Source: Flavobacterium potami (lineage in GTDB: Bacteria > Bacteroidota > Bacteroidia > Flavobacteriales > Flavobacteriaceae). From it: DNA of 64,000 nt. The notes below the pieces were generated by a model that worked only from the letters and a program-made list of their open reading frames with translations, did no database searches and was not told where the DNA came from. Position 1 is the stretch's first letter. Each line of letters starts with the position of its first letter. This document shows, piece by piece, positions 1 through 64,000 of the stretch. Location of the stretch: contig NZ_JAINUY010000005.1 in the NCBI RefSeq assembly GCF_020026915.1, positions 124,001-188,000 on the forward strand, written 5' to 3'. A program made the translations under genes and the position numbers.

Positions 1-392
1 ATTTGAATTTAAGCGGTGCTTTGAGCCACGGAAAATTGAGCGCAAAAACTGGCGAATTAATTGCATTGGCCGTTTCAGAAAGCAATTCTTGTGATTATTG
101 TTTAGCGGCTCACACATTTATTGGTGAGAAATTAGTAAAAGCAGATCCAGCAGTTTTACACGCAGCAAGAACAGGAAATTCTACAGACGCTAAAACAGAA
201 GCGATTTTGCAATTGGCGAAAACTTTAATCAGCAAAAATGGTTTAGTAAATGACGAAGATGTAAATAAAGCTAAAACTGCTGGAGTTTCTGATGCAGAAA
301 TTGCCGAAACTGTTGCACATACAGCTTTGAACGTATTAACAAACTACTTCAACAATTTAGCTAATACTGAAATTGACTTTCCTGCAGTATAA
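1..392 (+). CDS. AhpD-like carboxymuconolactone decarboxylase family protein (5' partial)
   Basis: The reading frame is open from the first base and stops at 390-392; its true start lies before the window. The visible 129 residues contain SCDYCLAAH, the CxxC-plus-histidine motif of the AhpD/carboxymuconolactone decarboxylase fold, whose members act as alkylhydroperoxidase-type thiol redox enzymes. The rest is helical, as expected for the family. An AraC-type regulator begins 68 bp downstream on the same strand, so that regulator may respond to the same oxidative or xenobiotic signal, but this is inference from position only. The substrate cannot be told from sequence. Confidence 0.85.
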   Translation, partial: LNLSGALSHGKLSAKTGELIALAVSESNSCDYCLAAHTFIGEKLVKADPAVLHAARTGNSTDAKTEAILQLAKTLISKNGLVNDEDVNKAKTAGVSDAEIAETVAHTALNVLTNYFNNLANTEIDFPAV

Positions 393-460
393 ATAGCAAT
401 CACACGATAACAAAAATCAATTTATAAAGATAGTTGTGAATTTATTTCATAACTATCTTT

Positions 461-1360
461 ATGTTTTCAAAAACCAATTTTATGAGCTCGCAAAATGTTT
501 TTACTTTAATAAATCCACAAAACGGTAATTTAGCTTTCAAAATACTTTCTTTTGATGACAATAGCCATTTTGATTATTTACAGCGAAATAATTATTACTC
601 TTTAATTTGGGTTACCAAAGGAAAAGGCAAAGTAAAAGCCGATTTTGCAGAACATTATTTTGAAGAAAACTCACTTCTCGCCTTTTCGCCTTATCAACCC
701 TTTATGCTTTGTGTAAATGAGCCGATTGAAGGAATCGCAATTCATTTTCATTCTGATTTTTACTGCATTTATATGCACCAAAAAGAGGTTTCCTGCAATG
801 GAGTTTTGTTCAACAATATTTATCAGCCACCATACGTAAAGGTTACAGAACAAGCAGCGCTAACTTTTAAAATGGTTATAGAGCAAATGAAAGCTGAGAT
901 TCAAAACACAGAATTAGCGCAGTACGAGTTGCTTATTTCGTATCTGAAGATCTTTTTAATTACTGCTTCAAGATTAAAAACAGAACAATTGGAAGAAAAA
1001 AATTCGGTTCCAGATTCCAAAGAACCAGTAATTCTTCAAAGTCTAATTGATGCTATTGAACTGAATTTTAAAACCAAACATTCGGCAGGAAATTATGCCG
1101 ATTTATTGAATATTTCTCCAAAAGCGTTGGCCAAATTATCCAAAAATTACTTCAACAAAACTTTAACCGATTTAATTTCGGAAAGAATCGTTATCGAAGC
1201 CAAAAGAGAATTGTACATGACCAATAAAACGGTCAAAGAAATTGCTTACGAATTAGGTTATGATGATGAGCATTATTTCAGTCGTTTCTTTAAAACCAAT
1301 GCAGATGTTTCTCCGCAAATTTATCGCGAAACTGTAGGTTTTGGAAAAATGGAAGCTTAA
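461..1360 (+). CDS. AraC family transcriptional regulator
   Basis: This 299-residue protein has the AraC layout: an N-terminal cupin-like sensing half (roughly residues 15-140, ending in an FHSDFYCIYMH segment) and a C-terminal double helix-turn-helix (about 205-290). The second HTH carries the family signature IAYELGYDDEHYFSRFFK. It should bind DNA as a transcription factor in the cytoplasm; the effector is unknown. A second in-frame ATG lies seven codons downstream (482) and could be the true start. It follows an AhpD-like gene on the same strand and may regulate it. The gene ends next to a CTG/CAG repeat array. Confidence 0.9.
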   Translation: MFSKTNFMSSQNVFTLINPQNGNLAFKILSFDDNSHFDYLQRNNYYSLIWVTKGKGKVKADFAEHYFEENSLLAFSPYQPFMLCVNEPIEGIAIHFHSDFYCIYMHQKEVSCNGVLFNNIYQPPYVKVTEQAALTFKMVIEQMKAEIQNTELAQYELLISYLKIFLITASRLKTEQLEEKNSVPDSKEPVILQSLIDAIELNFKTKHSAGNYADLLNISPKALAKLSKNYFNKTLTDLISERIVIEAKRELYMTNKTVKEIAYELGYDDEHYFSRFFKTNADVSPQIYRETVGFGKMEA

Positions 1361-1365
1361 ATTAG

Positions 1366-1449
1366 TTTTCAGTCTCAGTTTTCAGTCGCAGTCACTAGTT
1401 ACTGCAAACTGAGACTGAAAACTGAGACTGAAAACTGAGACTGAAAACT
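1366..1449. repeat. Inverted CAG/CTG-core array between convergent genes
   Basis: Left half: CAG cores separated by 3-4 nt (CAGTCTCAGTTTTCAG). Right half: three exact 13-nt units reading GAGACTGAAAACT. The two halves are reverse complements, so the transcript can fold into a long hairpin. The array fills the whole gap between the convergent AraC and glycosyltransferase genes and may serve both as a terminator, although no clean U-tract follows. Related CAG/ACTG words recur at 16511-16578 and 38573-38596. Confidence 0.75.
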
Positions 1450-2689
1450 ACTTATTTTTCTCTTCGATCCATTTTGACATGTACATTGTGCTTTTATACG
1501 CGTGGTGTTGCAATAAATTTCCCATGAAGTTATGGAGACGATGGCTTTTTGAATCTGCTAAAAGTGAATTTGTTAATGAAATCAATTTATCTGAATAATC
1601 TTTTTTTTGATAACATTGATTAATGATTCTGATTCCGTTTTTTTGAGATTGTTTCCAAAGGTTTTCATCTTGATAAAGTGCAATTGCTTTTTTAGCAAAT
1701 TCTGCTGGATTATCTTCAATAAAGCCATTCCAAGATAAATCTTCGTGCATTGCTTCAGATCCAATAGAAGTTGTTATACTTGGCGTTCCGCATTGCATCG
1801 CTTCTAACAGCTTTCCTTTTAAACCTGCACCAAAGCGAATTGGCGCTAGAACAACTCTTGATTTCTTTACAATTTCATTAGCATCTTCTGCCCTTCCCAT
1901 GATATAAAAACCATTTTTAGGCTGATGCAATTGCAATACTTTTTGTGACGGATAAGCTCCGTAAACTTCTAAAACTGCTTCTGGAAAATCTTTTTTTATA
2001 GAAGGCCAAATTGCTTCTTTTAAATGTTGAACAGTATTCCAGTTTGGTTCGTGAAGAAAATTTCCGATGAAAACAAAATTTTTCCTTTCGTTAAAAGAAG
2101 GCAAATTTGAAAGTTCTTCTTCTTTCATTTCATCAACCAAAAACGGAAGATAAAACAGTAAATCTTCATTGATTCTGAAAACATTTTTTAAGATATTCAT
2201 TTCAAAATCAGAAATAATCAGAGACAAATCGCATCTTAAAATACTAGCGATTTCACGTTTTGCTACTTCTTCAGATAATAAATCTTGTATTTCGAAAGTT
2301 CGGTTTTCTTTAAAAGCTTTTTGTCTTGCGGTTCTTAAACAATGCAGATCTTCTGTATCTAAAATTCGTATTGCATTTGGACATTTTTCAACAACTCGCC
2401 ATCCAAATTGTTCTTCAATCATAAAACGATCAAATAGGACAACGTCTGGATTTAACTCCAAAACAAAATCATCAAAACTTGAAGAATTAAGTTCGATGCT
2501 TTTTTTTATTACTCCAAACTCAGACAAATCAACCATAAAATCACTGTCTTGGGCGGCACTGGCAAAAGTAATTTCGAATCCGTTTTGTTTAAAAATCGAA
2601 ATCAATTGCATCATTCGCCCGCCTGCTGCAGAGGAATTTGGTTCAGGCCAGACAAACCCAATAATTAAAAGTTTTTTTATCTGATTCAT
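1448..2689 (-). CDS. Glycosyltransferase, group 1-like (GT-B fold)
   Basis: The protein (413 residues from the chosen start) looks like a GT4-type glycosyltransferase. The N-terminal Rossmann half opens with LLIIGFVWPEPNSSAAGG. The C-terminal half holds the sugar-nucleotide region with NFVFIGNF, RVVLAPIRFGAGLKGKLLEAM and CGTPSITT, typical of the family's donor-binding loop and E-x7-E area. It probably transfers a sugar from a nucleotide donor to a surface polysaccharide or lipid; acceptor unknown. I start at ATG 2689, since the six residues of an upstream ATG (2707) are not expected before the first beta strand. It stands alone, convergent with the AraC gene and divergent from the miaE-like gene. 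Confidence 0.85.
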   Translation of the reverse strand: MNQIKKLLIIGFVWPEPNSSAAGGRMMQLISIFKQNGFEITFASAAQDSDFMVDLSEFGVIKKSIELNSSSFDDFVLELNPDVVLFDRFMIEEQFGWRVVEKCPNAIRILDTEDLHCLRTARQKAFKENRTFEIQDLLSEEVAKREIASILRCDLSLIISDFEMNILKNVFRINEDLLFYLPFLVDEMKEEELSNLPSFNERKNFVFIGNFLHEPNWNTVQHLKEAIWPSIKKDFPEAVLEVYGAYPSQKVLQLHQPKNGFYIMGRAEDANEIVKKSRVVLAPIRFGAGLKGKLLEAMQCGTPSITTSIGSEAMHEDLSWNGFIEDNPAEFAKKAIALYQDENLWKQSQKNGIRIINQCYQKKDYSDKLISLTNSLLADSKSHRLHNFMGNLLQHHAYKSTMYMSKWIEEKNK

Positions 2690-2772
2690 TGCATTTTTTT
2701 TGAACATACAAAATAATGCTTTTTTCAGCTTAATCCCTCGATATTTCCTGATTTTTGGTCATAAAAAAACAC

Positions 2773-2780
2773 TAATTTTG
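2773..2780 (+). promoter_or_regulatory. Bacteroidetes -7 box (TAATTTTG) for miaE-like gene
   Basis: TAATTTTG matches TAnnTTTG. Transcription would begin near 2787, leaving only about three bases before the ATG at 2790. This favours the ATG at 2802 as the start of the tRNA hydroxylase. Confidence 0.55.
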
Positions 2781-2801
2781 CAGAACTAAATGCTGGAAAT
2801 T

Positions 2802-3383
2802 ATGTTGGGATTAAAATTGGCTACAGACCCAAGATGGGTAAATATCGTTGAATCCAATATCGAAGAAATTTTAACGGATCACGCATGGTGCGAACAAAAA
2901 GCAGCGTCAAACGCGATTAGCATCGTAACGTACAATTCTGAATTGGAAGAATTAGTAACTGAAATGCTTGAAATTGCCAGAGAAGAACTGGAGCATTTTC
3001 AAATGGTTCACAACATTATAAAACAACGCGGATTGACTTTAGGTCGCGAAAGAAAAGATCATTACGTAAATGAACTTTTTAAATTCATGAAAAAAGATGG
3101 AAGCCGACGCGATGCACTTTGCGACCGTTTATTGTTTTCTGCTATGATTGAAGCTAGAAGCTGTGAGCGTTTTAAAGTTCTTTCTGAAAACATTCAAGAT
3201 CAAGATTTAGCTAAATTCTATCGTGATTTGATGATTTCTGAAGCAGGGCATTATACCACCTTTTTAGGTTTTGCCAGAAAATACCAAGACAATATCGACA
3301 TCGATAAACGATGGAAGGATTGGATTGAATATGAAGGTTCTATCATTACCAATTACGGTAAAAATGAAACCGTTCACGGATAA
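2802..3383 (+). CDS. miaE: tRNA-(ms2io6A)-hydroxylase, MiaE-like
   Basis: MiaE-family proteins are ferritin-like non-heme diiron monooxygenases that hydroxylate the prenyl group of 2-methylthio-N6-isopentenyladenosine at tRNA position 37. The 193-residue protein shows the carboxylate-bridged diiron ligands in two halves: an early Glu with HAWCEQKAASNA, EELEHF in the middle, IEARSCERF and SEAGHY in the second half. Length and the opening MLGLKLATDPRW fit the family. An upstream ATG at 2790 lies almost on the predicted transcription start, so 2802 is preferred. The asmA-like gene follows after 55 bp on the same strand. Confidence 0.92.
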   Translation: MLGLKLATDPRWVNIVESNIEEILTDHAWCEQKAASNAISIVTYNSELEELVTEMLEIAREELEHFQMVHNIIKQRGLTLGRERKDHYVNELFKFMKKDGSRRDALCDRLLFSAMIEARSCERFKVLSENIQDQDLAKFYRDLMISEAGHYTTFLGFARKYQDNIDIDKRWKDWIEYEGSIITNYGKNETVHG

Positions 3384-3438
3384 ATTACGCTCTTTTTAGA
3401 CTCTATTTTTACATTTAAATACCACACAACAACTCGTT

Positions 3439-6198
3439 ATGCAAAAAAGTAAATCCAGATCAATCGTATTCAAAATTGCGAAGTATTTCGGAATAACTTT
3501 CGCGGTTATTTTAGGATTATTATTTTTAACGCCTATCGTCTTTGAAGATCAAATTAAAGAGCAGATCAAAAAAACCGCTAACGAAAGATTGAGCGCAGAA
3601 TTGAATTATTCTGATGTTTCAGTTTCTTTTTTCCGCCATTTTCCGTCGCTTACCTTGACCTTAGACAATTTAAGCTTAAATGGTTCTGCACCTTATAAAA
3701 ATGAAAAATTCATTACCGCCAAAGAGGTTTCGTTTGGAATAAATGTGGCGAGTTTGATTTTTAGTAAATCGGTAAAAATTGACCAGATTTATTTATCTGA
3801 TTCTTTTATTAATGTAAAAGTGAATCCGAATGGAGAGGCGAATTACAACATTTACAAGTCGCAGGAACAAGCTTCAAAATCAAAAGACAGCTCTGATACG
3901 GCTTTAAAACTGGAACGAATTGAGATTTTAAACAGTAAAATTGTTTACGATGACAAGTCGACAAAAGTTCATTTTGATGCTTTTGGCTTTAATTATTTAG
4001 GAAAAGGAGATTTAAATAAAGCTGTTTTTGATTTATACTCAAAAGCGAAAATTGAAAAATTAAATATTGTTTATGAAGATGAACCGTATTTAATGAACAA
4101 AAAGATTGATGCCGACTTAATAACAAAAGTAAATATCAACTCTCTTTCGTTCTTTTTCCAACAAAACAATTTAAAAATCAATCAACTTTTGGTTGACTTT
4201 AAAGGGAAATTTGATATTTTGAAAGATGGTTATAATATGGATTTTGTCATCAAATCTGATAATAGTGATTTGTATGATGTTTTTACAGCGTTTCCTCCAA
4301 AATACATTACCTGGCTTTCACAAACCGAATTAAAAGGAAAAACCGATCTTCTTTTTACCTTAAAAGGAAAATATATTACATCGCAAAACATAGCGCCAGA
4401 TCTGAATTTGGACGTAAAAGTGAAGGATGGTTTTGTGAATTACAACAAAAGTGCATTTCCTGTTTCTAATTTAAATTTAGATATCAAAACAACAGTACCG
4501 TCGTTAAATCCAGATTTAGTAATTGTTGATGCCAAAAACCTAGCTTTAAACATCAATCAGGATTATTTAAAATCTAAGTTTTTAGTTAAAGGAATTAACA
4601 CACCCGACATTAATGCAGATTTTAAAGCCAAAATTGATCTTGAAAAATTAACTAAAGCACTTGGAATTCCAGACATTGAATTGAAAGGAGCTTTAGCAGG
4701 AGATTTAAAAGCAAACGGAATATTTGACCAGAAAAACAAACGTTTTCCTGTTACAAACGGCGTTGTTAATTTAGATAACGGATATTTGAAAACACCTTAT
4801 TATCCAAATCCAATTACAAATATTACGATTAAATCGAAAATCGAAAACCAAAAAGGAACTTTTCAGGATTTAAAAGTTAGCTTAAAACCAACTCAATTTA
4901 CTTTTGAAGGAAAACCCGTTTTTGTACAAGCTGATTTGAGCAATTTTGACGATTTAAATTATGATGTTAAGGCAAAAGGTGAACTTGACGTAAGCCGAAT
5001 TTATAAAGTTTTCTCTCAAAAAGGTCTTGATCTAGATGGCTTCATTAAAGCTGATTTAGCTTTAAAAGGAAAACAAAGTGATGCCGAAAAAGGCAACTAC
5101 AGCAAATTAAACAACAAAGGAACTCTTGAATTGAGAAATATCGGAATTGCTTCTGAATATCTTCCACAGAAATTCATTATTAAAGAAGGAATTTTCAAAA
5201 TCAATCAAGATAAAATGACTTTTAATAATTTTCTAGCGGCTTACGGACAATCTGATTTTAAAATGAATGGATATCTACAGAACGTTATTAATTATGTAAC
5301 CACCAATACAGGCATTTTAAGAGGTTCTTTTAAAGTTACAGCAAGATATATTAATGTCGATGAGTTCATGTCTAAAACCGAACCGAATACTTCGGTTACA
5401 CAAAGTCCGACTTCTAAAACAGAAACAAAATCCGCAGAAAACAAACAAACCGGAGTTATTATTGTTCCAACGAATTTAAATTTACAGTTATTGGCAAATG
5501 CTCAAAAAGTAAATTTCGACAAATTAAACCTGCAAAATGCTACCGGAAATCTTAGCATGAAAAACGGCAAACTAACCATGCAGAATACTGGTTTCGATTT
5601 AATTGGTTGCAAAGTTTCAATGAACGCCAATTATCAAGCAGTAACACCTCAAAAAGCTAATTTTGATTACGCTATTAAAGCCGCTGATTTTGATATTAAA
5701 AGAGCTTATAATGAAATAGAAGTTTTTAGAAAAATGGCCAGCGCCGCAGAAAAAGCACAAGGAATTGTTTCTTTAGATTATCAATTAAAAGGTCGTTTAA
5801 ACGGAAATATGGAACCTGTTTATCCTTCGCTTGCCGGAGGAGGAACTCTTTCTGTAAAAGATGTAAAAGTACGAGGTTTGAAAATGTTTAATGCCGTGAG
5901 CAAACAAACCAATTCAGAATCGATGAAAAACCCAGATCTTTCTAAAGTAGACATTAAAACAACCGTTAAAAACAATATTATAACTGTAGAACGTTTTAAG
6001 TTTAAATTTGCAGGATTCAGACCAAGAATTGAAGGCACAACAAGCTTAGACGGAAAATTGAACTTAAAAATGCGTTTAGGATTACCTCCTTTTGGTATTT
6101 TCGGAATTCCACTTACTGTTACGGGAACTCAGGATAATCCTAAAGTAAAAGTAGGTAAGAAAACAGAAGACTTAGAAGAAACCAAGGATACTGAATAA
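3439..6198 (+). CDS. AsmA-like outer-membrane biogenesis protein
   Basis: A 919-residue protein with one N-terminal membrane helix (about residues 17-35, FGITFAVILGLLFLTPIVF), then FEDQIKEQIKKTANERLSAELNYSDV, the typical opening of AsmA-like and DUF748-like proteins. The body is a long run of beta strands ending in a C-terminal AsmA_2-type region (LKMRLGLPPFGIFGIPLTVTGTQDNP). Members of this superfamily form periplasm-spanning beta grooves that support lipid or outer-membrane protein transport. A low-complexity Thr/Ser/Lys stretch near residues 645-675 looks like a linker. It probably sits in the inner membrane with most of the chain in the periplasm. Confidence 0.88.
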   Translation: MQKSKSRSIVFKIAKYFGITFAVILGLLFLTPIVFEDQIKEQIKKTANERLSAELNYSDVSVSFFRHFPSLTLTLDNLSLNGSAPYKNEKFITAKEVSFGINVASLIFSKSVKIDQIYLSDSFINVKVNPNGEANYNIYKSQEQASKSKDSSDTALKLERIEILNSKIVYDDKSTKVHFDAFGFNYLGKGDLNKAVFDLYSKAKIEKLNIVYEDEPYLMNKKIDADLITKVNINSLSFFFQQNNLKINQLLVDFKGKFDILKDGYNMDFVIKSDNSDLYDVFTAFPPKYITWLSQTELKGKTDLLFTLKGKYITSQNIAPDLNLDVKVKDGFVNYNKSAFPVSNLNLDIKTTVPSLNPDLVIVDAKNLALNINQDYLKSKFLVKGINTPDINADFKAKIDLEKLTKALGIPDIELKGALAGDLKANGIFDQKNKRFPVTNGVVNLDNGYLKTPYYPNPITNITIKSKIENQKGTFQDLKVSLKPTQFTFEGKPVFVQADLSNFDDLNYDVKAKGELDVSRIYKVFSQKGLDLDGFIKADLALKGKQSDAEKGNYSKLNNKGTLELRNIGIASEYLPQKFIIKEGIFKINQDKMTFNNFLAAYGQSDFKMNGYLQNVINYVTTNTGILRGSFKVTARYINVDEFMSKTEPNTSVTQSPTSKTETKSAENKQTGVIIVPTNLNLQLLANAQKVNFDKLNLQNATGNLSMKNGKLTMQNTGFDLIGCKVSMNANYQAVTPQKANFDYAIKAADFDIKRAYNEIEVFRKMASAAEKAQGIVSLDYQLKGRLNGNMEPVYPSLAGGGTLSVKDVKVRGLKMFNAVSKQTNSESMKNPDLSKVDIKTTVKNNIITVERFKFKFAGFRPRIEGTTSLDGKLNLKMRLGLPPFGIFGIPLTVTGTQDNPKVKVGKKTEDLEETKDTE

Positions 6199-6231
6199 GT
6201 AAATTTTAAAATTTGAAATTCCAATCTTATC

Positions 6232-6266
6232 AACCTTTGTCAAAGTTTTAAACTTTGACAAAGGTT
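6232..6266. repeat. 35-nt near-perfect palindrome built on TTTGTCAAAG
   Basis: The palindrome is centred on TTTAAA with 17-nt arms (AACCTTTGTCAAAGTTT). It sits 33 bp past the asmA-like stop. A sister copy with a T8 tract lies at 10902-10940. It can act as a hairpin in either direction. Confidence 0.75.
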
Positions 6267-6296
6267 TGCATGAAACCATTTTATCACATAATATTT

Positions 6297-6398
6297 GTCA
6301 TTTCGACCGAAGAGAGAAATCACACTAGAAACTCTACAAAGATTGGCGATTTTCTTTGCGGAATTACCAGTGTGATTTCTCCCTTCGGTCGAAATGAC
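6297..6398. repeat. REP-type long inverted repeat (30-bp arms)
   Basis: Arms at 6297-6326 and 6369-6398 match at 29 of 30 positions. Both begin with GTCATTTCGACCGAAG when read inward. The 42-nt centre is unlike the arms. It lies between the convergent asmA-like gene and rpmA. The outer GTCATTTCGACC resembles widely scattered REP/BIME-type sequences; no transposase is present here. Confidence 0.8.
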
Positions 6399-6413
6399 AA
6401 CTTTACTAAAAAT

Positions 6414-6445
6414 AAAAAACCCGATCATTTCTGAACGGGTTTTTT
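6414..6445 (-). terminator. Intrinsic terminator after rpmA
   Basis: Arms AAAAAACCCG (6414-6423) and CGGGTTTTTT (6436-6445) enclose a 12-nt loop. Read on the minus strand the stem is followed by a T-rich run, just past the rpmA stop. Confidence 0.75.
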
Positions 6446-6466
6446 ATAAAAAGTAATCTATGATTA

Positions 6467-6727
6467 TTATGCCTCGAATGGGATAATAGATACATAAGAT
6501 TTGTTATCTCTTTTCTTTTGGAACTTAACAACTCCAGCAACTCTTGCGTGAAGAGTGTGATCTTTACTAATGTAAACGTTTTCACCTGGATTGTGTTTTG
6601 AACCTCTTTGTCTAACGATGATGTTCCCAGCAATAGCAGCTTGTCCACCATAAATCTTAACGCCTAGACGTTTTGATTCTGATTCTCTACCATTCTTCGA
6701 ACTACCGACACCTTTCTTGTGAGCCAT
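6467..6727 (-). CDS. rpmA: 50S ribosomal protein L27
   Basis: The 86-residue protein opens [16 protein letters not shown] and contains [19 protein letters not shown], diagnostic of bL27. L27 sits near the peptidyl-transferase centre of the 50S subunit, with its N-terminal tail reaching the tRNA acceptor ends. It begins with MAHKKG rather than the cleavable N-terminal extension seen in Firmicutes. It lies 24 bp downstream of rplU in the usual L21-L27 operon and is followed by an intrinsic terminator. Confidence 0.98.
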
Positions 6728-6751
6728 GACGTATGAGTTTAAATATTGTTA

Positions 6752-7189
6752 TTATTCTTTAGTAGCTTCTTTTTTAGCTTTTGGAGCTGCTTTTTTTGCT
6801 TTTGGAGCTTCTACTTCTTCAGTAGCTGCTTCTTCTGCTACAACTGCTTTTTTAGCTGCTGCTTTTTTAGTTCCTCCTGCTGCAGTAATACCTTCAATTA
6901 CAATTTGTGTAAGATATTGTCTGTGACCATTTCTTTTTTTGAATCCTTTTCTTCTTTTCTTTTTGAAAACGATTACTTTATCACCTTTTAAGTGTTGTAA
7001 CACTTTAGCTTCTACTGAAGCACCTTCTATAGCTGGGGCGCCTAAAGTTACATTTCCGTTATCATCTAATAAAAGAACTTTGTCAAAAGAAACTTTTGAA
7101 CCTTCTTCGTTAGCTAAACGGTGAACATAAACCTTTAAGTCTTTGCTTACTTTAAATTGTTGCCCTGCTATCTCTACGATTGCATACAT
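6752..7189 (-). CDS. rplU: 50S ribosomal protein L21 with Ala/Lys-rich tail
   Basis: Residues 1-103 are a normal bL21 (MYAIVEIAGQQFKVSKD, then KKRRKGFKKRNGHRQ near the end), which binds 23S rRNA on the back of the 50S subunit. The remaining roughly 40 residues are an Ala/Lys/Glu-rich low-complexity tail (AAAKKAVVAEEAATEEVEAP and onward) beyond the usual bacterial L21 length; such tails occur in Bacteroidota. First gene of the rplU-rpmA operon, with a good promoter match 31-38 bp upstream of the ATG. Confidence 0.97.
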   Translation of the reverse strand: MYAIVEIAGQQFKVSKDLKVYVHRLANEEGSKVSFDKVLLLDDNGNVTLGAPAIEGASVEAKVLQHLKGDKVIVFKKKRRKGFKKRNGHRQYLTQIVIEGITAAGGTKKAAAKKAVVAEEAATEEVEAPKAKKAAPKAKKEATKE

Positions 7190-7219
7190 ACCAAATTGAT
7201 TTATTGATTTTTAAGGTTG

Positions 7220-7249
7220 CAAATATACAACTAAAAATTTATTGTGCAA
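7220..7249 (-). promoter_or_regulatory. Predicted rplU-rpmA promoter
   Basis: On the minus strand TATATTTG (plus 7220-7227) matches the TAnnTTTG -7 box. A TTG lies about 19 nt further upstream (plus 7247-7249), a -33-like element. The predicted leader is about 25 nt. Confidence 0.65.
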
Positions 7250-7392
7250 TCTATAGAAGTAAAAATATTTCATTCGTAAAAAACACTGTGTTTCAAGCAC
7301 TTTAAAATGCAAATCCTACTTTATTTGAAGTAAAATATTGTTAAAATATCTGCATTTTAAAAACAAAAAGGCAATACATAATTAAAAAAAAC

Positions 7393-7400
7393 TATTTTTG
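7393..7400 (+). promoter_or_regulatory. -7 box (TATTTTTG) for the M16 peptidase operon
   Basis: TATTTTTG lies 62 bp before the ATG at 7463. No clear TTTG is seen at the -33 distance, so this is only a motif match. Confidence 0.45.
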
Positions 7401-7462
7401 ATGTAACTAAAATCAACTCTGGTCTACCTACTCTTGTTTGATATATAAATTTATTAATCTTT

Positions 7463-8785
7463 ATGAAAAAATCAATAATGATGTTTAGTGCTGCATTAAT
7501 GCTTGGCGGAGTAGCTCATGCTCAAAAAGTAGCTTTTGAAGAATATAACTTAGACAATGGTTTGCATGTCATTTTGCACAATGATCCTTCTGCTCCTGTT
7601 GTCATTACATCGGTAATGTATCATGTCGGATCAAAAGACGAGCGCCCTGACAGAACTGGATTTGCACACTTTTTTGAGCATTTATTATTTGAAGGAACTC
7701 AAAATATCAAACGTGGCGAATGGATGAAGATCGTAACTGCTAACGGAGGAGTTAACAATGCCAATACTTCTGATGACAGAACCTACTATTACGAAGTCTT
7801 TCCTTCTAATAGTTTAGAACTAGGCTTATGGATGGAATCTGAAAGATTAATGCATCCTATTATTAATAAGATTGGTGTCGACACGCAAAATGAAGTTGTA
7901 AAAGAAGAAAAAAGAATGCGTTACGACAATCAGCCGTATGGAAATATTCTTCCAGAGGTTAAGAAGAATATGTTCAAAAACCATCCTTATCGCTGGACAA
8001 CAATTGGTTCTATGAAAGATTTGGATGCAGCAACTTTAGAAGAGTTTCAGGCTTTCAATAAAAAATTCTACACTCCAAACAATGCCGTTTTGGTTGTCGC
8101 AGGAGATTTCGAAAAAGCAAAAACAAAAGAATGGATTCAGAAATACTTTGGTCCAATTCCAAGGGGCGAAGAAGTTAAAAAACAGACTTTCGTCGAAGAT
8201 CCTATTACACAACCAATTAAAGCAACTTATGAAGATCCGAACATTCAGATTCCGATGGTTGTGGCTTCGTACAGAACACCGTCTATGAAAACCAGAGACG
8301 CCAGAGTTTTAGATTTGATTTCTTCTTATTTAAGTGACGGAAAAAGTTCTAAACTCTACAAGAAAATTGTAGATGACAAAAAAATGGCATTACAAATTGG
8401 CGCAGTGGGATTTAGTCAAGAAGATTATGGAATGTATATTCTTTACGGTTTGCCAATGGCTCCAAATACAACTGCAGATATCTTAAAGGAAATGGATGAA
8501 GAAATTGTAAAAATTCAGACAGATCTAATTTCTGAAAAAGATTATGAAAAATTACAAAACAAATTCGATAATAATTACGTGAACGCAAATTCAAGCGTAG
8601 AAGGAATTGCTGAAAATCTTGCTTCTTATTATTTACTTTACGGCGATGTCAATTTAATTAATACCGAAATCGACATTTACCACTCTATTACAAGAGAAGA
8701 AATTAGAGAAGTTGCCAAAAAATATCTGAATCCAAATCAGCGCTTAATTTTAGATTACATTCCGACGCCTAAATCTCAAAACTAA
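7463..8785 (+). CDS. M16 family zinc peptidase, catalytic subunit
   Basis: A 440-residue insulinase/pitrilysin-family peptidase with an N-terminal signal peptide ending near AHAQ (residues 18-21), so it should be exported. The inverted zinc motif HFFEH is at residues 69-73 with the third ligand Glu about 75 residues on (EVVKEEKR). The C-terminal M16 half lacks the Arg/Tyr pair that binds substrate. That pair is found in the partner encoded 12 bp downstream, so the two probably form a heterodimer that degrades peptides in the periplasm or at the surface. The order catalytic then non-catalytic is conserved in Bacteroidota. Confidence 0.93.
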   Translation: MKKSIMMFSAALMLGGVAHAQKVAFEEYNLDNGLHVILHNDPSAPVVITSVMYHVGSKDERPDRTGFAHFFEHLLFEGTQNIKRGEWMKIVTANGGVNNANTSDDRTYYYEVFPSNSLELGLWMESERLMHPIINKIGVDTQNEVVKEEKRMRYDNQPYGNILPEVKKNMFKNHPYRWTTIGSMKDLDAATLEEFQAFNKKFYTPNNAVLVVAGDFEKAKTKEWIQKYFGPIPRGEEVKKQTFVEDPITQPIKATYEDPNIQIPMVVASYRTPSMKTRDARVLDLISSYLSDGKSSKLYKKIVDDKKMALQIGAVGFSQEDYGMYILYGLPMAPNTTADILKEMDEEIVKIQTDLISEKDYEKLQNKFDNNYVNANSSVEGIAENLASYYLLYGDVNLINTEIDIYHSITREEIREVAKKYLNPNQRLILDYIPTPKSQN

Positions 8786-8797
8786 GAATATCGAATC

Positions 8798-10846
8798 ATG
8801 AAAAAAATATATACTTTTTTAATCCTTTTACTCGTAACTGGAATTATGCAAGCACAAGACCGTCCACAACCCAAACCAGGAAATGCCCCAGTAGTCAACA
8901 TCAAAAAACCGCAGACCTTTGTCTTATCAAACGGAATGAAAGTTTTAGTTGTTGAAAATCATAAATTGCCCCGAGTGAGTTTCACCCTTACTTTGGATAA
9001 TGCACCATTTACTGAAGGCAACAAAAAAGGTGTTGACGAATTAACAAGCAGCTTAATCGGAAACGGAACTAAAAAAACAACCAAAGAAGCTTTTAATGAA
9101 GAAATTGATTTCTACGGAGCCAATATCAACTTTACTTCACAAGGGGCTTACGCTAGTTCATTATCAAAATACTCAGGACGTGTTTTAGAGCTTTTAGCAG
9201 AAGGCGCTTTACAACCCAATTTTACTCAAACAGAATTTGACAAGGAAAAAGCTAAACTTTTAGAAGGTCTTAAAGCTGACGAAAAAAGCGTTCCAGCAAT
9301 TTCTAACCGAGTGGTTGATGTTTTGGCTTTCGGAAAAAACCATCCAACTGGAGAATATCTTTCTGAAGAAACTGTAAAAAATGTTACACTAGAAGATGTT
9401 CAAAATAACTATAAAACGTATTTCGTTCCAGAAAATGCTTATTTAGTGGTTATTGGTGATGTAAAATTTAAAGAAGTAAAATCGGCTGTAGAAAAATTAT
9501 TCAGCGGATGGAAAAAACAAGCTGCTCCTAAAAACACTTATCCGGATCCAACAAACGTTTCAAATTTACAAATTGATTTTGTAGATGTACCGAATGCAGT
9601 TCAGTCTGAAATCTCATTGGTCAATACTGTTAATTTAAAAATGAGCGATCCTGATTTTTTTCCTGCTGTAATTGCAAATCAAATTTTAGGTGGAGATTTC
9701 AATAGTTATTTAAATATGAATCTTCGTGAGCAGCACGCTTGGACTTACGGCGCAAATTCTAGCATTGGAAGTGGAAAATATGTTACTAAATTCAAAGCTT
9801 CTTCAGCAGTTAGAAATACGGTTACAGACAGCGCTGTTGTTCAATTCATTAAAGAAATCAAAAGAATTCGCACTGAAAGAGTTGACCCTGAAGTTTTACG
9901 AAATGTAAAAGCCGGTTATATCGGACGATTTGTGATGCAGGTTGAAAAACCTCAGGCTGTTGCACGTTATGCTTTGAATATTGAAACAGAAAAACTTCCT
10001 GCGGATTTCTACGAAAAATACATCCAAACTATTAATAATGTCACCGCAGACGACATTTACCGTGTTGCCAACAAATATTTCTTATTGGATAATATCCGAA
10101 TTGTAATTGTCGGAAAAGGTACTGATGTTATCGCTGGCCTAGAAAAATTACAAATCCCGATATCTTATTTTGACAAATTTGGAAATCCGGTTGAAAAACC
10201 CTCAACTAAAAAAGAAGCTCCAAAAGATATTACAGCCAAAACCGTTTTCGAAAATTACATCAAAGCAATTGGTGGAGAAAAAGCAGTTACAGCGGTAAAA
10301 ACGCTTTACATGAATGGTTCTACAACTATTCCACAAGCTCCTACCCCATTGACTTTTACATCAAAATTAGATTCAAAAGGAAAAATGATGGTTTCGCTTG
10401 CTATGGGAACCATGACTTTAATGAAACAAGTTGTGAATGAAAAAGGTGCTTATGTAGAACAACAAGGCCAAAGAAAAAATCTTGAAGGTGCAGATTTAGC
10501 AGAAATGAAAGCCAACGCCGCTCCTTTTGAAGAATTACAGCTTGTAAAAAGAACTGATTTAAAAGTAGAAGGAATCGAACCAATCAACGGAAGCGATGCT
10601 TATGTGATTAAAGATGGCAAAACGAAATACTTTTACGACATCAAATCAGGCTTGAAAACAGCAGAATCTAAAGTTCGCGAACAAGGCGGAAAATCAGTAG
10701 AGCAAATCACTAATTTCAACGATTATAAAGATGTAAAAGGCGTTAAAGTACCTTTCAATTTAATTCAGAATGTTGGTTTCGAATTAGACATTAAAATGTC
10801 TGACATCAAAATAAACGAAGGAGTTTCTGAAAAGGATTTTCTTTAA
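8798..10846 (+). CDS. M16 family peptidase-like partner subunit with C-terminal extra domain
   Basis: A 682-residue exported protein (signal peptide about residues 1-20, ending MQAQ). It has the M16 fold but no HxxEH: the equivalent region reads GVDELTSSLIGNG. It keeps LREQHAWTYGA, the Arg/Tyr substrate-binding signature missing from its upstream neighbour. Residues about 480-682 form an added domain resembling periplasmic lipoprotein-sorting/LolA-like beta proteins (opens FENYIKAIGGEKAVTAVKTL). Established knowledge: split M16 peptidases pair one zinc subunit with one R/Y subunit. The role of the extra domain is unknown. It is followed by a CTAAG array and a strong terminator. Confidence 0.9.
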   Translation: MKKIYTFLILLLVTGIMQAQDRPQPKPGNAPVVNIKKPQTFVLSNGMKVLVVENHKLPRVSFTLTLDNAPFTEGNKKGVDELTSSLIGNGTKKTTKEAFNEEIDFYGANINFTSQGAYASSLSKYSGRVLELLAEGALQPNFTQTEFDKEKAKLLEGLKADEKSVPAISNRVVDVLAFGKNHPTGEYLSEETVKNVTLEDVQNNYKTYFVPENAYLVVIGDVKFKEVKSAVEKLFSGWKKQAAPKNTYPDPTNVSNLQIDFVDVPNAVQSEISLVNTVNLKMSDPDFFPAVIANQILGGDFNSYLNMNLREQHAWTYGANSSIGSGKYVTKFKASSAVRNTVTDSAVVQFIKEIKRIRTERVDPEVLRNVKAGYIGRFVMQVEKPQAVARYALNIETEKLPADFYEKYIQTINNVTADDIYRVANKYFLLDNIRIVIVGKGTDVIAGLEKLQIPISYFDKFGNPVEKPSTKKEAPKDITAKTVFENYIKAIGGEKAVTAVKTLYMNGSTTIPQAPTPLTFTSKLDSKGKMMVSLAMGTMTLMKQVVNEKGAYVEQQGQRKNLEGADLAEMKANAAPFEELQLVKRTDLKVEGIEPINGSDAYVIKDGKTKYFYDIKSGLKTAESKVREQGGKSVEQITNFNDYKDVKGVKVPFNLIQNVGFELDIKMSDIKINEGVSEKDFL

Positions 10847-10854
10847 TACTTGAG

Positions 10855-10886
10855 GAACTAAGATTCTAAGTCACTAAGGTTCTGAG
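10855..10886. repeat. (NNNCTAAG)4 array
   Basis: Four consecutive 8-nt units, each with a variable triplet followed by CTAAG (last unit CTGAG). It begins 8 bp past the M16 partner stop. Similar arrays are at 48593-48624, 50366-50410, 50819-50850 and 51516-51555. Confidence 0.8.
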
Positions 10887-10901
10887 TTTTTTTTCTCATA
10901 G

Positions 10902-10940
10902 GCTTTGTCAAAGTTTGAAACTTTGACAAAGCTTTTTTTT
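10902..10940 (+). terminator. Intrinsic terminator of the M16 operon
   Basis: Perfect 15-bp stem (GCTTTGTCAAAGTTT) with a 1-nt centre, followed by eight T. The same sequence family as the palindrome at 6232-6266. Confidence 0.85.
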
Positions 10941-10953
10941 ATTTATCCTATTT

Positions 10954-11033
10954 GTCAGACTGAGCCCTTCGTTCCTCAGGACAAACTCCGTCGAAGCTCT
11001 TTGTGCTCTTCGACTTCGCTCAGAGTGACAGAC
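10954..11033. repeat. REP-type imperfect inverted repeat
   Basis: The minus strand reads GTCACTCTGAGCGAAGTCG, a word common in dispersed REP-like repeats of many bacteria, opposed by GTCAGACTGAGC on the plus strand. An inner GTCGAAG/CTTCGAC stem lies inside. It fills the gap between convergent M16 and DMT-transporter genes. Confidence 0.6.
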
Positions 11034-11102
11034 TAAACTTCAGTAGATTTTACAAATAACTTCCACTCATAATTCATAACTCATAATTCACAACTCCTAA
11101 AA

Positions 11103-11969
11103 TCATTTCTTGGCCGACAAATAAACACCAATCAAAATAATAAATGCCCCAACAGATTGAACTGGAGTCAGCATTTCATTATCCAACAATCCCCAGAAAA
11201 AAGCAACTATCGGAATTAAATAGGTTACTGATGTTGCAAATACCGGAGATGACATTTGAATCAATTTAAAGAAAACAACATTTGCAATTCCAGTTCCTAA
11301 AACACCCAAAATCATTACAAACATTATAGAGTGTTGCGTTTCTACAAAATGTATTTTTTGACTAATATCTGTCGTACTTAAAATAATTAAGGCAGGCAAA
11401 AACAAAACAGCAAAATTGCCAGTTGTAATACTTAACGAATTTAAATCGTGTAAATACTTTTTAATCAAATTGACATTAATCGCATAACTAAGTGTCGCAA
11501 TCACAACCAACAAAACATAAATATAATTTTGACTTCCAGAAGCAGAATCTCCACTTAAGACCAAAAGCAAACAGCCGATCAAACCAACAAAAACACCAAA
11601 AACCTGTCTTTTTTGAAATTGGATTCCAAAAGCCAAAATTCCTAAAACCAAAGTATTTAAAGGTGTAAGCGAATTTAAAATTGCTACAATCGAACTATCA
11701 ACCTGGGTTTCGGCAATAGCAAAAAGATAAGCCGGTATGAAAGTTCCAAAAAAGGATGTTATAGCAACAAATTTCCATTGATGACGGGATATTTTTCTCA
11801 AACTTCTAAAGCCAACAATCAATAAAAACAAGGCAGCAAAAATAATTCGGAATGATCCAACCTGAATTGCCGTTAGACCAATTAATCCTTTTTTAATCAG
11901 AATAAAAGAACTCCCCCAAATAAGAGAAAGGATTGCTAAATAAATCCACTTTAACTGTTTTGTTTCCAT
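11103..11969 (-). CDS. EamA/DMT superfamily transporter
   Basis: A 288-residue inner-membrane protein with about ten hydrophobic helices arranged as two EamA repeats. The first opens KWIYLAILSLIWGSSFILIKKG, which carries the family's WG-S-F motif; the second half begins near residue 150. DMT/EamA proteins export or exchange small metabolites such as amino acids, but the substrate cannot be read from sequence. It is a single gene, divergent from the HMA-domain lipoprotein. Confidence 0.9.
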   Translation of the reverse strand: METKQLKWIYLAILSLIWGSSFILIKKGLIGLTAIQVGSFRIIFAALFLLIVGFRSLRKISRHQWKFVAITSFFGTFIPAYLFAIAETQVDSSIVAILNSLTPLNTLVLGILAFGIQFQKRQVFGVFVGLIGCLLLVLSGDSASGSQNYIYVLLVVIATLSYAINVNLIKKYLHDLNSLSITTGNFAVLFLPALIILSTTDISQKIHFVETQHSIMFVMILGVLGTGIANVVFFKLIQMSSPVFATSVTYLIPIVAFFWGLLDNEMLTPVQSVGAFIILIGVYLSAKK

Positions 11970-12027
11970 AAATCGTACTTTACTGCAAATTTGTAATTAT
12001 TTTGCGAACTGACCGCTCTCTTTTTAT

Positions 12028-12035
12028 TAATTTTG
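12028..12035 (+). promoter_or_regulatory. -7 box (TAATTTTG) for HMA lipoprotein gene
   Basis: TAATTTTG lies 36 bp before the ATG at 12071. A TTTG at 12001-12004 is 23 nt upstream, somewhat too far for an ideal -33 element. Confidence 0.45.
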
Positions 12036-12070
12036 CAGGAAAGTAATTCGCAATTTAAAATTCAGATATA

Positions 12071-12448
12071 ATGAAAATTTCAAAAATCTTAATCGCTGCA
12101 ACAATCGCTGGATTAGTGTTTGTTGGGTGCAAAAAAGAAGAAGATAAAAGTCTTCAAGTTGTAAATGCAGAAAAAAGCGCACCGAAAGAACACAAACCAA
12201 TCGCAGCAGAAAACCTTCAAACTGCAAGCTTTCAAATAGAAGGAATGACTTGTGCCATGGGTTGTGCTAAAACAATCGAAGAAGAATTAGCAAATCTTGA
12301 TGGGGTTGACAAAGCAACAGTTGATTTTGATAAAAAAACTGCAACAGTAAGTTTTGACAAAACAATCCAAAATCCAGAATCTTTAACAAAAGTAGTTCAA
12401 GAAACTGGAGACGGAAAAACATATAAAGTTTCGAATTTTAAGTCTTAA
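12071..12448 (+). CDS. Heavy-metal-associated (HMA) domain lipoprotein
   Basis: A 125-residue protein with a lipoprotein signal (lipobox near residue 22, GLVFVGC), a charged linker, and one HMA domain from about residue 54. The metal loop reads GMTCAMGCAKTIE, so the two cysteines are spaced C-x3-C rather than the usual C-x2-C of Atx1/CopZ-type domains. It is probably an envelope-anchored binder of copper or a similar soft metal. No efflux ATPase lies next to it. It ends in a bidirectional terminator shared with gldD. Confidence 0.85.
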   Translation: MKISKILIAATIAGLVFVGCKKEEDKSLQVVNAEKSAPKEHKPIAAENLQTASFQIEGMTCAMGCAKTIEEELANLDGVDKATVDFDKKTATVSFDKTIQNPESLTKVVQETGDGKTYKVSNFKS

Positions 12449-12466
12449 ACTAGAAACTATTACATA

Positions 12467-12496
12467 AGAAAAGGATCCAAATTGGATCCTTTTTCA
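12467..12496. terminator. Bidirectional terminator (HMA gene / gldD)
   Basis: A 10-bp stem AAGGATCCAA/TTGGATCCTT (12471-12491) flanked by A4 on the left and T5 on the right, between convergent genes. Confidence 0.8.
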
Positions 12497-12502
12497 TTTT
12501 CT

Positions 12503-13063
12503 TTATTTCCATTTCAATGTTTCCATTATACGTTGCATATCATTCTTAACATAACTCGCAGCAGGCATAATCGAATCAAAATTTGGTTTTGCATAAAAAT
12601 ATACCGAACCAATTAGAAAGTGTTTTGTACTGTCTGTAACGTAAAATTGAGAGTTTGTAGCTGCGTTTCCATCCACTTGGTAAAACATTCCGTAAACCTT
12701 TTTTTGTGGGTTTAAATAAGGCTGTTCTAAAATATCATCTGCCTTAATAACATGTTCGTAAGTCAGTTTTTGAGCATCACGCAACAACTTATCAATATTA
12801 TTATTCACGGGTTTATATGTCAAATAAATGGTTGCTTTCATCTTTGGGTAGGTAATTGCAAAACCACATTCTTTCTCGCCTTTAATAATTGCATCTTCAT
12901 TCATTTCAAAAGCAAAAGGGCAGCTGTTCTCAAAATTTACATATTTTGCTTCCGGGTAATCTAATCGCAGATAACTTGCCGGTTTTGGTAAGACATCATT
13001 TTTACAGCTTATCACTGTTAACGCAAGCAAAATTGCAGTTATTGAAAATATTCTATTTAACAT
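12503..13063 (-). CDS. gldD: Gliding motility lipoprotein GldD
   Basis: The 186-residue lipoprotein (lipobox LTVISC, cysteine about residue 20) matches GldD, required for Flavobacterium gliding and for function of the type IX secretion/gliding machinery. Recognisable stretches are PKPASYLRLDYPEA, CPFAFEMN and GMFYQVDGNAATNSQFYVTD. It starts 1 bp after the gldE stop, so the two are co-translated or at least co-transcribed. The precise biochemical role of GldD is not established. Its 3' end shares a terminator with the convergent HMA gene. Confidence 0.95.
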   Translation of the reverse strand: MLNRIFSITAILLALTVISCKNDVLPKPASYLRLDYPEAKYVNFENSCPFAFEMNEDAIIKGEKECGFAITYPKMKATIYLTYKPVNNNIDKLLRDAQKLTYEHVIKADDILEQPYLNPQKKVYGMFYQVDGNAATNSQFYVTDSTKHFLIGSVYFYAKPNFDSIMPAASYVKNDMQRIMETLKWK

Positions 13064-13064
13064 T

Positions 13065-14360
13065 TTAATTTATAGTTACTTTTATTTGTTTTACACGCTT
13101 TTTGTCTACTGTTTCTACTGTAAACACACAGTTTTCAAAAGGTACTTTTTGGTCTTTTTTCGGAAAATTGCCTAAAATTTCCAGAATAAATCCCGCCAAC
13201 GTTTCTGCTTCTCCTTTATGAGCCTCAAAAGCATCTTCATCAACATCTACAATTCTGTAGAAATCTTTTAGGTTTATTTTCCCTTCAAAAAGGAAATTAT
13301 TTTCATCTATTTGCGAGAAGTTTAGATTTTCATCATCAAACTCATCGCTAATATCTCCAACTATTTCTTCAATAACGTCTTCTAAAGAAACCAATCCTGA
13401 TGTTCCTCCATATTCATCAACAACAATTGCCAAATGACTTTTCAAACTCTGAAAATCCTTCAACAAATTATCTAATTTCTTATTTTCAGGAACAAAAAAA
13501 GCTTCTCTTATCAAAGACGCCCAATCAAATTCTTCTTTATCTATATGAGGTAATAAATCTTTCACAAAAAGGACCCCTTCAATCTGATCGATATTATCGC
13601 GATAAACTGGAATTCTAGAAAAACCTGTTTCAATTATCTTGGGATAGATTTCTGCAAATGTTTCTGTTATTTCTAATGCAAAAATATCAATTCTAGGACT
13701 CATTACCTGTTTTGTATCGGTATTTCCAAAAGAAACAATTCCTTCCAGAATTTTTTGCTCTTCTGTGGAAGTTCCTTCAGAATCGGTCATCTCTAAAGCC
13801 TGAGAAAGCTGATTTATTGAAAAATTATGCTTCTGTTTTCCTAATTTATTTTGCAAATATATAGTAAGCGCACGCATTGGCAAACTCAAAGGAGAAAGCA
13901 ATTTATCTAAAAAAGCTATCGGATATGCAACTCGTTTAGCAAATCGGATACTATTTCTACTCGCATATACCTTAGGAAGTACTTCTCCAAATAACAAGAT
14001 CAAAAAGGTTACTAAAACAACCTCAAGTGTAAATTTAATAGCTGGAGAACTTACATTAGAAAAAACATTTCCACCTATGTAAGCAAACAAAATAACAACC
14101 CCTATGTTGAAAAAATTATTGGCAACCAGCAAAGTAGCCAAAAGTTTTTTAGGCCTGTCTAATAAATTGGAAATAATTTTTCCTTTTGCAAGGTTATCGT
14201 TTAGAGTATCATCAATATCTTTTTGAGATAGAGAGAAAAGTGCAACTTCGGCGCCTGAGACTATTGCGGAAAGAAATAACAAAATAAAGATTGCGACGAA
14301 ACCAATAATTAAATTAGCGTCAAGATTTGTAGTAAAAAGTAAACTGGGCTCCGGGTCCAA
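13065..14360 (-). CDS. gldE: Gliding motility protein GldE (HlyC/CorC family)
   Basis: A 431-residue membrane protein with an N-terminal DUF21/CNNM region of about four hydrophobic helices (residues 15-170), two CBS domains (about 215-340, including VMSPRIDIFALE and HLAIVVDEYGGTSGLVSLEDV) and a C-terminal CorC_HlyC domain. GldE works with GldD in gliding. The chosen start, which gives MDPEPSLL, is a TTG codon (14358-14360). The upstream ATG at 14365 is out of frame, and a shorter product from a later codon cannot be excluded. It lies between ssb and gldD. Confidence 0.93.
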   Translation of the reverse strand: MDPEPSLLFTTNLDANLIIGFVAIFILLFLSAIVSGAEVALFSLSQKDIDDTLNDNLAKGKIISNLLDRPKKLLATLLVANNFFNIGVVILFAYIGGNVFSNVSSPAIKFTLEVVLVTFLILLFGEVLPKVYASRNSIRFAKRVAYPIAFLDKLLSPLSLPMRALTIYLQNKLGKQKHNFSINQLSQALEMTDSEGTSTEEQKILEGIVSFGNTDTKQVMSPRIDIFALEITETFAEIYPKIIETGFSRIPVYRDNIDQIEGVLFVKDLLPHIDKEEFDWASLIREAFFVPENKKLDNLLKDFQSLKSHLAIVVDEYGGTSGLVSLEDVIEEIVGDISDEFDDENLNFSQIDENNFLFEGKINLKDFYRIVDVDEDAFEAHKGEAETLAGFILEILGNFPKKDQKVPFENCVFTVETVDKKRVKQIKVTIN

Positions 14361-14384
14361 ATTGCATAAAATTAGTTAAACATC

Positions 14385-14825
14385 TTAGAAAGGCAGATCG
14401 TTAATCGGAAGCCCTTCATTTGGTGCATCAAAGTTAGTGTTTTTTACTGACTCTGTATCTTGATTTTGTCTGGTATGTGCAGTTTCTTTTTTGGTTGTCA
14501 GGAAAGTAAACTCTGTAACCTGAATTTCTGTAGTATATTTCGTGGTACCATCTTCTGCTTGCCATTGACGAGATTTTATTCTGCCTTCAATGTATATTTT
14601 ATCTCCTTTAGAAAGATATTTTTCGCAGATTTCTGCTGCTTTATTACGAACAACCAAATTATGCCACTCAGTCGAAGTTATTTTTTCGTTCGTTGTTTTA
14701 TTGATATAAACTTCATTAGTAGCCAACTGAAACCGTCCGATACAGTTCCCTCCATCAAAATAATGCATCTTTACATCATCTCCTAAATGGCCAATAAGCA
14801 TCACTTTATTTAATGTTCCGTTCAT
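14385..14825 (-). CDS. ssb: Single-stranded DNA-binding protein
   Basis: A 146-residue SSB with an OB fold from MNGTLNKVMLIGHLGDDV through about residue 105, a short disordered linker and the acidic tip INDLPF that recruits replication and repair partners. I start at ATG 14825 because eight extra upstream residues (MGEIPPKT) are not part of the family. It sits 12 bp downstream of mutY and 24 bp upstream of gldE. The mixture of repair and motility genes in one transcript is characteristic of flavobacteria. Confidence 0.95.
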   Translation of the reverse strand: MNGTLNKVMLIGHLGDDVKMHYFDGGNCIGRFQLATNEVYINKTTNEKITSTEWHNLVVRNKAAEICEKYLSKGDKIYIEGRIKSRQWQAEDGTTKYTTEIQVTEFTFLTTKKETAHTRQNQDTESVKNTNFDAPNEGLPINDLPF

Positions 14826-14861
14826 AGTTTTTGGTGGTATTTCTCCCAAAGATACATTTTT

Positions 14862-15908
14862 TTAGCAATTTATTTCCTGCTTTTCTATAAAATTATAAAT
14901 CACAATTGGAAAAGGAAAAGTTTTTAATTTTTCTGCATCAATCCCGTTTTCTAATGTCTCTTTTATTTTAATTTTCCAAAACTGTATATGAAGATGCTGA
15001 TGGGAAAGTTTATGAACAACTGTCGATTTAGCATAATCTTCTATACCTATAATAGTATAGGACGAGAAATTTTCTTCTTTTGCTTTTTTAGAAACCACAT
15101 CAAAATCAACTATTTCTTGTGTTTCTAAAAGCGGGAACTCATATAAATTATGCCAAATACCTTTTTCAGTTCTTTTCTGGATTAAGGTATTACCCAAAAC
15201 ATCTTCCAAGATCAAATAATTAAAGTAACGATTAGTCACTTTTATTTTTTTAGATTTTACTGGAAGCATATTTACTTTTCCTTTTTGTAAAGCGGCACAG
15301 CTTTCATTAAAATCACAAATAGAACAATCCGGACTTTTAGGCGCACATTGCAATGCGCCAAACTCCATTATTGCCTGATTAAAGATGGCTGGATTGTCTT
15401 TTGGCATCAATTCTTGTGCGAGAGCGGCAAATTCTTTTTTTGTTGCTGGAAGTGCAATATCTGATTCAATATCAAAGTAACGCGCCAGAACTCGAAAAAC
15501 ATTTCCATCTACAACCGGAACCGCTTCATTATAAGAAAAAGAAGCAATTGCTGCAGCCGTATATTCTCCAACTCCTTTCAATTTCAAAAGCTCTTTATAC
15601 GAATCTGGAAAAACTCCATTTAAATCATCACTTATATATTGAGCCGTTTTGTGAAGGTTTCTTGCTCGGGAATAATACCCTAATCCCTGCCAAAGTTTTA
15701 AAACTTTCTCTTCTGAAGCATCTGCCAAATGTTTTACAGTAGGAAATTCCTTGGTAAAAGAGAAAAAATAAGGCATTCCTTGTGCAACTCTTGTTTGTTG
15801 AAGCATAATTTCTGAGAGCCAAATTTGGTACGGATCGACCGTTTTTCTCCATGGTAAATCACGCTTGTTTCGTAAATACCATTTTATCAATATGTTATGA
15901 AAATCCAT
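14862..15908 (-). CDS. mutY: A/G-specific adenine glycosylase MutY
   Basis: MutY removes adenine mispaired with 8-oxoguanine. The 348-residue protein has the HhH-GPD glycosylase domain (ILPWRK-like RDLPWRKTVDPYQIWLSE, catalytic Asp in VVDGNVFRVL), the four-cysteine 4Fe-4S loop C-x6-C-x2-C-x5-C (CAPKSPDCSICDFNESC) and a C-terminal NUDIX-like 8-oxoG recognition domain. An upstream ATG (15929) overlaps the promoter's -7 box, so transcription would begin after it. ATG 15908 (MDFHNILIKWY) is the supported start. First gene of mutY-ssb-gldE-gldD. Confidence 0.96.
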   Translation of the reverse strand: MDFHNILIKWYLRNKRDLPWRKTVDPYQIWLSEIMLQQTRVAQGMPYFFSFTKEFPTVKHLADASEEKVLKLWQGLGYYSRARNLHKTAQYISDDLNGVFPDSYKELLKLKGVGEYTAAAIASFSYNEAVPVVDGNVFRVLARYFDIESDIALPATKKEFAALAQELMPKDNPAIFNQAIMEFGALQCAPKSPDCSICDFNESCAALQKGKVNMLPVKSKKIKVTNRYFNYLILEDVLGNTLIQKRTEKGIWHNLYEFPLLETQEIVDFDVVSKKAKEENFSSYTIIGIEDYAKSTVVHKLSHQHLHIQFWKIKIKETLENGIDAEKLKTFPFPIVIYNFIEKQEINC

Positions 15909-15926
15909 TGCAAAATACTTAGATTG

Positions 15927-15934
15927 CAAAAGTA
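15927..15934 (-). promoter_or_regulatory. -7 box (TACTTTTG) of the mutY operon
   Basis: The minus strand reads TACTTTTG. Predicted transcription starts near 15920, which decides the mutY start in favour of 15908. No obvious -33 TTTG. Confidence 0.55.
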
Positions 15935-15991
15935 AATGTTTATGTAATTAAAATTTAACGAATTAGCTTGATTAATTATTTTTTTAATTCC

Positions 15992-15999
15992 TATATTTG
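15992..15999 (+). promoter_or_regulatory. -7 box (TATATTTG) for the HU gene
   Basis: TATATTTG with a TTG about 21 nt upstream (15968-15970). It lies 51 bp before the HU start. Confidence 0.6.
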
Positions 16000-16049
16000 C
16001 AAACTCAAAAAAAATAGTACACCATTTATAAAATAAAATAGGAAAGAAA

Positions 16050-16340
16050 ATGACGAAAGCAGATATCGTAGCGAAAATTTCAGAGAAATTAGGTCTTGAA
16101 AAAGGAGACGTTCAAGCAACAGTTGAAACTTTTATGGAAGAAGTTAAAACTTCTTTAGAAACTGGAGACAATGTATACCTAAGAGGTTTTGGTAGTTTTA
16201 TCGTAAAAACTAGAGCTGAAAAAACTGGAAGAAACATTTCTAAGAACACGACAATTAAAATTCCAGCACACAACATTCCTGCGTTTAAACCTGCAAAAGT
16301 TTTTGTAGAAGGAGTTAAAACAAACAACGAAGCAAAATAA
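16050..16340 (+). CDS. HU/IHF-family DNA-binding protein
   Basis: A 96-residue nucleoid protein: MTKADIVAKISEKLGL helix pair, RGFGSFIVKTRAEKTGRN turn at the start of the DNA-clamping arm, and an arm containing NIPAFKPAKVF. HU/IHF proteins bend DNA as dimers and organise the nucleoid. The proline at the arm tip region (KIPAHNIPAF) fits the family. A 30-codon basic ORF follows after 27 bp and both end at one terminator, implying a two-gene transcript. Confidence 0.95.
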   Translation: MTKADIVAKISEKLGLEKGDVQATVETFMEEVKTSLETGDNVYLRGFGSFIVKTRAEKTGRNISKNTTIKIPAHNIPAFKPAKVFVEGVKTNNEAK

Positions 16341-16367
16341 TATTAATTAACATAAATCAGACACGAT

Positions 16368-16460
16368 ATGCCAAGTGGTAAAAAAAGAAAGAGACATAAG
16401 GTAGCGACTCACAAACGTAAAAAAAGAGCGAGAGCTAACCGTCACAAAAAGAAAAAGTAG
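16368..16460 (+). CDS. Small very basic conserved protein (30 aa)
   Basis: ATG 16368 to TAG 16458-16460 encodes 30 residues starting MPSGKKRKRHKVATHKRKK. More than half are Lys or Arg, with three His and no acidic residue. The composition and length resemble small ribosome-associated proteins. I recall near-identical short ORFs across Bacteroidota but cannot assign a function from the window. It follows the HU gene by 27 bp, and the stop codon lies inside the terminator stem, so the gene is placed exactly at the transcript end. It is too short for most gene callers. Confidence 0.8.
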   Translation: MPSGKKRKRHKVATHKRKKRARANRHKKKK

Positions 16461-16480
16461 TTTTAAACTACTTTTTTCTT
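16452..16480 (+). terminator. Terminator overlapping the small basic gene's stop
   Basis: A 12-bp stem (AAAAAGTAGTTT / AAACTACTTTTT) with a 1-nt centre, running into T-rich sequence. The stop codon TAG of the 30-aa gene is part of the left arm. Confidence 0.85.
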
Positions 16481-16510
16481 TTTAAACGTTCATTGAAATT
16501 GGAGTTTGAT

Positions 16511-16697
16511 AGTCTCAGTCACAGTTTAAAGTTCGCAGCCTAAAACTGCTTACTGCCACTGAAAACTGACAACTGACTCCTCCGGGTTAATACCTGTTAA
16601 AAATATTGTTTAATCCATCCTTGTAGAAGTTGATGGTTTTTGGTTTTTGGTTTTTGGCTCTTTTGCCAACAACTATCAACAAACAACCGACAACCAA
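16511..16697. repeat. ACTG-core, TTTG-core and CAAC-core arrays upstream of rng
   Basis: 16545-16578 holds five ACTG cores spaced by 2-3 variable bases. 16636-16660 holds TTTG+GTT repeated at 7 nt. 16670-16697 holds four CAAC cores separated by variable triplets (period exactly 7). The TTTG/GTT and CAAC arms are partly complementary. They fill the gap between the HU operon and rng and lie in frame with a spurious N-terminal extension of RNase G. Confidence 0.75.
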
Positions 16698-16719
16698 TTC
16701 ACGGATAAAAATTTACAGT

Positions 16720-18264
16720 GTGAATAAAGAATTAATCATTAGATCTAGTTCTGAAGCCGTAGATTTTGCCTTATTAAAAGATGGAAAACTAATTGAATTA
16801 CACAAAGAACAAGAAACAAGCAACTTTCAGGTTGGTGATATTTTTATTGCCAAAATCAGAAAACCAGTTGCTGGACTTAATGCTGCTTTTGTAAATGTAG
16901 GCTTCGAAAAAGATGCTTTTTTACATTATCACGATTTAGGTCCGAACTTAGCTTCCCAACTGAAATTCATAAAACTTGTAAGCGCAGGTAAAATAAAAGA
17001 TTTCTCCCTAAAAACCTTTCAGTTTGAAAAAGAGATTGACAAAGATGGCATCATTACTGATATTTTAAGTGCCAATCAATCTGTCTTAGTCCAAGTTGTA
17101 AAAGAACCGATATCGACCAAAGGCCCAAGAATAAGCGCTGAGCTTTCATTGGCAGGAAGATTTATCGTTCTGGTTCCGTTTTCTGACCGTGTTTCTATTT
17201 CACAAAAAATAGAAGACAAGAAAGAAAAAGACCGCTTAAAAAAACTTGTTCTATCGATCAAACCTAAAGGATTTGGTGTTATTGTTCGTACAGTAGCCGA
17301 AGGCAAAAATACAGCCGAATTAGAAAAAGATTTGCAGAACCTGCTTGGCAGATGGACTGCAATGTGTAAAAAATTACCAACTGCTCATCATCCATCAAAA
17401 GTATTAGGAGAGCTTAACAGAGCTTCTTCGATATTAAGAGATGTATTCAATGATACCTTCAGCGGTATTCAAATAGATGATGAAGAGTTGTATCATCAAA
17501 CGAAGGATTATCTGCAAGAAATTGCACCTTCAAAACAATCGATTGTTAAGTTTTATCAATCAAATGACACCCCCATTTTCGAGAAATACAATATAGAGAG
17601 ACAAATCAAAACTTCTTTTGGCCGAACTGTTTCCATGAGTAAAGGTGCGTATCTTATCATAGAACATACTGAAGCGCTGCACGTTATAGACGTAAACAGC
17701 GGAAACCGTTCTAACAAAGCAACCAACCAGGAAGATACAGCCATGGAAGTGAATATGATTGCCGCAGCAGAAATCGCAAGACAACTTCGTCTGCGTGATA
17801 TGGGCGGAATTATCGTAGTTGATTTTATCGATATGTCTAATCCAGAAAACAGGAAAGTTTTGTTCGACTTCTTGCGAGAAGAAATGAGCGACGATAAAGC
17901 AAAGCATAAAATATTACCGCCGAGTAAATTTGGTTTGGTCCAAATTACAAGACAGCGCGTAAGACCAGAAGTGAATATCAAAACCAGAGAGGAAGATCCA
18001 AATAAAGTTAATGGTGAAATTGAAGCACCAATACTAATAATTGATAAGATCACCGCTGATTTAGAAAGACTTTTAAAAACCCACAATAAGGTTGTGCTAA
18101 ACACACATCCGTTTGTGGCTGCATACCTCAGTAAAGGTTTTCCATCATTACGTTCAAAATGGTTTTTTGAACATAAGAAATGGGTGAAAATCATACCTCG
18201 TGACGCTTACACGTACTTAGAATATCATTTCTACGACAATAAAGGAAATGTTATTTCAGAATAA
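16720..18264 (+). CDS. rng: Ribonuclease G
   Basis: RNase E/G-type endoribonuclease, acting in rRNA maturation and mRNA turnover. From GTG 16720 the protein is 514 residues. It opens VNKELIIRSSSEAVDFALLK, has the S1-like RNA-binding segment near residues 35-125, and the catalytic region with VIDVNSGNRS and GGIIVVDFIDM carrying the metal-binding aspartates. The frame stays open upstream to 16630, but that stretch is the CAAC/TTTG repeat array, so I reject the longer start. It ends 4 bp before a strong terminator. Confidence 0.95.
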   Translation: MNKELIIRSSSEAVDFALLKDGKLIELHKEQETSNFQVGDIFIAKIRKPVAGLNAAFVNVGFEKDAFLHYHDLGPNLASQLKFIKLVSAGKIKDFSLKTFQFEKEIDKDGIITDILSANQSVLVQVVKEPISTKGPRISAELSLAGRFIVLVPFSDRVSISQKIEDKKEKDRLKKLVLSIKPKGFGVIVRTVAEGKNTAELEKDLQNLLGRWTAMCKKLPTAHHPSKVLGELNRASSILRDVFNDTFSGIQIDDEELYHQTKDYLQEIAPSKQSIVKFYQSNDTPIFEKYNIERQIKTSFGRTVSMSKGAYLIIEHTEALHVIDVNSGNRSNKATNQEDTAMEVNMIAAAEIARQLRLRDMGGIIVVDFIDMSNPENRKVLFDFLREEMSDDKAKHKILPPSKFGLVQITRQRVRPEVNIKTREEDPNKVNGEIEAPILIIDKITADLERLLKTHNKVVLNTHPFVAAYLSKGFPSLRSKWFFEHKKWVKIIPRDAYTYLEYHFYDNKGNVISE

Positions 18265-18268
18265 AAAC

Positions 18269-18302
18269 AAAACCGCCTTTCGAAAGATTGGCGGTTTTTT
18301 TG
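18269..18302 (+). terminator. rng terminator
   Basis: Stem AAAACCGCC (18269-18277) / GGCGGTTTT (18290-18298) followed by more T. It lies directly after the rng stop. Confidence 0.85.
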
Positions 18303-18316
18303 TGGCTTTTTTTAAG

Positions 18317-18403
18317 TTTTTCCGCCACGACTCGAGCGATAGCGAACAGGCGAAGCAATTCACGAATTTGTTTTGCAATAATTCGTGAATTCTTGGCGGA
18401 AAA
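18317..18403. repeat. Nested inverted repeat with AATTC cores
   Basis: Outer arms TTTTCCGCCA (18317-18326) and TGGCGGAAAA (18394-18403); inner arms AATTCACGAATT (18357-18368) and AATTCGTGAATT (about 18380-18391). It abuts the pbpC stop between convergent rng and pbpC. Confidence 0.7.
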
Positions 18404-18404
18404 T

Positions 18405-20780
18405 CTATTCTCTTACAATTTCAATTTTTCTTCTGATTTCATTTCCAGAAGCATCAACAACGGTAATATAATGTATTCCTGTTGTTGGTGTAATTGGCAA
18501 TTCATGAAAAGTTTTAGTTGTGGATTTGTAAACATTATCCACATACCAGAACAATTCTTTGTCTCTTTCAGAATAAGCCACTTTTAAAATTACTGGTTGC
18601 ACATTGCTATTAAAATCTTTTGTCAAATAGATTTTACTGTTTGCTTTTGGATAAATAAAATCCATTGTTGTGGTTTGTGTTCCTTCACAGCCTTCTTTAA
18701 ATGGAGGCAAAGGCAAATATTCTATGTGCTGGCTTTTGTAATACCAAGCCATAACCGGAGGCAGTACAAACCAGTTTTTCGTTATAATATTATCTACATT
18801 TTCACAACTGCTGTTGACCTGAAATTGTTCTGTTTTATCTAAATGAATGGTTTTATGATACGGACAAACTTTGGTCGATTTTCCTTTTTTAGGAACCCAT
18901 TGTTTGATTTTCGGACAATTATCTTTTGCCAAATAACCACTTAATCGACAAACCTCAACTTCGGCTAAATCATTGTACGGCGTATCAAACCATCGTTGTC
19001 TTGGCAGTAAATTAAAAACATCAAACAAAATTGGCGCGGCGCTGGTAACTCCTGTTAAAGTTGGTCTTCCCTCGCCTGTTGCATTTCCCACCCAAACTCC
19101 GACCACATATCTCGAATTTGTTCCAATCGCCCAAGCATCTCTATTTCCGAAACTCGTTCCTGTTTTCCATGCAATTTTAAGCGAACTATCGTAAAATTTC
19201 CAAGCTTCGTCTCCTTCTGGTCTGTTGACTTCTTCCATTGCATTGTAAGTCAGCCAAATTGATCCCGCACCTAAAATATTCTTCTGATTGGTTTCTGAAC
19301 CAAAATCGGGTTTGAAATCGTTTTTATAATTGAGTTCTGTAAATTCGTTGGTTCTATATTGCCCTTTATTTTTAGTGTAATAATTAACCGTAGACGAAAG
19401 ATTTGCATATGTTCGGCACAAATCCCACAAATTACTTTCAGCACCCCCTAAAATCAAAGACAATCCGTAATGATCGGGTGTTTTATTGATATTTCTTAAT
19501 TTGAATTTCTGCAATTCTTCATAAAATTTATTTACGCTAAAATCCTGAAGCATTAAAACGGCAGGAATATTTAGTGAACGCGACAATGCTCGATGTGCAG
19601 GAACTGCTCCATCAAAAGTGAGATTAAAGTTTTGCGGTGTATAACCCGAAATTTGTGTTGGAATATCTGCAATTAAAGTGTTGGGCAATAATTCGCCATC
19701 ATCAAGCATAGCGCCATATAAAAGCGGTTTCAAGATACTTCCCGTACTTCTTGGTGCATCGATAATATCTACGTCTTTTTGATGGTCTGCATCGGCTGGA
19801 GAATTCCCAACATAACTCATTACATTTCTGCTCTGAACATCAATTACTAAAATGGCCAGATTGTGAACTTCATTTTGTTTATATTGATTGTAATAATATC
19901 TCGCAATTTGATTGACTCTGTTTTGAAGCGCGTAATCAATTGTAGTTTTGACTCTTGTTCCTTCTTCGTTTTTAGCCACTCTCTGCAATAAATGCGGCGC
20001 GATTTGAGGCAGATCATACGGTTTTTGAGGTAATGGTTCTTCTATTGAAAGTTCGTACGTCTGTTTGTCGATTATGCCTTCCTGATGGAGTTTTAATAAA
20101 AGTCGGTTTCGTTTGTTCAAGAGTTTTATTTGATTTTTTCCTGGATAAATTAAACTCGGTGCATTAGGCAAAACAGCCAAAACAGCATTTTCTGCCCACG
20201 ACAATTGATTGGACTGAACGCCAAAATAACGCCACGAAGCCATTTCTAATCCCACAACATTTCCCCCAAATGGTGCGTGTGCTGCATACATTTCGAGGAT
20301 TTCATTTTTAGAATAACCCAATTCTAATCTTGTAGCGAGAATAATTTCTATTATTTTTTCGAAATAGGTTCTGTTTTTTCCTTTTCGGGATAGTCGAATA
20401 ACTTGTTGTGTCAGCGTACTTCCTCCTCTGACTACTTTTCCAGCTTTTTTATTTTGTTTGAAGGCATTGATCATTGCTCCTGGATTGAAACCGGGATGTT
20501 TATAAAAGTATTCGTCTTCAAAATAAACAATGCATTTCTTGAACTTATCTGGAACGCTGTCTTGTGCTGGAAAACGCCATTGTCCGTCTCTAGCAATTTT
20601 AGCGCCAAGCAATTCTCCTTCTTTGCTTTCTATTACGGTTGAATAAGGTTCTTTGAATAAAGTTCGTGGTATCGAAAAATAGTAAATCAGCAAGAGCAGA
20701 AATGCAATTGCTGATTTTATCTTATTCTTTTTAATCCAGTTTATAATGCGCTGAAAAAACGCTTTTAATTTATTTTTCAA
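18405..20780 (-). CDS. pbpC: Penicillin-binding protein 1C
   Basis: A 791-residue class A-like PBP: N-terminal membrane helix (about residues 22-40), a GT51 glycosyltransferase domain with EDEYFYKHPGFNPGAM and RGGSTLTQQV, a transpeptidase domain with SILK (SxxK), SLN and KTGTSFG, and a C-terminal BiPBP_C-type beta domain (last roughly 90 residues). PBP1C polymerises glycan strands at the inner membrane and is classically encoded with a bacterial alpha-2-macroglobulin, as here, where that gene lies directly upstream. The 231-bp gap between them is full of inverted repeats, so read-through expression is not certain. Confidence 0.95.
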   Translation of the reverse strand: MKNKLKAFFQRIINWIKKNKIKSAIAFLLLLIYYFSIPRTLFKEPYSTVIESKEGELLGAKIARDGQWRFPAQDSVPDKFKKCIVYFEDEYFYKHPGFNPGAMINAFKQNKKAGKVVRGGSTLTQQVIRLSRKGKNRTYFEKIIEIILATRLELGYSKNEILEMYAAHAPFGGNVVGLEMASWRYFGVQSNQLSWAENAVLAVLPNAPSLIYPGKNQIKLLNKRNRLLLKLHQEGIIDKQTYELSIEEPLPQKPYDLPQIAPHLLQRVAKNEEGTRVKTTIDYALQNRVNQIARYYYNQYKQNEVHNLAILVIDVQSRNVMSYVGNSPADADHQKDVDIIDAPRSTGSILKPLLYGAMLDDGELLPNTLIADIPTQISGYTPQNFNLTFDGAVPAHRALSRSLNIPAVLMLQDFSVNKFYEELQKFKLRNINKTPDHYGLSLILGGAESNLWDLCRTYANLSSTVNYYTKNKGQYRTNEFTELNYKNDFKPDFGSETNQKNILGAGSIWLTYNAMEEVNRPEGDEAWKFYDSSLKIAWKTGTSFGNRDAWAIGTNSRYVVGVWVGNATGEGRPTLTGVTSAAPILFDVFNLLPRQRWFDTPYNDLAEVEVCRLSGYLAKDNCPKIKQWVPKKGKSTKVCPYHKTIHLDKTEQFQVNSSCENVDNIITKNWFVLPPVMAWYYKSQHIEYLPLPPFKEGCEGTQTTTMDFIYPKANSKIYLTKDFNSNVQPVILKVAYSERDKELFWYVDNVYKSTTKTFHELPITPTTGIHYITVVDASGNEIRRKIEIVRE

Positions 20781-20798
20781 TGCTTGTTTTTTTTAACC

Positions 20799-21003
20799 GC
20801 AAAGGCGCTAAGTAATGCGCAATCCCGATAGCTATCGGGACGCAAAGTTTTTTCTCTCGCAGATTGCGCAGATTTTACAGATTTATTTTATCTGCTTGAT
20901 CTGCAAAATCTGCGGGAGACTTTTTAATCTTATTTTTTTAGCCACAGATTACACAGGTTAGCACAGATTTAAAAAAATCCTTTTAATCCTTATAATCTGT
21001 GGC
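20799..21003. repeat. Cluster of GCAGAT/ATCTGC 9-nt arrays and inverted repeats
   Basis: Contains TCCCGATAGCTATCGGGA (20823-20840, perfect palindrome); three GCAGAT-type cores each followed by a triplet (20859-20885); three ATCTGC cores each followed by a triplet (20890-20916), which is the inverted partner; and a second hairpin with arms GCCACAGATTA (20941-20951) and TAATCTGTGGC (20993-21003). It occupies almost the whole gap between the A2M gene and pbpC. Confidence 0.8.
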
Positions 21004-21011
21004 TAACAATT

Positions 21012-24000
21012 TTATTTCACCACCTCAACCCAGAATCCTTTTGTTCTTGCTAAGAATGTATTATCATACATCGCTTCACATTGTAATCCTGGCAGGTAAT
21101 AATTTCCTAGATATGATGCGTTTAACAGAATACGGAAAACTTTCGTTTCTCTCGCTTTCATTCCGAAATAGAAATTCGTTCTGTCGTCGCGGATATCAAT
21201 ATAATCTGCAATGTTGTTTACAGCGTCTCCATAATCGGTGAAACGAGTATTTACAATTTCGAATCCTGAAGGCAGGATTTGTGATAATGCCACATTTTGA
21301 ATGCTTTCTCCTCTTTGGTTTTTAATCGTAACCTCAGCAACAAATTCGGTTCCCTGATTGATTTTGGAAACATTGATCACACTTCCTTTTCTGTCTTTGA
21401 ATACGATAGAAGCTGTAACATCACTTTGAACTGCATTTTCTTGTCCTATTGGCAGAATTCCAGTGTTCAATACGCGAACATAAACCGTATTCGCTTTATT
21501 ATTTTTCAGCGTAATACTGTTTGTGCCAGAAGCAACAGACAAACTACGATCTGCAACAGATTTTCCTGTATTTATAGTTTCTCCTTTTCCGTTTTTAGTG
21601 AATTGAATGTTGATTCCTTTTGGACCGTTGCTCACTGCAAATTTCGACATTGCATATAAACAATAAGCCGTTGTCTGCGTACTCATCCATTGATTTGCTG
21701 ACATTTCTTTAGCTAGTTTCGTTGCCGTTACAAAAGCTTTCTGTTTTTGATCTAATAAAAGCATCGTTTCCAAAGCCATTGCTCTGTTTCTTTCGCTTGA
21801 ACCATAATAGTAATAGCTGTAACCGTCTGAACTTCCGTCGATACTTGTTTTCAAGAATAAACTCTGCCCAGCCGATTTTTGACCTGCTAAAACATAAGCT
21901 GCCGCTAAACGAAGCATACTTTCGTTCGAAATACCTTTAGTTTCTCTCAATCTGTTCATGGCTGATAAATCGGCATTTCCTGCTAAAGCTAAAGTGTATA
22001 AACGATACGCCTGAGCTAAATCATTTCCGTATTTCGGCTCAAAACGCCATTGTTTCGCTTCTTTTTGCTGATACGACAGCCATTTTGATTTGAAGTTTAT
22101 TGGTAAAACATATCCTTTTTTCTCTGCTTCAATCAAGAAATGTCCAGCGTAAGAAGTTCCCCAATCGTCTGCAATTGCATTTCCTTGCCAGTAAGGCAGA
22201 CCTCCGTTTGATAATTGGAAATTCCCCAATCTGGCAATTCCAGCGGCAATATTTTTCTGAATCAGATCTTTGCGTTTCGCATCAATATCAGCCACATCTC
22301 CCAAGTATAATTGTGGAAAAACAGAAGAAGTTGTCTGCTCCACACAGCCGTGAGGATACTGAATTAAGAATTGTAATCTTCCGTTCAAATTCATAGACGG
22401 CATTGACGAAACTTCTAATCTTGCTTTATTGCTTCCGGCAATTCCAAAGGTTTTCCATGAAATTGTTTTGGTACTATTTGGCGTTAAAACAACATCGGTA
22501 AAAGTACTCGTAACCGGATTCGGATTCGTCATATCGATTTCAACATCATAAACTGATTTCTCACTTCCAGATGTTGCGATTACCTGAACTTTTGCAATTC
22601 CAGTTGCAGATCCTACGACCAGATTAAAGTAGGCCATTTTTTCATCCGGCTGTGCAAAACTTAGTTTTTGAACCGCGCTTCCCATTACTTTCAATCCGTT
22701 GCTTGTTTTTACTTGGATCGAAACATTTTTGATTTTGTTTTCAGTTGCAAAAACCGTTACTGGTAATGTTACTTTTTCTGATGGCGAAATTTTTCTCGGT
22801 AACGAAGCCAGAACCATCAACGGACTCTTAACTTGTGTTGCTTTTTCAACACTTCCATAAGCGCTTGTTTTTGTATCTCCTGCCACAATCATTGTTCGAA
22901 CTGAACCAATATATTTCGGCAGTTTTAACTGATGTGATTTCGTTTCTCCTTTATCTAATTTAAACGGTCCATAGTACAATACAACTGGTTTAAAACGGTT
23001 TGCTTTTTTAGCTTTTCCTCCGCCTAAATCCTGATCACCACCAATACTGAAAATCTGATTTATTTTTCCGCCGTAAGCACCAATTACATCATCATAAATA
23101 TCCCAGGTTTTTACGCCTAAAGCTTCACGAACATAGAAACTATCCCAGGCATTTGGTGTTTTAAAACGAGTTAAATCCAAAAGTCCTTCATCAACAACTG
23201 CGATGGTATAGGTCATTTCTTTACCTGATTTTTCGCCTACTTTTACCGTAAATGGCTGTTCTGGTCTTAAAACATCTGGCATGTTAATCGTTGGTGCCAA
23301 AATGGTATTTTTATCTACTACTTCGATTGGCACAATTCCGTACATACGAATTGGCGAATCGTTTTTGGTTGAAGCGTGAGGCTGTAACAACGTAATATTA
23401 AAATATACATTTGGTGCCATTTCTCCCGTAATCGGAACCTCAACTTTGGTTTCTCCTTTTTTGGTTTCGGCCCAAATAGTCTGCACTACTCTTGATCCGT
23501 TTTCTACAGAAATCAATGCACGTCCACCTTCACTTGAAGGGAAAGAAATCTGTGCTTTTTCCCCAACTGCATAGTTTTTCTTATCGGTAGAAAAAACTAA
23601 CATATTAGCTGTTGAAGCGTCTCTGTTACGCGTTTTTCCCGACCAGATTGGCCAGTCGATATTTACGGTTAACGAAGTTGCATGACCATCTTCCTGATCG
23701 GCAACACGAATTAAATAACGTCCCCATTCTTCGTCTGTTAAAGCAAATTGGAAACTTCCTTTTCCGCTTGAATCGGTATTGATTACAAACGTTTTGTATG
23801 AAGTAGTTGCATTAGACGAGTTATAATTGGATAAATTATCGCTAGAAGAATCCCACCACCATCTCCAGTCTACTTTGTAAACTCGCACTTCGAGATTACG
23901 AACCGATTTTGGTCTTCCGTTTTCGTCAACTGTCACCACTTCAAAACGATTATTTGCTCTCGTTTCAAGCATGCTGTATTTATTCAGTTCTGGTGTTTTA

Positions 24001-26699
24001 AGTCCAACATAGGTTTTGTAAGGAGAATAAGTCGTTGACATTACATCGGTACTAAAATCCCCTCCTTCTTCATATACTTTTGTAATGAATGAAGCGCGAA
24101 GCATTCCTGGCGCCTGACCTTGCAATCTTGGCTGAATATTTACCGAAGCTTTTCCGCTTTCATTTAATTTTCCTGAGAAAACATTGATTTCTTCTGTACT
24201 GAATTGACGCGCCAAATCATCAAAAGTATATTTTTCGTAACCTTTGAAAGTTGTGGATTGTTGAGAGAATTTTGCCTGCATTTCTACATTCAAATTCTTC
24301 GCAATCGCACCGTGAAGCCACGTCACTTCTAGATTATCTGTATTTGGATATGATGCCGAAAGTGTATTTCTGCTAAATGTATTTTTGATTTTTAAACGAT
24401 TTGGTTTTATCGTTTCAATCTTAATGCTCTTATAGAATTTTGCGCCTCCAACGCTAACCATTGCTTCCCAGTTTCCTGTTGGAGCATCTTGGTTTGTCGG
24501 AACTGTAAAAGCGTAATGATTCAGCTCATTTGTTTTTTGAACGGTTTGATAAACCGTTTTTCCATTCGGATCGTTTAATCGGAATTTAATTGGATGTGAT
24601 TTCGGCAGTTTGTTCGCAGCATCATTCAAAATAAAAGACAAATACAAATTATCTCCAGGGCGCCAAACCCCTCTTTCTCCATAAATAAATCCTTTCAAAC
24701 CTTTTTGTAAAGTCTCTCCCGCAACATCAAAATTACTTACAGATAATGAAAGTCCGTCATCCAGTTTCACGTAAGTCGATTGATCTCCTAAAGTAACAAT
24801 AGCGAAATAAGCGAATTTGTCCAATTGGAAAGAGGCAATTCCTTCACTGCTTGTTGCTTGTGTTGCTATTTTTTGCTGTTGGAAATTATACAAATCCACT
24901 CTCGCATTCGAAACTGGTTCTGTTGTAACGATATTATTTACAGCAAATAAGTATGATTTATTTTCTCCTCTTTTAGCAATAACTCCTAAATCTGTAGCTA
25001 AAATATTGGTTGCGATTCTAGCATTGTAGAAATAAGAGCCTGTGCAAGGATCTTGACTTTCTCTCCAGTCGTAATCGTCATAATAATAGTAATCATCGTA
25101 AGAGTTTCCGCTGTAGTTTACGTCGTTTTCATCTACTTCTTCTTCCTCTGTTTCATCATCACTATTATCTGAAGTTTCACATTTGTACAATGAATATTTC
25201 TTTTTGTACACAAACTCCACTCTGTAAATCGCTCCTGGTTCTGGTTTGATAATTTTAGATAAATCTAAAGCATAGGTGTTCCATTTTGCCAGATTTACAA
25301 GCGTACTTTCTCTTAAATTGAGCGTTGTCTTGGCAATTGGCTGTGCGACTTTTTTGAGATTTTGTCCGCCGTTTAATTCATTATATTGAAGAAACTGCAG
25401 AATGTTATTTTTGTAAATTTTATACACTTTTACATCTACAGCACTCAGATTTACGGCTTCAAAATTCAGTTTTAAATTGTTTGAACTTGGCAGAATTGTC
25501 CCGTTTTTAATAAAACGAATATTAGGTTTTATTTGGTCAAAAGAGATTTTCTCGCTGTAATTGTTTTCTAGTTTTTTGCCGTACTGACTTTCGATTCCCT
25601 GAAATACTTCCAATAACAATTCGCCTGTAACAACTTGTTCTGGTTCTTCATCTGGCACATATTCAACAGCATCTTCTACAACAGCGGCGGCTGAATCTAT
25701 TGCTACTGCTGCTGAATCAACTACTACGGCGGCCGAATCGACAGCAACGGCAGCTGGTTTTGCAACTGCTACGGCTATTGGTTCTTCTTTTTTAGGTGCA
25801 TTTTGGTTTGTAAAATATACTTTTAATAAATTTCCTTGAGTCGAAAATTTAAGATTGTTAGTGTTCTGAATAGAAACCAATCCCGCGAAATCCTGCCCTT
25901 TCTCTAACGGTTCTGAGAAATTAATTAAAACCTGCTGATTGTTTCCGTCTGGAACTTCAACTTTTATGATTTTAAATTCGTTGATACTTGTAATCGGAAA
26001 ATCGATTTGTCCTTTTTGATCGATATCGAAATCATTTCCGTCATAAATGATTTCCAAATTTGAAGCTTCTGATTGACGCTGAATACTGTCAATTATAAAA
26101 TGAAATTCTTTTCCTGAAGACACATTTTTATCAAACTTAATTTTAAGATCGTTTCCGTTGTGTTTGGCTTTAACCAATTTAATGGCTGTTTCCAAATCAA
26201 TATTATCGGCTGTTTTAAGCGTGCAGTTTAAATACTGATATTCTTTGCTGTACGATTGAATATCGCCAGTATTTATGGTAAAATCCTGTTTTACAGTTTT
26301 AACTGTAAAATTAAATTTTGAAAGTTCCTTTTCTTTCTCTTTTGGAATGGCTGTCAGCTTATCTAAGTTTAAAGTAACTTGATATTCTGTTCCCATTTTA
26401 AGTTTTTTCTCTGGAATAAAAGCTAAAGTATTTGTAGAAAGCGCAATAACTTTTCCACTTACACTTGGCGAAATATCAAACAAATCGTCGTCTAATTCTT
26501 GATTAGGTTTCCAATCGTTTTTATCGAATGCCAACACCACACGAATATCAGAATCTGCTGAAACGATACCGCCTGTAAAACTGGTAATGTAATCTTTGAA
26601 TAATGAAAAATCGGAGTTGAAATCTGCAGCTGATTTACGCCCGCAAGATTGAAAAATAAAAAACACAAAAGATACGAGAATTAGTCCTTTTACTTTCAC
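21012..26699 (-). CDS. Bacterial alpha-2-macroglobulin family lipoprotein
   Basis: A very large protein (1895 residues) with a lipoprotein signal (FFIFQSCGRKS, cysteine at about residue 19), successive macroglobulin beta domains, MG7-bait-like middle region and a C-terminal alpha/alpha toroid containing the thioester motif GCVEQ (about residue 1450). Bacterial A2Ms trap proteases in the periplasm and work with PBP1C, encoded next. Two low-complexity inserts stand out: a Val/Asp/Ser/Ala run of four near-repeats of VDSAAV around residue 305-350, and an acidic Tyr-rich loop (about 510-555) between two cysteines. No clear TAnnTTTG is seen in the 216 bp upstream. Confidence 0.93.
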   Translation of the reverse strand: MKVKGLILVSFVFFIFQSCGRKSAADFNSDFSLFKDYITSFTGGIVSADSDIRVVLAFDKNDWKPNQELDDDLFDISPSVSGKVIALSTNTLAFIPEKKLKMGTEYQVTLNLDKLTAIPKEKEKELSKFNFTVKTVKQDFTINTGDIQSYSKEYQYLNCTLKTADNIDLETAIKLVKAKHNGNDLKIKFDKNVSSGKEFHFIIDSIQRQSEASNLEIIYDGNDFDIDQKGQIDFPITSINEFKIIKVEVPDGNNQQVLINFSEPLEKGQDFAGLVSIQNTNNLKFSTQGNLLKVYFTNQNAPKKEEPIAVAVAKPAAVAVDSAAVVVDSAAVAIDSAAAVVEDAVEYVPDEEPEQVVTGELLLEVFQGIESQYGKKLENNYSEKISFDQIKPNIRFIKNGTILPSSNNLKLNFEAVNLSAVDVKVYKIYKNNILQFLQYNELNGGQNLKKVAQPIAKTTLNLRESTLVNLAKWNTYALDLSKIIKPEPGAIYRVEFVYKKKYSLYKCETSDNSDDETEEEEVDENDVNYSGNSYDDYYYYDDYDWRESQDPCTGSYFYNARIATNILATDLGVIAKRGENKSYLFAVNNIVTTEPVSNARVDLYNFQQQKIATQATSSEGIASFQLDKFAYFAIVTLGDQSTYVKLDDGLSLSVSNFDVAGETLQKGLKGFIYGERGVWRPGDNLYLSFILNDAANKLPKSHPIKFRLNDPNGKTVYQTVQKTNELNHYAFTVPTNQDAPTGNWEAMVSVGGAKFYKSIKIETIKPNRLKIKNTFSRNTLSASYPNTDNLEVTWLHGAIAKNLNVEMQAKFSQQSTTFKGYEKYTFDDLARQFSTEEINVFSGKLNESGKASVNIQPRLQGQAPGMLRASFITKVYEEGGDFSTDVMSTTYSPYKTYVGLKTPELNKYSMLETRANNRFEVVTVDENGRPKSVRNLEVRVYKVDWRWWWDSSSDNLSNYNSSNATTSYKTFVINTDSSGKGSFQFALTDEEWGRYLIRVADQEDGHATSLTVNIDWPIWSGKTRNRDASTANMLVFSTDKKNYAVGEKAQISFPSSEGGRALISVENGSRVVQTIWAETKKGETKVEVPITGEMAPNVYFNITLLQPHASTKNDSPIRMYGIVPIEVVDKNTILAPTINMPDVLRPEQPFTVKVGEKSGKEMTYTIAVVDEGLLDLTRFKTPNAWDSFYVREALGVKTWDIYDDVIGAYGGKINQIFSIGGDQDLGGGKAKKANRFKPVVLYYGPFKLDKGETKSHQLKLPKYIGSVRTMIVAGDTKTSAYGSVEKATQVKSPLMVLASLPRKISPSEKVTLPVTVFATENKIKNVSIQVKTSNGLKVMGSAVQKLSFAQPDEKMAYFNLVVGSATGIAKVQVIATSGSEKSVYDVEIDMTNPNPVTSTFTDVVLTPNSTKTISWKTFGIAGSNKARLEVSSMPSMNLNGRLQFLIQYPHGCVEQTTSSVFPQLYLGDVADIDAKRKDLIQKNIAAGIARLGNFQLSNGGLPYWQGNAIADDWGTSYAGHFLIEAEKKGYVLPINFKSKWLSYQQKEAKQWRFEPKYGNDLAQAYRLYTLALAGNADLSAMNRLRETKGISNESMLRLAAAYVLAGQKSAGQSLFLKTSIDGSSDGYSYYYYGSSERNRAMALETMLLLDQKQKAFVTATKLAKEMSANQWMSTQTTAYCLYAMSKFAVSNGPKGINIQFTKNGKGETINTGKSVADRSLSVASGTNSITLKNNKANTVYVRVLNTGILPIGQENAVQSDVTASIVFKDRKGSVINVSKINQGTEFVAEVTIKNQRGESIQNVALSQILPSGFEIVNTRFTDYGDAVNNIADYIDIRDDRTNFYFGMKARETKVFRILLNASYLGNYYLPGLQCEAMYDNTFLARTKGFWVEVVK

Positions 26700-26915
26700 C
26701 TTTAATTAGAGTTAATTGGTTAATAAACTAAGAATTTAATACGATTTACTATCAAAAGTCATAACAGCAAAATCACAATTAAATTATTATAAAAGTAAAA
26801 TATTTTCTGAATTCTTTAAGAGGAAAATTCTCTATTATGATTATTTAACTTTTGTTGAAGTTAGACAACTCATTAAAGCATGAATAAGAGTAACTCAGAA
26901 TGATCATTGTCAAGA

Positions 26916-27359
26916 TTATTTACGTCTTTCAAGAAAAAAACGTTTCATTAAATCGGCAGCTTCATTTGCCATTACTCCAGAAACAACCGTCGTTTTAGGA
27001 TGCAGTTTTGTCCCCATATTCAAGAATCCACGTTGTTCGTCTCGGGCTCCAAAAACAATTTTCGAAATCTGACTCCAATACAAAGCTCCTGCACACATTT
27101 GGCAAGGTTCGAGCGTTACGTAAAGCGTACAGTCTTTTAAATATTTTCCACCTAGAAAGTTTGCTGCTGCTGTGATCGATTGCATTTCAGCATGCGCCGT
27201 TACATCATTCAGCAATTCAGTCAAATTGTGACTTCTTGCAATAACTTTATCAGCCACAACTACAATTGCCCCAACAGGAATTTCACCTTTTAAATAGGCT
27301 TCTTCAGCTTCCTGCAAAGCTTTTTTCATAAAATATTCGTCGGTGAAAGGATTTTCCAT
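26916..27359 (-). CDS. tadA: tRNA-specific adenosine deaminase
   Basis: A 147-residue cytidine/deoxycytidylate-deaminase-fold enzyme that converts A34 to inosine in tRNA-Arg. The zinc site is visible as TAHAEM (HAE, about residue 54) and PCQMCAG (PCxxC, about residue 84). The C-terminal helix ends KRFFLERRK. A -7 box match ends only 6 bp before the ATG, so the transcript may be nearly leaderless. It is divergent from the TonB-C tandem pair. Confidence 0.95.
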   Translation of the reverse strand: MENPFTDEYFMKKALQEAEEAYLKGEIPVGAIVVVADKVIARSHNLTELLNDVTAHAEMQSITAAANFLGGKYLKDCTLYVTLEPCQMCAGALYWSQISKIVFGARDEQRGFLNMGTKLHPKTTVVSGVMANEAADLMKRFFLERRK

Positions 27360-27364
27360 AGTTG

Positions 27365-27372
27365 CAAAAATA
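27365..27372 (-). promoter_or_regulatory. -7 box (TATTTTTG) for tadA, nearly leaderless
   Basis: The minus strand reads TATTTTTG ending six bases before the ATG. If used, the leader would be at most a few nucleotides. Confidence 0.45.
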
Positions 27373-27420
27373 GGATTTTCGAATGTATTTTTTACTACAT
27401 TTAGATTCTGAAATTTGAAT

Positions 27421-28248
27421 ATGGAAAGAAATCTTAAAATAACGATTCCTGAACCCTGTCAAGAAAACTGGGATAAAATGACGCCAAACGAAAATGGCCG
27501 TTTTTGTCTAAGCTGTTCTAAAACGGTTATCGATTTTACAACAATGCTTCCAGAAGAAATCAAGCATTTTTTTATTCAAAATGAAAATGAAAAAGTTTGT
27601 GGAAGATTTAGAAAATCACAATTAGATTCTATTACAATTCAAATTCCAAGTAAGGTTTTATATTCGCAAACCAATTATCATAAAATGTTTTTATTGGCTT
27701 TGTTTGTTGCAATGGGAACAACTTTGTTTAGCTGTGCTGACAAAGATGGAAAAAAGAAAAAAATTGATACAATTGAAGTTGTTGGACTCTCAGATCAAGA
27801 CGAAACTCCATCTTCTTGTTATGGACATGAAATCGAATCTAAAAGAGAAAAAACAAAACAGAAAAAGTCTGAAGAACTGACTGTACTAGGAGCCATTTTA
27901 CCTCCAGATTATATAAAAACAGGAAGTTTCAGCTATGACATTATATACCATTCAACCGACTTAGACGTTGCACCCGTTCCAGAAAGTGGAATGAAAAAAT
28001 TTGATGCCTTTTTTATTAAAAATTATGTTACTCCAAAGGATACAGAAGATTTTAGAGGAAGAGCTTTTGTTATATTTGTTATCGAAAAAGATGGTAGTCT
28101 AAGTAATTTTAACATCGTTAAAAATACACCTAAAGCAATAGGAGAAGAAGCTATTAGAATTTTAAAAACAGGTTCAAATTGGATTCCTGGCAAATTAAAA
28201 AACCAAATTGTTCGATCAACTTACGTTTTGCCTATTAGAATTAAATGA
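27421..28248 (+). CDS. TonB C-terminal domain protein, tandem copy 1
   Basis: A 275-residue single-pass membrane protein. Residues 1-80 form a small Cys-containing domain (PCQENWDKM, FCLSCSK, KVCGRF) that may bind metal. A membrane helix follows (about 92-110, MFLLALFVAMGTTLFSC), then a variable linker and a C-terminal TonB-like domain (VIEKDGSLSNFNIV, NWIPGKLKNQ). It probably spans the inner membrane with the TonB-type domain in the periplasm. An extended reading starts at a TTG (27415); ATG 27421 aligns with the start of copy 2. Its stop overlaps the start of copy 2 by 4 bp (ATGA). Confidence 0.82.
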   Translation: MERNLKITIPEPCQENWDKMTPNENGRFCLSCSKTVIDFTTMLPEEIKHFFIQNENEKVCGRFRKSQLDSITIQIPSKVLYSQTNYHKMFLLALFVAMGTTLFSCADKDGKKKKIDTIEVVGLSDQDETPSSCYGHEIESKREKTKQKKSEELTVLGAILPPDYIKTGSFSYDIIYHSTDLDVAPVPESGMKKFDAFFIKNYVTPKDTEDFRGRAFVIFVIEKDGSLSNFNIVKNTPKAIGEEAIRILKTGSNWIPGKLKNQIVRSTYVLPIRIK

Positions 28249-29153
28249 AAAAACACAAAATCACCATTCCTGAACCCTGTCAAGAAAACTGGGATAAAAT
28301 GACGCCAAACGAAAATGGCCGTTTTTGTCTGAGTTGCTCTAAAACGGTTGTTGATTTTACAACAATGCTTCCAGAAGAAATCCAGCATTTTTTTATTCAA
28401 AATGAAAATGAAAAAGTTTGTGGAAGATTTAGAAAATCGCAATTAGATTCTATTGTAATTCAAATTCCAAGTAAGGTATTATATTCTCAAACGAACTATC
28501 GTAAAATCTTTTTATTGGCTTTGTTTGTTGCAATGGGAACAACTTTGCTTAGCTGCCAAAATAAAGACGGAAGAAAACAAAAAATCGAGAAAGTAGAAAT
28601 TACCAATGACACATCTAAATTAGACAGTAACATAAGAAAAGCTCTAATTAACAAAAATGATTCGACTTGCAATATTCCGCCTCCACCGCCTCCACCATCC
28701 AAATTACATGGCAACGATAACCCTGAAAAATATAAAAAAATGGTGAGTGGAGAAATTGTTTTAGAGGACCAAAAAGAACCTGCTCAAGCTCCGAAAACCA
28801 CAAAAAAAGACAAAAAACTTTCTACTAACGTCAAGGAAGACGAAAGTCAATATCTTATTGGTGCCGTGATGCAGACAAATGCAGAATTTCCTGGTGGCAT
28901 TGAGCAGTTTTATAACTTCTTTGCAAAAGAATTTAATACTCCTGAAAACATCTATACGAAAAACTTAAAAATTAGAGTTTCATTTGCTGTAGAAAAAGAC
29001 GGTTCAATGTCGTATATGCAATCTGAACCGACAATCGATCAGGCTTTGGAACAAGAAATTATAAGGGTTTTTAAAATTTGTCCGAAATGGCAGCCGGGAC
29101 AACTCAGTGGTAAAAAAATCAGAATGCAATATTCGTTGCCAATTACCTTTTAA
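28245..29153 (+). CDS. TonB C-terminal domain protein, tandem copy 2
   Basis: A 302-residue paralogue of the preceding gene. The first roughly 105 residues are almost identical in protein and DNA (PCQENWDKMTPNENGRFC, CSKTVVDFTTMLPEEI, then the same membrane helix ending LLSC). The linker differs and includes a run of eight prolines (about residue 145). The C-terminal TonB domain has the usual EFPGGIEQFYNFF and PKWQPGQLSGK. Translational coupling through the ATGA overlap suggests both are made together. Possible role: energy transduction to outer-membrane receptors or envelope sensing; unproven. Confidence 0.85.
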   Translation: MKKHKITIPEPCQENWDKMTPNENGRFCLSCSKTVVDFTTMLPEEIQHFFIQNENEKVCGRFRKSQLDSIVIQIPSKVLYSQTNYRKIFLLALFVAMGTTLLSCQNKDGRKQKIEKVEITNDTSKLDSNIRKALINKNDSTCNIPPPPPPPSKLHGNDNPEKYKKMVSGEIVLEDQKEPAQAPKTTKKDKKLSTNVKEDESQYLIGAVMQTNAEFPGGIEQFYNFFAKEFNTPENIYTKNLKIRVSFAVEKDGSMSYMQSEPTIDQALEQEIIRVFKICPKWQPGQLSGKKIRMQYSLPITF

Positions 29154-29182
29154 TCTCGTTAAACAAATTAAATTTAAAACCG

Positions 29183-29190
29183 TAAATTTG
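29183..29190 (+). promoter_or_regulatory. -7 box (TAAATTTG) for dxs
   Basis: TAAATTTG lies 15 bp before the dxs ATG. No clear -33 TTTG. Confidence 0.5.
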
Positions 29191-29204
29191 CTTTTTACCT
29201 TATA

Positions 29205-30992
29205 ATGAAAAGCGATTTACTTTCTAACATATACAATCCGGCCGATTTACGTCTTTTAAAAGAAGAACAACTTACTCAGGTTGCTCAGGAACTGCGTCAG
29301 TTTATTATCGATGTTGTTTCTGTGAAAGAAGGGCATTTGGGCGCTAGTTTGGGCGTTGTAGAATTGACGATTGCTTTGCATTATGTTTTTAATACTCCCG
29401 ATGATTTATTGGTTTGGGATGTCGGACATCAGGCTTACGGACATAAAATCCTGACCGAAAGAAGAGAAAATTTCGATACCAACCGTCAAATAAACGGTAT
29501 TTCTGGATTCCCAAAAAGAAGCGAAAGTGTTTATGATACTTTTGGCGTTGGGCATTCTTCTACTTCTATTTCTGCTGCTTTAGGAATGGCAATTGCCTCT
29601 AAATTAAAAGGTGATTCCCAAAAAGAACATATTGCCGTAATTGGTGATGCTTCAATCGCGAGTGGTATGGCTTTCGAAGGTCTTAATCACGCCGGAGTTA
29701 CCGATGCTAATATTTTAGTCATTCTGAATGATAATGCCATTGGAATTGATCCGAGTGTTGGTGCTTTGAAAAAATACCTTACTTCGGTAAAAAACGGAAA
29801 AAATCCGAGACAGAACAACATGATTAAATCTTTGAATTTTGATTATTCAGGTCCTATCGACGGTCATGATCTTCCGAAATTAATCAAAGAATTAAATCGT
29901 TTAAAAAACATTAAAGGCCCGAAATTCCTTCATATTGTAACTACAAAAGGAAAAGGTTTACAGCAAGCTGAAGAAAATCAGGTGAAATATCATGCGCCGG
30001 GAAAGTTTGATGCTTCAACTGGAGAAATTCATTTAAAATCGGAAGAAAATCTCCCTCCAAAATATCAGGACGTCTTTGGCTTGACCATTTTAGATTTAGC
30101 CAAAAAGAACGAAAAAATAATCGGAATAACGCCCGCAATGCCATCTGGAAGTTCATTAAAATTTATGATGGACGAATTACCAGATCGTGCTTTTGATGTC
30201 GGAATTGCCGAACAACATGCCGTAACGCTCGCAGCCGGAATGGCAACGCAGGGCATGATTGTTTATTGCAATATTTATTCGACTTTTTTACAGCGCGCTT
30301 ACGATCAGGTCATACATGATGTTGCTTTGCAGAATTTACCTGTCATTTTTTGTTTAGACCGTGCCGGATTGGTCGGTGAAGATGGCGCAACCCATCATGG
30401 CGTTTTTGATATCGCTTATCTGCGCTCGATTCCGAATATGATGATTTATGCTCCTTTAAATGAAATTGAACTTCAAAATATTTTATATACTGCCCAATTA
30501 GGATTAGAACATCCAATTGCAATTCGATATCCAAGAGGTCGCGGTGTTATTTCAAACTGGGAAGTAGCAAATTTCGGACATTACGAAAAAATAAAAATCG
30601 GTGAGGCAAAATGTCTAAAAGATGGTACGAAAATTGCTGTTCTGTCGGCCGGAACAATTGGAAATAATGTTATAGAAGCTTTGAAAGAATCACTGTATTC
30701 TGAAACTATTGCACATTACAATTTTAGCTTTATTAAACCATTAGACGTCAATACATTAAACCATATCTTCTCCTCGTTTGAAAAAATCATAACAATCGAA
30801 GACGGAGTTAAAAAAGGTGGTTTTGGAAGTGCTATTTTAGAATTCGCAGCAGCCAATAATTTTAAAAATACGATTGAAATTTTGGGTGTTCCAGACGAAT
30901 TCATTGAGCATGGAACCGTAGCACAGCTACAACAATTATGTAATATTGACGTTAAAAGTCTAGTAAATCTTTTTTCTAACGGTTCAAAATAA
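29205..30992 (+). CDS. dxs: 1-deoxy-D-xylulose-5-phosphate synthase
   Basis: A thiamine-diphosphate enzyme joining pyruvate and glyceraldehyde 3-phosphate in the first step of the MEP isoprenoid pathway. The 595 residues show the N-terminal EGHLGASLGVVELTIALHYVF, VWDVGHQAYGHK, the ThDP motif beginning GDASIASG and ending LNDN, the pyrimidine-domain EQHAVTLAAGMA, and the C-terminal transketolase domain. Length is slightly shorter than the E. coli enzyme (620). A DUF3078 gene follows 29 bp later. Confidence 0.97.
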   Translation: MKSDLLSNIYNPADLRLLKEEQLTQVAQELRQFIIDVVSVKEGHLGASLGVVELTIALHYVFNTPDDLLVWDVGHQAYGHKILTERRENFDTNRQINGISGFPKRSESVYDTFGVGHSSTSISAALGMAIASKLKGDSQKEHIAVIGDASIASGMAFEGLNHAGVTDANILVILNDNAIGIDPSVGALKKYLTSVKNGKNPRQNNMIKSLNFDYSGPIDGHDLPKLIKELNRLKNIKGPKFLHIVTTKGKGLQQAEENQVKYHAPGKFDASTGEIHLKSEENLPPKYQDVFGLTILDLAKKNEKIIGITPAMPSGSSLKFMMDELPDRAFDVGIAEQHAVTLAAGMATQGMIVYCNIYSTFLQRAYDQVIHDVALQNLPVIFCLDRAGLVGEDGATHHGVFDIAYLRSIPNMMIYAPLNEIELQNILYTAQLGLEHPIAIRYPRGRGVISNWEVANFGHYEKIKIGEAKCLKDGTKIAVLSAGTIGNNVIEALKESLYSETIAHYNFSFIKPLDVNTLNHIFSSFEKIITIEDGVKKGGFGSAILEFAAANNFKNTIEILGVPDEFIEHGTVAQLQQLCNIDVKSLVNLFSNGSK

Positions 30993-31021
30993 GTATTTTG
31001 CGACACCAAAACAATTACCAA

Positions 31022-32023
31022 ATGAAATTATTACGTTCAACCCTTTTACTATTTTTACTGCTAAGTAATTCGACAATCTTCGCCCAAATTATACAAACTA
31101 CTTTAAGTCCAAATCAAGTGCCTAAACCGCCCTCGAACTGGTCACAAAAGAATCAATTGGGGTTTGATATTTCCGAAATTGCATTTGTCAATTGGAGTGC
31201 CGGGGGAACAAGTTCTATTTCTGGTTTGTTTAAAGGAGAATTTGGAAGAACTTACATAAAGAAAAATCATAAATGGGTCAATGAACTTATCGTAAAATAT
31301 GGTTTAAATAAGCAAGACGGAACTGAAATAAGAAAAACAGACGACGCTCTTCAATTTAACTCTACTTACGGTTTTAGAAAAGATACATCATCAAATTGGT
31401 TTTATTCATCAAAACTAAATTTCAATACCCAATTTACTGACGGTTATAATTATCCAAACCGAGATGTCGCAATCTCTAAACCTTTTGCACCGGCATATAT
31501 CTTTCTTGGAGCTGGAGCCGAGAATGCCAATAAGAAAAAAAACAGAGTTTTTTACTTCTCTCCTATTACGTTAAAAACTACTTTAGTATTGGATCAAAAT
31601 CTTGCCAATCAAGGTTCTTTCGGGGTTAAGAAAGCAGTTTATGCACCAGATCCATTAGATCCTACTCAACAAATATTAATTGAAGAAGGCCAGAAAGTAA
31701 AAGCCGAATTTGGTATACTTTTTACAGCATATATGAAAAACGAAATCTATAAAAACGTTTTTTATGAAAATCGATTGAGTTTATATACAGATTATTTGAA
31801 TAAATTCGGAAATGTCGATATCGATTATGATACCCGTCTAGATCTTGTAGTTAATGCTTATGTAAAAGCAAATATTGGTGTTCATTTAGTGTATGATGAC
31901 GATATTAAAACTAAAAAAGACGTTATTGATCCCACAACGGGAAATAAAACACAAGTGAATGACGGACCTAGAATGCAGTTAAGACAAGTTCTTGGAGTAG
32001 GTCTAGTTTATGCTTTCAAATAA
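31022..32023 (+). CDS. DUF3078 outer-membrane-associated protein
   Basis: A 333-residue exported protein (signal peptide MKLLRSTLLLFLLLSNSTIFAQ). Tryptophan-rich WSQKNQLGFDISEIAFVNWSAGG followed by alternating beta strands is the DUF3078 signature, a Bacteroidota family probably forming an outer-membrane barrel. Its function is not established. I start at ATG 31022, where the signal peptide begins; eight codons upstream are in frame but add a non-signal sequence. It follows dxs closely and ends before a strong bidirectional terminator. Confidence 0.88.
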   Translation: MKLLRSTLLLFLLLSNSTIFAQIIQTTLSPNQVPKPPSNWSQKNQLGFDISEIAFVNWSAGGTSSISGLFKGEFGRTYIKKNHKWVNELIVKYGLNKQDGTEIRKTDDALQFNSTYGFRKDTSSNWFYSSKLNFNTQFTDGYNYPNRDVAISKPFAPAYIFLGAGAENANKKKNRVFYFSPITLKTTLVLDQNLANQGSFGVKKAVYAPDPLDPTQQILIEEGQKVKAEFGILFTAYMKNEIYKNVFYENRLSLYTDYLNKFGNVDIDYDTRLDLVVNAYVKANIGVHLVYDDDIKTKKDVIDPTTGNKTQVNDGPRMQLRQVLGVGLVYAFK

Positions 32024-32046
32024 GCCAACATAAAAATACAGCTATA

Positions 32047-32087
32047 AAAAAAGCTTCTTTTAGAATTTCTGAAAGAAGCTTTTTTTT
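32047..32087. terminator. Bidirectional terminator (DUF3078 gene / dgt)
   Basis: Arms AAAAAAGCTTCTTT (32047-32060) and AAAGAAGCTTTTTT (32072-32085), flanked by A and T runs, between convergent genes. Confidence 0.85.
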
Positions 32088-32103
32088 ATGAATGAAAATC
32101 TGC

Positions 32104-33450
32104 TTAACGCTTTTTTTGTCCCTGAATTGTTTCATACAGCTCCAAAGCATTTCCGTCGGTTAGTAATGAAACGTAATGGCAGATATGTAGCAAACGCTCA
32201 TATAAATTCCCCTTATCCAAATGATGTTTTTCTGGAAGCATTTTCAAGATCAATTTATCATAATTGGAAGCCGTTCCTTCATATTTATTGTTGAATGCTG
32301 TGATAAATTTATCCAATAGCGTCTGAATAATTTGATACCCTACGATCTCTTTCTCGATCACTTCCCTGCTCTGATAGATTTTATCAACACTTAGTTTGAT
32401 AATATCATTCATTTGCGCCTTGTATTTACTTTTATCTGTTAAGGCATACGGAAAATTTCCGGCCAAAATTGCTTCTTCATTCTCAATAAAAACATCTACA
32501 GCATCGTTGATTAAGGTTCCAATTGCTAATGCTCTCAAATAACTAATTCTGTCTTCTTTGGTTTCTAATAATTTATATTTAGAAACTCCAATATTATCTT
32601 TTACCAGTTTAATAAGGTATTCCAAAGCATAATCTTCAGAAACCAAGCCCAGATTTATTCCGTCTTCGAAGTCAATAATCGTGTAACAGATATCGTCTGC
32701 TGCTTCCACCAGATATGCCAGAGGATGTCTCTCAAAACCAATATCTTCTCCAGATTTATTAGCGATCATTCCCATATCTTTGGCTACTTCTTCAAAAAAC
32801 AATTTATCTGTTTGGAAGAAACCATATTTTTTATCGCCAATATTGTTAGTTGGTTTTTTAGGGAGGCTTTCTTTAGGATATTTCATAAAAGCGCCTAAAG
32901 TGGCGTAAGAAATACGAAGTCCGCCTTCAATTCCTGGGCGGCTTCCTGTTAAAACTGAAAATCCATTTGCATTTCCTTCAAAATCAATCAAATCCTGCCA
33001 TTGTTTATCTGTCAGCTGATTTCTATATTTCTGTCCGTTTCCGATAGAAAAATATTCTCCGATTGCTTTTTCGCCAGAATGTCCAAAAGGCGGATTCCCG
33101 ATATCATGTGCCAATGAGGCCGCAGCCACAATTGCACCAAAATCATTCATATGATAACCGTGAACTTCTTTTAAATAGGGATATTTTTCAATGATTTTCT
33201 TTCCTACCAAACGTCCAAGCGAACGACCAACAACCGAAACTTCCAAACTGTGCGTTAAACGCGTGTGCACGAAATCGGTTTTAGAAAGCGGAATAACTTG
33301 CGTTTTATCTTGTAAACTTCTAAATGCTGCAGAAAAGATAATTCGGTCATAATCGACTTCAAATCCCAAACGAGTATCATCTTGTTCTATACGTAATCTT
33401 TTGCCTGTATCGCCTTGCTTCTTAAGAGATAAAAGTTGTTCCCAGTTCAT
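32104..33450 (-). CDS. dgt: Deoxyguanosinetriphosphate triphosphohydrolase (dGTPase)
   Basis: HD-superfamily dNTP triphosphohydrolase that cleaves dGTP to deoxyguanosine and tripolyphosphate. The 448 residues contain HTRLTHSLEVSVVGRSLG (metal-binding His), ASLAHDIGNPPFGHSGEKAI (HD motif) and EAADDICYTIIDFEDGI. These fit Dgt/SAMHD1-like enzymes rather than other HD phosphohydrolases. A TATTTTTG promoter match lies about 46 bp upstream. It is convergent with the DUF3078 gene. Confidence 0.95.
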   Translation of the reverse strand: MNWEQLLSLKKQGDTGKRLRIEQDDTRLGFEVDYDRIIFSAAFRSLQDKTQVIPLSKTDFVHTRLTHSLEVSVVGRSLGRLVGKKIIEKYPYLKEVHGYHMNDFGAIVAAASLAHDIGNPPFGHSGEKAIGEYFSIGNGQKYRNQLTDKQWQDLIDFEGNANGFSVLTGSRPGIEGGLRISYATLGAFMKYPKESLPKKPTNNIGDKKYGFFQTDKLFFEEVAKDMGMIANKSGEDIGFERHPLAYLVEAADDICYTIIDFEDGINLGLVSEDYALEYLIKLVKDNIGVSKYKLLETKEDRISYLRALAIGTLINDAVDVFIENEEAILAGNFPYALTDKSKYKAQMNDIIKLSVDKIYQSREVIEKEIVGYQIIQTLLDKFITAFNNKYEGTASNYDKLILKMLPEKHHLDKGNLYERLLHICHYVSLLTDGNALELYETIQGQKKR

Positions 33451-33495
33451 TTTTGTATTTTAGATTTTCAGATTCTAGATTTCACATCCAATTGT

Positions 33496-33503
33496 CAAAA
33501 ATA
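33496..33503 (-). promoter_or_regulatory. -7 box (TATTTTTG) for dgt
   Basis: The minus strand reads TATTTTTG, 46-53 bp upstream of the ATG. Confidence 0.5.
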
Positions 33504-33585
33504 CGTTTTATTTAGGATTTCATTCAAGAAATTATAGTATTTAAAAAAGATAAAACTCGTGCCCCTTCAGGCTAGGCATAACTTC

Positions 33586-34368
33586 TTACTTAAGTATGAC
33601 GTTTTTAAAATATTTCTGAAAAATTGCCAATGCTTCTTTCTTGCTTTTTGCTGTTGGCGGAGGAGTGTTTTTTAACGAATAAGGCATTTTCAACAGTTCC
33701 CATTTTTGAGATCCAAGCTGATGAAACGGTATAATTTCTACACGTTCTGCAGTTTTATAATTGCTAAAATGTTGTCCCCATTCTTCGAGATATTCAGGTT
33801 GATCTGTCCAGCCTGGAACCAAAACATATCGCAACCACATTGGTTTTCCGGTAGATTCTCTATAAGCTGCAACTTCCAATGTGTTTTTATTGGTTAGCCC
33901 TGTTAATTTGTGATGTATCTCATCGTTGATATGTTTTACATCCAATAATAAAATATCTGTATTATCAAAAAGTTCCTGTGCCTGATGATTATTTAGTCTT
34001 CCGTTGGTATCCAGACAAGTATTTATACCTTCTTCGTGCAAACGCTTAAAAAAATGAATCAATTTATTTCTCTGAAGCAAAGGTTCGCCGCCAGAAACAG
34101 TTACACCGCCAGTTGTTCCAAAATAATTTTTCTGACGAATGGCCCTTTTCACCAATTCTTCTATTTCGACTAAAGATCCGCCTTTCACATCTAAAGTATC
34201 TGGATTTTGACAATACAAACATCTAAACTGACATCCTTGTACGAACACAACCATTCTGATTCCAGGTCCGTCATGTGTGCCAAAGGTTTCCAGCGAATGG
34301 ATTCTTAAATGATCGGGATCGTCAATGTTTAATTTAGCAGCTTCTATATCTTGTAATGGAAAATACAT
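33586..34368 (-). CDS. pflA: Pyruvate formate-lyase activating enzyme
   Basis: A radical-SAM enzyme (260 residues) that installs the glycyl radical in PflB. The 4Fe-4S motif C-x3-C-x2-C reads CQFRCLYC, followed by TTGGVTVSGGEPLLQ, the glycine-rich SAM-binding segment. It is encoded directly downstream of pflB, separated by 69 bp that contain a perfect hairpin likely to tune relative expression. The enzyme needs anoxic conditions, so this organism probably ferments or grows microaerobically at times. Confidence 0.96.
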   Translation of the reverse strand: MYFPLQDIEAAKLNIDDPDHLRIHSLETFGTHDGPGIRMVVFVQGCQFRCLYCQNPDTLDVKGGSLVEIEELVKRAIRQKNYFGTTGGVTVSGGEPLLQRNKLIHFFKRLHEEGINTCLDTNGRLNNHQAQELFDNTDILLLDVKHINDEIHHKLTGLTNKNTLEVAAYRESTGKPMWLRYVLVPGWTDQPEYLEEWGQHFSNYKTAERVEIIPFHQLGSQKWELLKMPYSLKNTPPPTAKSKKEALAIFQKYFKNVILK

Positions 34369-34393
34369 AATTCTTAAAATAAGATTGAATAAA

Positions 34394-34419
34394 AAGGCTG
34401 GCTAACTCTAGCCAGCCTT
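34394..34419 (-). terminator. Intercistronic hairpin between pflB and pflA
   Basis: A perfect 11-bp stem (AAGGCTGGCTA / TAGCCAGCCTT) with a 4-nt loop. On the minus strand it is followed by a short TTTTTATTC run, so it can act as a partial terminator or mRNA-protecting structure lowering pflA relative to pflB. Confidence 0.75.
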
Positions 34420-34437
34420 ATATAGACTTATAAATTT

Positions 34438-36684
34438 TTACATCGCTTCGTGGAAGGTACGTGCAATAACCTCCAGCTGATGTGCCCTTGATAATCGCAC
34501 AAAGTTTACAGCATAACCCGAAACTCTGATTGTTAACTGCGGGTGATTTTCAGGATGATTATAAGCATCTTGAAGTGTCTCGCGATTTAAAACATTTACA
34601 TTTAAGTGATGTGCCATTTGTTTAAAATAACCACTTAAAACATGAACCAAATTGGTTACTTGCTCTTCTCTGGTATCTCCTAACGATTTTGGAATCATTG
34701 AAAAAGTATTCGAAATACCATCCTGAGCATCGTTATAATTTAGTTTTGCAACAGAATTTAAAGAAGCAATAGCACCGCTAGAATCACGACCATGCATTGG
34801 GTTTGCACCCGGAGCAAAAGACTCACCTTCTTTACGACCGTCTGGCGTTGCGCCTGTATTCGTTCCGTACATTACGTTTGAAGTAATAGTTAACAACGAA
34901 AGTGTTGGCGTCGCGTTTTTGTATGCTTCATGCTTTCTTAATTCATTAATAAAGAAAGATGTAATTTCCTGTGCAATTGAGTCTACTCTGTCATCATCGT
35001 TTCCAAATTTTGGATAATCGCCTTCAATATTAAAATCTACTGTAAGACCGTTTTCATCTCTAATTGGTTTTACTTTAGCATATTTTATTGCTGATAATGA
35101 ATCGGCTATAATAGAAATTCCTGCTGCTCCATAAGCAATATCAACATGCGGATCAGAATCGATCAAAGCCATTTGAGCTCTTTCGTAGTAATACTTATCA
35201 TGCATATAATGAATAATATACATTGACTTCGCATATACTCTTGCCAAATCTTTCATAGTATTTTTAAAAGAGCTTAAAACCACTTCATAATCTAAAACCT
35301 CATCATTTATAAACGGAATATCTTTCATAATTAATACACCGCCCTTTTCTTCTCTTCCTCCATTTAATGCAATTAATAAAGCTTTAGGCAGATTGGCACG
35401 CGCCCCAAAATGTTGGATTGATTTACCAATTTCCTGATGAGAAACACAACAAGCAATTCCGTAATCATCAGAACCTCTGCTGGTTCTCATTAAATCGTCA
35501 TTTTCATATTGAATTGAAGAAGTATCAATTGAAACCTGCGCACAGAAATTTTTGAAACCATCCGGTAGATCCTCAGACCATAAAACAGTTAAATTTGGTT
35601 CTGGTGATGCTCCAAGATTATATAATGTCTGAAGGAATCTAAATGATGTTTTAGTGACTTTTGTTCTGCCATCGTTGAACATTCCGCCAATACATTCTGT
35701 TACCCAAGTTGGATCTCCTCCAAATATTTCGTCATAAGCTCCTGGTCTTAAATGGCGCACCATTCTTAGCTTCATAACAAATTGATCTACTAGCTCCTGC
35801 GCTTCATCTTCGGTAATTAATCCATCTTTCAGATCTCTGTCTATATAGATATCTAAGAAAGAAGAAACATTACCCAATGACATTGCTGCTCCGTCTTGTT
35901 CTTTTACTGCAGCCAAATAAGCAAAATAAACCCATTGCACGGCTTCTTTTGCATTTTGAGCTGGTTTTGAAATATCAAAACCATAATCTTCTGCCATGAT
36001 AAGCATATCGCGAAGAGCGCTGATTTGAGATGAAATTTCTTCACGAAGACGTACTTTATGCTCGGTCATTTCACCTCCAACCTTACTATAATCTTCTTTT
36101 TTAAACTCAATCAACTGATTAACTCCGTACAAAGCCATACGACGAAAATCTCCAATTATACGGCCACGCGCATAATTATCTGGCAAACCTGTTAAAATAT
36201 GTTTAGATCGATAATCTCTAATTTCTTTATCATAGGCATCAAAGACTTTTTCGTTATGATTTTTAGCATAATTAAAAATATCCAATACGCGATCAGACAC
36301 ATGCAATCCTCTTTCTTTTACAGCGGCTTCTACCAATTTGATTCCGCCAAAAGGTTTCATGGCTCTTTTAAGTACTTGATCGGTTTGTAAACCTACAATA
36401 ACTTCATCTTCTTTATTGATATATCCTGGTTTAAATGCATTTATACTTGAGATCATTTCTACATCTATTGCCAAACATCCGTTGTTGGCTCTTTCTTTTA
36501 ATAAAGATGCTTTACAGATATTCCACAAGTTGGTAGTTTTTGTTGATGGTCCAGATAAAAAAGATGCGTCTCCATTATAAGGCGTTATATTTTTTACTAC
36601 AAAATCCTGAACATTTACTGATGTTTGCCATTTGCCGGGTGCAAATTCAATTTTTTCGACACTTGCTTTCATAATAGATTTCAT
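34438..36684 (-). CDS. pflB: Formate C-acetyltransferase (pyruvate formate-lyase)
   Basis: A 748-residue glycyl-radical enzyme converting pyruvate and CoA to acetyl-CoA and formate. The adjacent active-site cysteines appear in GIACCVSH (about residue 408) and the radical glycine in RVSGYAV close to the C-terminus, as in E. coli PflB. Length matches PflB rather than diol dehydratase-like relatives. The start could be [11 protein letters not shown] (36684) or the inner ATG at 36672. An FNR-like palindrome lies 47-60 bp upstream of the start, consistent with oxygen control. Confidence 0.97.
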
Positions 36685-36730
36685 TTAATAGATTCTACAT
36701 CAAAGCTCCATAAAAAAACAAACAAAAAAC

Positions 36731-36744
36731 ATGATAATAATCAA
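36731..36744 (-). promoter_or_regulatory. Candidate FNR/CRP-family site upstream of pflB
   Basis: ATGATAATAATCAA matches TTGATnnnnATCAA at nine of ten fixed positions. It lies 47-60 bp upstream of the pflB start in an otherwise AT-rich 253-bp gap. Established: FNR-type regulators bind this consensus and induce pfl in other bacteria. The regulator here is inferred. Confidence 0.5.
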
Positions 36745-36887
36745 CAAATAAAGCTTTTTACTAAAAAATACGCAAACGATATAGAAGAATAAGCAATTAA
36801 GTTATGAATATTAAAAAATCAAAGACAATCTTAAAAAGACAGTTAAAAACTACAAAAACAACAGATTTGGTAATATTTCCTCAAAAA

Positions 36888-36910
36888 AAAGCACTCCAAT
36901 GGAGTGCTTT
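36888..36910 (-). terminator. Terminator of the outer-membrane barrel gene
   Basis: Arms AAAGCACTCCA (36888-36898) and TGGAGTGCTTT (36900-36910). The minus-strand stem is followed by a T8 run. Confidence 0.85.
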
Positions 36911-36937
36911 CTGAAATTGAATTTATAAAACTAACGA

Positions 36938-37519
36938 TTAGAAGTTTTTAGAAATTCCAATATTGAATGTTTTACCAAAATTAAAGTAGAAATTACTGTA
37001 ATCTTCTCCGTTGTCATCAAAGCTTAAAGTTTCATATCCTAAACCACCAATGCTGAAGTTAAGACCAAAACCTTTTTTCATGTTAATGAAAAGCGCTGGA
37101 GTTACATCTACATAAGCACCGTCTCCTTTATATCTTACATAATTGTTTGCATTAGTGTAGATTTTGTTCTTTTCAGTTTGGAAACCAACTCCCATATCTG
37201 CAAAAACAGAGAAAGTTTGGCTTAATGATTTTGTGTAACGTACAAAACCACCTGTTCTAAATTTGTTGTCTTTACGTTTTACATCTGCATTATCAACATC
37301 AGATGTACTTAGAGAAAGTTCACCTCCTACTGTCCAGTTTTCGTGAAATTGGTAACCTACTTTAGGAGAGAAAGTAAAGGTACTTGCTTTGTCTTCACTA
37401 AATCTGAATTCTGATTTTTCAGATGTGTATCCGATGTTACCACCTACTAAGATTGTTCCTTTTTGTGCGTTTGCAAAACTGCAGATAGCTAAAGCAGCCA
37501 TCACTAAAATTTTTTTCAT
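36938..37519 (-). CDS. Outer-membrane beta-barrel protein
   Basis: A 193-residue protein with a cleavable signal peptide (MKKILVMAALAICSFANAQ) and a predicted eight-strand barrel of alternating hydrophobic strands (VGGNIGYTSEKSEFRF, GGFVRYTKSL, FADMGVGF, YFNFGKTFNIGISKNF), ending in Phe as outer-membrane barrels do. It belongs to the OmpA-barrel/OMP_b-brl type. No peptidoglycan-binding domain is present. Function unknown; such small barrels are abundant surface proteins in Flavobacterium. Confidence 0.87.
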   Translation of the reverse strand: MKKILVMAALAICSFANAQKGTILVGGNIGYTSEKSEFRFSEDKASTFTFSPKVGYQFHENWTVGGELSLSTSDVDNADVKRKDNKFRTGGFVRYTKSLSQTFSVFADMGVGFQTEKNKIYTNANNYVRYKGDGAYVDVTPALFINMKKGFGLNFSIGGLGYETLSFDDNGEDYSNFYFNFGKTFNIGISKNF

Positions 37520-37643
37520 GATTTGGGTTTATTTTTAATTTTAGCATTCCTTTAACAACAACAATGCCGTGGATTCAAGGTTTGTTAATTTTTTTTAGAA
37601 TTACTTTAGAACACAAAATGTAGTAATCGAAACTATTTCTCGT

Positions 37644-37651
37644 TACTTTTG
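37644..37651 (+). promoter_or_regulatory. -7 box (TACTTTTG) for gldA
   Basis: TACTTTTG lies 18 bp upstream of the gldA ATG, leaving a leader of about 10 nt. Confidence 0.55.
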
Positions 37652-37668
37652 TAGCAAATAAAAAGTAC

Positions 37669-38565
37669 ATGTCGATAGAAGTAAACAGCATATCAAAAAG
37701 TTACGGAGAGCAAAAAGCTTTAAATGAAATTTCTTTTAAAATTGAAAAAGGAGAAATTGTAGGATTTCTTGGTCCGAACGGAGCTGGAAAATCTACTCTA
37801 ATGAAAATTTTGACGACTTATTTGCTCGCCGATAGTGGCTCAGCCCTTGTAAATGGTCATGATGTCATGACAAATGCAAAAGAAGTACAACGCTCAATTG
37901 GATACTTACCAGAGCATAATCCGCTGTATTTGGATTTGTATGTTCGTGAATATTTGGCATTTAATGCTGATGTTTACAGTGTGCCAAAATCAAGAATTGA
38001 AGAAGTAATTCAACTGACAGGACTGACACCAGAAAGCCATAAAAAGATTGGCCAGCTTTCTAAAGGATATCGTCAACGTGTTGGATTGGCGAATGCTTTA
38101 TTGCACAATCCAGATGTGTTAATTTTGGACGAACCAACTACTGGTCTGGATCCGAATCAGTTAATGGAAATTCGAAATGTAATTAAAAATGCAGGAAAAG
38201 ATAAAACCGTTTTTTTATCTACACACATCATGCAAGAAGTCGAAGCAATTTGCGACCGTGTCATCATTATTGACAAAGGACAAATTGTTGCTGATAATAA
38301 ATTAGACCATTTGGTTACGACAGATAAGGAACAAGTTATTGAGGTTGAGTTCGATTACAAAATAGAAGAGCAGCTTTTGGCTAAACTAGAAAATATTTCT
38401 TCGTACGTAAATACGCATGACATGACATGGGAACTAACTTTTGTTACAGACAAAGACATGCGCCCAGCAATTTTTGACTTTGCCAACGAAAATGGATTAA
38501 AGACATTACAATTAAATCAGAAAAATAAAAATCTAGAAGCTGTTTTTAGAGAAATTACTAAATAA
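37669..38565 (+). CDS. gldA: Gliding motility ABC transporter ATP-binding protein GldA
   Basis: A 298-residue ABC ATPase: Walker A GPNGAGKST (about residue 37), signature QLSKGYRQRVGLANAL, Walker B DVLILDEPTTGLDP, and switch histidine in LSTHIMQEVEAICDR. The C-terminal roughly 70 residues are the GldA-type extension. GldA with the membrane proteins GldF and GldG forms an ABC complex linked to gliding. gldF and gldG are not adjacent here, as in other flavobacteria. A strong hairpin terminator follows at 38600. Confidence 0.94.
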   Translation: MSIEVNSISKSYGEQKALNEISFKIEKGEIVGFLGPNGAGKSTLMKILTTYLLADSGSALVNGHDVMTNAKEVQRSIGYLPEHNPLYLDLYVREYLAFNADVYSVPKSRIEEVIQLTGLTPESHKKIGQLSKGYRQRVGLANALLHNPDVLILDEPTTGLDPNQLMEIRNVIKNAGKDKTVFLSTHIMQEVEAICDRVIIIDKGQIVADNKLDHLVTTDKEQVIEVEFDYKIEEQLLAKLENISSYVNTHDMTWELTFVTDKDMRPAIFDFANENGLKTLQLNQKNKNLEAVFREITK

Positions 38566-38599
38566 GTATTCAGTCTCAGTCGCGGTTTTCAATTAGAAA

Positions 38600-38636
38600 A
38601 GCGGTTTGTTTTTAAATAAAACAAACCGCTTTTTTT
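38600..38636 (+). terminator. gldA terminator
   Basis: Arms AGCGGTTTGTTT (38600-38611) and AAACAAACCGCT (38619-38630), then T7. A short CAG-core stretch (38573-38596) precedes it. Confidence 0.85.
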
Positions 38637-38698
38637 ATTCTCTTTTCTCTTCAAATCAGCAAATTAAAGTTTTTTCTAAAAAAATAATTACTATTTTT

Positions 38699-38730
38699 AT
38701 TTAGACTTGTTATAAATAGTATTATATTTG
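38699..38730 (+). promoter_or_regulatory. Promoter and candidate metal-regulator box upstream of the TonB receptor
   Basis: TATATTTG (38723-38730) matches the -7 box. A 19-bp imperfect palindrome, ATTTA-N9-TAAAT (38699-38717), lies where a -33 region would be. Its left part ATTTAGACTTG is repeated exactly at 38907-38917, just before the receptor gene. The arrangement suggests repressor binding, for example by a Fur- or DtxR-type regulator; this is inference. Confidence 0.4.
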
Positions 38731-38746
38731 GCAAATCAAATATTAA

Positions 38747-38878
38747 ATGCCACGGTATGTTACTTATACTCCAAACCCTCAAAAAAACTATTTCCGTTGT
38801 TTTAAATCAAGCACAAAATCTTCAAAAAAGGTTTTCAGACCAATTAGAACAAATAGTTCTACAATAAGTCCTGCTTAA
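38747..38878 (+). CDS. Possible 43-aa leader ORF (uncertain)
   Basis: An ORF opening MPRYVTYTPNPQKNYF, rich in Lys, Arg, Ser and Thr, starts 17 nt after the predicted -7 box and ends 55 bp before the TonB receptor. It has a single Cys and no transmembrane segment or recognisable domain. It could be a translated leader or chance. The 367-bp gap between gldA and the receptor otherwise holds the gldA terminator, the promoter and the ATTTAGACTTG repeats. Confidence 0.25.
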   Translation: MPRYVTYTPNPQKNYFRCFKSSTKSSKKVFRPIRTNSSTISPA

Positions 38879-38932
38879 AAATTTACAAGATTACATTCTA
38901 AACAAAATTTAGACTTGCCAAATTAAAACAAC

Positions 38933-41050
38933 ATGAAAAATTTTATAACCTCCATTATGCTAGCTTTTTCGGTATATGGATATTCTCAAACAGAAAAAGA
39001 AACCGATAGTATTGTAGAAACAACTATAACAGCTTTAGACGAAATTGTGATTAGCAAAAAGAAAGTACTTTATACTCAAAAATCAGATCGTTTGGTTTTT
39101 AACGTAGAAAACAGCATTGTCTCTGAAGGCGGAACCGCTCTTGATGTGTTGTCGCGTGCGCCTGGCGTCGTGGTTTCGCAAGATGGCGATTTGTCTATTC
39201 GTGGTCAACAAGGTGTTGCCGTTATGATCAACGGAAAACTGACTCAGCTTTCTCAAAAAGAATTGGCTAATTATTTAAAAGCTACAACCTCATCCAATAT
39301 TAAACAAATTGAAGTCATCACTAATCCTTCTTCCAAATATGATGCGGCTGGAAAAGCCGGAATTATCAATATTATCCTTAAAAAACCAAATGCATCTGGT
39401 TTAAAAGGAACAGCTTTTACTAGTTATGGAAGAGGTCGAAAAAACAGAACCAATTCGGGCTTCAACTTAAACTATAATAAAGATAAATGGGGCGTCTTCG
39501 GAAATTACAGTTATACTTTCCGTGGAGAAGAAGAACGCAAAGAATTCAATCAAACGCAATATACAGACCAAACACGTCAGGAAATTGCATCAAAAAATCA
39601 TCAAACCTCTATTACTGATGAACCTTTGACTTCTAATAATTTCAAAATCGGAACGCAATATGAAGTTTCACCAAAAACAAATTTAGAGTTCTATGTTGAC
39701 GCCAAAATCGGACGTTACCAGAATATGGCAGACGGAACAAATACCGTTTTCAATACCTCAAATCAACCGATTTTTGACGCTGTGACTTATAATGATAGTA
39801 AAGAAAAATGGAATGATTACACCTATGCTTTTTCTGGACTGCATAAGTTTAATGATACAGGAAAAAATATGGCTTTTGATTTTGAATATGAAACTTCAAA
39901 ATTCAGATCCAATCAATTTCAAAGTGCAGACAATACCGCAAATGCAACCGTTGTAAACGATCGTCGTGGTTTTATTCCTTCTCAATTAAGAGTTTTTACA
40001 GGGAAGTTAGATTTTGTAAATCCGTTTAAAGAAAAGCAATCTATCGAATGGGGTTTTAAAGGAAGCATCAAAAACAATGATAATCCTTCTGTTTACGAAT
40101 ATTTTGAAAACAACCAATGGTTAATCGATACAAATTCGACCAATCATTTTGAATATAACGAACAAATTTATGCTGCGTACGCAAACTATAAATATCAATT
40201 GGAAAAATTGAATATTCAGGTTGGTTTAAGAACAGAATATACCGCGATAAATATTGATCAAAAGACTTTAAATGAAGAACATGCAACTGATTATTTAAAA
40301 TGGTTTCCGAGTCTTTCGTTAAAGTACGAATTTACGAATAATCATTCTACACATGCTTCTTACAGTAAAAGAATCAACAGACCGAGTCAATTTGATTTGA
40401 ATCCGTTTCGTTTTTACGATGATTCGTTCAATTATTCCCAAGGTAATCCGAATTTGATTCCTGAGATCACGCATGCAATGGAAATTGGCTATGTCTGGAA
40501 AAGCAACTTTATGGCTTCTGTTTATTTTAACAGCACTAAAGACGTTTTCACGGAAGTGTACAACTATAATCCAGACACCAATACAACGGTTACTACTCAA
40601 ATCAATGTTGATAAATCATACAATTACGGAATCAACATTACGAATACAGCAGAATTTTATAAATGGTGGTCTGTGAATACTTTGTTCAATGTTTTTGAAA
40701 ATAAATTCATGGGACAAGTTTTAAACAGCAACACCATTGATCCCATTATGACTTTGAATGTTAGCGTTCAAAATTCATTTACTATCAGTGATACTTGGAA
40801 AGCCGAAGGAAATGCACAATATCAGTCGAAATCAAATCTTGGGGTTTATCAGAGAGATGGTTTCTTCGATTTCAGCATCGGAATTTCTAAACAGGTTTTA
40901 GCTAAAAAGGGAAATGTCAAATTGAATTTTACTGATGTTTTCAATACCAATAATTTCTACATTAAGTCTGTAGTTGCGCAAACGGGTTTTGATAAAAGAT
41001 ATGATCTAGATAATCGTATTGCGACAATTGCATTTACATACCGCATTTAA
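38933..41050 (+). CDS. TonB-dependent outer-membrane receptor
   Basis: A 705-residue receptor with signal peptide (MKNFITSIMLAFSVYGYSQ), a plug domain (about residues 55-150: LDVLSRAPGVVVSQDGDLSIRG, IEVITNPSSKYDAAGKAGI) and a 22-strand-type barrel matching the OMP_b-brl_3 family, ending in a C-terminal strand IATIAFTYRI. It lacks the N-terminal carboxypeptidase-like repeat seen in many relatives, and no SusD partner lies next to it, so it may import a metal complex or small ligand rather than a glycan. Possible metal regulation is noted in the upstream region. Confidence 0.9.
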   Translation: MKNFITSIMLAFSVYGYSQTEKETDSIVETTITALDEIVISKKKVLYTQKSDRLVFNVENSIVSEGGTALDVLSRAPGVVVSQDGDLSIRGQQGVAVMINGKLTQLSQKELANYLKATTSSNIKQIEVITNPSSKYDAAGKAGIINIILKKPNASGLKGTAFTSYGRGRKNRTNSGFNLNYNKDKWGVFGNYSYTFRGEEERKEFNQTQYTDQTRQEIASKNHQTSITDEPLTSNNFKIGTQYEVSPKTNLEFYVDAKIGRYQNMADGTNTVFNTSNQPIFDAVTYNDSKEKWNDYTYAFSGLHKFNDTGKNMAFDFEYETSKFRSNQFQSADNTANATVVNDRRGFIPSQLRVFTGKLDFVNPFKEKQSIEWGFKGSIKNNDNPSVYEYFENNQWLIDTNSTNHFEYNEQIYAAYANYKYQLEKLNIQVGLRTEYTAINIDQKTLNEEHATDYLKWFPSLSLKYEFTNNHSTHASYSKRINRPSQFDLNPFRFYDDSFNYSQGNPNLIPEITHAMEIGYVWKSNFMASVYFNSTKDVFTEVYNYNPDTNTTVTTQINVDKSYNYGINITNTAEFYKWWSVNTLFNVFENKFMGQVLNSNTIDPIMTLNVSVQNSFTISDTWKAEGNAQYQSKSNLGVYQRDGFFDFSIGISKQVLAKKGNVKLNFTDVFNTNNFYIKSVVAQTGFDKRYDLDNRIATIAFTYRI

Positions 41051-41097
41051 AATTCGTTCTTTAAATACCTTGTTTTTTGTTTTTTTTTGTGTTAGTT

Positions 41098-41125
41098 AAG
41101 AGCCTGTTCCTTCAAACAGGCTCTT
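41098..41125. terminator. Bidirectional hairpin between receptor and decarboxylase genes
   Basis: Stem AAGAGCCTGTT / AACAGGCTCTT with a 6-nt loop, followed by T-rich sequence on the plus strand. Confidence 0.75.
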
Positions 41126-41139
41126 CTACTTTTATAGCA

Positions 41140-42543
41140 TTATAATTCCTGAAAAACTTCGACCATTTCCTGAATTACTATTCTAATATCTTGTTCTGAA
41201 GTTCTCCAATTCACAAAAGATGCCCTAATTCCTTTTCGGTTTTGATAAACTGTCGGCGTCATAAAGACTTTTCCTCCATCATTTAACTGGGTTAAAAATT
41301 GAGTTACTTTATCCTGATTTTCATTTCCTTTTAAAGTAAAACAAACATTATTTAAACGAATCGGTGCAAGCAATTCGAAGTATTCCTGTTCTATTAATGC
41401 ATTTGCAAAATGTAACGCCAAGGAAGTACTGTTTTCAATAATGTCTTTATAACCTTCTTTTCCATACGCTTTAAGCGAAAACCAAGCTGGCAACGCACGA
41501 AGTCGACGAGAATTTTCAGGAAGCACATTCAAATAATTAAAATTCTCTAACGGGTTTCCTAAATACGGCGCATTTGAATTTTGGAATGTTTCAACCTGAA
41601 GATGAATATGTTCTTTTTTAATTAAATAAAAAGCACTTTCATAAGGCACATTCAGCCATTTATGACAATCAATAGTAATACTGTCTGCATTTTCCCAGCC
41701 TTTTACTAAATGCTTGTATTTTTCTGAAACAGCGGCAAATCCGCCAAAAGCAGCGTCGATATGCCACCAGAATTTATATTTTTTTCTCAATTCTGAAATC
41801 GCTTCAAAATCATCAAAATCGGCTGTATTTACAGTTCCAGCACTCGAAATTAAGATAAAAGGTTTTCCGTTTAGACTTTCAATATTTTTTTCCAAATCTG
41901 AAATATCAATTGCTTCTCTATTGCCTTCGATTGTTTTTATCAAAGTATAATTCTGACTTCCAACACCTAACATTGAAAGTGATTTTATAGAAGAAGAATG
42001 TGGCGTTGCCGTTAAAATATTGATGGTTTCTGAAATTCCGTTTTTAGCAAAATCCTTTCCAAATTGCGCCCCAAACCATTGTCTTGCAACTCCCAAATTT
42101 GTGAAATTTGACATTGTTGCCCCAGTAACAAATCCGCCAGTGAAATCATCTGGTAAATCTAAAAGTTCTAACAACAGATTAATGGTCTCTGCTTCAATTA
42201 AAGCAGAAACTCCTCCCTGATTGCGAAAAGCCTGCGGATTCTGATCGTAAATCGCCGTAAGCCAATCTCCAACAATAGACGCTGGCGTTGAACCTCCGGT
42301 TACAAAACCCCAATATCTTGGACCTGGCAAAGCTACCATTAAAGGCGCTAATCTCTGATTGAATTCTTCCAAAGCTCCTAGAGAACCTAATCCAAGTTGG
42401 TTTAATTCTTTTTGAGAATCAATCGAATAACTATTTGAAGTCGGAATGCTTTCTATATTGTTTAGAAAATCAATTCCCTTTTGTTTTGTTTGCTCTAAAA
42501 TATTGGAGAAATCGTTTAAATCTTGCTGTAATATTGAATTCAT
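41140..42543 (-). CDS. PLP-dependent group II amino-acid decarboxylase
   Basis: A 467-residue fold-type I PLP enzyme. The cofactor lysine lies in TIDCHKWLNVPYESAF, preceded by WHIDAAFGGFAA. TGATMSNFTNLGVAR binds the phosphate. This is the glutamate/aromatic/diaminobutyrate decarboxylase group. Which amino acid is used cannot be decided from these motifs. It is encoded 82 bp downstream of a dicarboxylate/amino-acid symporter on the same strand, which could supply the substrate. Confidence 0.88.
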   Translation of the reverse strand: MNSILQQDLNDFSNILEQTKQKGIDFLNNIESIPTSNSYSIDSQKELNQLGLGSLGALEEFNQRLAPLMVALPGPRYWGFVTGGSTPASIVGDWLTAIYDQNPQAFRNQGGVSALIEAETINLLLELLDLPDDFTGGFVTGATMSNFTNLGVARQWFGAQFGKDFAKNGISETINILTATPHSSSIKSLSMLGVGSQNYTLIKTIEGNREAIDISDLEKNIESLNGKPFILISSAGTVNTADFDDFEAISELRKKYKFWWHIDAAFGGFAAVSEKYKHLVKGWENADSITIDCHKWLNVPYESAFYLIKKEHIHLQVETFQNSNAPYLGNPLENFNYLNVLPENSRRLRALPAWFSLKAYGKEGYKDIIENSTSLALHFANALIEQEYFELLAPIRLNNVCFTLKGNENQDKVTQFLTQLNDGGKVFMTPTVYQNRKGIRASFVNWRTSEQDIRIVIQEMVEVFQEL

Positions 42544-42625
42544 AAGATTGTTGTATTAGTTATGTCGCATAGATTACGCGAATAAAAAAAAGAGTATAAA
42601 AGTTTTTGTTGTTTGTATTAAAAAG

Positions 42626-43849
42626 CTACCATTTTGTTTTCTCAGAGAACCTCGAAACCAGCATTGACGAAATCACATCACCATTGGCATTTAGCAAAGT
42701 CGCAATTGGGTCAACTAAAGTTCCTAAAATCATAGCTACTGGAAGCGCTTGTTCCATCGGAAAACCATAAACGGTAATGGCCAAAACTTCGCCGATATAT
42801 CCCCCATTCGGAATTCCACCTTCAACAATAGAAACAATTATGGTGATTCCTAATGCCAAAAGAATAGTGGAAGGTTCTGTGAAATCTTTTCCAAACATGG
42901 AAAACAGAAAAGTAATTTTTAAGATGGAAGACATACTCGAACCATCTTTATGTAAAGGCGCTCCAAGCGGAATTACAAGGTTTCGAACATGCGCCGGAAT
43001 TCCCATTTTTTGTGCAGCTTCCAAATTGGCAGGAATGGTTGCAATACTGCTGCAAGTTCCTATTGCCGTTAAAGAAGGTGTGATATTATTGCTCCAAAAG
43101 ACTTTAAAAGCTCTTTTCCCGCCAGCAATAATAGCATACAAACTGAAAAAGGTAAAGAAATAAAAGATGCAAGCTGCATAATAAACCGCCATAGGTTTTG
43201 CATAAACGCCAAATAATTGAGGACCGAAAATCCCAACTTGATAAGCAAAATAAGCTCCTAGACCGATTGGTGCAAATTTCATGATGATATTCAACAATTG
43301 CTTCATCACTTCATTTCCAGAATCTAGAAAACTCTTGAAAGCTTTTCCTTTTTCTCCCGATTGTAAAGTGGCAAAACCAATTAAAAAGGAAAATATAATC
43401 AACGCCAACATGCTTTTTCGAGACAATAATTCTGAAAAATCATTTACTGTAACCAATTGTGCAATCTGATCGCCGACTGATCCTGATTTAATTTCTTCAA
43501 AAGGAAGTTTCGCAACAGCAATATCTTGATGAATTGGAAAAAGATAAACCGCAAAAACCATGACAATGGCTGAAATCAAAAGCGTCGAAAGGAAAACTAA
43601 AATCATTATTCCGAATAGTTTACCAAGCTTTTCTTTCTGTTCCAAATTCGCAACCGACGAACCAATTGTAAAGAAGATTAGCGGAATAATCGCAGTGAAA
43701 AGCAAATTCAGGAAAATATCTCCAATTGGTTTTATAATCAAAACTTTCTCTCCGAAAACTAACCCAAAAATACTTCCAACTATAATACCTCCAAGAAGCA
43801 AAAGTATACTGCTGTAACTTTGTAGAAAATTGATTTTTTTAGTTTCCAT
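42626..43849 (-). CDS. Dicarboxylate/amino acid:cation symporter (DAACS family)
   Basis: A 407-residue inner-membrane transporter with eight helices and re-entrant loops. The conserved serine-rich loop appears as AIGTCSSIATIPANLEAAQ (about residue 265). KDGSSMSSILKI and GIPNGGYIGEVLAI form the other substrate-binding elements. The family carries glutamate, aspartate or C4-dicarboxylates with Na+ or H+. It lies just upstream of the decarboxylase gene, suggesting an uptake-decarboxylation unit, which is unproven. Confidence 0.9.
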   Translation of the reverse strand: METKKINFLQSYSSILLLLGGIIVGSIFGLVFGEKVLIIKPIGDIFLNLLFTAIIPLIFFTIGSSVANLEQKEKLGKLFGIMILVFLSTLLISAIVMVFAVYLFPIHQDIAVAKLPFEEIKSGSVGDQIAQLVTVNDFSELLSRKSMLALIIFSFLIGFATLQSGEKGKAFKSFLDSGNEVMKQLLNIIMKFAPIGLGAYFAYQVGIFGPQLFGVYAKPMAVYYAACIFYFFTFFSLYAIIAGGKRAFKVFWSNNITPSLTAIGTCSSIATIPANLEAAQKMGIPAHVRNLVIPLGAPLHKDGSSMSSILKITFLFSMFGKDFTEPSTILLALGITIIVSIVEGGIPNGGYIGEVLAITVYGFPMEQALPVAMILGTLVDPIATLLNANGDVISSMLVSRFSEKTKW

Positions 43850-43891
43850 AATGATAAAAGGGTTATTTAAAGTTCAGCAACCTTTAGTTTT

Positions 43892-44024
43892 AAACACATA
43901 GAAACATAGATTTTTTTCTGGAAGAGGCGTTTGAAAGAAACTAGTTTCTAACACATAGCTATGTGAATTTATGCAAGTGAAACGTCTTTATTGATTCCAA
44001 CAAACTATGTTTCTATGTGTTTAA
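43892..44024. repeat. Inverted CATAG-core array, 19-bp perfect arms
   Basis: Left arm 43892-43910 and right arm 44006-44024 are perfect reverse complements. Each holds the pentamer CATAG (or CTATG) twice with a triplet between (period 8). A small CACATAGCTATGTG palindrome sits in the centre, and AGGCGTTT/AAACGTCT add partial pairing. It fills most of the gap between the symporter and methyltransferase genes. Confidence 0.8.
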
Positions 44025-44042
44025 ATAAATTTATAGACGCTT

Positions 44043-44696
44043 TTATTTCTCAAGAACAATAGTAGTAAAAGCTCTGTCAACCAATTCTCCTGTTTTACTT
44101 TTAACTTTTTCGGTTTGAGTTTCGGTATAAACAATTTGAAAAGCTGTTTTCTCTATTAATTGCTGCGCTTTTTCGGTGCTGTAAAGCTCAAATTCAAACT
44201 GCGTAAAGGGCAACTTTTTCATAAAATCTTCTTCGGCAAATGTCAAACAGAAATTTCCATTTGGTTTTAAAACTCTATAGATTTCTGAAAGCAATTCCTC
44301 TGGCTTCTGCCAAAAATAAATGGTATTTACTGTGAATATTTTATCGAAAGATTCGTCTTCAAACGGAATCTTGTTTCCGTCATAAAGTGAAAAAAAGGCC
44401 TGTTTTTGAGAAACAAAATTTCTGTTGATTTGGCGTGCTTCCTGAAACATTAGTTCCGACATTTCGAGTCCGTAATATTTTAGGTTTTCTGCTTGTTCGA
44501 AAAGAAATTCAACATGGCCTGCGTTTCCGTGACCTAATTCTAGAATTTTATTTTCCTTTGAAATATTTAGATTTTGAATGGAATGTTTGGTCATATTGAT
44601 GTTCGTTTCGTTCATCATATTTCCCATTTCGATTCCTTTTTCTCCTGATGGATGTTTTAATTGAGAAGCGATGGCTTGTAATTCTTCATTTTTCAT
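44043..44696 (-). CDS. Class I SAM-dependent methyltransferase
   Basis: A 217-residue Rossmann methyltransferase of the Methyltransf_11 type: ILELGHGNAGHVEFLFEQ is motif I, YYGLEMSELM follows, IFTVNTIYFWQKPEELLSEIYRVLKPNG is the motif IV-VI region. Substrate unknown. Downstream of metF by position, but separated from it by a long REP-type inverted repeat, so it is probably a separate unit. Confidence 0.85.
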   Translation of the reverse strand: MKNEELQAIASQLKHPSGEKGIEMGNMMNETNINMTKHSIQNLNISKENKILELGHGNAGHVEFLFEQAENLKYYGLEMSELMFQEARQINRNFVSQKQAFFSLYDGNKIPFEDESFDKIFTVNTIYFWQKPEELLSEIYRVLKPNGNFCLTFAEEDFMKKLPFTQFEFELYSTEKAQQLIEKTAFQIVYTETQTEKVKSKTGELVDRAFTTIVLEK

Positions 44697-44744
44697 GATG
44701 TAAAAATTTTAAGCTTCTAAATTAAGCAATTCCACGTTATGTTT

Positions 44745-44827
44745 GTCATTGCGAGGAACGAAGCAACTACAGCTACAAAATCACCAAAGAACATACTTCG
44801 TGAGATTGCTTCGTTCCTCGCAATGAC
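44745..44827. repeat. REP-type inverted repeat with perfect 22-bp arms
   Basis: Arms at 44745-44766 and 44806-44827 are perfect reverse complements, each reading GTCATTGCGAGGAACGAAG inward. The right arm ends 1 bp before the metF stop codon. GTCATTGCGAGGAACGAAG is a recurrent dispersed word in many bacterial genomes. No core-plus-triplet periodicity is seen here. Confidence 0.82.
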
Positions 44828-44828
44828 C

Positions 44829-45785
44829 TTAAAAAACCTGACTAGCAATCTGACGAATATTCTCAGATTTACCCATTGAATAATAGTGTAAAAACGGAAC
44901 TCCAGCTGCTTTTAATTCTAATGACTGCTGAATTGCCCATTCGATTCCGACTTGTTTGATTTCAGCGTTATTTTTGCATTTGTCTACCGCATCAATTAGA
45001 TCTTCAGGTAAATCGATTCTGAAAATTTGAGGTAGAACTTGTAAATGTCTTTGAACAGCAATTGGTTTAATTCCAGGAATAATCGGAATTGTGATTCCCA
45101 TTTCTCTTGCTTTTTCTACGAAAGCAAAATATTTAGCATTATCAAAAAACATCTGTGTTACTACATAATCAGCTCCTGCATCTACTTTTTCTTTTAATCT
45201 TTTTAAATCGGATTGCAAAGAAGGAGATTCTAAATGTTTCTCCGGATAACCCGCAACTCCAATACAGAAATCGGCTCTGTTATCAGTATCGATTACTTCA
45301 TGCAGATATTGTCCAGAGTTTAAATCTTTAATTTGTTTTACCAAATCAATTGCATAATGATTTCCACCTGCTTTTGGTACAAAAGACTGCTCGTCTTTCA
45401 TGGCATCTCCACGAAGTGCCATTACGTTATTGATTCCTAAATAATGACAGTCGACCAGCACGTACTCAGTTTCTTCTTTTGTAAAACCGCCGCAAAGCAA
45501 ATGCGGAACTGTGTCAACATTGTATTTGTGTTTTATAGAAGCGCAGATTCCAAGCGTTCCCGGGCGCATACGAGTCAATTTTTTATCCAAAAGTCCGTTG
45601 CCTTTGTCAATATAAATGTACTCTTCACGAGAAGTCGTTACATCAATAAACGGCGGATTAAACTCCATCAACGGATCAATATTATCGTATAATTCCTGAA
45701 TGCTTTTCCCCTTTTGAGGCGGAATAATTTCAAATGAGAATAATGTTTTTCCTTTGGCGTTTTCTATATGTTCTGTTACTTTCAT
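44829..45785 (-). CDS. metF: 5,10-methylenetetrahydrofolate reductase
   Basis: A 318-residue flavoprotein of the TIM-barrel MTHFR family, reducing methylene-THF to methyl-THF for methionine synthase. Motifs: FSFEIIPPQKG, FIDVTTS, NVMALRGD (NALRGDPP-like), DYVVTQMFFD (QPFFD-like) and IPIIPGIKPI. Last gene of the met cluster, 120 bp downstream of metH. The gap holds a GAAA/TTTC core array. Confidence 0.96.
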   Translation of the reverse strand: MKVTEHIENAKGKTLFSFEIIPPQKGKSIQELYDNIDPLMEFNPPFIDVTTSREEYIYIDKGNGLLDKKLTRMRPGTLGICASIKHKYNVDTVPHLLCGGFTKEETEYVLVDCHYLGINNVMALRGDAMKDEQSFVPKAGGNHYAIDLVKQIKDLNSGQYLHEVIDTDNRADFCIGVAGYPEKHLESPSLQSDLKRLKEKVDAGADYVVTQMFFDNAKYFAFVEKAREMGITIPIIPGIKPIAVQRHLQVLPQIFRIDLPEDLIDAVDKCKNNAEIKQVGIEWAIQQSLELKAAGVPFLHYYSMGKSENIRQIASQVF

Positions 45786-45841
45786 TATTTGTTTTTTGTT
45801 TCAAGTTTGCTTCGCCAATTCGGCTAAAGCCTCGTGTCAGG

Positions 45842-45893
45842 TTTCAGGTTTCAAGTTCTCTACAGCAACTTGAAACTTGAAACCTGAAACAAA
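45842..45893. repeat. TTTC/GAAA-core inverted array
   Basis: Left arm has TTTC+AGG/AAG at 7-nt spacing from 45842; right arm has three GAAA cores (45872, 45879, 45886) with variable triplets CTT, CCT, CAA. Arms pair as a hairpin between metH and metF. Confidence 0.7.
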
Positions 45894-45905
45894 AATAACT
45901 TTTCG

Positions 45906-48581
45906 TTAATCTGCTATATTAGGGTTTAACCATTTCATGGCGTAATCAAGTGGTACATTTCGGCGTTTTGCGTAATCTGTAACCTGATCTTCTTTTATTT
46001 TTCCTAGTCCGAAATAGCGGCTTTTTGGATTTCCGAAATAATATCCAGAAACCGAAGAAGCTGGCCACATCGCCATACTTTCTGTCAGCTTCACTCCTGT
46101 TTGTTTTTCAACATCCAAAAGTTTCCAAATAGTTGGTTTCTCTAAGTGATCTGGACAAGCTGGATAACCTGGAGCAGGACGAATTCCTTTATAATTCTCT
46201 TTAATCAATTCTTCATTAGTTAAAGATTCTTCTGAATCGTAACCCCAAAAATCTTTACGCACTCTTTCGTGAAGATATTCGGCGAAAGCCTCAGCAAAAC
46301 GATCTGCAAGCGCTTTAACCATAATCGAATTGTAATCGTCTAAATTCTTTTCGTATTCAGCAGCCCATTCGTCTACACCAAAACCAGTTGTTACACAGAA
46401 AGCCCCCATATAATCGTCTATTCCACTTTCTTTTGGTAGGATAAAATCCGCTAAAGCAGTATTTGGAGCGCCTTTTGTTTTTTGTCCCTGCACACGTAAA
46501 GTCAAGAATTTCTCTAACACTTTTCCATTTTCATCACGCAATTCGATATCGTCGTCGTCCACCTGATTGGCAGGGAATATTCCGTAAATACCTTTTGCTT
46601 TTAGTTTTTTCTCTTCCAAAATAACTTTTAACATTGCCTGAGCATCCGCAAAAACAGAAGTCGCTTCTTTACCCACAACCTCATCAGTTAAAATTGCTGG
46701 ATATTTTCCGTGCAATTCCCAAGTTTGGAAGAACGGTGTCCAGTCGATATACGGAACCAAAACATCCAATTCTACTTCGATGGTTTGTGCTCCAATTACT
46801 TTTGGTTTAACTGGAGTATATTCAGACCAATCCAATTGCAACTTATTTTTACGAGCTTCTTCAATTGTCAGGAAGTTTTTATCTCTCGAACGATTTAAAA
46901 ACGTCTCTCTAAAAGAATCGTATTCTGCACGAATATCTGCTGCATATATTTTTCGGTTATGATCTAACAGGTTTCCTGCAACAGTAACGGCTCTCGAAGC
47001 ATCGTTTACGTGAATTACAGTTTCTCTGTATTGAGGTGCAATTTTCACGGCTGTATGCGCGCGCGAAGTCGTTGCCCCACCAATCATAATCGGGATTTTA
47101 ATATTTTGTTTGTCTAATTCTTTAGCTAAATAAACCATTTCGTCAAGCGAAGGCGTGATCAATCCGCTTAATCCGATAATGTCTACTTCGTGTTCGATTG
47201 CCGCTGCAATGATTTTCTCCGGAGCAACCATTACACCTAAATCTACAATCTCATAATTGTTACAAGCCAAAACAACTGAAACGATGTTTTTTCCAATATC
47301 ATGAACATCACCTTTTACAGTCGCCATCAAGATTTTTCCGTTTCCTTGTTTGTCACCTGCTTGTTTACTTGCTTCAATAAATGGCAATAAATAAGCAACG
47401 GCTTTTTTCATTACACGAGCCGATTTAACTACCTGAGGAAGGAACATTTTTCCGCTTCCGAATAAATCTCCAACGACATTCATTCCGGCCATTAAATTGA
47501 TCTCGATAACTTCAATTGGTTTCGTTGCCGCTAAACGTGCTTCCTCAACATCTTCTTCAATAAAAGCATCAATTCCTTTTACTAAAGAATGCGTAATACG
47601 ATCCTGCACCGATCCTAAACGCCATTCCTGAACGGCTTTTTCGTCGCTTTTTACTTCGCCTTTTACATTTTCAGCAAAATCTAAAAGTCTTTCTGTAGCA
47701 TCGTCGCGTCTATCTAAAATTACGTCTTCAACGTGTTCTAATAAATCTTTCGGAATATCATCGTAAATCGTCAACATTTCTGGATTCACGATTCCCATCG
47801 TCATTCCTTCCTTAATCGCGTGGTATAAAAACACCGAGTGCATCGCTTCACGAACAACGTCATTTCCTCTAAACGAAAACGAAACATTACTTACACCACC
47901 ACTAATATGTGCATGTGGCAAGTTTTCGCGAACCCATTTTGTTCCTCTAAAAAAGTCCAATGCATTCAGGCGGTGTTCTTCCATTCCTGTTGCCACTGGG
48001 AAAATGTTCAAATCGAAAATTATATCTTGTGGAGGGAAACCAACTTTGTTCACCAAAATATCATACGAACGCGCACAAATTTCCACACGACGATCATAAT
48101 TATCAGCCTGACCTACTTCGTCGAAAGCCATAACAATAGCCGCCGCACCGTAACGCTTGATTAATTTGGCATGGTGAATAAAGGCTTCTTCTCCTTCTTT
48201 TAACGAAATCGAGTTTACAACACTTTTTCCTTGTACTACTTTGAGACCTGCTTCGATAATTTCCCATTTCGAACTGTCGATCATAATCGGCACTCTCGAA
48301 ATATCTGGTTCTGCAGCAATTAAGTTTAGGAATTTGGTCATGGCATTTACACCGTCCAACATTCCCTCATCCATATTAATATCGATGATTTGCGCTCCTC
48401 CTTCTACCTGCTGTCTTGCAATATCAAGTGCCTCGTCATATTTCTCTTCCTTGATTAATCGAAGGAATTTTCGCGAACCCGTTACATTCGTACGCTCTCC
48501 AACGTTTACAAAAACGCTTTCTGGCGTAATAATCAAAGGTTCTAATCCTGATAATACAAGGTCTCTTCTTTTTTCAGTCAT
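45906..48581 (-). CDS. metH: Methionine synthase, C-terminal part (pterin, B12 and activation domains)
   Basis: An 891-residue protein lacking the homocysteine domain. It contains the pterin-binding domain ([15 protein letters not shown]-like segment and [12 protein letters not shown], about residues 20-290), the B12 cap (about 320-420), the cobalamin domain with [10 protein letters not shown] (DxHxxG, about 433) and [14 protein letters not shown], and the C-terminal SAM activation domain (about 600-891; [12 protein letters not shown]). It transfers methyl from methyl-THF through cobalamin. The missing homocysteine half is encoded separately upstream, a known split in Bacteroidota. Confidence 0.95.
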
Positions 48582-48592
48582 TTTCTTTAAAG

Positions 48593-48624
48593 TTGCTAAG
48601 CTTCTGAGGTGCTTAGGTTCTAAG
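48593..48624. repeat. (NNNCTAAG)4-type array
   Basis: Four 8-nt units with cores CTAAG, CTGAG, CTTAG and CTAAG after variable triplets. It lies 12 bp upstream of the metH C-part start. Confidence 0.75.
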
Positions 48625-48696
48625 TTTTTTATTTTTATTTCTTTCCTGCGAGGTTTTTAAAACCTTGTAGGTATTTATGTTTATTATTTTTGGCGT

Positions 48697-48786
48697 GATT
48701 CGCCGCGGCGAACCGGGCTATCCGTTACAAGTCCTCGCCTGTTCGTTCCTCACGGCTGTGGGCTTTTCACTTCTATCCCTCACGCA
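48697..48786. repeat. Bipartite intergenic element, copy 1
   Basis: On the minus strand GGGATAGAAGTG, then a GC-richer spacer, then TTGTAACGGATAGCCCGG. The plan GATwGAAGTG...TTGyAACGrwAGC matches a second copy at 50457-50532. Local GC is visibly higher than in nearby intergenic sequence. It separates the hypothetical gene at 48819-49328 from metH. Confidence 0.6.
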
Positions 48787-48818
48787 GACTCGGTTTCATA
48801 AGAAATCAATATTTCTTT

Positions 48819-49328
48819 TTAATTATTTAAAATGAATATCCGATTTTTCATTTCTCTTAGTTCTTGTTTTTCATACAAGACATTCCAAATCTCGGTGTAT
48901 AAATCCAAAAAAGATTTCGCTTTTTTATCATTTAGAGCATTTGTCCACCCGTCATTATAACTCACCATTTTTCTTTCTCCATTTACATTAGCAACGATTA
49001 CTCGTGTAAAGCTTGGATCCTTGATTTTTATTTCGCCTATTGGTTCAAATTTCATTGGCATTTTCAAAAAATTACTTTTCTGAATCAATGAATATATTTT
49101 TTCTTTTTCCTTTTCTGTTAATGCAATTTTTAAAACTCTTTCTTCTTCTAAATATTTTCGAGAAAAGCTATTTAATTGAGAATTATAACTATCGATTCTA
49201 CCGTCATTAATTACAAAATAAAAATCAGATGGAATTTCTCTTTTGACCATCAATGAATATTTTTCACTTCTAAAACCAAACAAACCAAAAAGTATAAAAA
49301 CAACGGATAATATTCTTATTGGCTTCAT
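48819..49328 (-). CDS. Hypothetical exported protein inserted between the metH halves
   Basis: A 169-residue protein with a hydrophobic N-terminus (ILSVVFILFGLFGF) that looks like a signal peptide or anchor, followed by a mixed alpha/beta region (SDFYFVINDGRIDSYNSQ, KIALTEKEKEKIYSLI, RVIVANVNGERKMVSYNDGW). I do not recognise the family. It lies on the same strand as the met genes, 16 bp downstream of the homocysteine-methyltransferase half. It probably rides on the riboswitch-controlled transcript unless it has its own promoter; nothing in its sequence suggests a methionine role. Confidence 0.75.
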   Translation of the reverse strand: MKPIRILSVVFILFGLFGFRSEKYSLMVKREIPSDFYFVINDGRIDSYNSQLNSFSRKYLEEERVLKIALTEKEKEKIYSLIQKSNFLKMPMKFEPIGEIKIKDPSFTRVIVANVNGERKMVSYNDGWTNALNDKKAKSFLDLYTEIWNVLYEKQELREMKNRIFILNN

Positions 49329-49344
49329 CGACAGTAATTCTTAT

Positions 49345-50349
49345 TTATTCAAAAACCGGCGCCACTCTCGGCTTATAATCCTTCGCAACTTCTGCCATTA
49401 ATCGAATATGATCTGGAGTTGTTCCACAACAACCACCAATGATATTGATTAAATTATCTTCTAAATATTCTTTGATGAATGCCTGAGTTTGTTCTGGCGT
49501 TTCATCGTATTGTCCGAAAGCGTTTGGCAATCCTGCATTTGGATGCGCTGAAACATTAAAGCTTGTGTTGTGCGCTAATGTTTTTAAATACGGTTTCAAT
49601 AAATCTGCTCCTAAAGCACAATTGAAACCAACACTTAGTAACGGAATATGTGAAACTGAAATCAAGAATGCTTCAACCGTTTGCCCAGAAAGCGTTCTTC
49701 CTGAAGCATCTGTAATCGTTCCTGAAACCATGATTGGAATATCGATATTGCGTTCTTCTTTTACTTCTTCAATTGCAAAAAGTGCTGCTTTTGCGTTTAA
49801 TGTGTCGAAAATCGTTTCTACTAAAAGTAAATCGCAACCTCCGTCCATTAAAGCTTCTACTTGCTCTTTGTATGCAATTCGCAAATCGTCGAAAGTTACG
49901 GCTCTGTAACCTGGGTCGTTTACGTCTGGTGACATACTTGCCGTACGGTTTGTTGGTCCGATTGAACCGGCTACAAAACGTGGTTTCTCTGGATTTTTTT
50001 CTGTGAATTCATCCGCAACTTCTCTCGCCAATTTAGCCGATTCATAGTTTAATTCGTAAACCAAATCTTCCATGAAATAATCGGCCATACCAATTGTAGT
50101 TCCAGAAAATGTATTGGTTTCTACGATATCTGCACCTGCATCAAAATAGGCAGCATGCACCGCACGAATTGCTTGTGGCTGTGTTAGGGATAATAAATCG
50201 TTGTTTCCTTTTAACGGATGCGGGAAATCTTTGAAACGCTCGCCACGAAAATCTTCTTCGGAGAAGTTGTAACGCTGTAACATGGTTCCCATTGCTCCGT
50301 CAAGGATTAGGATATTTTTCTTTATTGCTTCTTGAATTGTAATCGACAT
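49345..50349 (-). CDS. metH: Methionine synthase, homocysteine-binding part
   Basis: A 334-residue homocysteine S-methyltransferase domain: [11 protein letters not shown] at the start, [27 protein letters not shown] and zinc ligands in [14 protein letters not shown]. It corresponds to the N-terminal quarter of E. coli MetH and supplies the zinc-activated homocysteine. It is the first gene after the SAM-I riboswitch. The B12/pterin half follows after an intervening hypothetical gene. Confidence 0.95.
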
Positions 50350-50365
50350 ATCTTTTTTGTTTTAG

Positions 50366-50410
50366 CTTCTAAGACGCTATCCCGATAGCTATCGGGACTT
50401 AGATGCTAAG
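50366..50410. repeat. CTAAG array interrupted by an 18-nt palindrome
   Basis: CTAAG cores at 50369-50373 and 50406-50410, with CTTAG at 50398-50402. The perfect palindrome TCCCGATAGCTATCGGGA (50380-50397) sits in the middle; the same palindrome occurs at 20823-20840. Confidence 0.7.
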
Positions 50411-50456
50411 TTTTTTATTCACATTAATTCCAAAAGTGCACTATTGCTGGCTCATT

Positions 50457-50532
50457 AGCCCCGATTGAAGTGGAAATCCTTTTGCTTTTTTCTTTAAAAA
50501 GCAAAAGATTGCAACGAAAAGCGGGAACTATT
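50457..50532. repeat. Bipartite intergenic element, copy 2
   Basis: On the plus strand GATTGAAGTGGAAATCCTTT, a hairpin of TTTTGC/GCAAAA type, then GATTGCAACGAAAAGCGGG. Same two-ended plan as copy 1 at 48697-48786. It lies in the long leader between the riboswitch and metH. Confidence 0.6.
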
Positions 50533-50562
50533 GACTGCAAAAATGCGCCAATGATTCGCTCT

Positions 50563-50584
50563 TTACTGAAATTGCTTTCAGTAA
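50563..50584 (-). other. Perfect hairpin downstream of the SAM-I aptamer
   Basis: Arms TTACTGAAA and TTTCAGTAA with a 4-nt loop. It is the first stable stem after P1 in the leader transcript, but no U-tract follows, so it is not an ordinary intrinsic terminator. It could be an expression-platform element. Confidence 0.4.
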
Positions 50585-50632
50585 GTTATTTGTATGTTGT
50601 CTGGAAAAGTTTTGAGAAATACGAGAATGTAT

Positions 50633-50756
50633 TTGTGTTATCTATCTTAAATACCGTGTGTTTACGGTAAAAAGTAGAATTTAGCACCTTCTTTATAGTA
50701 AAGGGTTGCTAAGGTTTCATTGGGTCTATCCCTCCGCCTTTCGTGATAACGAACAA
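50633..50756 (-). promoter_or_regulatory. SAM-I (S-box) riboswitch
   Basis: Read on the minus strand, the leader has GTTATC (plus 50745-50750), an AAAGGCGGAGGGA segment, CCCAATGAAACC, TTAGCAACC, a P3 helix around 50693-50705, AGGTGCTAAATTC and GATAAC (plus 50637-50642). P1 pairs TTGTTCGTTATC with GATAACACAA. P4 is the TACCG/CGGTA hairpin near 50652-50668. These are the conserved elements of the S-box aptamer, which shuts genes off when S-adenosylmethionine is abundant. It precedes the split metH-metF cluster. The 350-539 bp around it holds only this, a promoter and repeats. Confidence 0.92.
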
Positions 50757-50774
50757 TAAATTTTAAGAACAGTG

Positions 50775-50806
50775 CAAAGGTATGAAATGGCAATACGATT
50801 TGCAAA
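50775..50806 (-). promoter_or_regulatory. Promoter of the metH/metF transcript
   Basis: The minus strand reads TACCTTTG (plus 50775-50782) with TTTG (plus 50803-50806) 20 nt upstream, a complete Bacteroidetes promoter. It lies 19 bp before the riboswitch aptamer, giving a leader of about 420 nt. Confidence 0.75.
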
Positions 50807-50818
50807 TGTTTTTTTGAG

Positions 50819-50850
50819 GTTCTAAGGTTCTAAGATGCTGAGTGGCTAAG
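50819..50850. repeat. (NNNCTAAG)4 array
   Basis: Four contiguous 8-nt units with cores CTAAG, CTAAG, CTGAG, CTAAG. It lies between the TfoX-like gene's 3' end and the met promoter. Confidence 0.8.
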
Positions 50851-50888
50851 TTTTTCTTTTTAGGTTTTATCTTTTGAGAATACTTTCA

Positions 50889-51263
50889 TTATTTTTCAAT
50901 GTCGTTTTTCTTCTTACTTGCTTTTGCAATCGGATTAAAATCTAAACATTGTTGCAACCAAAATTCTAAATCTTGCTTTTTTGTCCATGCATTTTCTGTA
51001 ACGAAAATATAGTTCTTCATGGGTTTTTCAGCATTTGGCATTGCGAGTACATCATCTTTTTCTATTGCGTCTAGATAAGCTTCATCATCAATTATGCAAA
51101 GCAAAAGATTTTCATTCAATTTCTTATCTAGACGGGTTCCGCAACACATTTTGTTATCTACCATAAACACAATTCCGCCAAACATTTTCTTCTCAAAAAA
51201 ATCAGCTTCTTTGTACTGAAGAAATGTTCGGATTCTCTGTGCGTTATTTTCGTCGTAAGCCAT
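50889..51263 (-). CDS. TfoX N-terminal domain protein
   Basis: A 124-residue protein matching the TfoX_N domain: FFEKKMFGGIVFMVDNKMCCGTR and a C-terminal FWLQQCLDFN. TfoX proteins are known as competence regulators in some Proteobacteria, but single-domain forms in Bacteroidota have no established role. Its start overlaps the preceding gene by 20 bp. Its neighbour looks like an antitoxin, so an operon with an unrelated partner is possible. Confidence 0.85.
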   Translation of the reverse strand: MAYDENNAQRIRTFLQYKEADFFEKKMFGGIVFMVDNKMCCGTRLDKKLNENLLLCIIDDEAYLDAIEKDDVLAMPNAEKPMKNYIFVTENAWTKKQDLEFWLQQCLDFNPIAKASKKKNDIEK

Positions 51264-51435
51264 TTTTTTCTGCTTTATATTTTGAGAATCTTTTCATCAC
51301 TTCTTCATGTTCTACAAATTCATTTGCCTCTGCCTGTTGAAGTCCAGTTTCGATTTCTTCCCTTTCTTCTTTTGATAAATTTTCAAACCAATCTTTTTGA
51401 TTTAAATTAAAACCATTATCTTTTTCTAAATCCAT
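51244..51435 (-). CDS. Small antitoxin-like protein
   Basis: A 63-residue acidic, helical protein with LSKEEREEIETGLQQAEANE followed by FVEHEEVMKRF, the pattern of small antitoxins that partner RelE/ParE toxins. No toxin ORF follows; the downstream gene encodes a TfoX-domain protein and overlaps it by 20 bp. It may be an orphan antitoxin or a different small regulator. Confidence 0.7.
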   Translation of the reverse strand: MDLEKDNGFNLNQKDWFENLSKEEREEIETGLQQAEANEFVEHEEVMKRFSKYKAEKNGLRRK

Positions 51436-51473
51436 AAATAATCAAATTCAACAGCTTAAAGATATAAAATAAA

Positions 51474-51503
51474 AAAGCCCAAACTTTTAAAAGTTTGGGC
51501 TTT
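51474..51503 (-). terminator. Perfect 30-nt palindromic hairpin after the oxidoreductase cluster boundary
   Basis: Arms AAAGCCCAAACTTTT and AAAAGTTTGGGCTTT, followed on the minus strand by a T-rich run. It lies just upstream of the antitoxin-like gene and ends any transcript arriving from the oxidoreductase gene. Confidence 0.8.
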
Positions 51504-51515
51504 ACAATATTTAAA

Positions 51516-51555
51516 AATCTTAGCAACTTAGAACCTTAGTATCTTAGCATCTTTA
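51516..51555. repeat. (NNNCTTAG)4 array, inverted orientation
   Basis: Four contiguous 8-nt units of variable triplet plus CTTAG and a fifth degenerate unit, ending 4 bp before the oxidoreductase stop codon. Confidence 0.8.
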
Positions 51556-51558
51556 AGA

Positions 51559-52611
51559 TTAAACAATCGCTTTAACAACTGCCTTCGGAGCTTCTTTACG
51601 AGTTCCGTCGAAACCGTCTACTCCAGATACTGTTGTATATTTTAATACGTATTTTTTACCTGGATTAACGATTGAGTAAGCAGCCTGACACATTAAAGTT
51701 GCTTCGTGGAAACCACAAAGGATTAGCTTTAATTTTCCAGGGTATGTGTTGATATCTCCAATAGCGAAGATTCCCGGAATGTTTGTCTGGTAATCTAACG
51801 CATTGTTTACTTTAATGGCATTTTTCTCGATTTCTAATCCCCAGTCTCCAATTGGACCTAATTTTGGCGTTAATCCGAAAAGTGGGATGAAATAATCACA
51901 ATCAATTTTGCGGTGCGCTCCGTTTTCTTCAATATCTAATGATTCTACGTGTTCAGCACCATTGATTCCGATTACCTCTGCTGGAGTGATTAATTTGATT
52001 TTTCCAGCTGATTTTAATTCTTGTACTTTTTCTACAGAATCTAAAGCTCCTCTAAATTCATTTCTACGGTGAATTAAAGTTACTTCTGAAGCTACATTTG
52101 CTAAGAAAATTGACCAGTCTAATGCTGAATCTCCTCCTCCTGCAATAACAACTCTTTTATCTCTGAATTTCTCAGGATTTTTGATGAAGTATTTTACTCC
52201 TTTATCTTCATAAAACTCGATATCTTCGATAAGTGGTTTACGAGGCTCGAAACTTCCTAAACCTCCAGCGATTGCAATAACTGGCGCGTGGAATTTAGTT
52301 CCTTTGTTTGAAGTTACGATGAAACTTCCGTCTTCTTGTTTATCGATTGTTTCTGCACGTTCTCCTAAAGTAAAACCTGGCTCAAATTGTTTGATTTGCT
52401 CCATTAGTCCGTCTACAAGGTCTCCTGCTAAAACTTCTGGGAATCCAGGAATATCATAAATTGGCTTCTTAGGATATAATTCTGAAAGTTGTCCACCTGG
52501 CTGTGGTAAAGCATCTAAGATGTGACATTTCAATTTTAATAATCCTGCCTCGAAAACGGCAAATAAACCTGTTGGTCCTGCTCCAATTATAAGTATATCT
52601 GTTTTAATCAT
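51559..52611 (-). CDS. Ferredoxin/thioredoxin-NADP reductase-type flavoprotein
   Basis: A 350-residue FAD/NAD(P) oxidoreductase. GxGxxG FAD motif at ILIIGAGPTGLFAVFEAGLL, NADP motif at VVIAGGGDSALDWSIFLA, and PGIFAIGDINTYPGKLKLI near the end. It resembles the thioredoxin-reductase-like ferredoxin-NADP+ reductases (TrxR type without the CxxC). It is the last gene of the sulfate-assimilation cluster and probably supplies electrons, via ferredoxin, to the sulfite reductase; inferred from position. I use ATG 52611; a longer frame to 52674 adds a non-conserved N-terminus. Confidence 0.9.
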   Translation of the reverse strand: MIKTDILIIGAGPTGLFAVFEAGLLKLKCHILDALPQPGGQLSELYPKKPIYDIPGFPEVLAGDLVDGLMEQIKQFEPGFTLGERAETIDKQEDGSFIVTSNKGTKFHAPVIAIAGGLGSFEPRKPLIEDIEFYEDKGVKYFIKNPEKFRDKRVVIAGGGDSALDWSIFLANVASEVTLIHRRNEFRGALDSVEKVQELKSAGKIKLITPAEVIGINGAEHVESLDIEENGAHRKIDCDYFIPLFGLTPKLGPIGDWGLEIEKNAIKVNNALDYQTNIPGIFAIGDINTYPGKLKLILCGFHEATLMCQAAYSIVNPGKKYVLKYTTVSGVDGFDGTRKEAPKAVVKAIV

Positions 52612-52708
52612 TATGGTGTTGTTTATAATCATTCTTAATAACGCAAAGAAACGAATAAATCCTTGTACTTTCAATGATTTTTATCATTTATTTCTTTCCG
52701 AAACTTTT

Positions 52709-53290
52709 TTACTCTTTATTTTTTAATGAAGAAGTAATCTCATTCATTCTTTTAACCTTCTCTTCAAAATTACCTTTTAGCGTTTTTCGGTATTCGTTCA
52801 GATTTTCAACCATTTGATTGATGTCTTCCGGAATTACTTCTTCAAAAAACTCTCTAAGCCTTTTGGCTGTTGTTGGCGATTTTCCGTTAGTCGAAATGGC
52901 AATTTTCACATTTCCTTTTGTTACGATTCCGCCCAAATAATAATCACATAAATCTGGCGTATCGGCGATATTGCAAATCAAATAACGCTTTCTGGCTAAA
53001 TCGTACACTTTTTTATTTATTTCTAAATTGTCCGTACACGCAATCACCATGTGGCGCTTTTTGAGCATTTTCTTTTTAAACTTCGATTTTGTCAATTTTA
53101 TCGAAGGGTGCTGTTCTGCCAGAATTTTTATTTCTAAATGAAATTCTTTTGCTACTACCTCAACATTTGCATTCGGACTTGATTTCAGCAAGAAAGAAAG
53201 CTTTTCCAGACCTACATTTCCTCCGCCTACAATTAATACGTTTAAATTGTGAAGCTTTAGAAATATTGGATATAATTCGTTTTGTTCCAT
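52709..53290 (-). CDS. Met8-type precorrin-2 dehydrogenase/sirohydrochlorin ferrochelatase
   Basis: A 193-residue protein like the N-terminal third of CysG or yeast Met8p. It has an NAD-binding motif (VLIVGGGNVGLEKLSFLL) and CTDNLEINKKVYDLAR, with GGIVTKGNVKIAISTNGKSPTTAKRLREF near the C-terminus. It converts precorrin-2 to siroheme, the cofactor of the nearby sulfite reductase. The gap to cobA holds two hairpin direct repeats. Confidence 0.9.
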   Translation of the reverse strand: MEQNELYPIFLKLHNLNVLIVGGGNVGLEKLSFLLKSSPNANVEVVAKEFHLEIKILAEQHPSIKLTKSKFKKKMLKKRHMVIACTDNLEINKKVYDLARKRYLICNIADTPDLCDYYLGGIVTKGNVKIAISTNGKSPTTAKRLREFFEEVIPEDINQMVENLNEYRKTLKGNFEEKVKRMNEITSSLKNKE

Positions 53291-53326
53291 TTTAATTTAT
53301 TTTCATCCAATCAAAATTAGATGATT

Positions 53327-53415
53327 TACCGATCAGATGTTCCTAACGGAACATTTTTTATTTGGAAACATTATTTTTTTTCTACCGACCAATTGTTCCT
53401 AACGGAACATTATTG
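53327..53415. repeat. Direct repeat of hairpin TGTTCC-TAAC-GGAACA
   Basis: Two near-identical roughly 27-bp copies (around 53327-53354 and 53384-53410), each starting ACCGA and holding the perfect hairpin TGTTCCTAACGGAACA (second copy 53394-53409). They lie between the Met8-like gene and cobA. They could be REP-like or operator-like; no regulator is known. Confidence 0.7.
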
Positions 53416-53422
53416 AAACCGT

Positions 53423-54232
53423 TTATTTTTTAGCAACGAATTGGTTTTGTCGAAACATTTTATCCAACTCTTTTTTTTGACAAAATTCTTCGTAAAATCC
53501 TTTTAATTTATGGCTTTCGCGGACCACTTCGCCTAAAACGATAATGGCTGGAGAACCTAATTCTTTTTCTTTTACGATTTCTAAAATCGAATCGACTGTT
53601 CCTACGCCTAGTTTTTCTTCTGCTGTTGTTCCGTTTTGGATAATGGCAACTGGCAGATTTCCTTTGTTTTCTTTTTGAAACAAATCGATAATCTGAGGCA
53701 GTTTGTGCATTCCCATCAAGATTACAACTGTTGCAGAAGATTGCGCTGCCAAAGCTACATCTGAAGATAATTTCCTATCTGATGTTGTACCTGTAATCGC
53801 CCAAAAACTTTCCGAAACTCCTCTTTTTGTAATGGATATTCCCTGACTTGCGGGAACTGCCACTACAGATGAAATTCCGGGAATAACAATCGTTTCAATT
53901 CCGAAACTTTCTGCAAATTCTATTTCTTCGCTTCCTCTTCCAAAAATAAACGGGTCTCCGCCTTTTAACCGAACTACATTTCCATACGTTAAAGCATTAT
54001 CCACAATCAATTGATTGATTTGATCTTGCGTGTATGCATGGTTTCCAATTCTTTTTCCGACAAAAATCTTGATGGCATTTTTTGGTGCGTAATCCAGAAT
54101 TTCTTCGTTGGCTAAGGCGTCATATAAAACCACATTAGCTTCAGCCAGTGCTTTTACAGCTTTTAGCGTCAATAATTCGGGATCGCCCGGACCTGCACCG
54201 ACTAAAGTTATTTTTGGTTTTATATTAAGCAT
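53423..54232 (-). CDS. cobA: Uroporphyrinogen-III C-methyltransferase
   Basis: A 269-residue SUMT: TLVGAGPGDPELLTLKA at the start, GNVVRLKGGDPFIFGRG and VIPGISSVVAVPAS in the middle. It methylates uroporphyrinogen III twice with SAM to make precorrin-2, first step to siroheme. It overlaps the sulfite reductase gene by 8 bp, suggesting translational coupling. C-terminal 20 residues (KKELDKMFRQ) are a short extension. Confidence 0.94.
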   Translation of the reverse strand: MLNIKPKITLVGAGPGDPELLTLKAVKALAEANVVLYDALANEEILDYAPKNAIKIFVGKRIGNHAYTQDQINQLIVDNALTYGNVVRLKGGDPFIFGRGSEEIEFAESFGIETIVIPGISSVVAVPASQGISITKRGVSESFWAITGTTSDRKLSSDVALAAQSSATVVILMGMHKLPQIIDLFQKENKGNLPVAIIQNGTTAEEKLGVGTVDSILEIVKEKELGSPAIIVLGEVVRESHKLKGFYEEFCQKKELDKMFRQNQFVAKK

Positions 54233-56315
54233 TTGCTAATTCTTGTGCTCTGAATGTTTCGATTTTATCAAAGAAAACGGTTGCTTGCGCGATGTAATCT
54301 TTAGCGAAAGCTTCAGATGGTTCATTTTTATTGATTTGGTAAACCAAGTCTTTAAAAGTTGAATTTAATTCGATTTTATTCGTATCAATAAAAACAGTGT
54401 CAAACAAATCAACGATTCCTGCGTGGTGGTTTGTTTTTTGGTTTTCAGCCAATAACAAAGCTTTTGCTCCATTTACAAATCCAGCGTAAGCGTGATAAAT
54501 TGCATCTGACCATTTTTTCTCGTCGAAAGATTCTTGAGCCAAAATCAATTTCTCTTTAGCCTCAAACAATAAAGTTGCTACTAAATCGATCACAACACCA
54601 GCACATTCTCCAACTCCAACTGCTTTTACGTAGTTATCTGCGTTACCCCAATCTACAAAATCAGCTTCTGTTAGATTCGTTACATCTGCTAAAGGTTTTA
54701 AGATTTCATAGAAATATTTCTCTCCTTTTGCATCATAATAGTTTAGGAATTTTTCTCCATTCGCATTAGCGTCAAAATCATTTAAGATCGTACGCAAAGC
54801 TTCCGGACCTCTTCTACTTGGAATTTTGATTACTTTATCAGCAAAACGTCCTTCTCCATTTCCTAATCTTCCCCCTCCCAATAAAACTTGTAATGCCGGA
54901 GCTACTAATTTTCCTGAGTTGATAGACATTCCTTGGAAACCAATTGCAGACATATTATGTTGCCCACAAGCATTCATACAGCCTGAAATTTTAATTTCGA
55001 TTTCGCGGTTGTTTAAATATTGAGGATATTCTGCACTTAAAACTCTTTCTAATTCTTCGGCAATACCAGTACTGCTTGCAATCCCCAAGTTGCAAGTATC
55101 GGTTCCTGGACATGCCGTAATATCTCCAACTGAATTATATCCTAAATGAACAAAGTCTAATTTGGCTAATTCTTGATAAAAGAAAGGAAGATTCTCTTCT
55201 TTTACGTGACGTATTACAATATTTTGACGCAATGAAAAACGCAATTCGTTTGCTGCGTAATTTTTAATTAAATCTGCTAATAATCTTGCTTTATCAGTAT
55301 AAAAATCACCTAATAAAACTTTGATTCCGATAGCATAATATCCTGCTTGTTTTTGTGCAATTACGTTCGATTTTTTCCAAGCTTCATAAGCCGCTGAATC
55401 TTCGATGGTAACTTGTGGCACTTCTAAAAGTGGTTCTGGAATTGGGCCATCAAAAGCAGTGGTGTCGATTTCGTATGTTTCAAAAGCGATTGCTTTTTTC
55501 TCTTTTTCAACTAAATCAAGGAAAACATCTTTCCCCATTTCTTTGATTAAGAATTTCATACGCGCTTTCATTCTTTTTGCACGCTCACCGTATCTGTCGA
55601 AAATACGGATGATTCCTTCTGCTGTTGGAATAATTTCGTTAACCGGAATAAACTCTGAAAGTAATTCGGCGTGTGCTGGCTGAGATCCTAAACCTCCTCC
55701 AAAAACTACTTTAAATCCTTTTTGTCCGTCTTTGATTTTTGGAATAAATCCTAAATCATGTAAATAACTCAAAGCAGTATCTTCATCTGAAGAAGAGAAC
55801 GAAATTTTGAATTTACGTCCCATTTCTTGACAGATTGGGTTTCTTAATAAGTATTGAAACATTCCGTGTGCATAAGGCGAAACATCGAATGGTTCGTTTA
55901 CATCTACACCAGCTAATTCGCTTCCTGTAATATTTCTAACGGTATTTCCACAAGCTTCACGCAAAGTAATATCATCTTTTGCCAATTCTGACCAAAGTTC
56001 AGGCGTTCTGTCCAAGCTCACATAGTGAATCTGAATATCCTGACGCGTTGTAATATGCAGACGTCCAGTAGAATATTTATCTGAAACTTCCGTAATTCTT
56101 CTCAATTGCTCGCTGGTCACTTTACCATAAGGCAATTTGATACGAATCATCTGAACGCCTTCCTGACGCTGACCGTAGATACCACGCGCTAAACGAAGGC
56201 TGCGAAAACGCTCATCATCAATTTTTCCTCCACGGAATAAGTGAATCTTTTTTTCTAATTCGATAATCTCCTTCTGAACTACCGGATTTTCTATTTCTGT
56301 TCTAAAACTTTCCAT
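54225..56315 (-). CDS. Siroheme sulfite reductase with C-terminal HEPN-like domain
   Basis: A 696-residue fused protein. Residues 1-560 are a siroheme/4Fe-4S nitrite/sulfite reductase: ferredoxin-like half domains (GVQMIRIKLPYGKVT, STGRLHITTRQDIQIHYV), and the cluster cysteines CPGTDTCN (C-x5-C) and GCMNACGQH (C-x3-C). It reduces sulfite to sulfide with six electrons. Residues about 575-690 resemble a HEPN helical domain (ATLLFEAKEKLILAQESFDE, DAIYHAYAGFVNGAKALLLA) but lack the Arg-x4-6-His nuclease motif. The function of this added domain is unknown. It precedes the siroheme-making genes, fitting the pathway. Confidence 0.9.
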   Translation of the reverse strand: MESFRTEIENPVVQKEIIELEKKIHLFRGGKIDDERFRSLRLARGIYGQRQEGVQMIRIKLPYGKVTSEQLRRITEVSDKYSTGRLHITTRQDIQIHYVSLDRTPELWSELAKDDITLREACGNTVRNITGSELAGVDVNEPFDVSPYAHGMFQYLLRNPICQEMGRKFKISFSSSDEDTALSYLHDLGFIPKIKDGQKGFKVVFGGGLGSQPAHAELLSEFIPVNEIIPTAEGIIRIFDRYGERAKRMKARMKFLIKEMGKDVFLDLVEKEKKAIAFETYEIDTTAFDGPIPEPLLEVPQVTIEDSAAYEAWKKSNVIAQKQAGYYAIGIKVLLGDFYTDKARLLADLIKNYAANELRFSLRQNIVIRHVKEENLPFFYQELAKLDFVHLGYNSVGDITACPGTDTCNLGIASSTGIAEELERVLSAEYPQYLNNREIEIKISGCMNACGQHNMSAIGFQGMSINSGKLVAPALQVLLGGGRLGNGEGRFADKVIKIPSRRGPEALRTILNDFDANANGEKFLNYYDAKGEKYFYEILKPLADVTNLTEADFVDWGNADNYVKAVGVGECAGVVIDLVATLLFEAKEKLILAQESFDEKKWSDAIYHAYAGFVNGAKALLLAENQKTNHHAGIVDLFDTVFIDTNKIELNSTFKDLVYQINKNEPSEAFAKDYIAQATVFFDKIETFRAQELANA

Positions 56316-56324
56316 TTCTCTTTA

Positions 56325-56381
56325 GTTGTTGGTTGTCTTGTTGTTAGTTTTTGGTTTTGATGAAAAACGTCAACTATCAAC
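56325..56381. repeat. GTTG/CAAC-core array
   Basis: GTTG cores at 7-8 nt spacing (56325, 56332, 56340) and CAAC cores at 56371 and 56378 with triplet TAT. Complementary arms in the gap between cysN and the sulfite reductase gene. Confidence 0.65.
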
Positions 56382-56384
56382 TGT

Positions 56385-57629
56385 TTAGCGAATAAACCCT
56401 ACTCCTGCTGTTGTGTTCGTTGCTGTATCGATTAAGATAAAAGCTCCGTTTGATTTGTTTTCGTTGTAAGCGTCAAAATATAAAGGCTTGCTTAATTTGA
56501 TGCTCACTTCTCCGATTTCGTTTATCGCTAATTGTGAAGCTTCTGTTGTTCCTGAATAATCAGTTGCAATCGTGTTTTTAATGCTTTCTACTTTTGCTAA
56601 AACTCTGTTCGTATTGTGCTGTACTAAATATTTAGTTCCTGGAACCAATTTTTTACTGTCCATCCAGCAAACTGTTGTTGTTATATCTTTTTCAATTCTT
56701 GGAAGCTCGTCTGATTTTACAATCATGTCACCTCTCGTAACATTGATATCATTTTCTAATTCGATTGTCACTGAAGAACCTGCAGAAGCTTCGTCAAATG
56801 ATTTATCGAAAAAGTGAATTTTAGTCACTTTTGATTCTGTTAAAGAAGGAAGAACTGTTACAGCATCTCCAACTTTAATAGAGTTTCCGTATAATTTCCC
56901 AGCGTAACCTCTGAAATCGTGGTATTCTTCAGTTTTTGGACGAATAACCGTTTGAACTGGGAAACGTGCTTTTCCTGGCTCGTAAACATCATGAGAATGT
57001 AATCCTTCTAAATGTTCCAAAACTGTTTGTCCGTCGTACCAAGGCATATTCTCCGATTTGTCCACAACGTTTCCACCGTTGATTGCGCTTAACGGAATGT
57101 AGCTTACGTTTTGTTCTTTGAAAGTACTTTTTGCATTTAAAGCCTCAAAATCAGCTTTGATTTTATTGAAAACTTCTTCAGAGTAATCTACTAAGTCCAT
57201 TTTGTTGATGGCAACGATTACTTCTTTAACTCTCAATAAATTATTGATAAAAAAGTGACGGTAAGTCTGCTCAATAACTCCTTTTCTAGCATCAATCAAA
57301 ATGATAGAAACTTGAGAAGTTGAAGCTCCTGTAACCATGTTTCTAGTATATTCTACGTGCCCTGGAGTATCGGCAATAATGTAACTTTTCTTTGCAGTCG
57401 AAAAATAAATATGCGCAACGTCAATCGTGATTCCTTGCTCTCTTTCTGCTACTAATCCGTCAGTTGCCAAAGAGAAATCTAAATAATCGTATCCTTTTTG
57501 TTTACTGCTTTTTTCGATTGCTTCAATTTTATCTGTAGTCAATGATTTTGTATCGTACAACAATCTCCCGATCAAAGTACTTTTTCCGTCATCTACACTT
57601 CCTGCTGTTGCTATTTTTAAAACGTCCAT
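56385..57629 (-). CDS. cysN: Sulfate adenylyltransferase GTPase subunit CysN
   Basis: A 414-residue EF-Tu-like GTPase driving ATP sulfurylase: G1 GSVDDGKST (about residue 10), effector region EREQGITID, DTPGHVEYTRN, and NKMD. It has no fused APS kinase domain, matching the absence of cysC in the cluster. It heterodimerises with CysD, encoded 132 bp upstream, to form APS from sulfate and ATP. Confidence 0.95.
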   Translation of the reverse strand: MDVLKIATAGSVDDGKSTLIGRLLYDTKSLTTDKIEAIEKSSKQKGYDYLDFSLATDGLVAEREQGITIDVAHIYFSTAKKSYIIADTPGHVEYTRNMVTGASTSQVSIILIDARKGVIEQTYRHFFINNLLRVKEVIVAINKMDLVDYSEEVFNKIKADFEALNAKSTFKEQNVSYIPLSAINGGNVVDKSENMPWYDGQTVLEHLEGLHSHDVYEPGKARFPVQTVIRPKTEEYHDFRGYAGKLYGNSIKVGDAVTVLPSLTESKVTKIHFFDKSFDEASAGSSVTIELENDINVTRGDMIVKSDELPRIEKDITTTVCWMDSKKLVPGTKYLVQHNTNRVLAKVESIKNTIATDYSGTTEASQLAINEIGEVSIKLSKPLYFDAYNENKSNGAFILIDTATNTTAGVGFIR

Positions 57630-57641
57630 TCTAATATTTTT

Positions 57642-57680
57642 GTTTCAAGTTTAAATTTTGTTTCAAGTTTCAAGTTTTGA
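57642..57680. repeat. TTTC-core array between cysN and cysD
   Basis: TTTC+AAG units at 7 nt, interrupted once by a longer spacer. Similar array at 58688-58715. Confidence 0.6.
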
Positions 57681-57761
57681 AAATCTTTATCTAAAATTTA
57701 AATCTGTATGTTTTTTTGATTCTACTTTTTAATTATCAATTGTCAATTATTAATTATCCAA

Positions 57762-58661
57762 TTAAAAATATCCTTGTTGTTTTCTTTTTTCCATTGCAGC
57801 TTCAGAACGTTTGTCATCGATTCTGGCTCCTCTTTCAGAAATTGTTGATGATCTGATTTCCCCAACCACTTCTTCGATTGTTGCTGCGTAAGATTCAACA
57901 GCCGCTGTACAACTCATATCTCCAACGGTTCTGAAGCGAACAATTCTTTCTTCGATTTGTTCGTCTTCTTCTTGGTACACAAAAGGAGAATGCGACCAGA
58001 TTAAACCGTCTCTCAAAAAAACTTTTCTTTTATGTGAGAAATAGATTGATGGAATCTCGATTTGTTCTTTTTCGATATAACTCCAAACATCTAATTCTGT
58101 CCAGTTTGAAATTGGGAAAACACGAACGTTTTGACCATTTTCGATTTTTCCATTTAAGATATCAAACAACTCAGGTCTCTGATTTTTTTCATCCCATTGT
58201 CCGAAATCATCACGAACAGAGAAAATACGTTCTTTAGCTCTTGCTTTTTCTTCATCACGACGTGCACCACCAATACAAGCATCAAACTTAAATTCTTCAA
58301 TTGCATCCAAAAGTGTTGTAGTCTGCAAGCTGTTACGGCTTGAATATTTTCCAGTTTCTTCAACTACTTTTCCTTCATCAATAGCATCCTGAACATTACG
58401 AACGATCAACTCTAAACCTAATTCTTCTACCAATTTATCTCTGAAAGCAATTGTTTCAGGGAAATTGTGTCCCGTATCAACGTGCAAAAGAGGAAACGGA
58501 ATTTTAGCAGGGAAAAATGCTTTTTGCGCTAAACGCACCAATGTAATAGAATCTTTTCCTCCTGAGAAAAGTAAAACCGGTTTGTCAAACTGTGAAATTA
58601 CTTCTCTGAAAATGTATATCGCTTCACTCTCTAAAGCGTTTGTTTTTAATACTGAACTCAT
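57762..58661 (-). CDS. cysD: Sulfate adenylyltransferase subunit CysD
   Basis: A 299-residue adenylyltransferase of the PP-loop type: VLLFSGGKDSITLVRLA (PP-loop SGGKDS, about residue 30), HVDTGHNFPETI and IGGARRDEEKARAKERI. It activates sulfate to APS with CysN. Encoded upstream of cysN. The 100-bp spacer upstream of it carries a TTTC-core array and an AT-rich stretch. Confidence 0.95.
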   Translation of the reverse strand: MSSVLKTNALESEAIYIFREVISQFDKPVLLFSGGKDSITLVRLAQKAFFPAKIPFPLLHVDTGHNFPETIAFRDKLVEELGLELIVRNVQDAIDEGKVVEETGKYSSRNSLQTTTLLDAIEEFKFDACIGGARRDEEKARAKERIFSVRDDFGQWDEKNQRPELFDILNGKIENGQNVRVFPISNWTELDVWSYIEKEQIEIPSIYFSHKRKVFLRDGLIWSHSPFVYQEEDEQIEERIVRFRTVGDMSCTAAVESYAATIEEVVGEIRSSTISERGARIDDKRSEAAMEKRKQQGYF

Positions 58662-58687
58662 TGTGTTTTTGTTTGATATTTTATTTG

Positions 58688-58715
58688 TTTCAAGTTTTAG
58701 GTTTCAGGTTTCAAG
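58688..58715. repeat. (TTTCNNN)4 array upstream of cysD
   Basis: Cores TTTC, TTTT, TTTC, TTTC, each followed by AAG or AGG; exact 7-nt period. Confidence 0.7.
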
Positions 58716-58805
58716 TTGGCTCCTGATCTAAAAATCTCCACTTCTTTATTCTATAATCTATATTCTATTCTCTGCAGAATCTTGCCTCTTTCTTCTTGCT
58801 TCTAC

Positions 58806-59516
58806 CTAGTCTTTTTTAGCACTATGAAGTCCGCATTCCTTATGGCTTGATTCCCACCACCATCTTCCGGCTCTGATATCTTCACCTGGGAAAATTGCTC
58901 TTGTACAAGGCGCGCATCCAATACTTACGAAACCTTGTTTGTGTAAAGCATTTTGAGGAACATTATTTTCTGAAAGATAGGTTTCAACTTCTTCTAAAGT
59001 CCATTTTAATAACGGATTGAATTTGATGATTTCGAAACCTCCGTCGTATTCAAACAAACTTAAATCTTGTCTGTTTTCTGATTGTTCTGCCCTTAAACCT
59101 GTAATCCAAACTGAATTTCCTGCTAAAGCTTTTCTCAACGGAACAACTTTTCGAATAAAACAGCACTCTTTTCTGTTTTCAACTGAATCGTAAAAGCTGT
59201 TTGGGCCTTTAGTTTTCAGAAGATTTTCAACTGAAGCCGCTTCTGGAAAAAACACTTCGATTGGTCTTTTGTATTTTTTTAATGTTTTATGAAAAACATC
59301 GTACGTTTCCTGAAACAATCTTCCTGTATCTAAAGTAAATACCGTAATATCGGTGTTACTTTTTGCAATAAAATCAGTAATTACCTGATCTTCCTGACCG
59401 AAAGATGTAGAAAAAATTACTTTTCCCGGAAATTCTTTTGCTAAAAAAACTAAGGTTTCGTCAAGCGAAAGATCTTTTGTTTTCTCTAATAATTCTTGTA
59501 CAATAATCGCACTCAT
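58806..59516 (-). CDS. cysH: APS reductase-type CysH
   Basis: A 236-residue PP-loop reductase. The catalytic cysteine is in KECGLH at the C-terminus. Two further pairs, KECCFIRKV (CC) and GCAPCTRA (CxxC), form the 4Fe-4S site that marks assimilatory APS reductases; PAPS reductases lack it. This fits the absence of an APS kinase gene, so the cell should reduce APS directly to sulfite. It lies 28 bp downstream of the TauE/SafE permease and heads the reductive part of the cluster. Confidence 0.93.
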   Translation of the reverse strand: MSAIIVQELLEKTKDLSLDETLVFLAKEFPGKVIFSTSFGQEDQVITDFIAKSNTDITVFTLDTGRLFQETYDVFHKTLKKYKRPIEVFFPEAASVENLLKTKGPNSFYDSVENRKECCFIRKVVPLRKALAGNSVWITGLRAEQSENRQDLSLFEYDGGFEIIKFNPLLKWTLEEVETYLSENNVPQNALHKQGFVSIGCAPCTRAIFPGEDIRAGRWWWESSHKECGLHSAKKD

Positions 59517-59544
59517 AATCTTTATTCCTTTCTAAAATCATCTT

Positions 59545-60447
59545 TTACAATAATTTAGATAATGTTTTTAAACTCAATATTATAATTAGAACTCCAACCG
59601 CAACCATCATTGGTTTTCTTTTGATTTTATTTACCAAATAAGCTGCTAATGGCGCTGAAATAACTCCTCCTAAAATCAATCCTATAATAATCTGCCAGCC
59701 GTGGATTCCGCCAAAAAGCATGAAAGTTATTCCGCTTGCAAACGAAATCGCAAACTCTGCCGCATTCACAGATCCTATTGTATATTTTGGATTTCTTCCT
59801 CTTCCTAATAATGTGGAAGTCACGATCGGACCCCAGCCTCCTCCTCCAACAGAATCCATAAAACCTCCAAACACTGCCAAAACGCCTAATTTTTTGGTTT
59901 TCTTTTTCTCTACATTTTTTCTAAGAGCTTTTCTGATGATTACAACCGCCAGAATAATCATGTAAACCGCAATAAATGGCTTGATAATATCTCCGTCAAT
60001 AACATCAGATAATAAATAAGCTCCTGTAATCGATCCTAAAACTCCGGGAATCAATAGATGTTTTACCAATTTCTTATTGATATTACCAAAGCGGTGGTGC
60101 GAAAGCGCCGATGCCCCAGTTGTAAACATCTCTGAAACGTGAACTGCCGTACTACTCAAAACTGGCGAAACTCCATAAGCCAATAAAAATGATGTAGAAG
60201 TTGCTCCATATCCCATTCCTAAAGCGCCATCTACTAATTGTGCAAAAACACCAATTAAGAAAAACGCTAAAAGGTTTTCATCAAATCCCTGAACAAAACC
60301 ATCCCATGAAAATTCAGCGTGATGATTATAAATTAATGTAACTGCCAAACCTAACAGCAAAACAACAGGTATTACAACCCATAACTTTTCTTTTAGTAAA
60401 GAATCAGACTTTACTACAGCGCTGTCTAACTTAAGTTCATTTCCCAT
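59545..60447 (-). CDS. TauE/SafE family sulfite/sulfonate permease (first gene of the cys cluster)
   Basis: A 300-residue inner-membrane protein with about eight helices and two TauE/SafE repeats (GALGMGYGATSTSFLLAYG, GGFMDSVGGGGWGPIVTSTLLG). The family moves organic or inorganic sulfur anions. At the head of the sulfate-reduction operon it is more likely involved in sulfate uptake or sulfite export than an unrelated ion; the direction is unknown. Strong promoter with a palindromic operator lies upstream. Confidence 0.9.
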   Translation of the reverse strand: MGNELKLDSAVVKSDSLLKEKLWVVIPVVLLLGLAVTLIYNHHAEFSWDGFVQGFDENLLAFFLIGVFAQLVDGALGMGYGATSTSFLLAYGVSPVLSSTAVHVSEMFTTGASALSHHRFGNINKKLVKHLLIPGVLGSITGAYLLSDVIDGDIIKPFIAVYMIILAVVIIRKALRKNVEKKKTKKLGVLAVFGGFMDSVGGGGWGPIVTSTLLGRGRNPKYTIGSVNAAEFAISFASGITFMLFGGIHGWQIIIGLILGGVISAPLAAYLVNKIKRKPMMVAVGVLIIILSLKTLSKLL

Positions 60448-60510
60448 ATTTTTAAGAATTGTTTTTGTTCTTAAAAATCCATTACCCTATCGGCTTAGTA
60501 GATTACTTTG

Positions 60511-60540
60511 CAAAAGTACTATATATTTCGAAATATCAAA
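60511..60540 (-). promoter_or_regulatory. Promoter and palindromic operator of the sulfate-assimilation operon
   Basis: On the minus strand TACTTTTG (plus 60511-60518) and TTTG (plus 60537-60540) with an 18-nt spacer form a complete Bacteroidetes promoter. Inside the spacer is the perfect palindrome ATATTTCGAAATAT (60523-60536), ideally placed for a repressor. An Rrf2-family gene at 61638 is a candidate regulator. The 310-bp gap to the divergent tauE-like gene otherwise holds nothing recognised. Confidence 0.75.
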
Positions 60541-60734
60541 ACAATATATTCACTTTTTTACATAAGCTATTGTCTTATAAACCAAGATAAAAGACATTTA
60601 AAAAAGAATTAGTGATTATTTTAACAAATTAAATGTTGCGACTTACTATTTTAACAACACACTCCAATTTTGTGATTCACAAAAATAAGCATTTAATCTC
60701 TACCAAATCTATAGGATAATTATAAAATTGTTAT

Positions 60735-60742
60735 TATTTTTG
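60735..60742 (+). promoter_or_regulatory. -7 box (TATTTTTG) for the second tauE-like gene
   Basis: Lies 16 bp before ATG 60758, which makes a longer in-frame start at 60728 unlikely since it would be upstream of transcription. Confidence 0.5.
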
Positions 60743-60757
60743 CGCCAAATTATTTTT

Positions 60758-61540
60758 ATGGATTTTCAGATTGGTCTTGTAATAGCAGGTTTAGTAGTTG
60801 GGTTTATTGTTGGGTTAACTGGTGTAGGTGGAGGTTCTTTAATGACTCCTATTTTATTGTATTTTGGAATTCCGCCAACAAAAGCTGTTGGAACTGATTT
60901 ACTTTACGCTGCTTTTACCAAAGCCGGAGGAATATTTGTCCACAACAAAAAAGGAAATATCAATTGGAAAATTACAGGTTGGTTAACTTTAGGAAGTGTT
61001 CCTGCTGCTCTTATAACTTTATGGATTTTAAACAGCATTAAAACTGATGTCGAAACAATAAACAGTGTTATTAAACAAAGCTTAGGCTGGGCTTTATTGT
61101 TTACTTCGGTAGCTATTATATTCAAAAAAAAGCTTTTAGTTTTTTCTCAAAAACATGCTGGAGATAAATTTCACAGCGAAAGCACTACTCAAAATATGTT
61201 GACAATTGGAATTGGAGTTTTATTAGGAGCAACTGTAACTTTAACTTCTATTGGAGCTGGGGCATTAGGAACGGTAACTTTATTTTTCCTTTATCCATTA
61301 TTACCAACTCCACGTTTGGTTGGAACTGAAATTGCACACGCGGTTCCCTTAACTTTAGTTGCAGGTCTTGGACACGCAACTATGGGAAATTTAGATTTAG
61401 GACTATTGGGTCAGTTATTAATGGGATCGCTTCCTGGAATCTATATGGGAAGTATGTTAAGCGGAAAAGTTCCAGATCAATTCCTTAGAAATGCAATTGC
61501 TATAATGCTTTTTATGGCTGGATATAAATTGATCTCTTAA
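60758..61540 (+). CDS. TauE/SafE family permease, divergent second copy
   Basis: A 260-residue membrane protein with the family signature GLTGVGGGSLMTPILLYFG near the start and a second repeat (LTSIGAGALGTVTLFFLY). Most similar in plan, not closely in sequence, to the permease at the head of the cys operon. ATG 60758 is chosen because the predicted -7 box lies inside the longer frame. It is transcribed away from the cys operon and toward the Rrf2 gene. Confidence 0.88.
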   Translation: MDFQIGLVIAGLVVGFIVGLTGVGGGSLMTPILLYFGIPPTKAVGTDLLYAAFTKAGGIFVHNKKGNINWKITGWLTLGSVPAALITLWILNSIKTDVETINSVIKQSLGWALLFTSVAIIFKKKLLVFSQKHAGDKFHSESTTQNMLTIGIGVLLGATVTLTSIGAGALGTVTLFFLYPLLPTPRLVGTEIAHAVPLTLVAGLGHATMGNLDLGLLGQLLMGSLPGIYMGSMLSGKVPDQFLRNAIAIMLFMAGYKLIS

Positions 61541-61549
61541 TATAAATTT

Positions 61550-61630
61550 TAAACCATATAAGTAATATAAGTTCATTTTAAACTTTGCCTAAAGCTAGAT
61601 TAAATGAACTTATATTACTTATATGGTTTA
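61550..61630. repeat. Perfect 29-bp inverted repeat with ATATAA cores
   Basis: Arms 61550-61578 and 61602-61630 are perfect reverse complements with a 23-nt loop. Each arm has two ATATAA (or TTATAT) cores separated by a triplet (period 9). It fills the gap between convergent tauE-like and Rrf2 genes and is likely a bidirectional terminator. Confidence 0.85.
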
Positions 61631-61637
61631 TTTTTTT

Positions 61638-62048
61638 TTAGAATGCTATATCTGCCAAAGAATTACTTTCTAATATTTTAAGTGTATTATCACGAACTTC
61701 TGTCATTAAACGTCTTGCAGCGCAGGTAGTTTCATCATCACAATCATCGCATCTTTCGTAGAAATTATGACTCGCACAAGGCAACAATGCGATTGGACCT
61801 TCTAGAATTCGGTAGACTTTCGCCATACTAATATCTTTCGGATCTTTTATTAGATAATAACCGCCTCCTTTTCCTTTTTTGGCTCCAAGAAAACCTGAGT
61901 TTCTAAGCAATAACAAAATACTTTCCAGAAATTTGATTGAAATATGTTCACTTTTCGCAATTTCAGCTATTTGTACCGGTTCATTATTCTCACGTCTGGC
62001 TAAATAAGTTAAAGCTTTAATTCCGTATTTTGTTTTCTTTGAAAGCAC
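61638..62048 (-). CDS. Rrf2-family transcriptional regulator
   Basis: A 136-residue winged-helix regulator: MLSKKTKYGIKALTYLAR at the start (GTG start codon), a helix-turn-helix around residues 25-50, and a cysteine loop C-x8-C-x2-C-x5-C (CASHNFYERCDDCDDETTCAARR) that could hold an Fe-S cluster as in IscR/NsrR. Located between the sulfur genes, it may regulate sulfate assimilation or cysteine supply like CymR/IscR relatives. This role is inferred from position. The palindrome ATATTTCGAAATAT is a candidate site. Confidence 0.9.
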   Translation of the reverse strand: MLSKKTKYGIKALTYLARRENNEPVQIAEIAKSEHISIKFLESILLLLRNSGFLGAKKGKGGGYYLIKDPKDISMAKVYRILEGPIALLPCASHNFYERCDDCDDETTCAARRLMTEVRDNTLKILESNSLADIAF

Positions 62049-62109
62049 TCATGTAAATTTTAGATTGCAGAATTTAACTCACAGCAAACTCTTGCAAATT
62101 ATTGAATAA

Positions 62110-62117
62110 CAAAAGTA
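62110..62117 (-). promoter_or_regulatory. -7 box (TACTTTTG) for rrf2
   Basis: The minus strand reads TACTTTTG; a TTTG lies 21 nt further upstream (plus 62139-62142). Confidence 0.6.
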
Positions 62118-62169
62118 TGCTTTTTGTTTGAACTATCACAAAGAATAAAGTTAAATTCTACTAAATCTA

Positions 62170-62676
62170 TCAGATTACTTCCTTTTCTCCGATTAAATCT
62201 AAAGAATAAAAAATTTCCATGTCTTGTTCTAAATCTTTTTTCTCCACAACGTAGGTTTTAGAAAAGGAATCATGCCAAAATCTTGCTGATTTACTTAAAA
62301 ATGAGAATGCTTCAAATGGAATGAGACGACATAAAGTTCGAAGGCAAATAATTTTAAAACTAGGTTTTATACCATTTTCATCTACCACAATACTCCCCGT
62401 AATAATTTTACCAATTGTCCTTCCAAAAAGACTTTCAAAAAACAAATAATAAATCACTGCAAAAGAAAGATATGTCCCTACCGCTCCCATACTAATTATG
62501 ATTTCTACCCAAACACTATAAATATCCCATTGGAATACATTTCCTGTAATTACAACTAGAAGAGTAAAAACAAAAATACTTACTGAAATAAAAACAAAAT
62601 CAATAATACCGTTAAAAAAACGATCACGATCAGAAGTTAATAATTTCTTTTCCAGTACATATGTAGAATCAGCCAT
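62170..62676 (-). CDS. RDD family membrane protein
   Basis: A 168-residue protein with three hydrophobic helices and an RDD-like core: DRFFNGIIDFVFISVSIFVF and YYLFFESLFGRTIGKIITGSIV. RDD proteins are small inner-membrane proteins of unclear role, sometimes linked to cation exchange. Promoter match 34-41 bp upstream. No operon partner is evident. Confidence 0.85.
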   Translation of the reverse strand: MADSTYVLEKKLLTSDRDRFFNGIIDFVFISVSIFVFTLLVVITGNVFQWDIYSVWVEIIISMGAVGTYLSFAVIYYLFFESLFGRTIGKIITGSIVVDENGIKPSFKIICLRTLCRLIPFEAFSFLSKSARFWHDSFSKTYVVEKKDLEQDMEIFYSLDLIGEKEVI

Positions 62677-62709
62677 TTTTCGTTTTGATTATTTGATATT
62701 CAAGATTCA

Positions 62710-62717
62710 CAAAAATA
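62710..62717 (-). promoter_or_regulatory. -7 box (TATTTTTG) for the RDD gene
   Basis: The minus strand reads TATTTTTG, 34 bp upstream of the start. Confidence 0.5.
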
Positions 62718-62735
62718 TATCTTTTACTGAATTAA

Positions 62736-63248
62736 TTACAAAAAATTACTACAAATTAAAGATGCATTTTCTTTTTCTTGATATAAAAGATGATCCTGAT
62801 TTCCAATAATCCGATTTGAAATTTTTAAATCTAAAAACCAATTATCATCTGGTGCATTTAAATCTTTATCCCCAAAATAAAGCTTGATTTTGCAAGCGGG
62901 AGCTTCAGTTTCAAAACGCAGTCTTGTCGAAGAAACAGCTACCAATTCTGTCACTTTTAAACCTCTTAAAGAAGTTTTCCAAGCAATTGTTCCGCCAATA
63001 CTGAAACCTAAAATTGTAACATTATCCTTTTCTGAATTCAATAAATTAATTACTGCTTTTTCAATTCCCCCATTCAAAAATTGATTATGAATTTCCTTTT
63101 CATTAATTAATGAATCGATATGAGCTAGTTTTAAAACATCATAATATTGAACATCAAATTTCGATTCTAAAATTTCGATGTAATTCTGAATCCATTCCGG
63201 ATTGCCTCCAAATAAATCTGACAACAAAAGCAATCTTGGTTTTTTCAT
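62736..63248 (-). CDS. Small alpha/beta-hydrolase-like protein
   Basis: A 170-residue protein resembling an alpha/beta hydrolase: nucleophile elbow ILGFSIGGTIAWK (GxSxG, about residue 77), preceded by RLLLLSDLFGG. It is short for the fold and the acid/His region is only partly visible (IIGNQDHLLYQ near the end). I use ATG 63248; an upstream ATG (63257) overlaps the -7 box TAGTTTTG (plus 63255-63262). Substrate unknown. Confidence 0.75.
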   Translation of the reverse strand: MKKPRLLLLSDLFGGNPEWIQNYIEILESKFDVQYYDVLKLAHIDSLINEKEIHNQFLNGGIEKAVINLLNSEKDNVTILGFSIGGTIAWKTSLRGLKVTELVAVSSTRLRFETEAPACKIKLYFGDKDLNAPDDNWFLDLKISNRIIGNQDHLLYQEKENASLICSNFL

Positions 63249-63254
63249 ATTTTG

Positions 63255-63262
63255 CAAAACTA
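63255..63262 (-). promoter_or_regulatory. -7 box (TAGTTTTG) for the hydrolase gene
   Basis: The minus strand reads TAGTTTTG, 7-14 bp upstream of ATG 63248. If used, the transcript is almost leaderless. Confidence 0.5.
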
Positions 63263-63271
63263 AAATTAAAA

Positions 63272-63302
63272 AAGGGCTATTTTTTTAAAAAAAATAGCCC
63301 TT
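63272..63302 (-). terminator. Terminator of the sulfhydrylase gene
   Basis: Arms AAGGGCTATTTTTT (63272-63285) and AAAAAATAGCCCTT (63289-63302), followed on the minus strand by T7. Confidence 0.85.
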
Positions 63303-63323
63303 CAAAAGTATTATATTTTATGT

Positions 63324-64000
63324 TTAAGCCAAAGCTTGTTTTAAATCTGCAATTACATCTTCAACAGTTTCTAAACCAACAGAAACACGAACCAAACCTT
63401 GCGTGATTCCTACTGCTAATTGATCTTCTTCAGATAATTTGCTGTGTGTTGTTGATGCTGGATGCGTAACAATCGTTTTTACATCGCCAATATTTGCCGA
63501 AAGTGAACAAAGTTTAATCTTGTCTAGGAATTTTCTACCCGCTTCAAGACCTCCTTTAATCTCGATCGCAATAATGTTACCACCTAAACGCATTTGTTTT
63601 TTGGCGATTTCATATTTTGGATGCGATTTCAAGAATGGGTATTTAACACTTTGTACATTCGGATGACTTTCTAAAAATTCAGCAACTTTTAAAGCATTTT
63701 CACAATGTTTGTCTACACGAACCGCCAAAGTTTCTAAACTTTTTGATAAAACCCAAGCGTTAAACGGTGACATTGCTGGCCCTGTATTTCTTGAAAACAA
63801 ATATATTTTACGAATCAATTCTGCTTCTCCAACTGCAACTCCACCTAGCACACGACCTTGTCCGTCCATTAATTTTGTTGCTGAATGAACAACGATATGA
63901 GCTCCATATTTAATAGGCTGTTGAATATATGGTGTTGCAAAACAGTTATCAATGATTAAAATTAGATTGTGTTTTTTTGCAATTTGACCCAACAATTCTA
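63324..64000 (-). CDS. metZ: O-succinylhomoserine sulfhydrylase / cystathionine gamma-synthase type enzyme (5' partial)
   Basis: About 225 C-terminal residues of a Cys/Met-metabolism PLP enzyme; the gene runs off the right edge. The PLP lysine lies in VHSATKLMDGQGRVLGG. The C-terminal domain contains HPASTTHSKL and VRVSVGLETVEDVIADL, typical of the family. The GQG after the lysine fits the sulfhydrylase MetZ better than CGS, but without the N-terminal half the choice is tentative. It probably fixes sulfide into homocysteine, linking the cys cluster with metH. Confidence 0.85.
   Translation of the reverse strand, partial: ELLGQIAKKHNLILIIDNCFATPYIQQPIKYGAHIVVHSATKLMDGQGRVLGGVAVGEAELIRKIYLFSRNTGPAMSPFNAWVLSKSLETLAVRVDKHCENALKVAEFLESHPNVQSVKYPFLKSHPKYEIAKKQMRLGGNIIAIEIKGGLEAGRKFLDKIKLCSLSANIGDVKTIVTHPASTTHSKLSEEDQLAVGITQGLVRVSVGLETVEDVIADLKQALA

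Follow-up and report, generated by a model that had tools for sequence, protein, structure and literature searches.

A 30-codon reading frame in the 64,000-nucleotide stretch of Flavobacterium potami DNA analysed here (the window) almost certainly encodes ribosomal protein bS22, a peptide that is already known. The gene is followed by a conserved boxA-like element which lies ahead of an RNase E/G family gene. The locus comprises the following features.

14862–15929, reverse strand: mutY, divergent and on the other side of HU (listed ORF with a TTG start; TIGR01084, 331.1 bits, cut-off 286.5).
15992–15999, forward strand: TAnnTTTG-type promoter box TATATTTG upstream of HU, found by pattern scan.
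16050–16340, forward strand: gene for an HU/IHF-family DNA-binding protein of 96 residues (PF00216 Bac_DNA_binding, E 6.1e-28).
16368–16460, forward strand: bS22 gene, 30 aa (identity to PDB 7jil chain 5; conservation; synonymous-only variation in the genus).
16452–16476, forward strand: intrinsic-terminator-like hairpin of 11 bp with a loop of 3, containing the last bS22 codons and the stop, with T-runs to 16483.
16488–16500, forward strand: boxA-like element GTTCATTGAAATT (conservation in the family; same 13-base class in congeneric rRNA operons).
16720–18264, forward strand: gene of the RNase E/G family, denoted rng (PF10150, E 1.5e-100; TIGR00757, 397.5 bits, cut-off 325.95); its GTG start at 16720 was picked by alignment with relatives, the mechanical ORF starting at 16630.

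The bS22 frame runs from an ATG to a TAG and begins 27 bases after the HU stop. Its peptide is identical in 30 of 30 residues to chain 5 of PDB entry 7jil (E 3.6e-12), the ribosome structure of Flavobacterium johnsoniae according to PMC9976891, leaving no difference between the two proteins. Passages of PMC10618245 and PMC10085706 name the F. johnsoniae protein of this kind bS22 and place it in the small subunit, and our identification follows from this naming together with the complete match. Two more solved relatives are present in 9i5v (E 8.4e-9) and as bS22 in 8fmw (E 1.2e-5), a Borrelia ribosome whose chain V aligns over residues 1–28 of the window peptide. Besides matching bS22 resolved in ribosomes (7jil and 8fmw), the peptide has the length of about 30 residues and the very basic nature of that protein; it contains 11 Lys, 6 Arg, 3 His and no Asp or Glu, Lys and Arg making up 17 of the 30 residues (counted by eye). 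It has a single match within its own genome, and scans against Pfam and NCBIfam returned 0 families. The first-pass annotation had described a 30-residue Lys/Arg/His frame free of acidic residues behind an HU gene, which the translation and the PF00216 match of the neighbour bear out. It had also considered a ribosome-associated role, to be checked against Bacteroidota ribosome structures, and the F. johnsoniae chain, named bS22 in the papers, confirms this suggestion. Its remark that the frame is too short for usual gene callers holds only in part: bS22 of Borrelia was found unannotated, as a passage of PMC10618245 states, whereas relatives of the peptide are held in databases under the name 'AURKAIP1/COX24 domain-containing protein'. 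This settles the identity of a predicted small gene, whose product is a known ribosomal protein of a kind that annotation may overlook.

The identical 30-residue chain is present in five PDB entries (7jil and four more), in which depositors name it either '30S ribosomal protein S22' or '50S ribosomal protein L38', the second name being in conflict with the bS22 of the papers. PMC10618245 treats bL38 and bS22 of F. johnsoniae as different proteins and describes bL38 as a 50S, large-subunit protein near H95 of 23S rRNA, uL6 and uL14. Therefore, the 'L38' label on the identical chain is probably a naming slip.

According to PMC10618245 and PMC10085706, bS22 is very basic, has a bent helical shape and is lodged in a pocket of 16S rRNA; it also touches 23S rRNA at the subunit interface and is regarded as the analogue of mitochondrial mS38 and eukaryotic eL41. 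Helices h2, h27, h44 and h45 of 16S rRNA make up the pocket in PMC10618245, F. johnsoniae included, and PMC10085706 gives h27, h44 and h45. The papers place bS22 of Borrelia, mycobacteria and Cutibacterium, mS38/AURKAIP1 and eL41 in this rRNA pocket. These relatives are more distant in sequence (37% between F. johnsoniae and C. acnes bS22; PMC10085706), and mS38 is longer and eL41 shorter than bS22 (PMC10618245). Going by the pocket and the 23S contact described there, bS22 serves as RNA glue close to the decoding centre and bridges the two subunits.

The frame at 16368–16460 is a real gene. Across 26 genomes of the genus, our own included, all 30 residues of the protein are 100% identical, while the nucleotide sequence occurs in 17 distinct versions. 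Eleven of the 12 variable nucleotide sites are third codon positions. When each alternative base is taken singly, 13 of 14 are synonymous against an expectation of 4.9 (sd 1.6); the maximum among 20000 random placements was 12, and 13 was reached in none. The fourteenth alternative base is one half of a two-base switch between two Arg codons. Because the protein stays constant in the genus while its codons drift synonymously, a chance origin of the frame is contradicted. Lack of codon conservation had been named beforehand as grounds for giving up the gene, and such a lack was not found in the 26 genomes.

A search for conservation among Bacteroidota genomes, proposed in the first-pass annotation, gave a bS22 match (E ≤0.01) in 377 of the 392 genomes sampled from the phylum, with 26 of 26 genomes of the genus at 100% identity. 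Own genome, phylum sample and genus codon comparison all speak for selection at the protein level on a conserved gene, which nearly all of the phylum genomes sampled have kept. The 15 genomes with no match are clustered: family f36 is missed in 7 of 7 (G147, G195, G199, G309, G323, G335 and G368) and genus g89 in 5 of 9, with three further genomes making up the rest. When these 15 were searched with a profile of 11 rows, 13 gave no match and two gave short matches only, with E of 0.15 and 0.82. The f36 and g89 genomes concerned are 97 to 99% complete, and the assemblies of two of the 15 (G248 and G295) are broken into more than 300 pieces. From these searches, bS22 looks absent or very divergent in the 15 genomes, and a lineage loss in f36 and in 5 of 9 genomes of g89 is possible.

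The 3' end of the gene overlaps the hairpin. The 5' arm of the perfect 11-bp stem spans 16452–16462 and contains the stop codon (16458–16460), just as had been noted from the letters of the sequence. The RNA fold of 16448–16482 has an energy of −10.6 kcal/mol (z −3.5), and 0 of 200 shuffles were equally stable. In 37 of 41 loci of the family, the bS22 stop touches the 5' arm of a hairpin that is perfectly paired and carries a T-run (25 bases past the stop scanned); the whole stop codon lies in the arm in 36 of these, and only its last base in L042. As a control, none of 46 gene proxies in the window (ORFs of at least 120 aa) had a stop touching such an arm, and 7 had any such hairpin, with 60 bases past the stop scanned. 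A looser scan of 83 located loci found a hairpin in 54, overlapping the stop in 38 of these. The shortness of the frame and the position of its final codons within the hairpin would also suit an AT-rich ORF that arose by chance, or a leader peptide, with the hairpin as the conserved element. However, this reading is extremely unlikely: change in the genus is synonymous-only along the whole ORF, the protein is retained in loci with a different hairpin or with none found, and the peptide is both matched in those 377 genomes and solved in ribosomes.

TAnnTTTG is the −7 box of Bacteroidota promoters. TATATTTG is the sole such box in 15801–16100, and none occurs in 16331–16760, these being the two intervals scanned. 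Since the only TAnnTTTG box in the scanned intervals is upstream of HU, HU and bS22 probably share one transcript, which would mostly end at the hairpin; the scan addressed promoters of the TAnnTTTG type. In an Rfam search over 15900–16900 with E up to 1, six unrelated families were matched, none of them at its gathering score.

The gene neighbourhood was compared in a set of loci made up of the 30 best matches, 60 more stretches chosen from among the matches listed at about one per genus, and 15 from the profile-search step; seven of the first 90 (L048, L071, L076, L077, L084, L087 and L090) were dropped because the bS22 pattern was unmatched. The family of our genome, f1, is represented by 41 of its 46 genomes in the phylum sample. 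The counts are raw tallies over flanks of 1.1 to 1.5 kb beyond which a neighbour was counted as absent. In f1, HU is upstream in 41 of 41 loci, rng downstream in 41 of 41 and divergent mutY present in 40 of 41. Family f2 has both HU and rng in 3 of 3. In the remaining loci of the class, the numbers are 18/23 for HU, 20/23 for a tetratricopeptide-type gene upstream of bS22 and 23/23 for rng, and in those of the rest of the phylum 19/31, 13/31 and 0/31, respectively. The term 'tetratricopeptide-type' is our reading of the translations, and the queries for it, and for a second HU, came from L054, L061, L065 and L083, which match by construction. The order HU, tetratricopeptide-type protein, bS22 is seen in loci of other families, these four being examples; the window is without the middle gene. 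Altogether, rng is downstream of bS22 in 67 of 67 loci of family, order and class, and HU is upstream in 81 of 98 loci.

The frequency of HU upstream of bS22, in every family locus and in most others, would favour a nucleoid-associated peptide working with HU, a role that had been thought plausible earlier and has no support apart from the HU neighbour. We consider this role very unlikely, as a ribosome structure contains a chain of identical sequence, and DNA-binding and rRNA-binding are not separable by composition alone. In addition, the search for an upstream HU was negative in 17 of 98 loci, some of which have short flanks; the adjacency is common across the phylum and not obligatory, and it therefore provides no evidence for bS22 acting on the nucleoid.

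Beyond the hairpin, every one of the 41 family loci examined has the sequence GTTC[A/T]TTGA between the bS22 stop and the RNase E/G gene, about 25 to 54 bases past the stop, and its surroundings otherwise vary strongly among relatives in the part of the alignment covered. A looser boxA pattern, sought within 120 bases past bS22, likewise occurs in all 41 family loci; as controls, the complementary strand gave it in 1 of 41 and the reversed sequence in 0 of 41. Outside f1, the boxA-like pattern is found in 0 of 3 loci of f2 and in 1 of 39 of other families, though rng still adjoins bS22 in the class. The strict pattern also matched in L059, 226 bases past bS22, and this site was left out of the count. 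Compared by hand with the consensus GYTCTTTAANA, which is quoted in PMC5725501 and is that of E. coli, a member of another phylum, GTTCATTGAAATT fits at 9 of 11 positions and differs at 2.

The boxA sites of E. coli rRNA operons are located before and after 16S. No 16S match is present in the assembly of the window itself, and evidence from rRNA sites was thus taken from congeners. In four congeneric genomes, with positions compared by hand, sites of the 13-base class GTTCNTWGAMATW precede 16S in 19 of 19 rRNA operons and follow it in 17 of 19, and a search with this class also recovers the bS22-associated site in 5 of 5 genomes, our own included. Furthermore, the version GTTCATTGACATA behind bS22 in L031, L034, L035, L037 and L041 is letter for letter the after-16S version of the congeners. 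In one congener, G206, four of the five 16S leaders carry a second boxA-like site, which precedes the first (G206:C1:3118639-3118651, 3563048-3563060, 4257886-4257898 and 5197648-5197660).

Genome-wide, the 13-base class has 7 sites against 17 in the reversed control in our own genome, i.e. below control, and 14 against 11, 16 against 15, 23 against 18 and 21 against 6 in the four congeners, being far above control only in the last of these, G334. Because these counts are not consistently above control, the case for boxA is made by the positions of the sites and not by their numbers. The exact 15-base element has one site in our own genome, the one in the window, and a search allowing 2 mismatches gave 14+10 sites against 12+10 in the reversed sequence, which is the chance level. 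It is possible, though rather unlikely, that GTTC[A/T]TTGA is a promoter or mRNA-stability element of rng instead of boxA; such a function would agree with its location in the rng leader, with its being missing from nearly all loci outside the family and with the inconsistent genome-wide numbers. However, it would not account well for the presence of the same 13-base class at fixed places before and after 16S in congeners, nor for the agreement at 9 of 11 positions with the consensus quoted in PMC5725501. The element is likely boxA, an identification drawn solely from sequence and position.

We propose from this arrangement that the order HU, bS22, terminator, boxA and rng is under Nus-factor control of the rRNA type. 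HU and bS22 would share the promoter at 15992, and transcription would mostly stop at the hairpin overlapping the bS22 stop. Polymerases that read through would copy the boxA element into the rng leader and continue into rng, and NusB-S10, the antitermination complex that serves rRNA operons, could be loaded on this leader. Taken jointly, these steps, as predicted from sequence, have about an even chance of being correct. A comparable case is the boxA of the E. coli suhB mRNA (PMC5725501), likewise a boxA-type element in an mRNA leader. The same paper knows boxA in mRNA leaders from gamma-proteobacteria and links about 25% of the gene functions with an upstream boxA to translation. In contrast to the suhB site, the element in the window belongs to another phylum, follows a terminator-like hairpin, precedes an RNase E/G gene by about 220 nt, and is a prediction. 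In the titles and the beginnings of abstracts of the open-licence papers listed on Flavobacterium, Bacteroidetes and F. johnsoniae, a boxA before an RNase E/G gene is unreported, and this element is the only part of the locus that is possibly new.

An RNase E/G-type nuclease trims 16S rRNA in E. coli. For the family, the chances are evenly balanced that the RNase E/G gene is under NusB-S10 control through an rRNA-type boxA located past the HU-bS22 terminator, in which case a small-subunit protein, a nuclease of this type and rRNA synthesis would answer to the same Nus complex. The conserved rRNA-like control element beside bS22 is the sole part of the locus that merits new work, and it may be tested in Flavobacterium johnsoniae.
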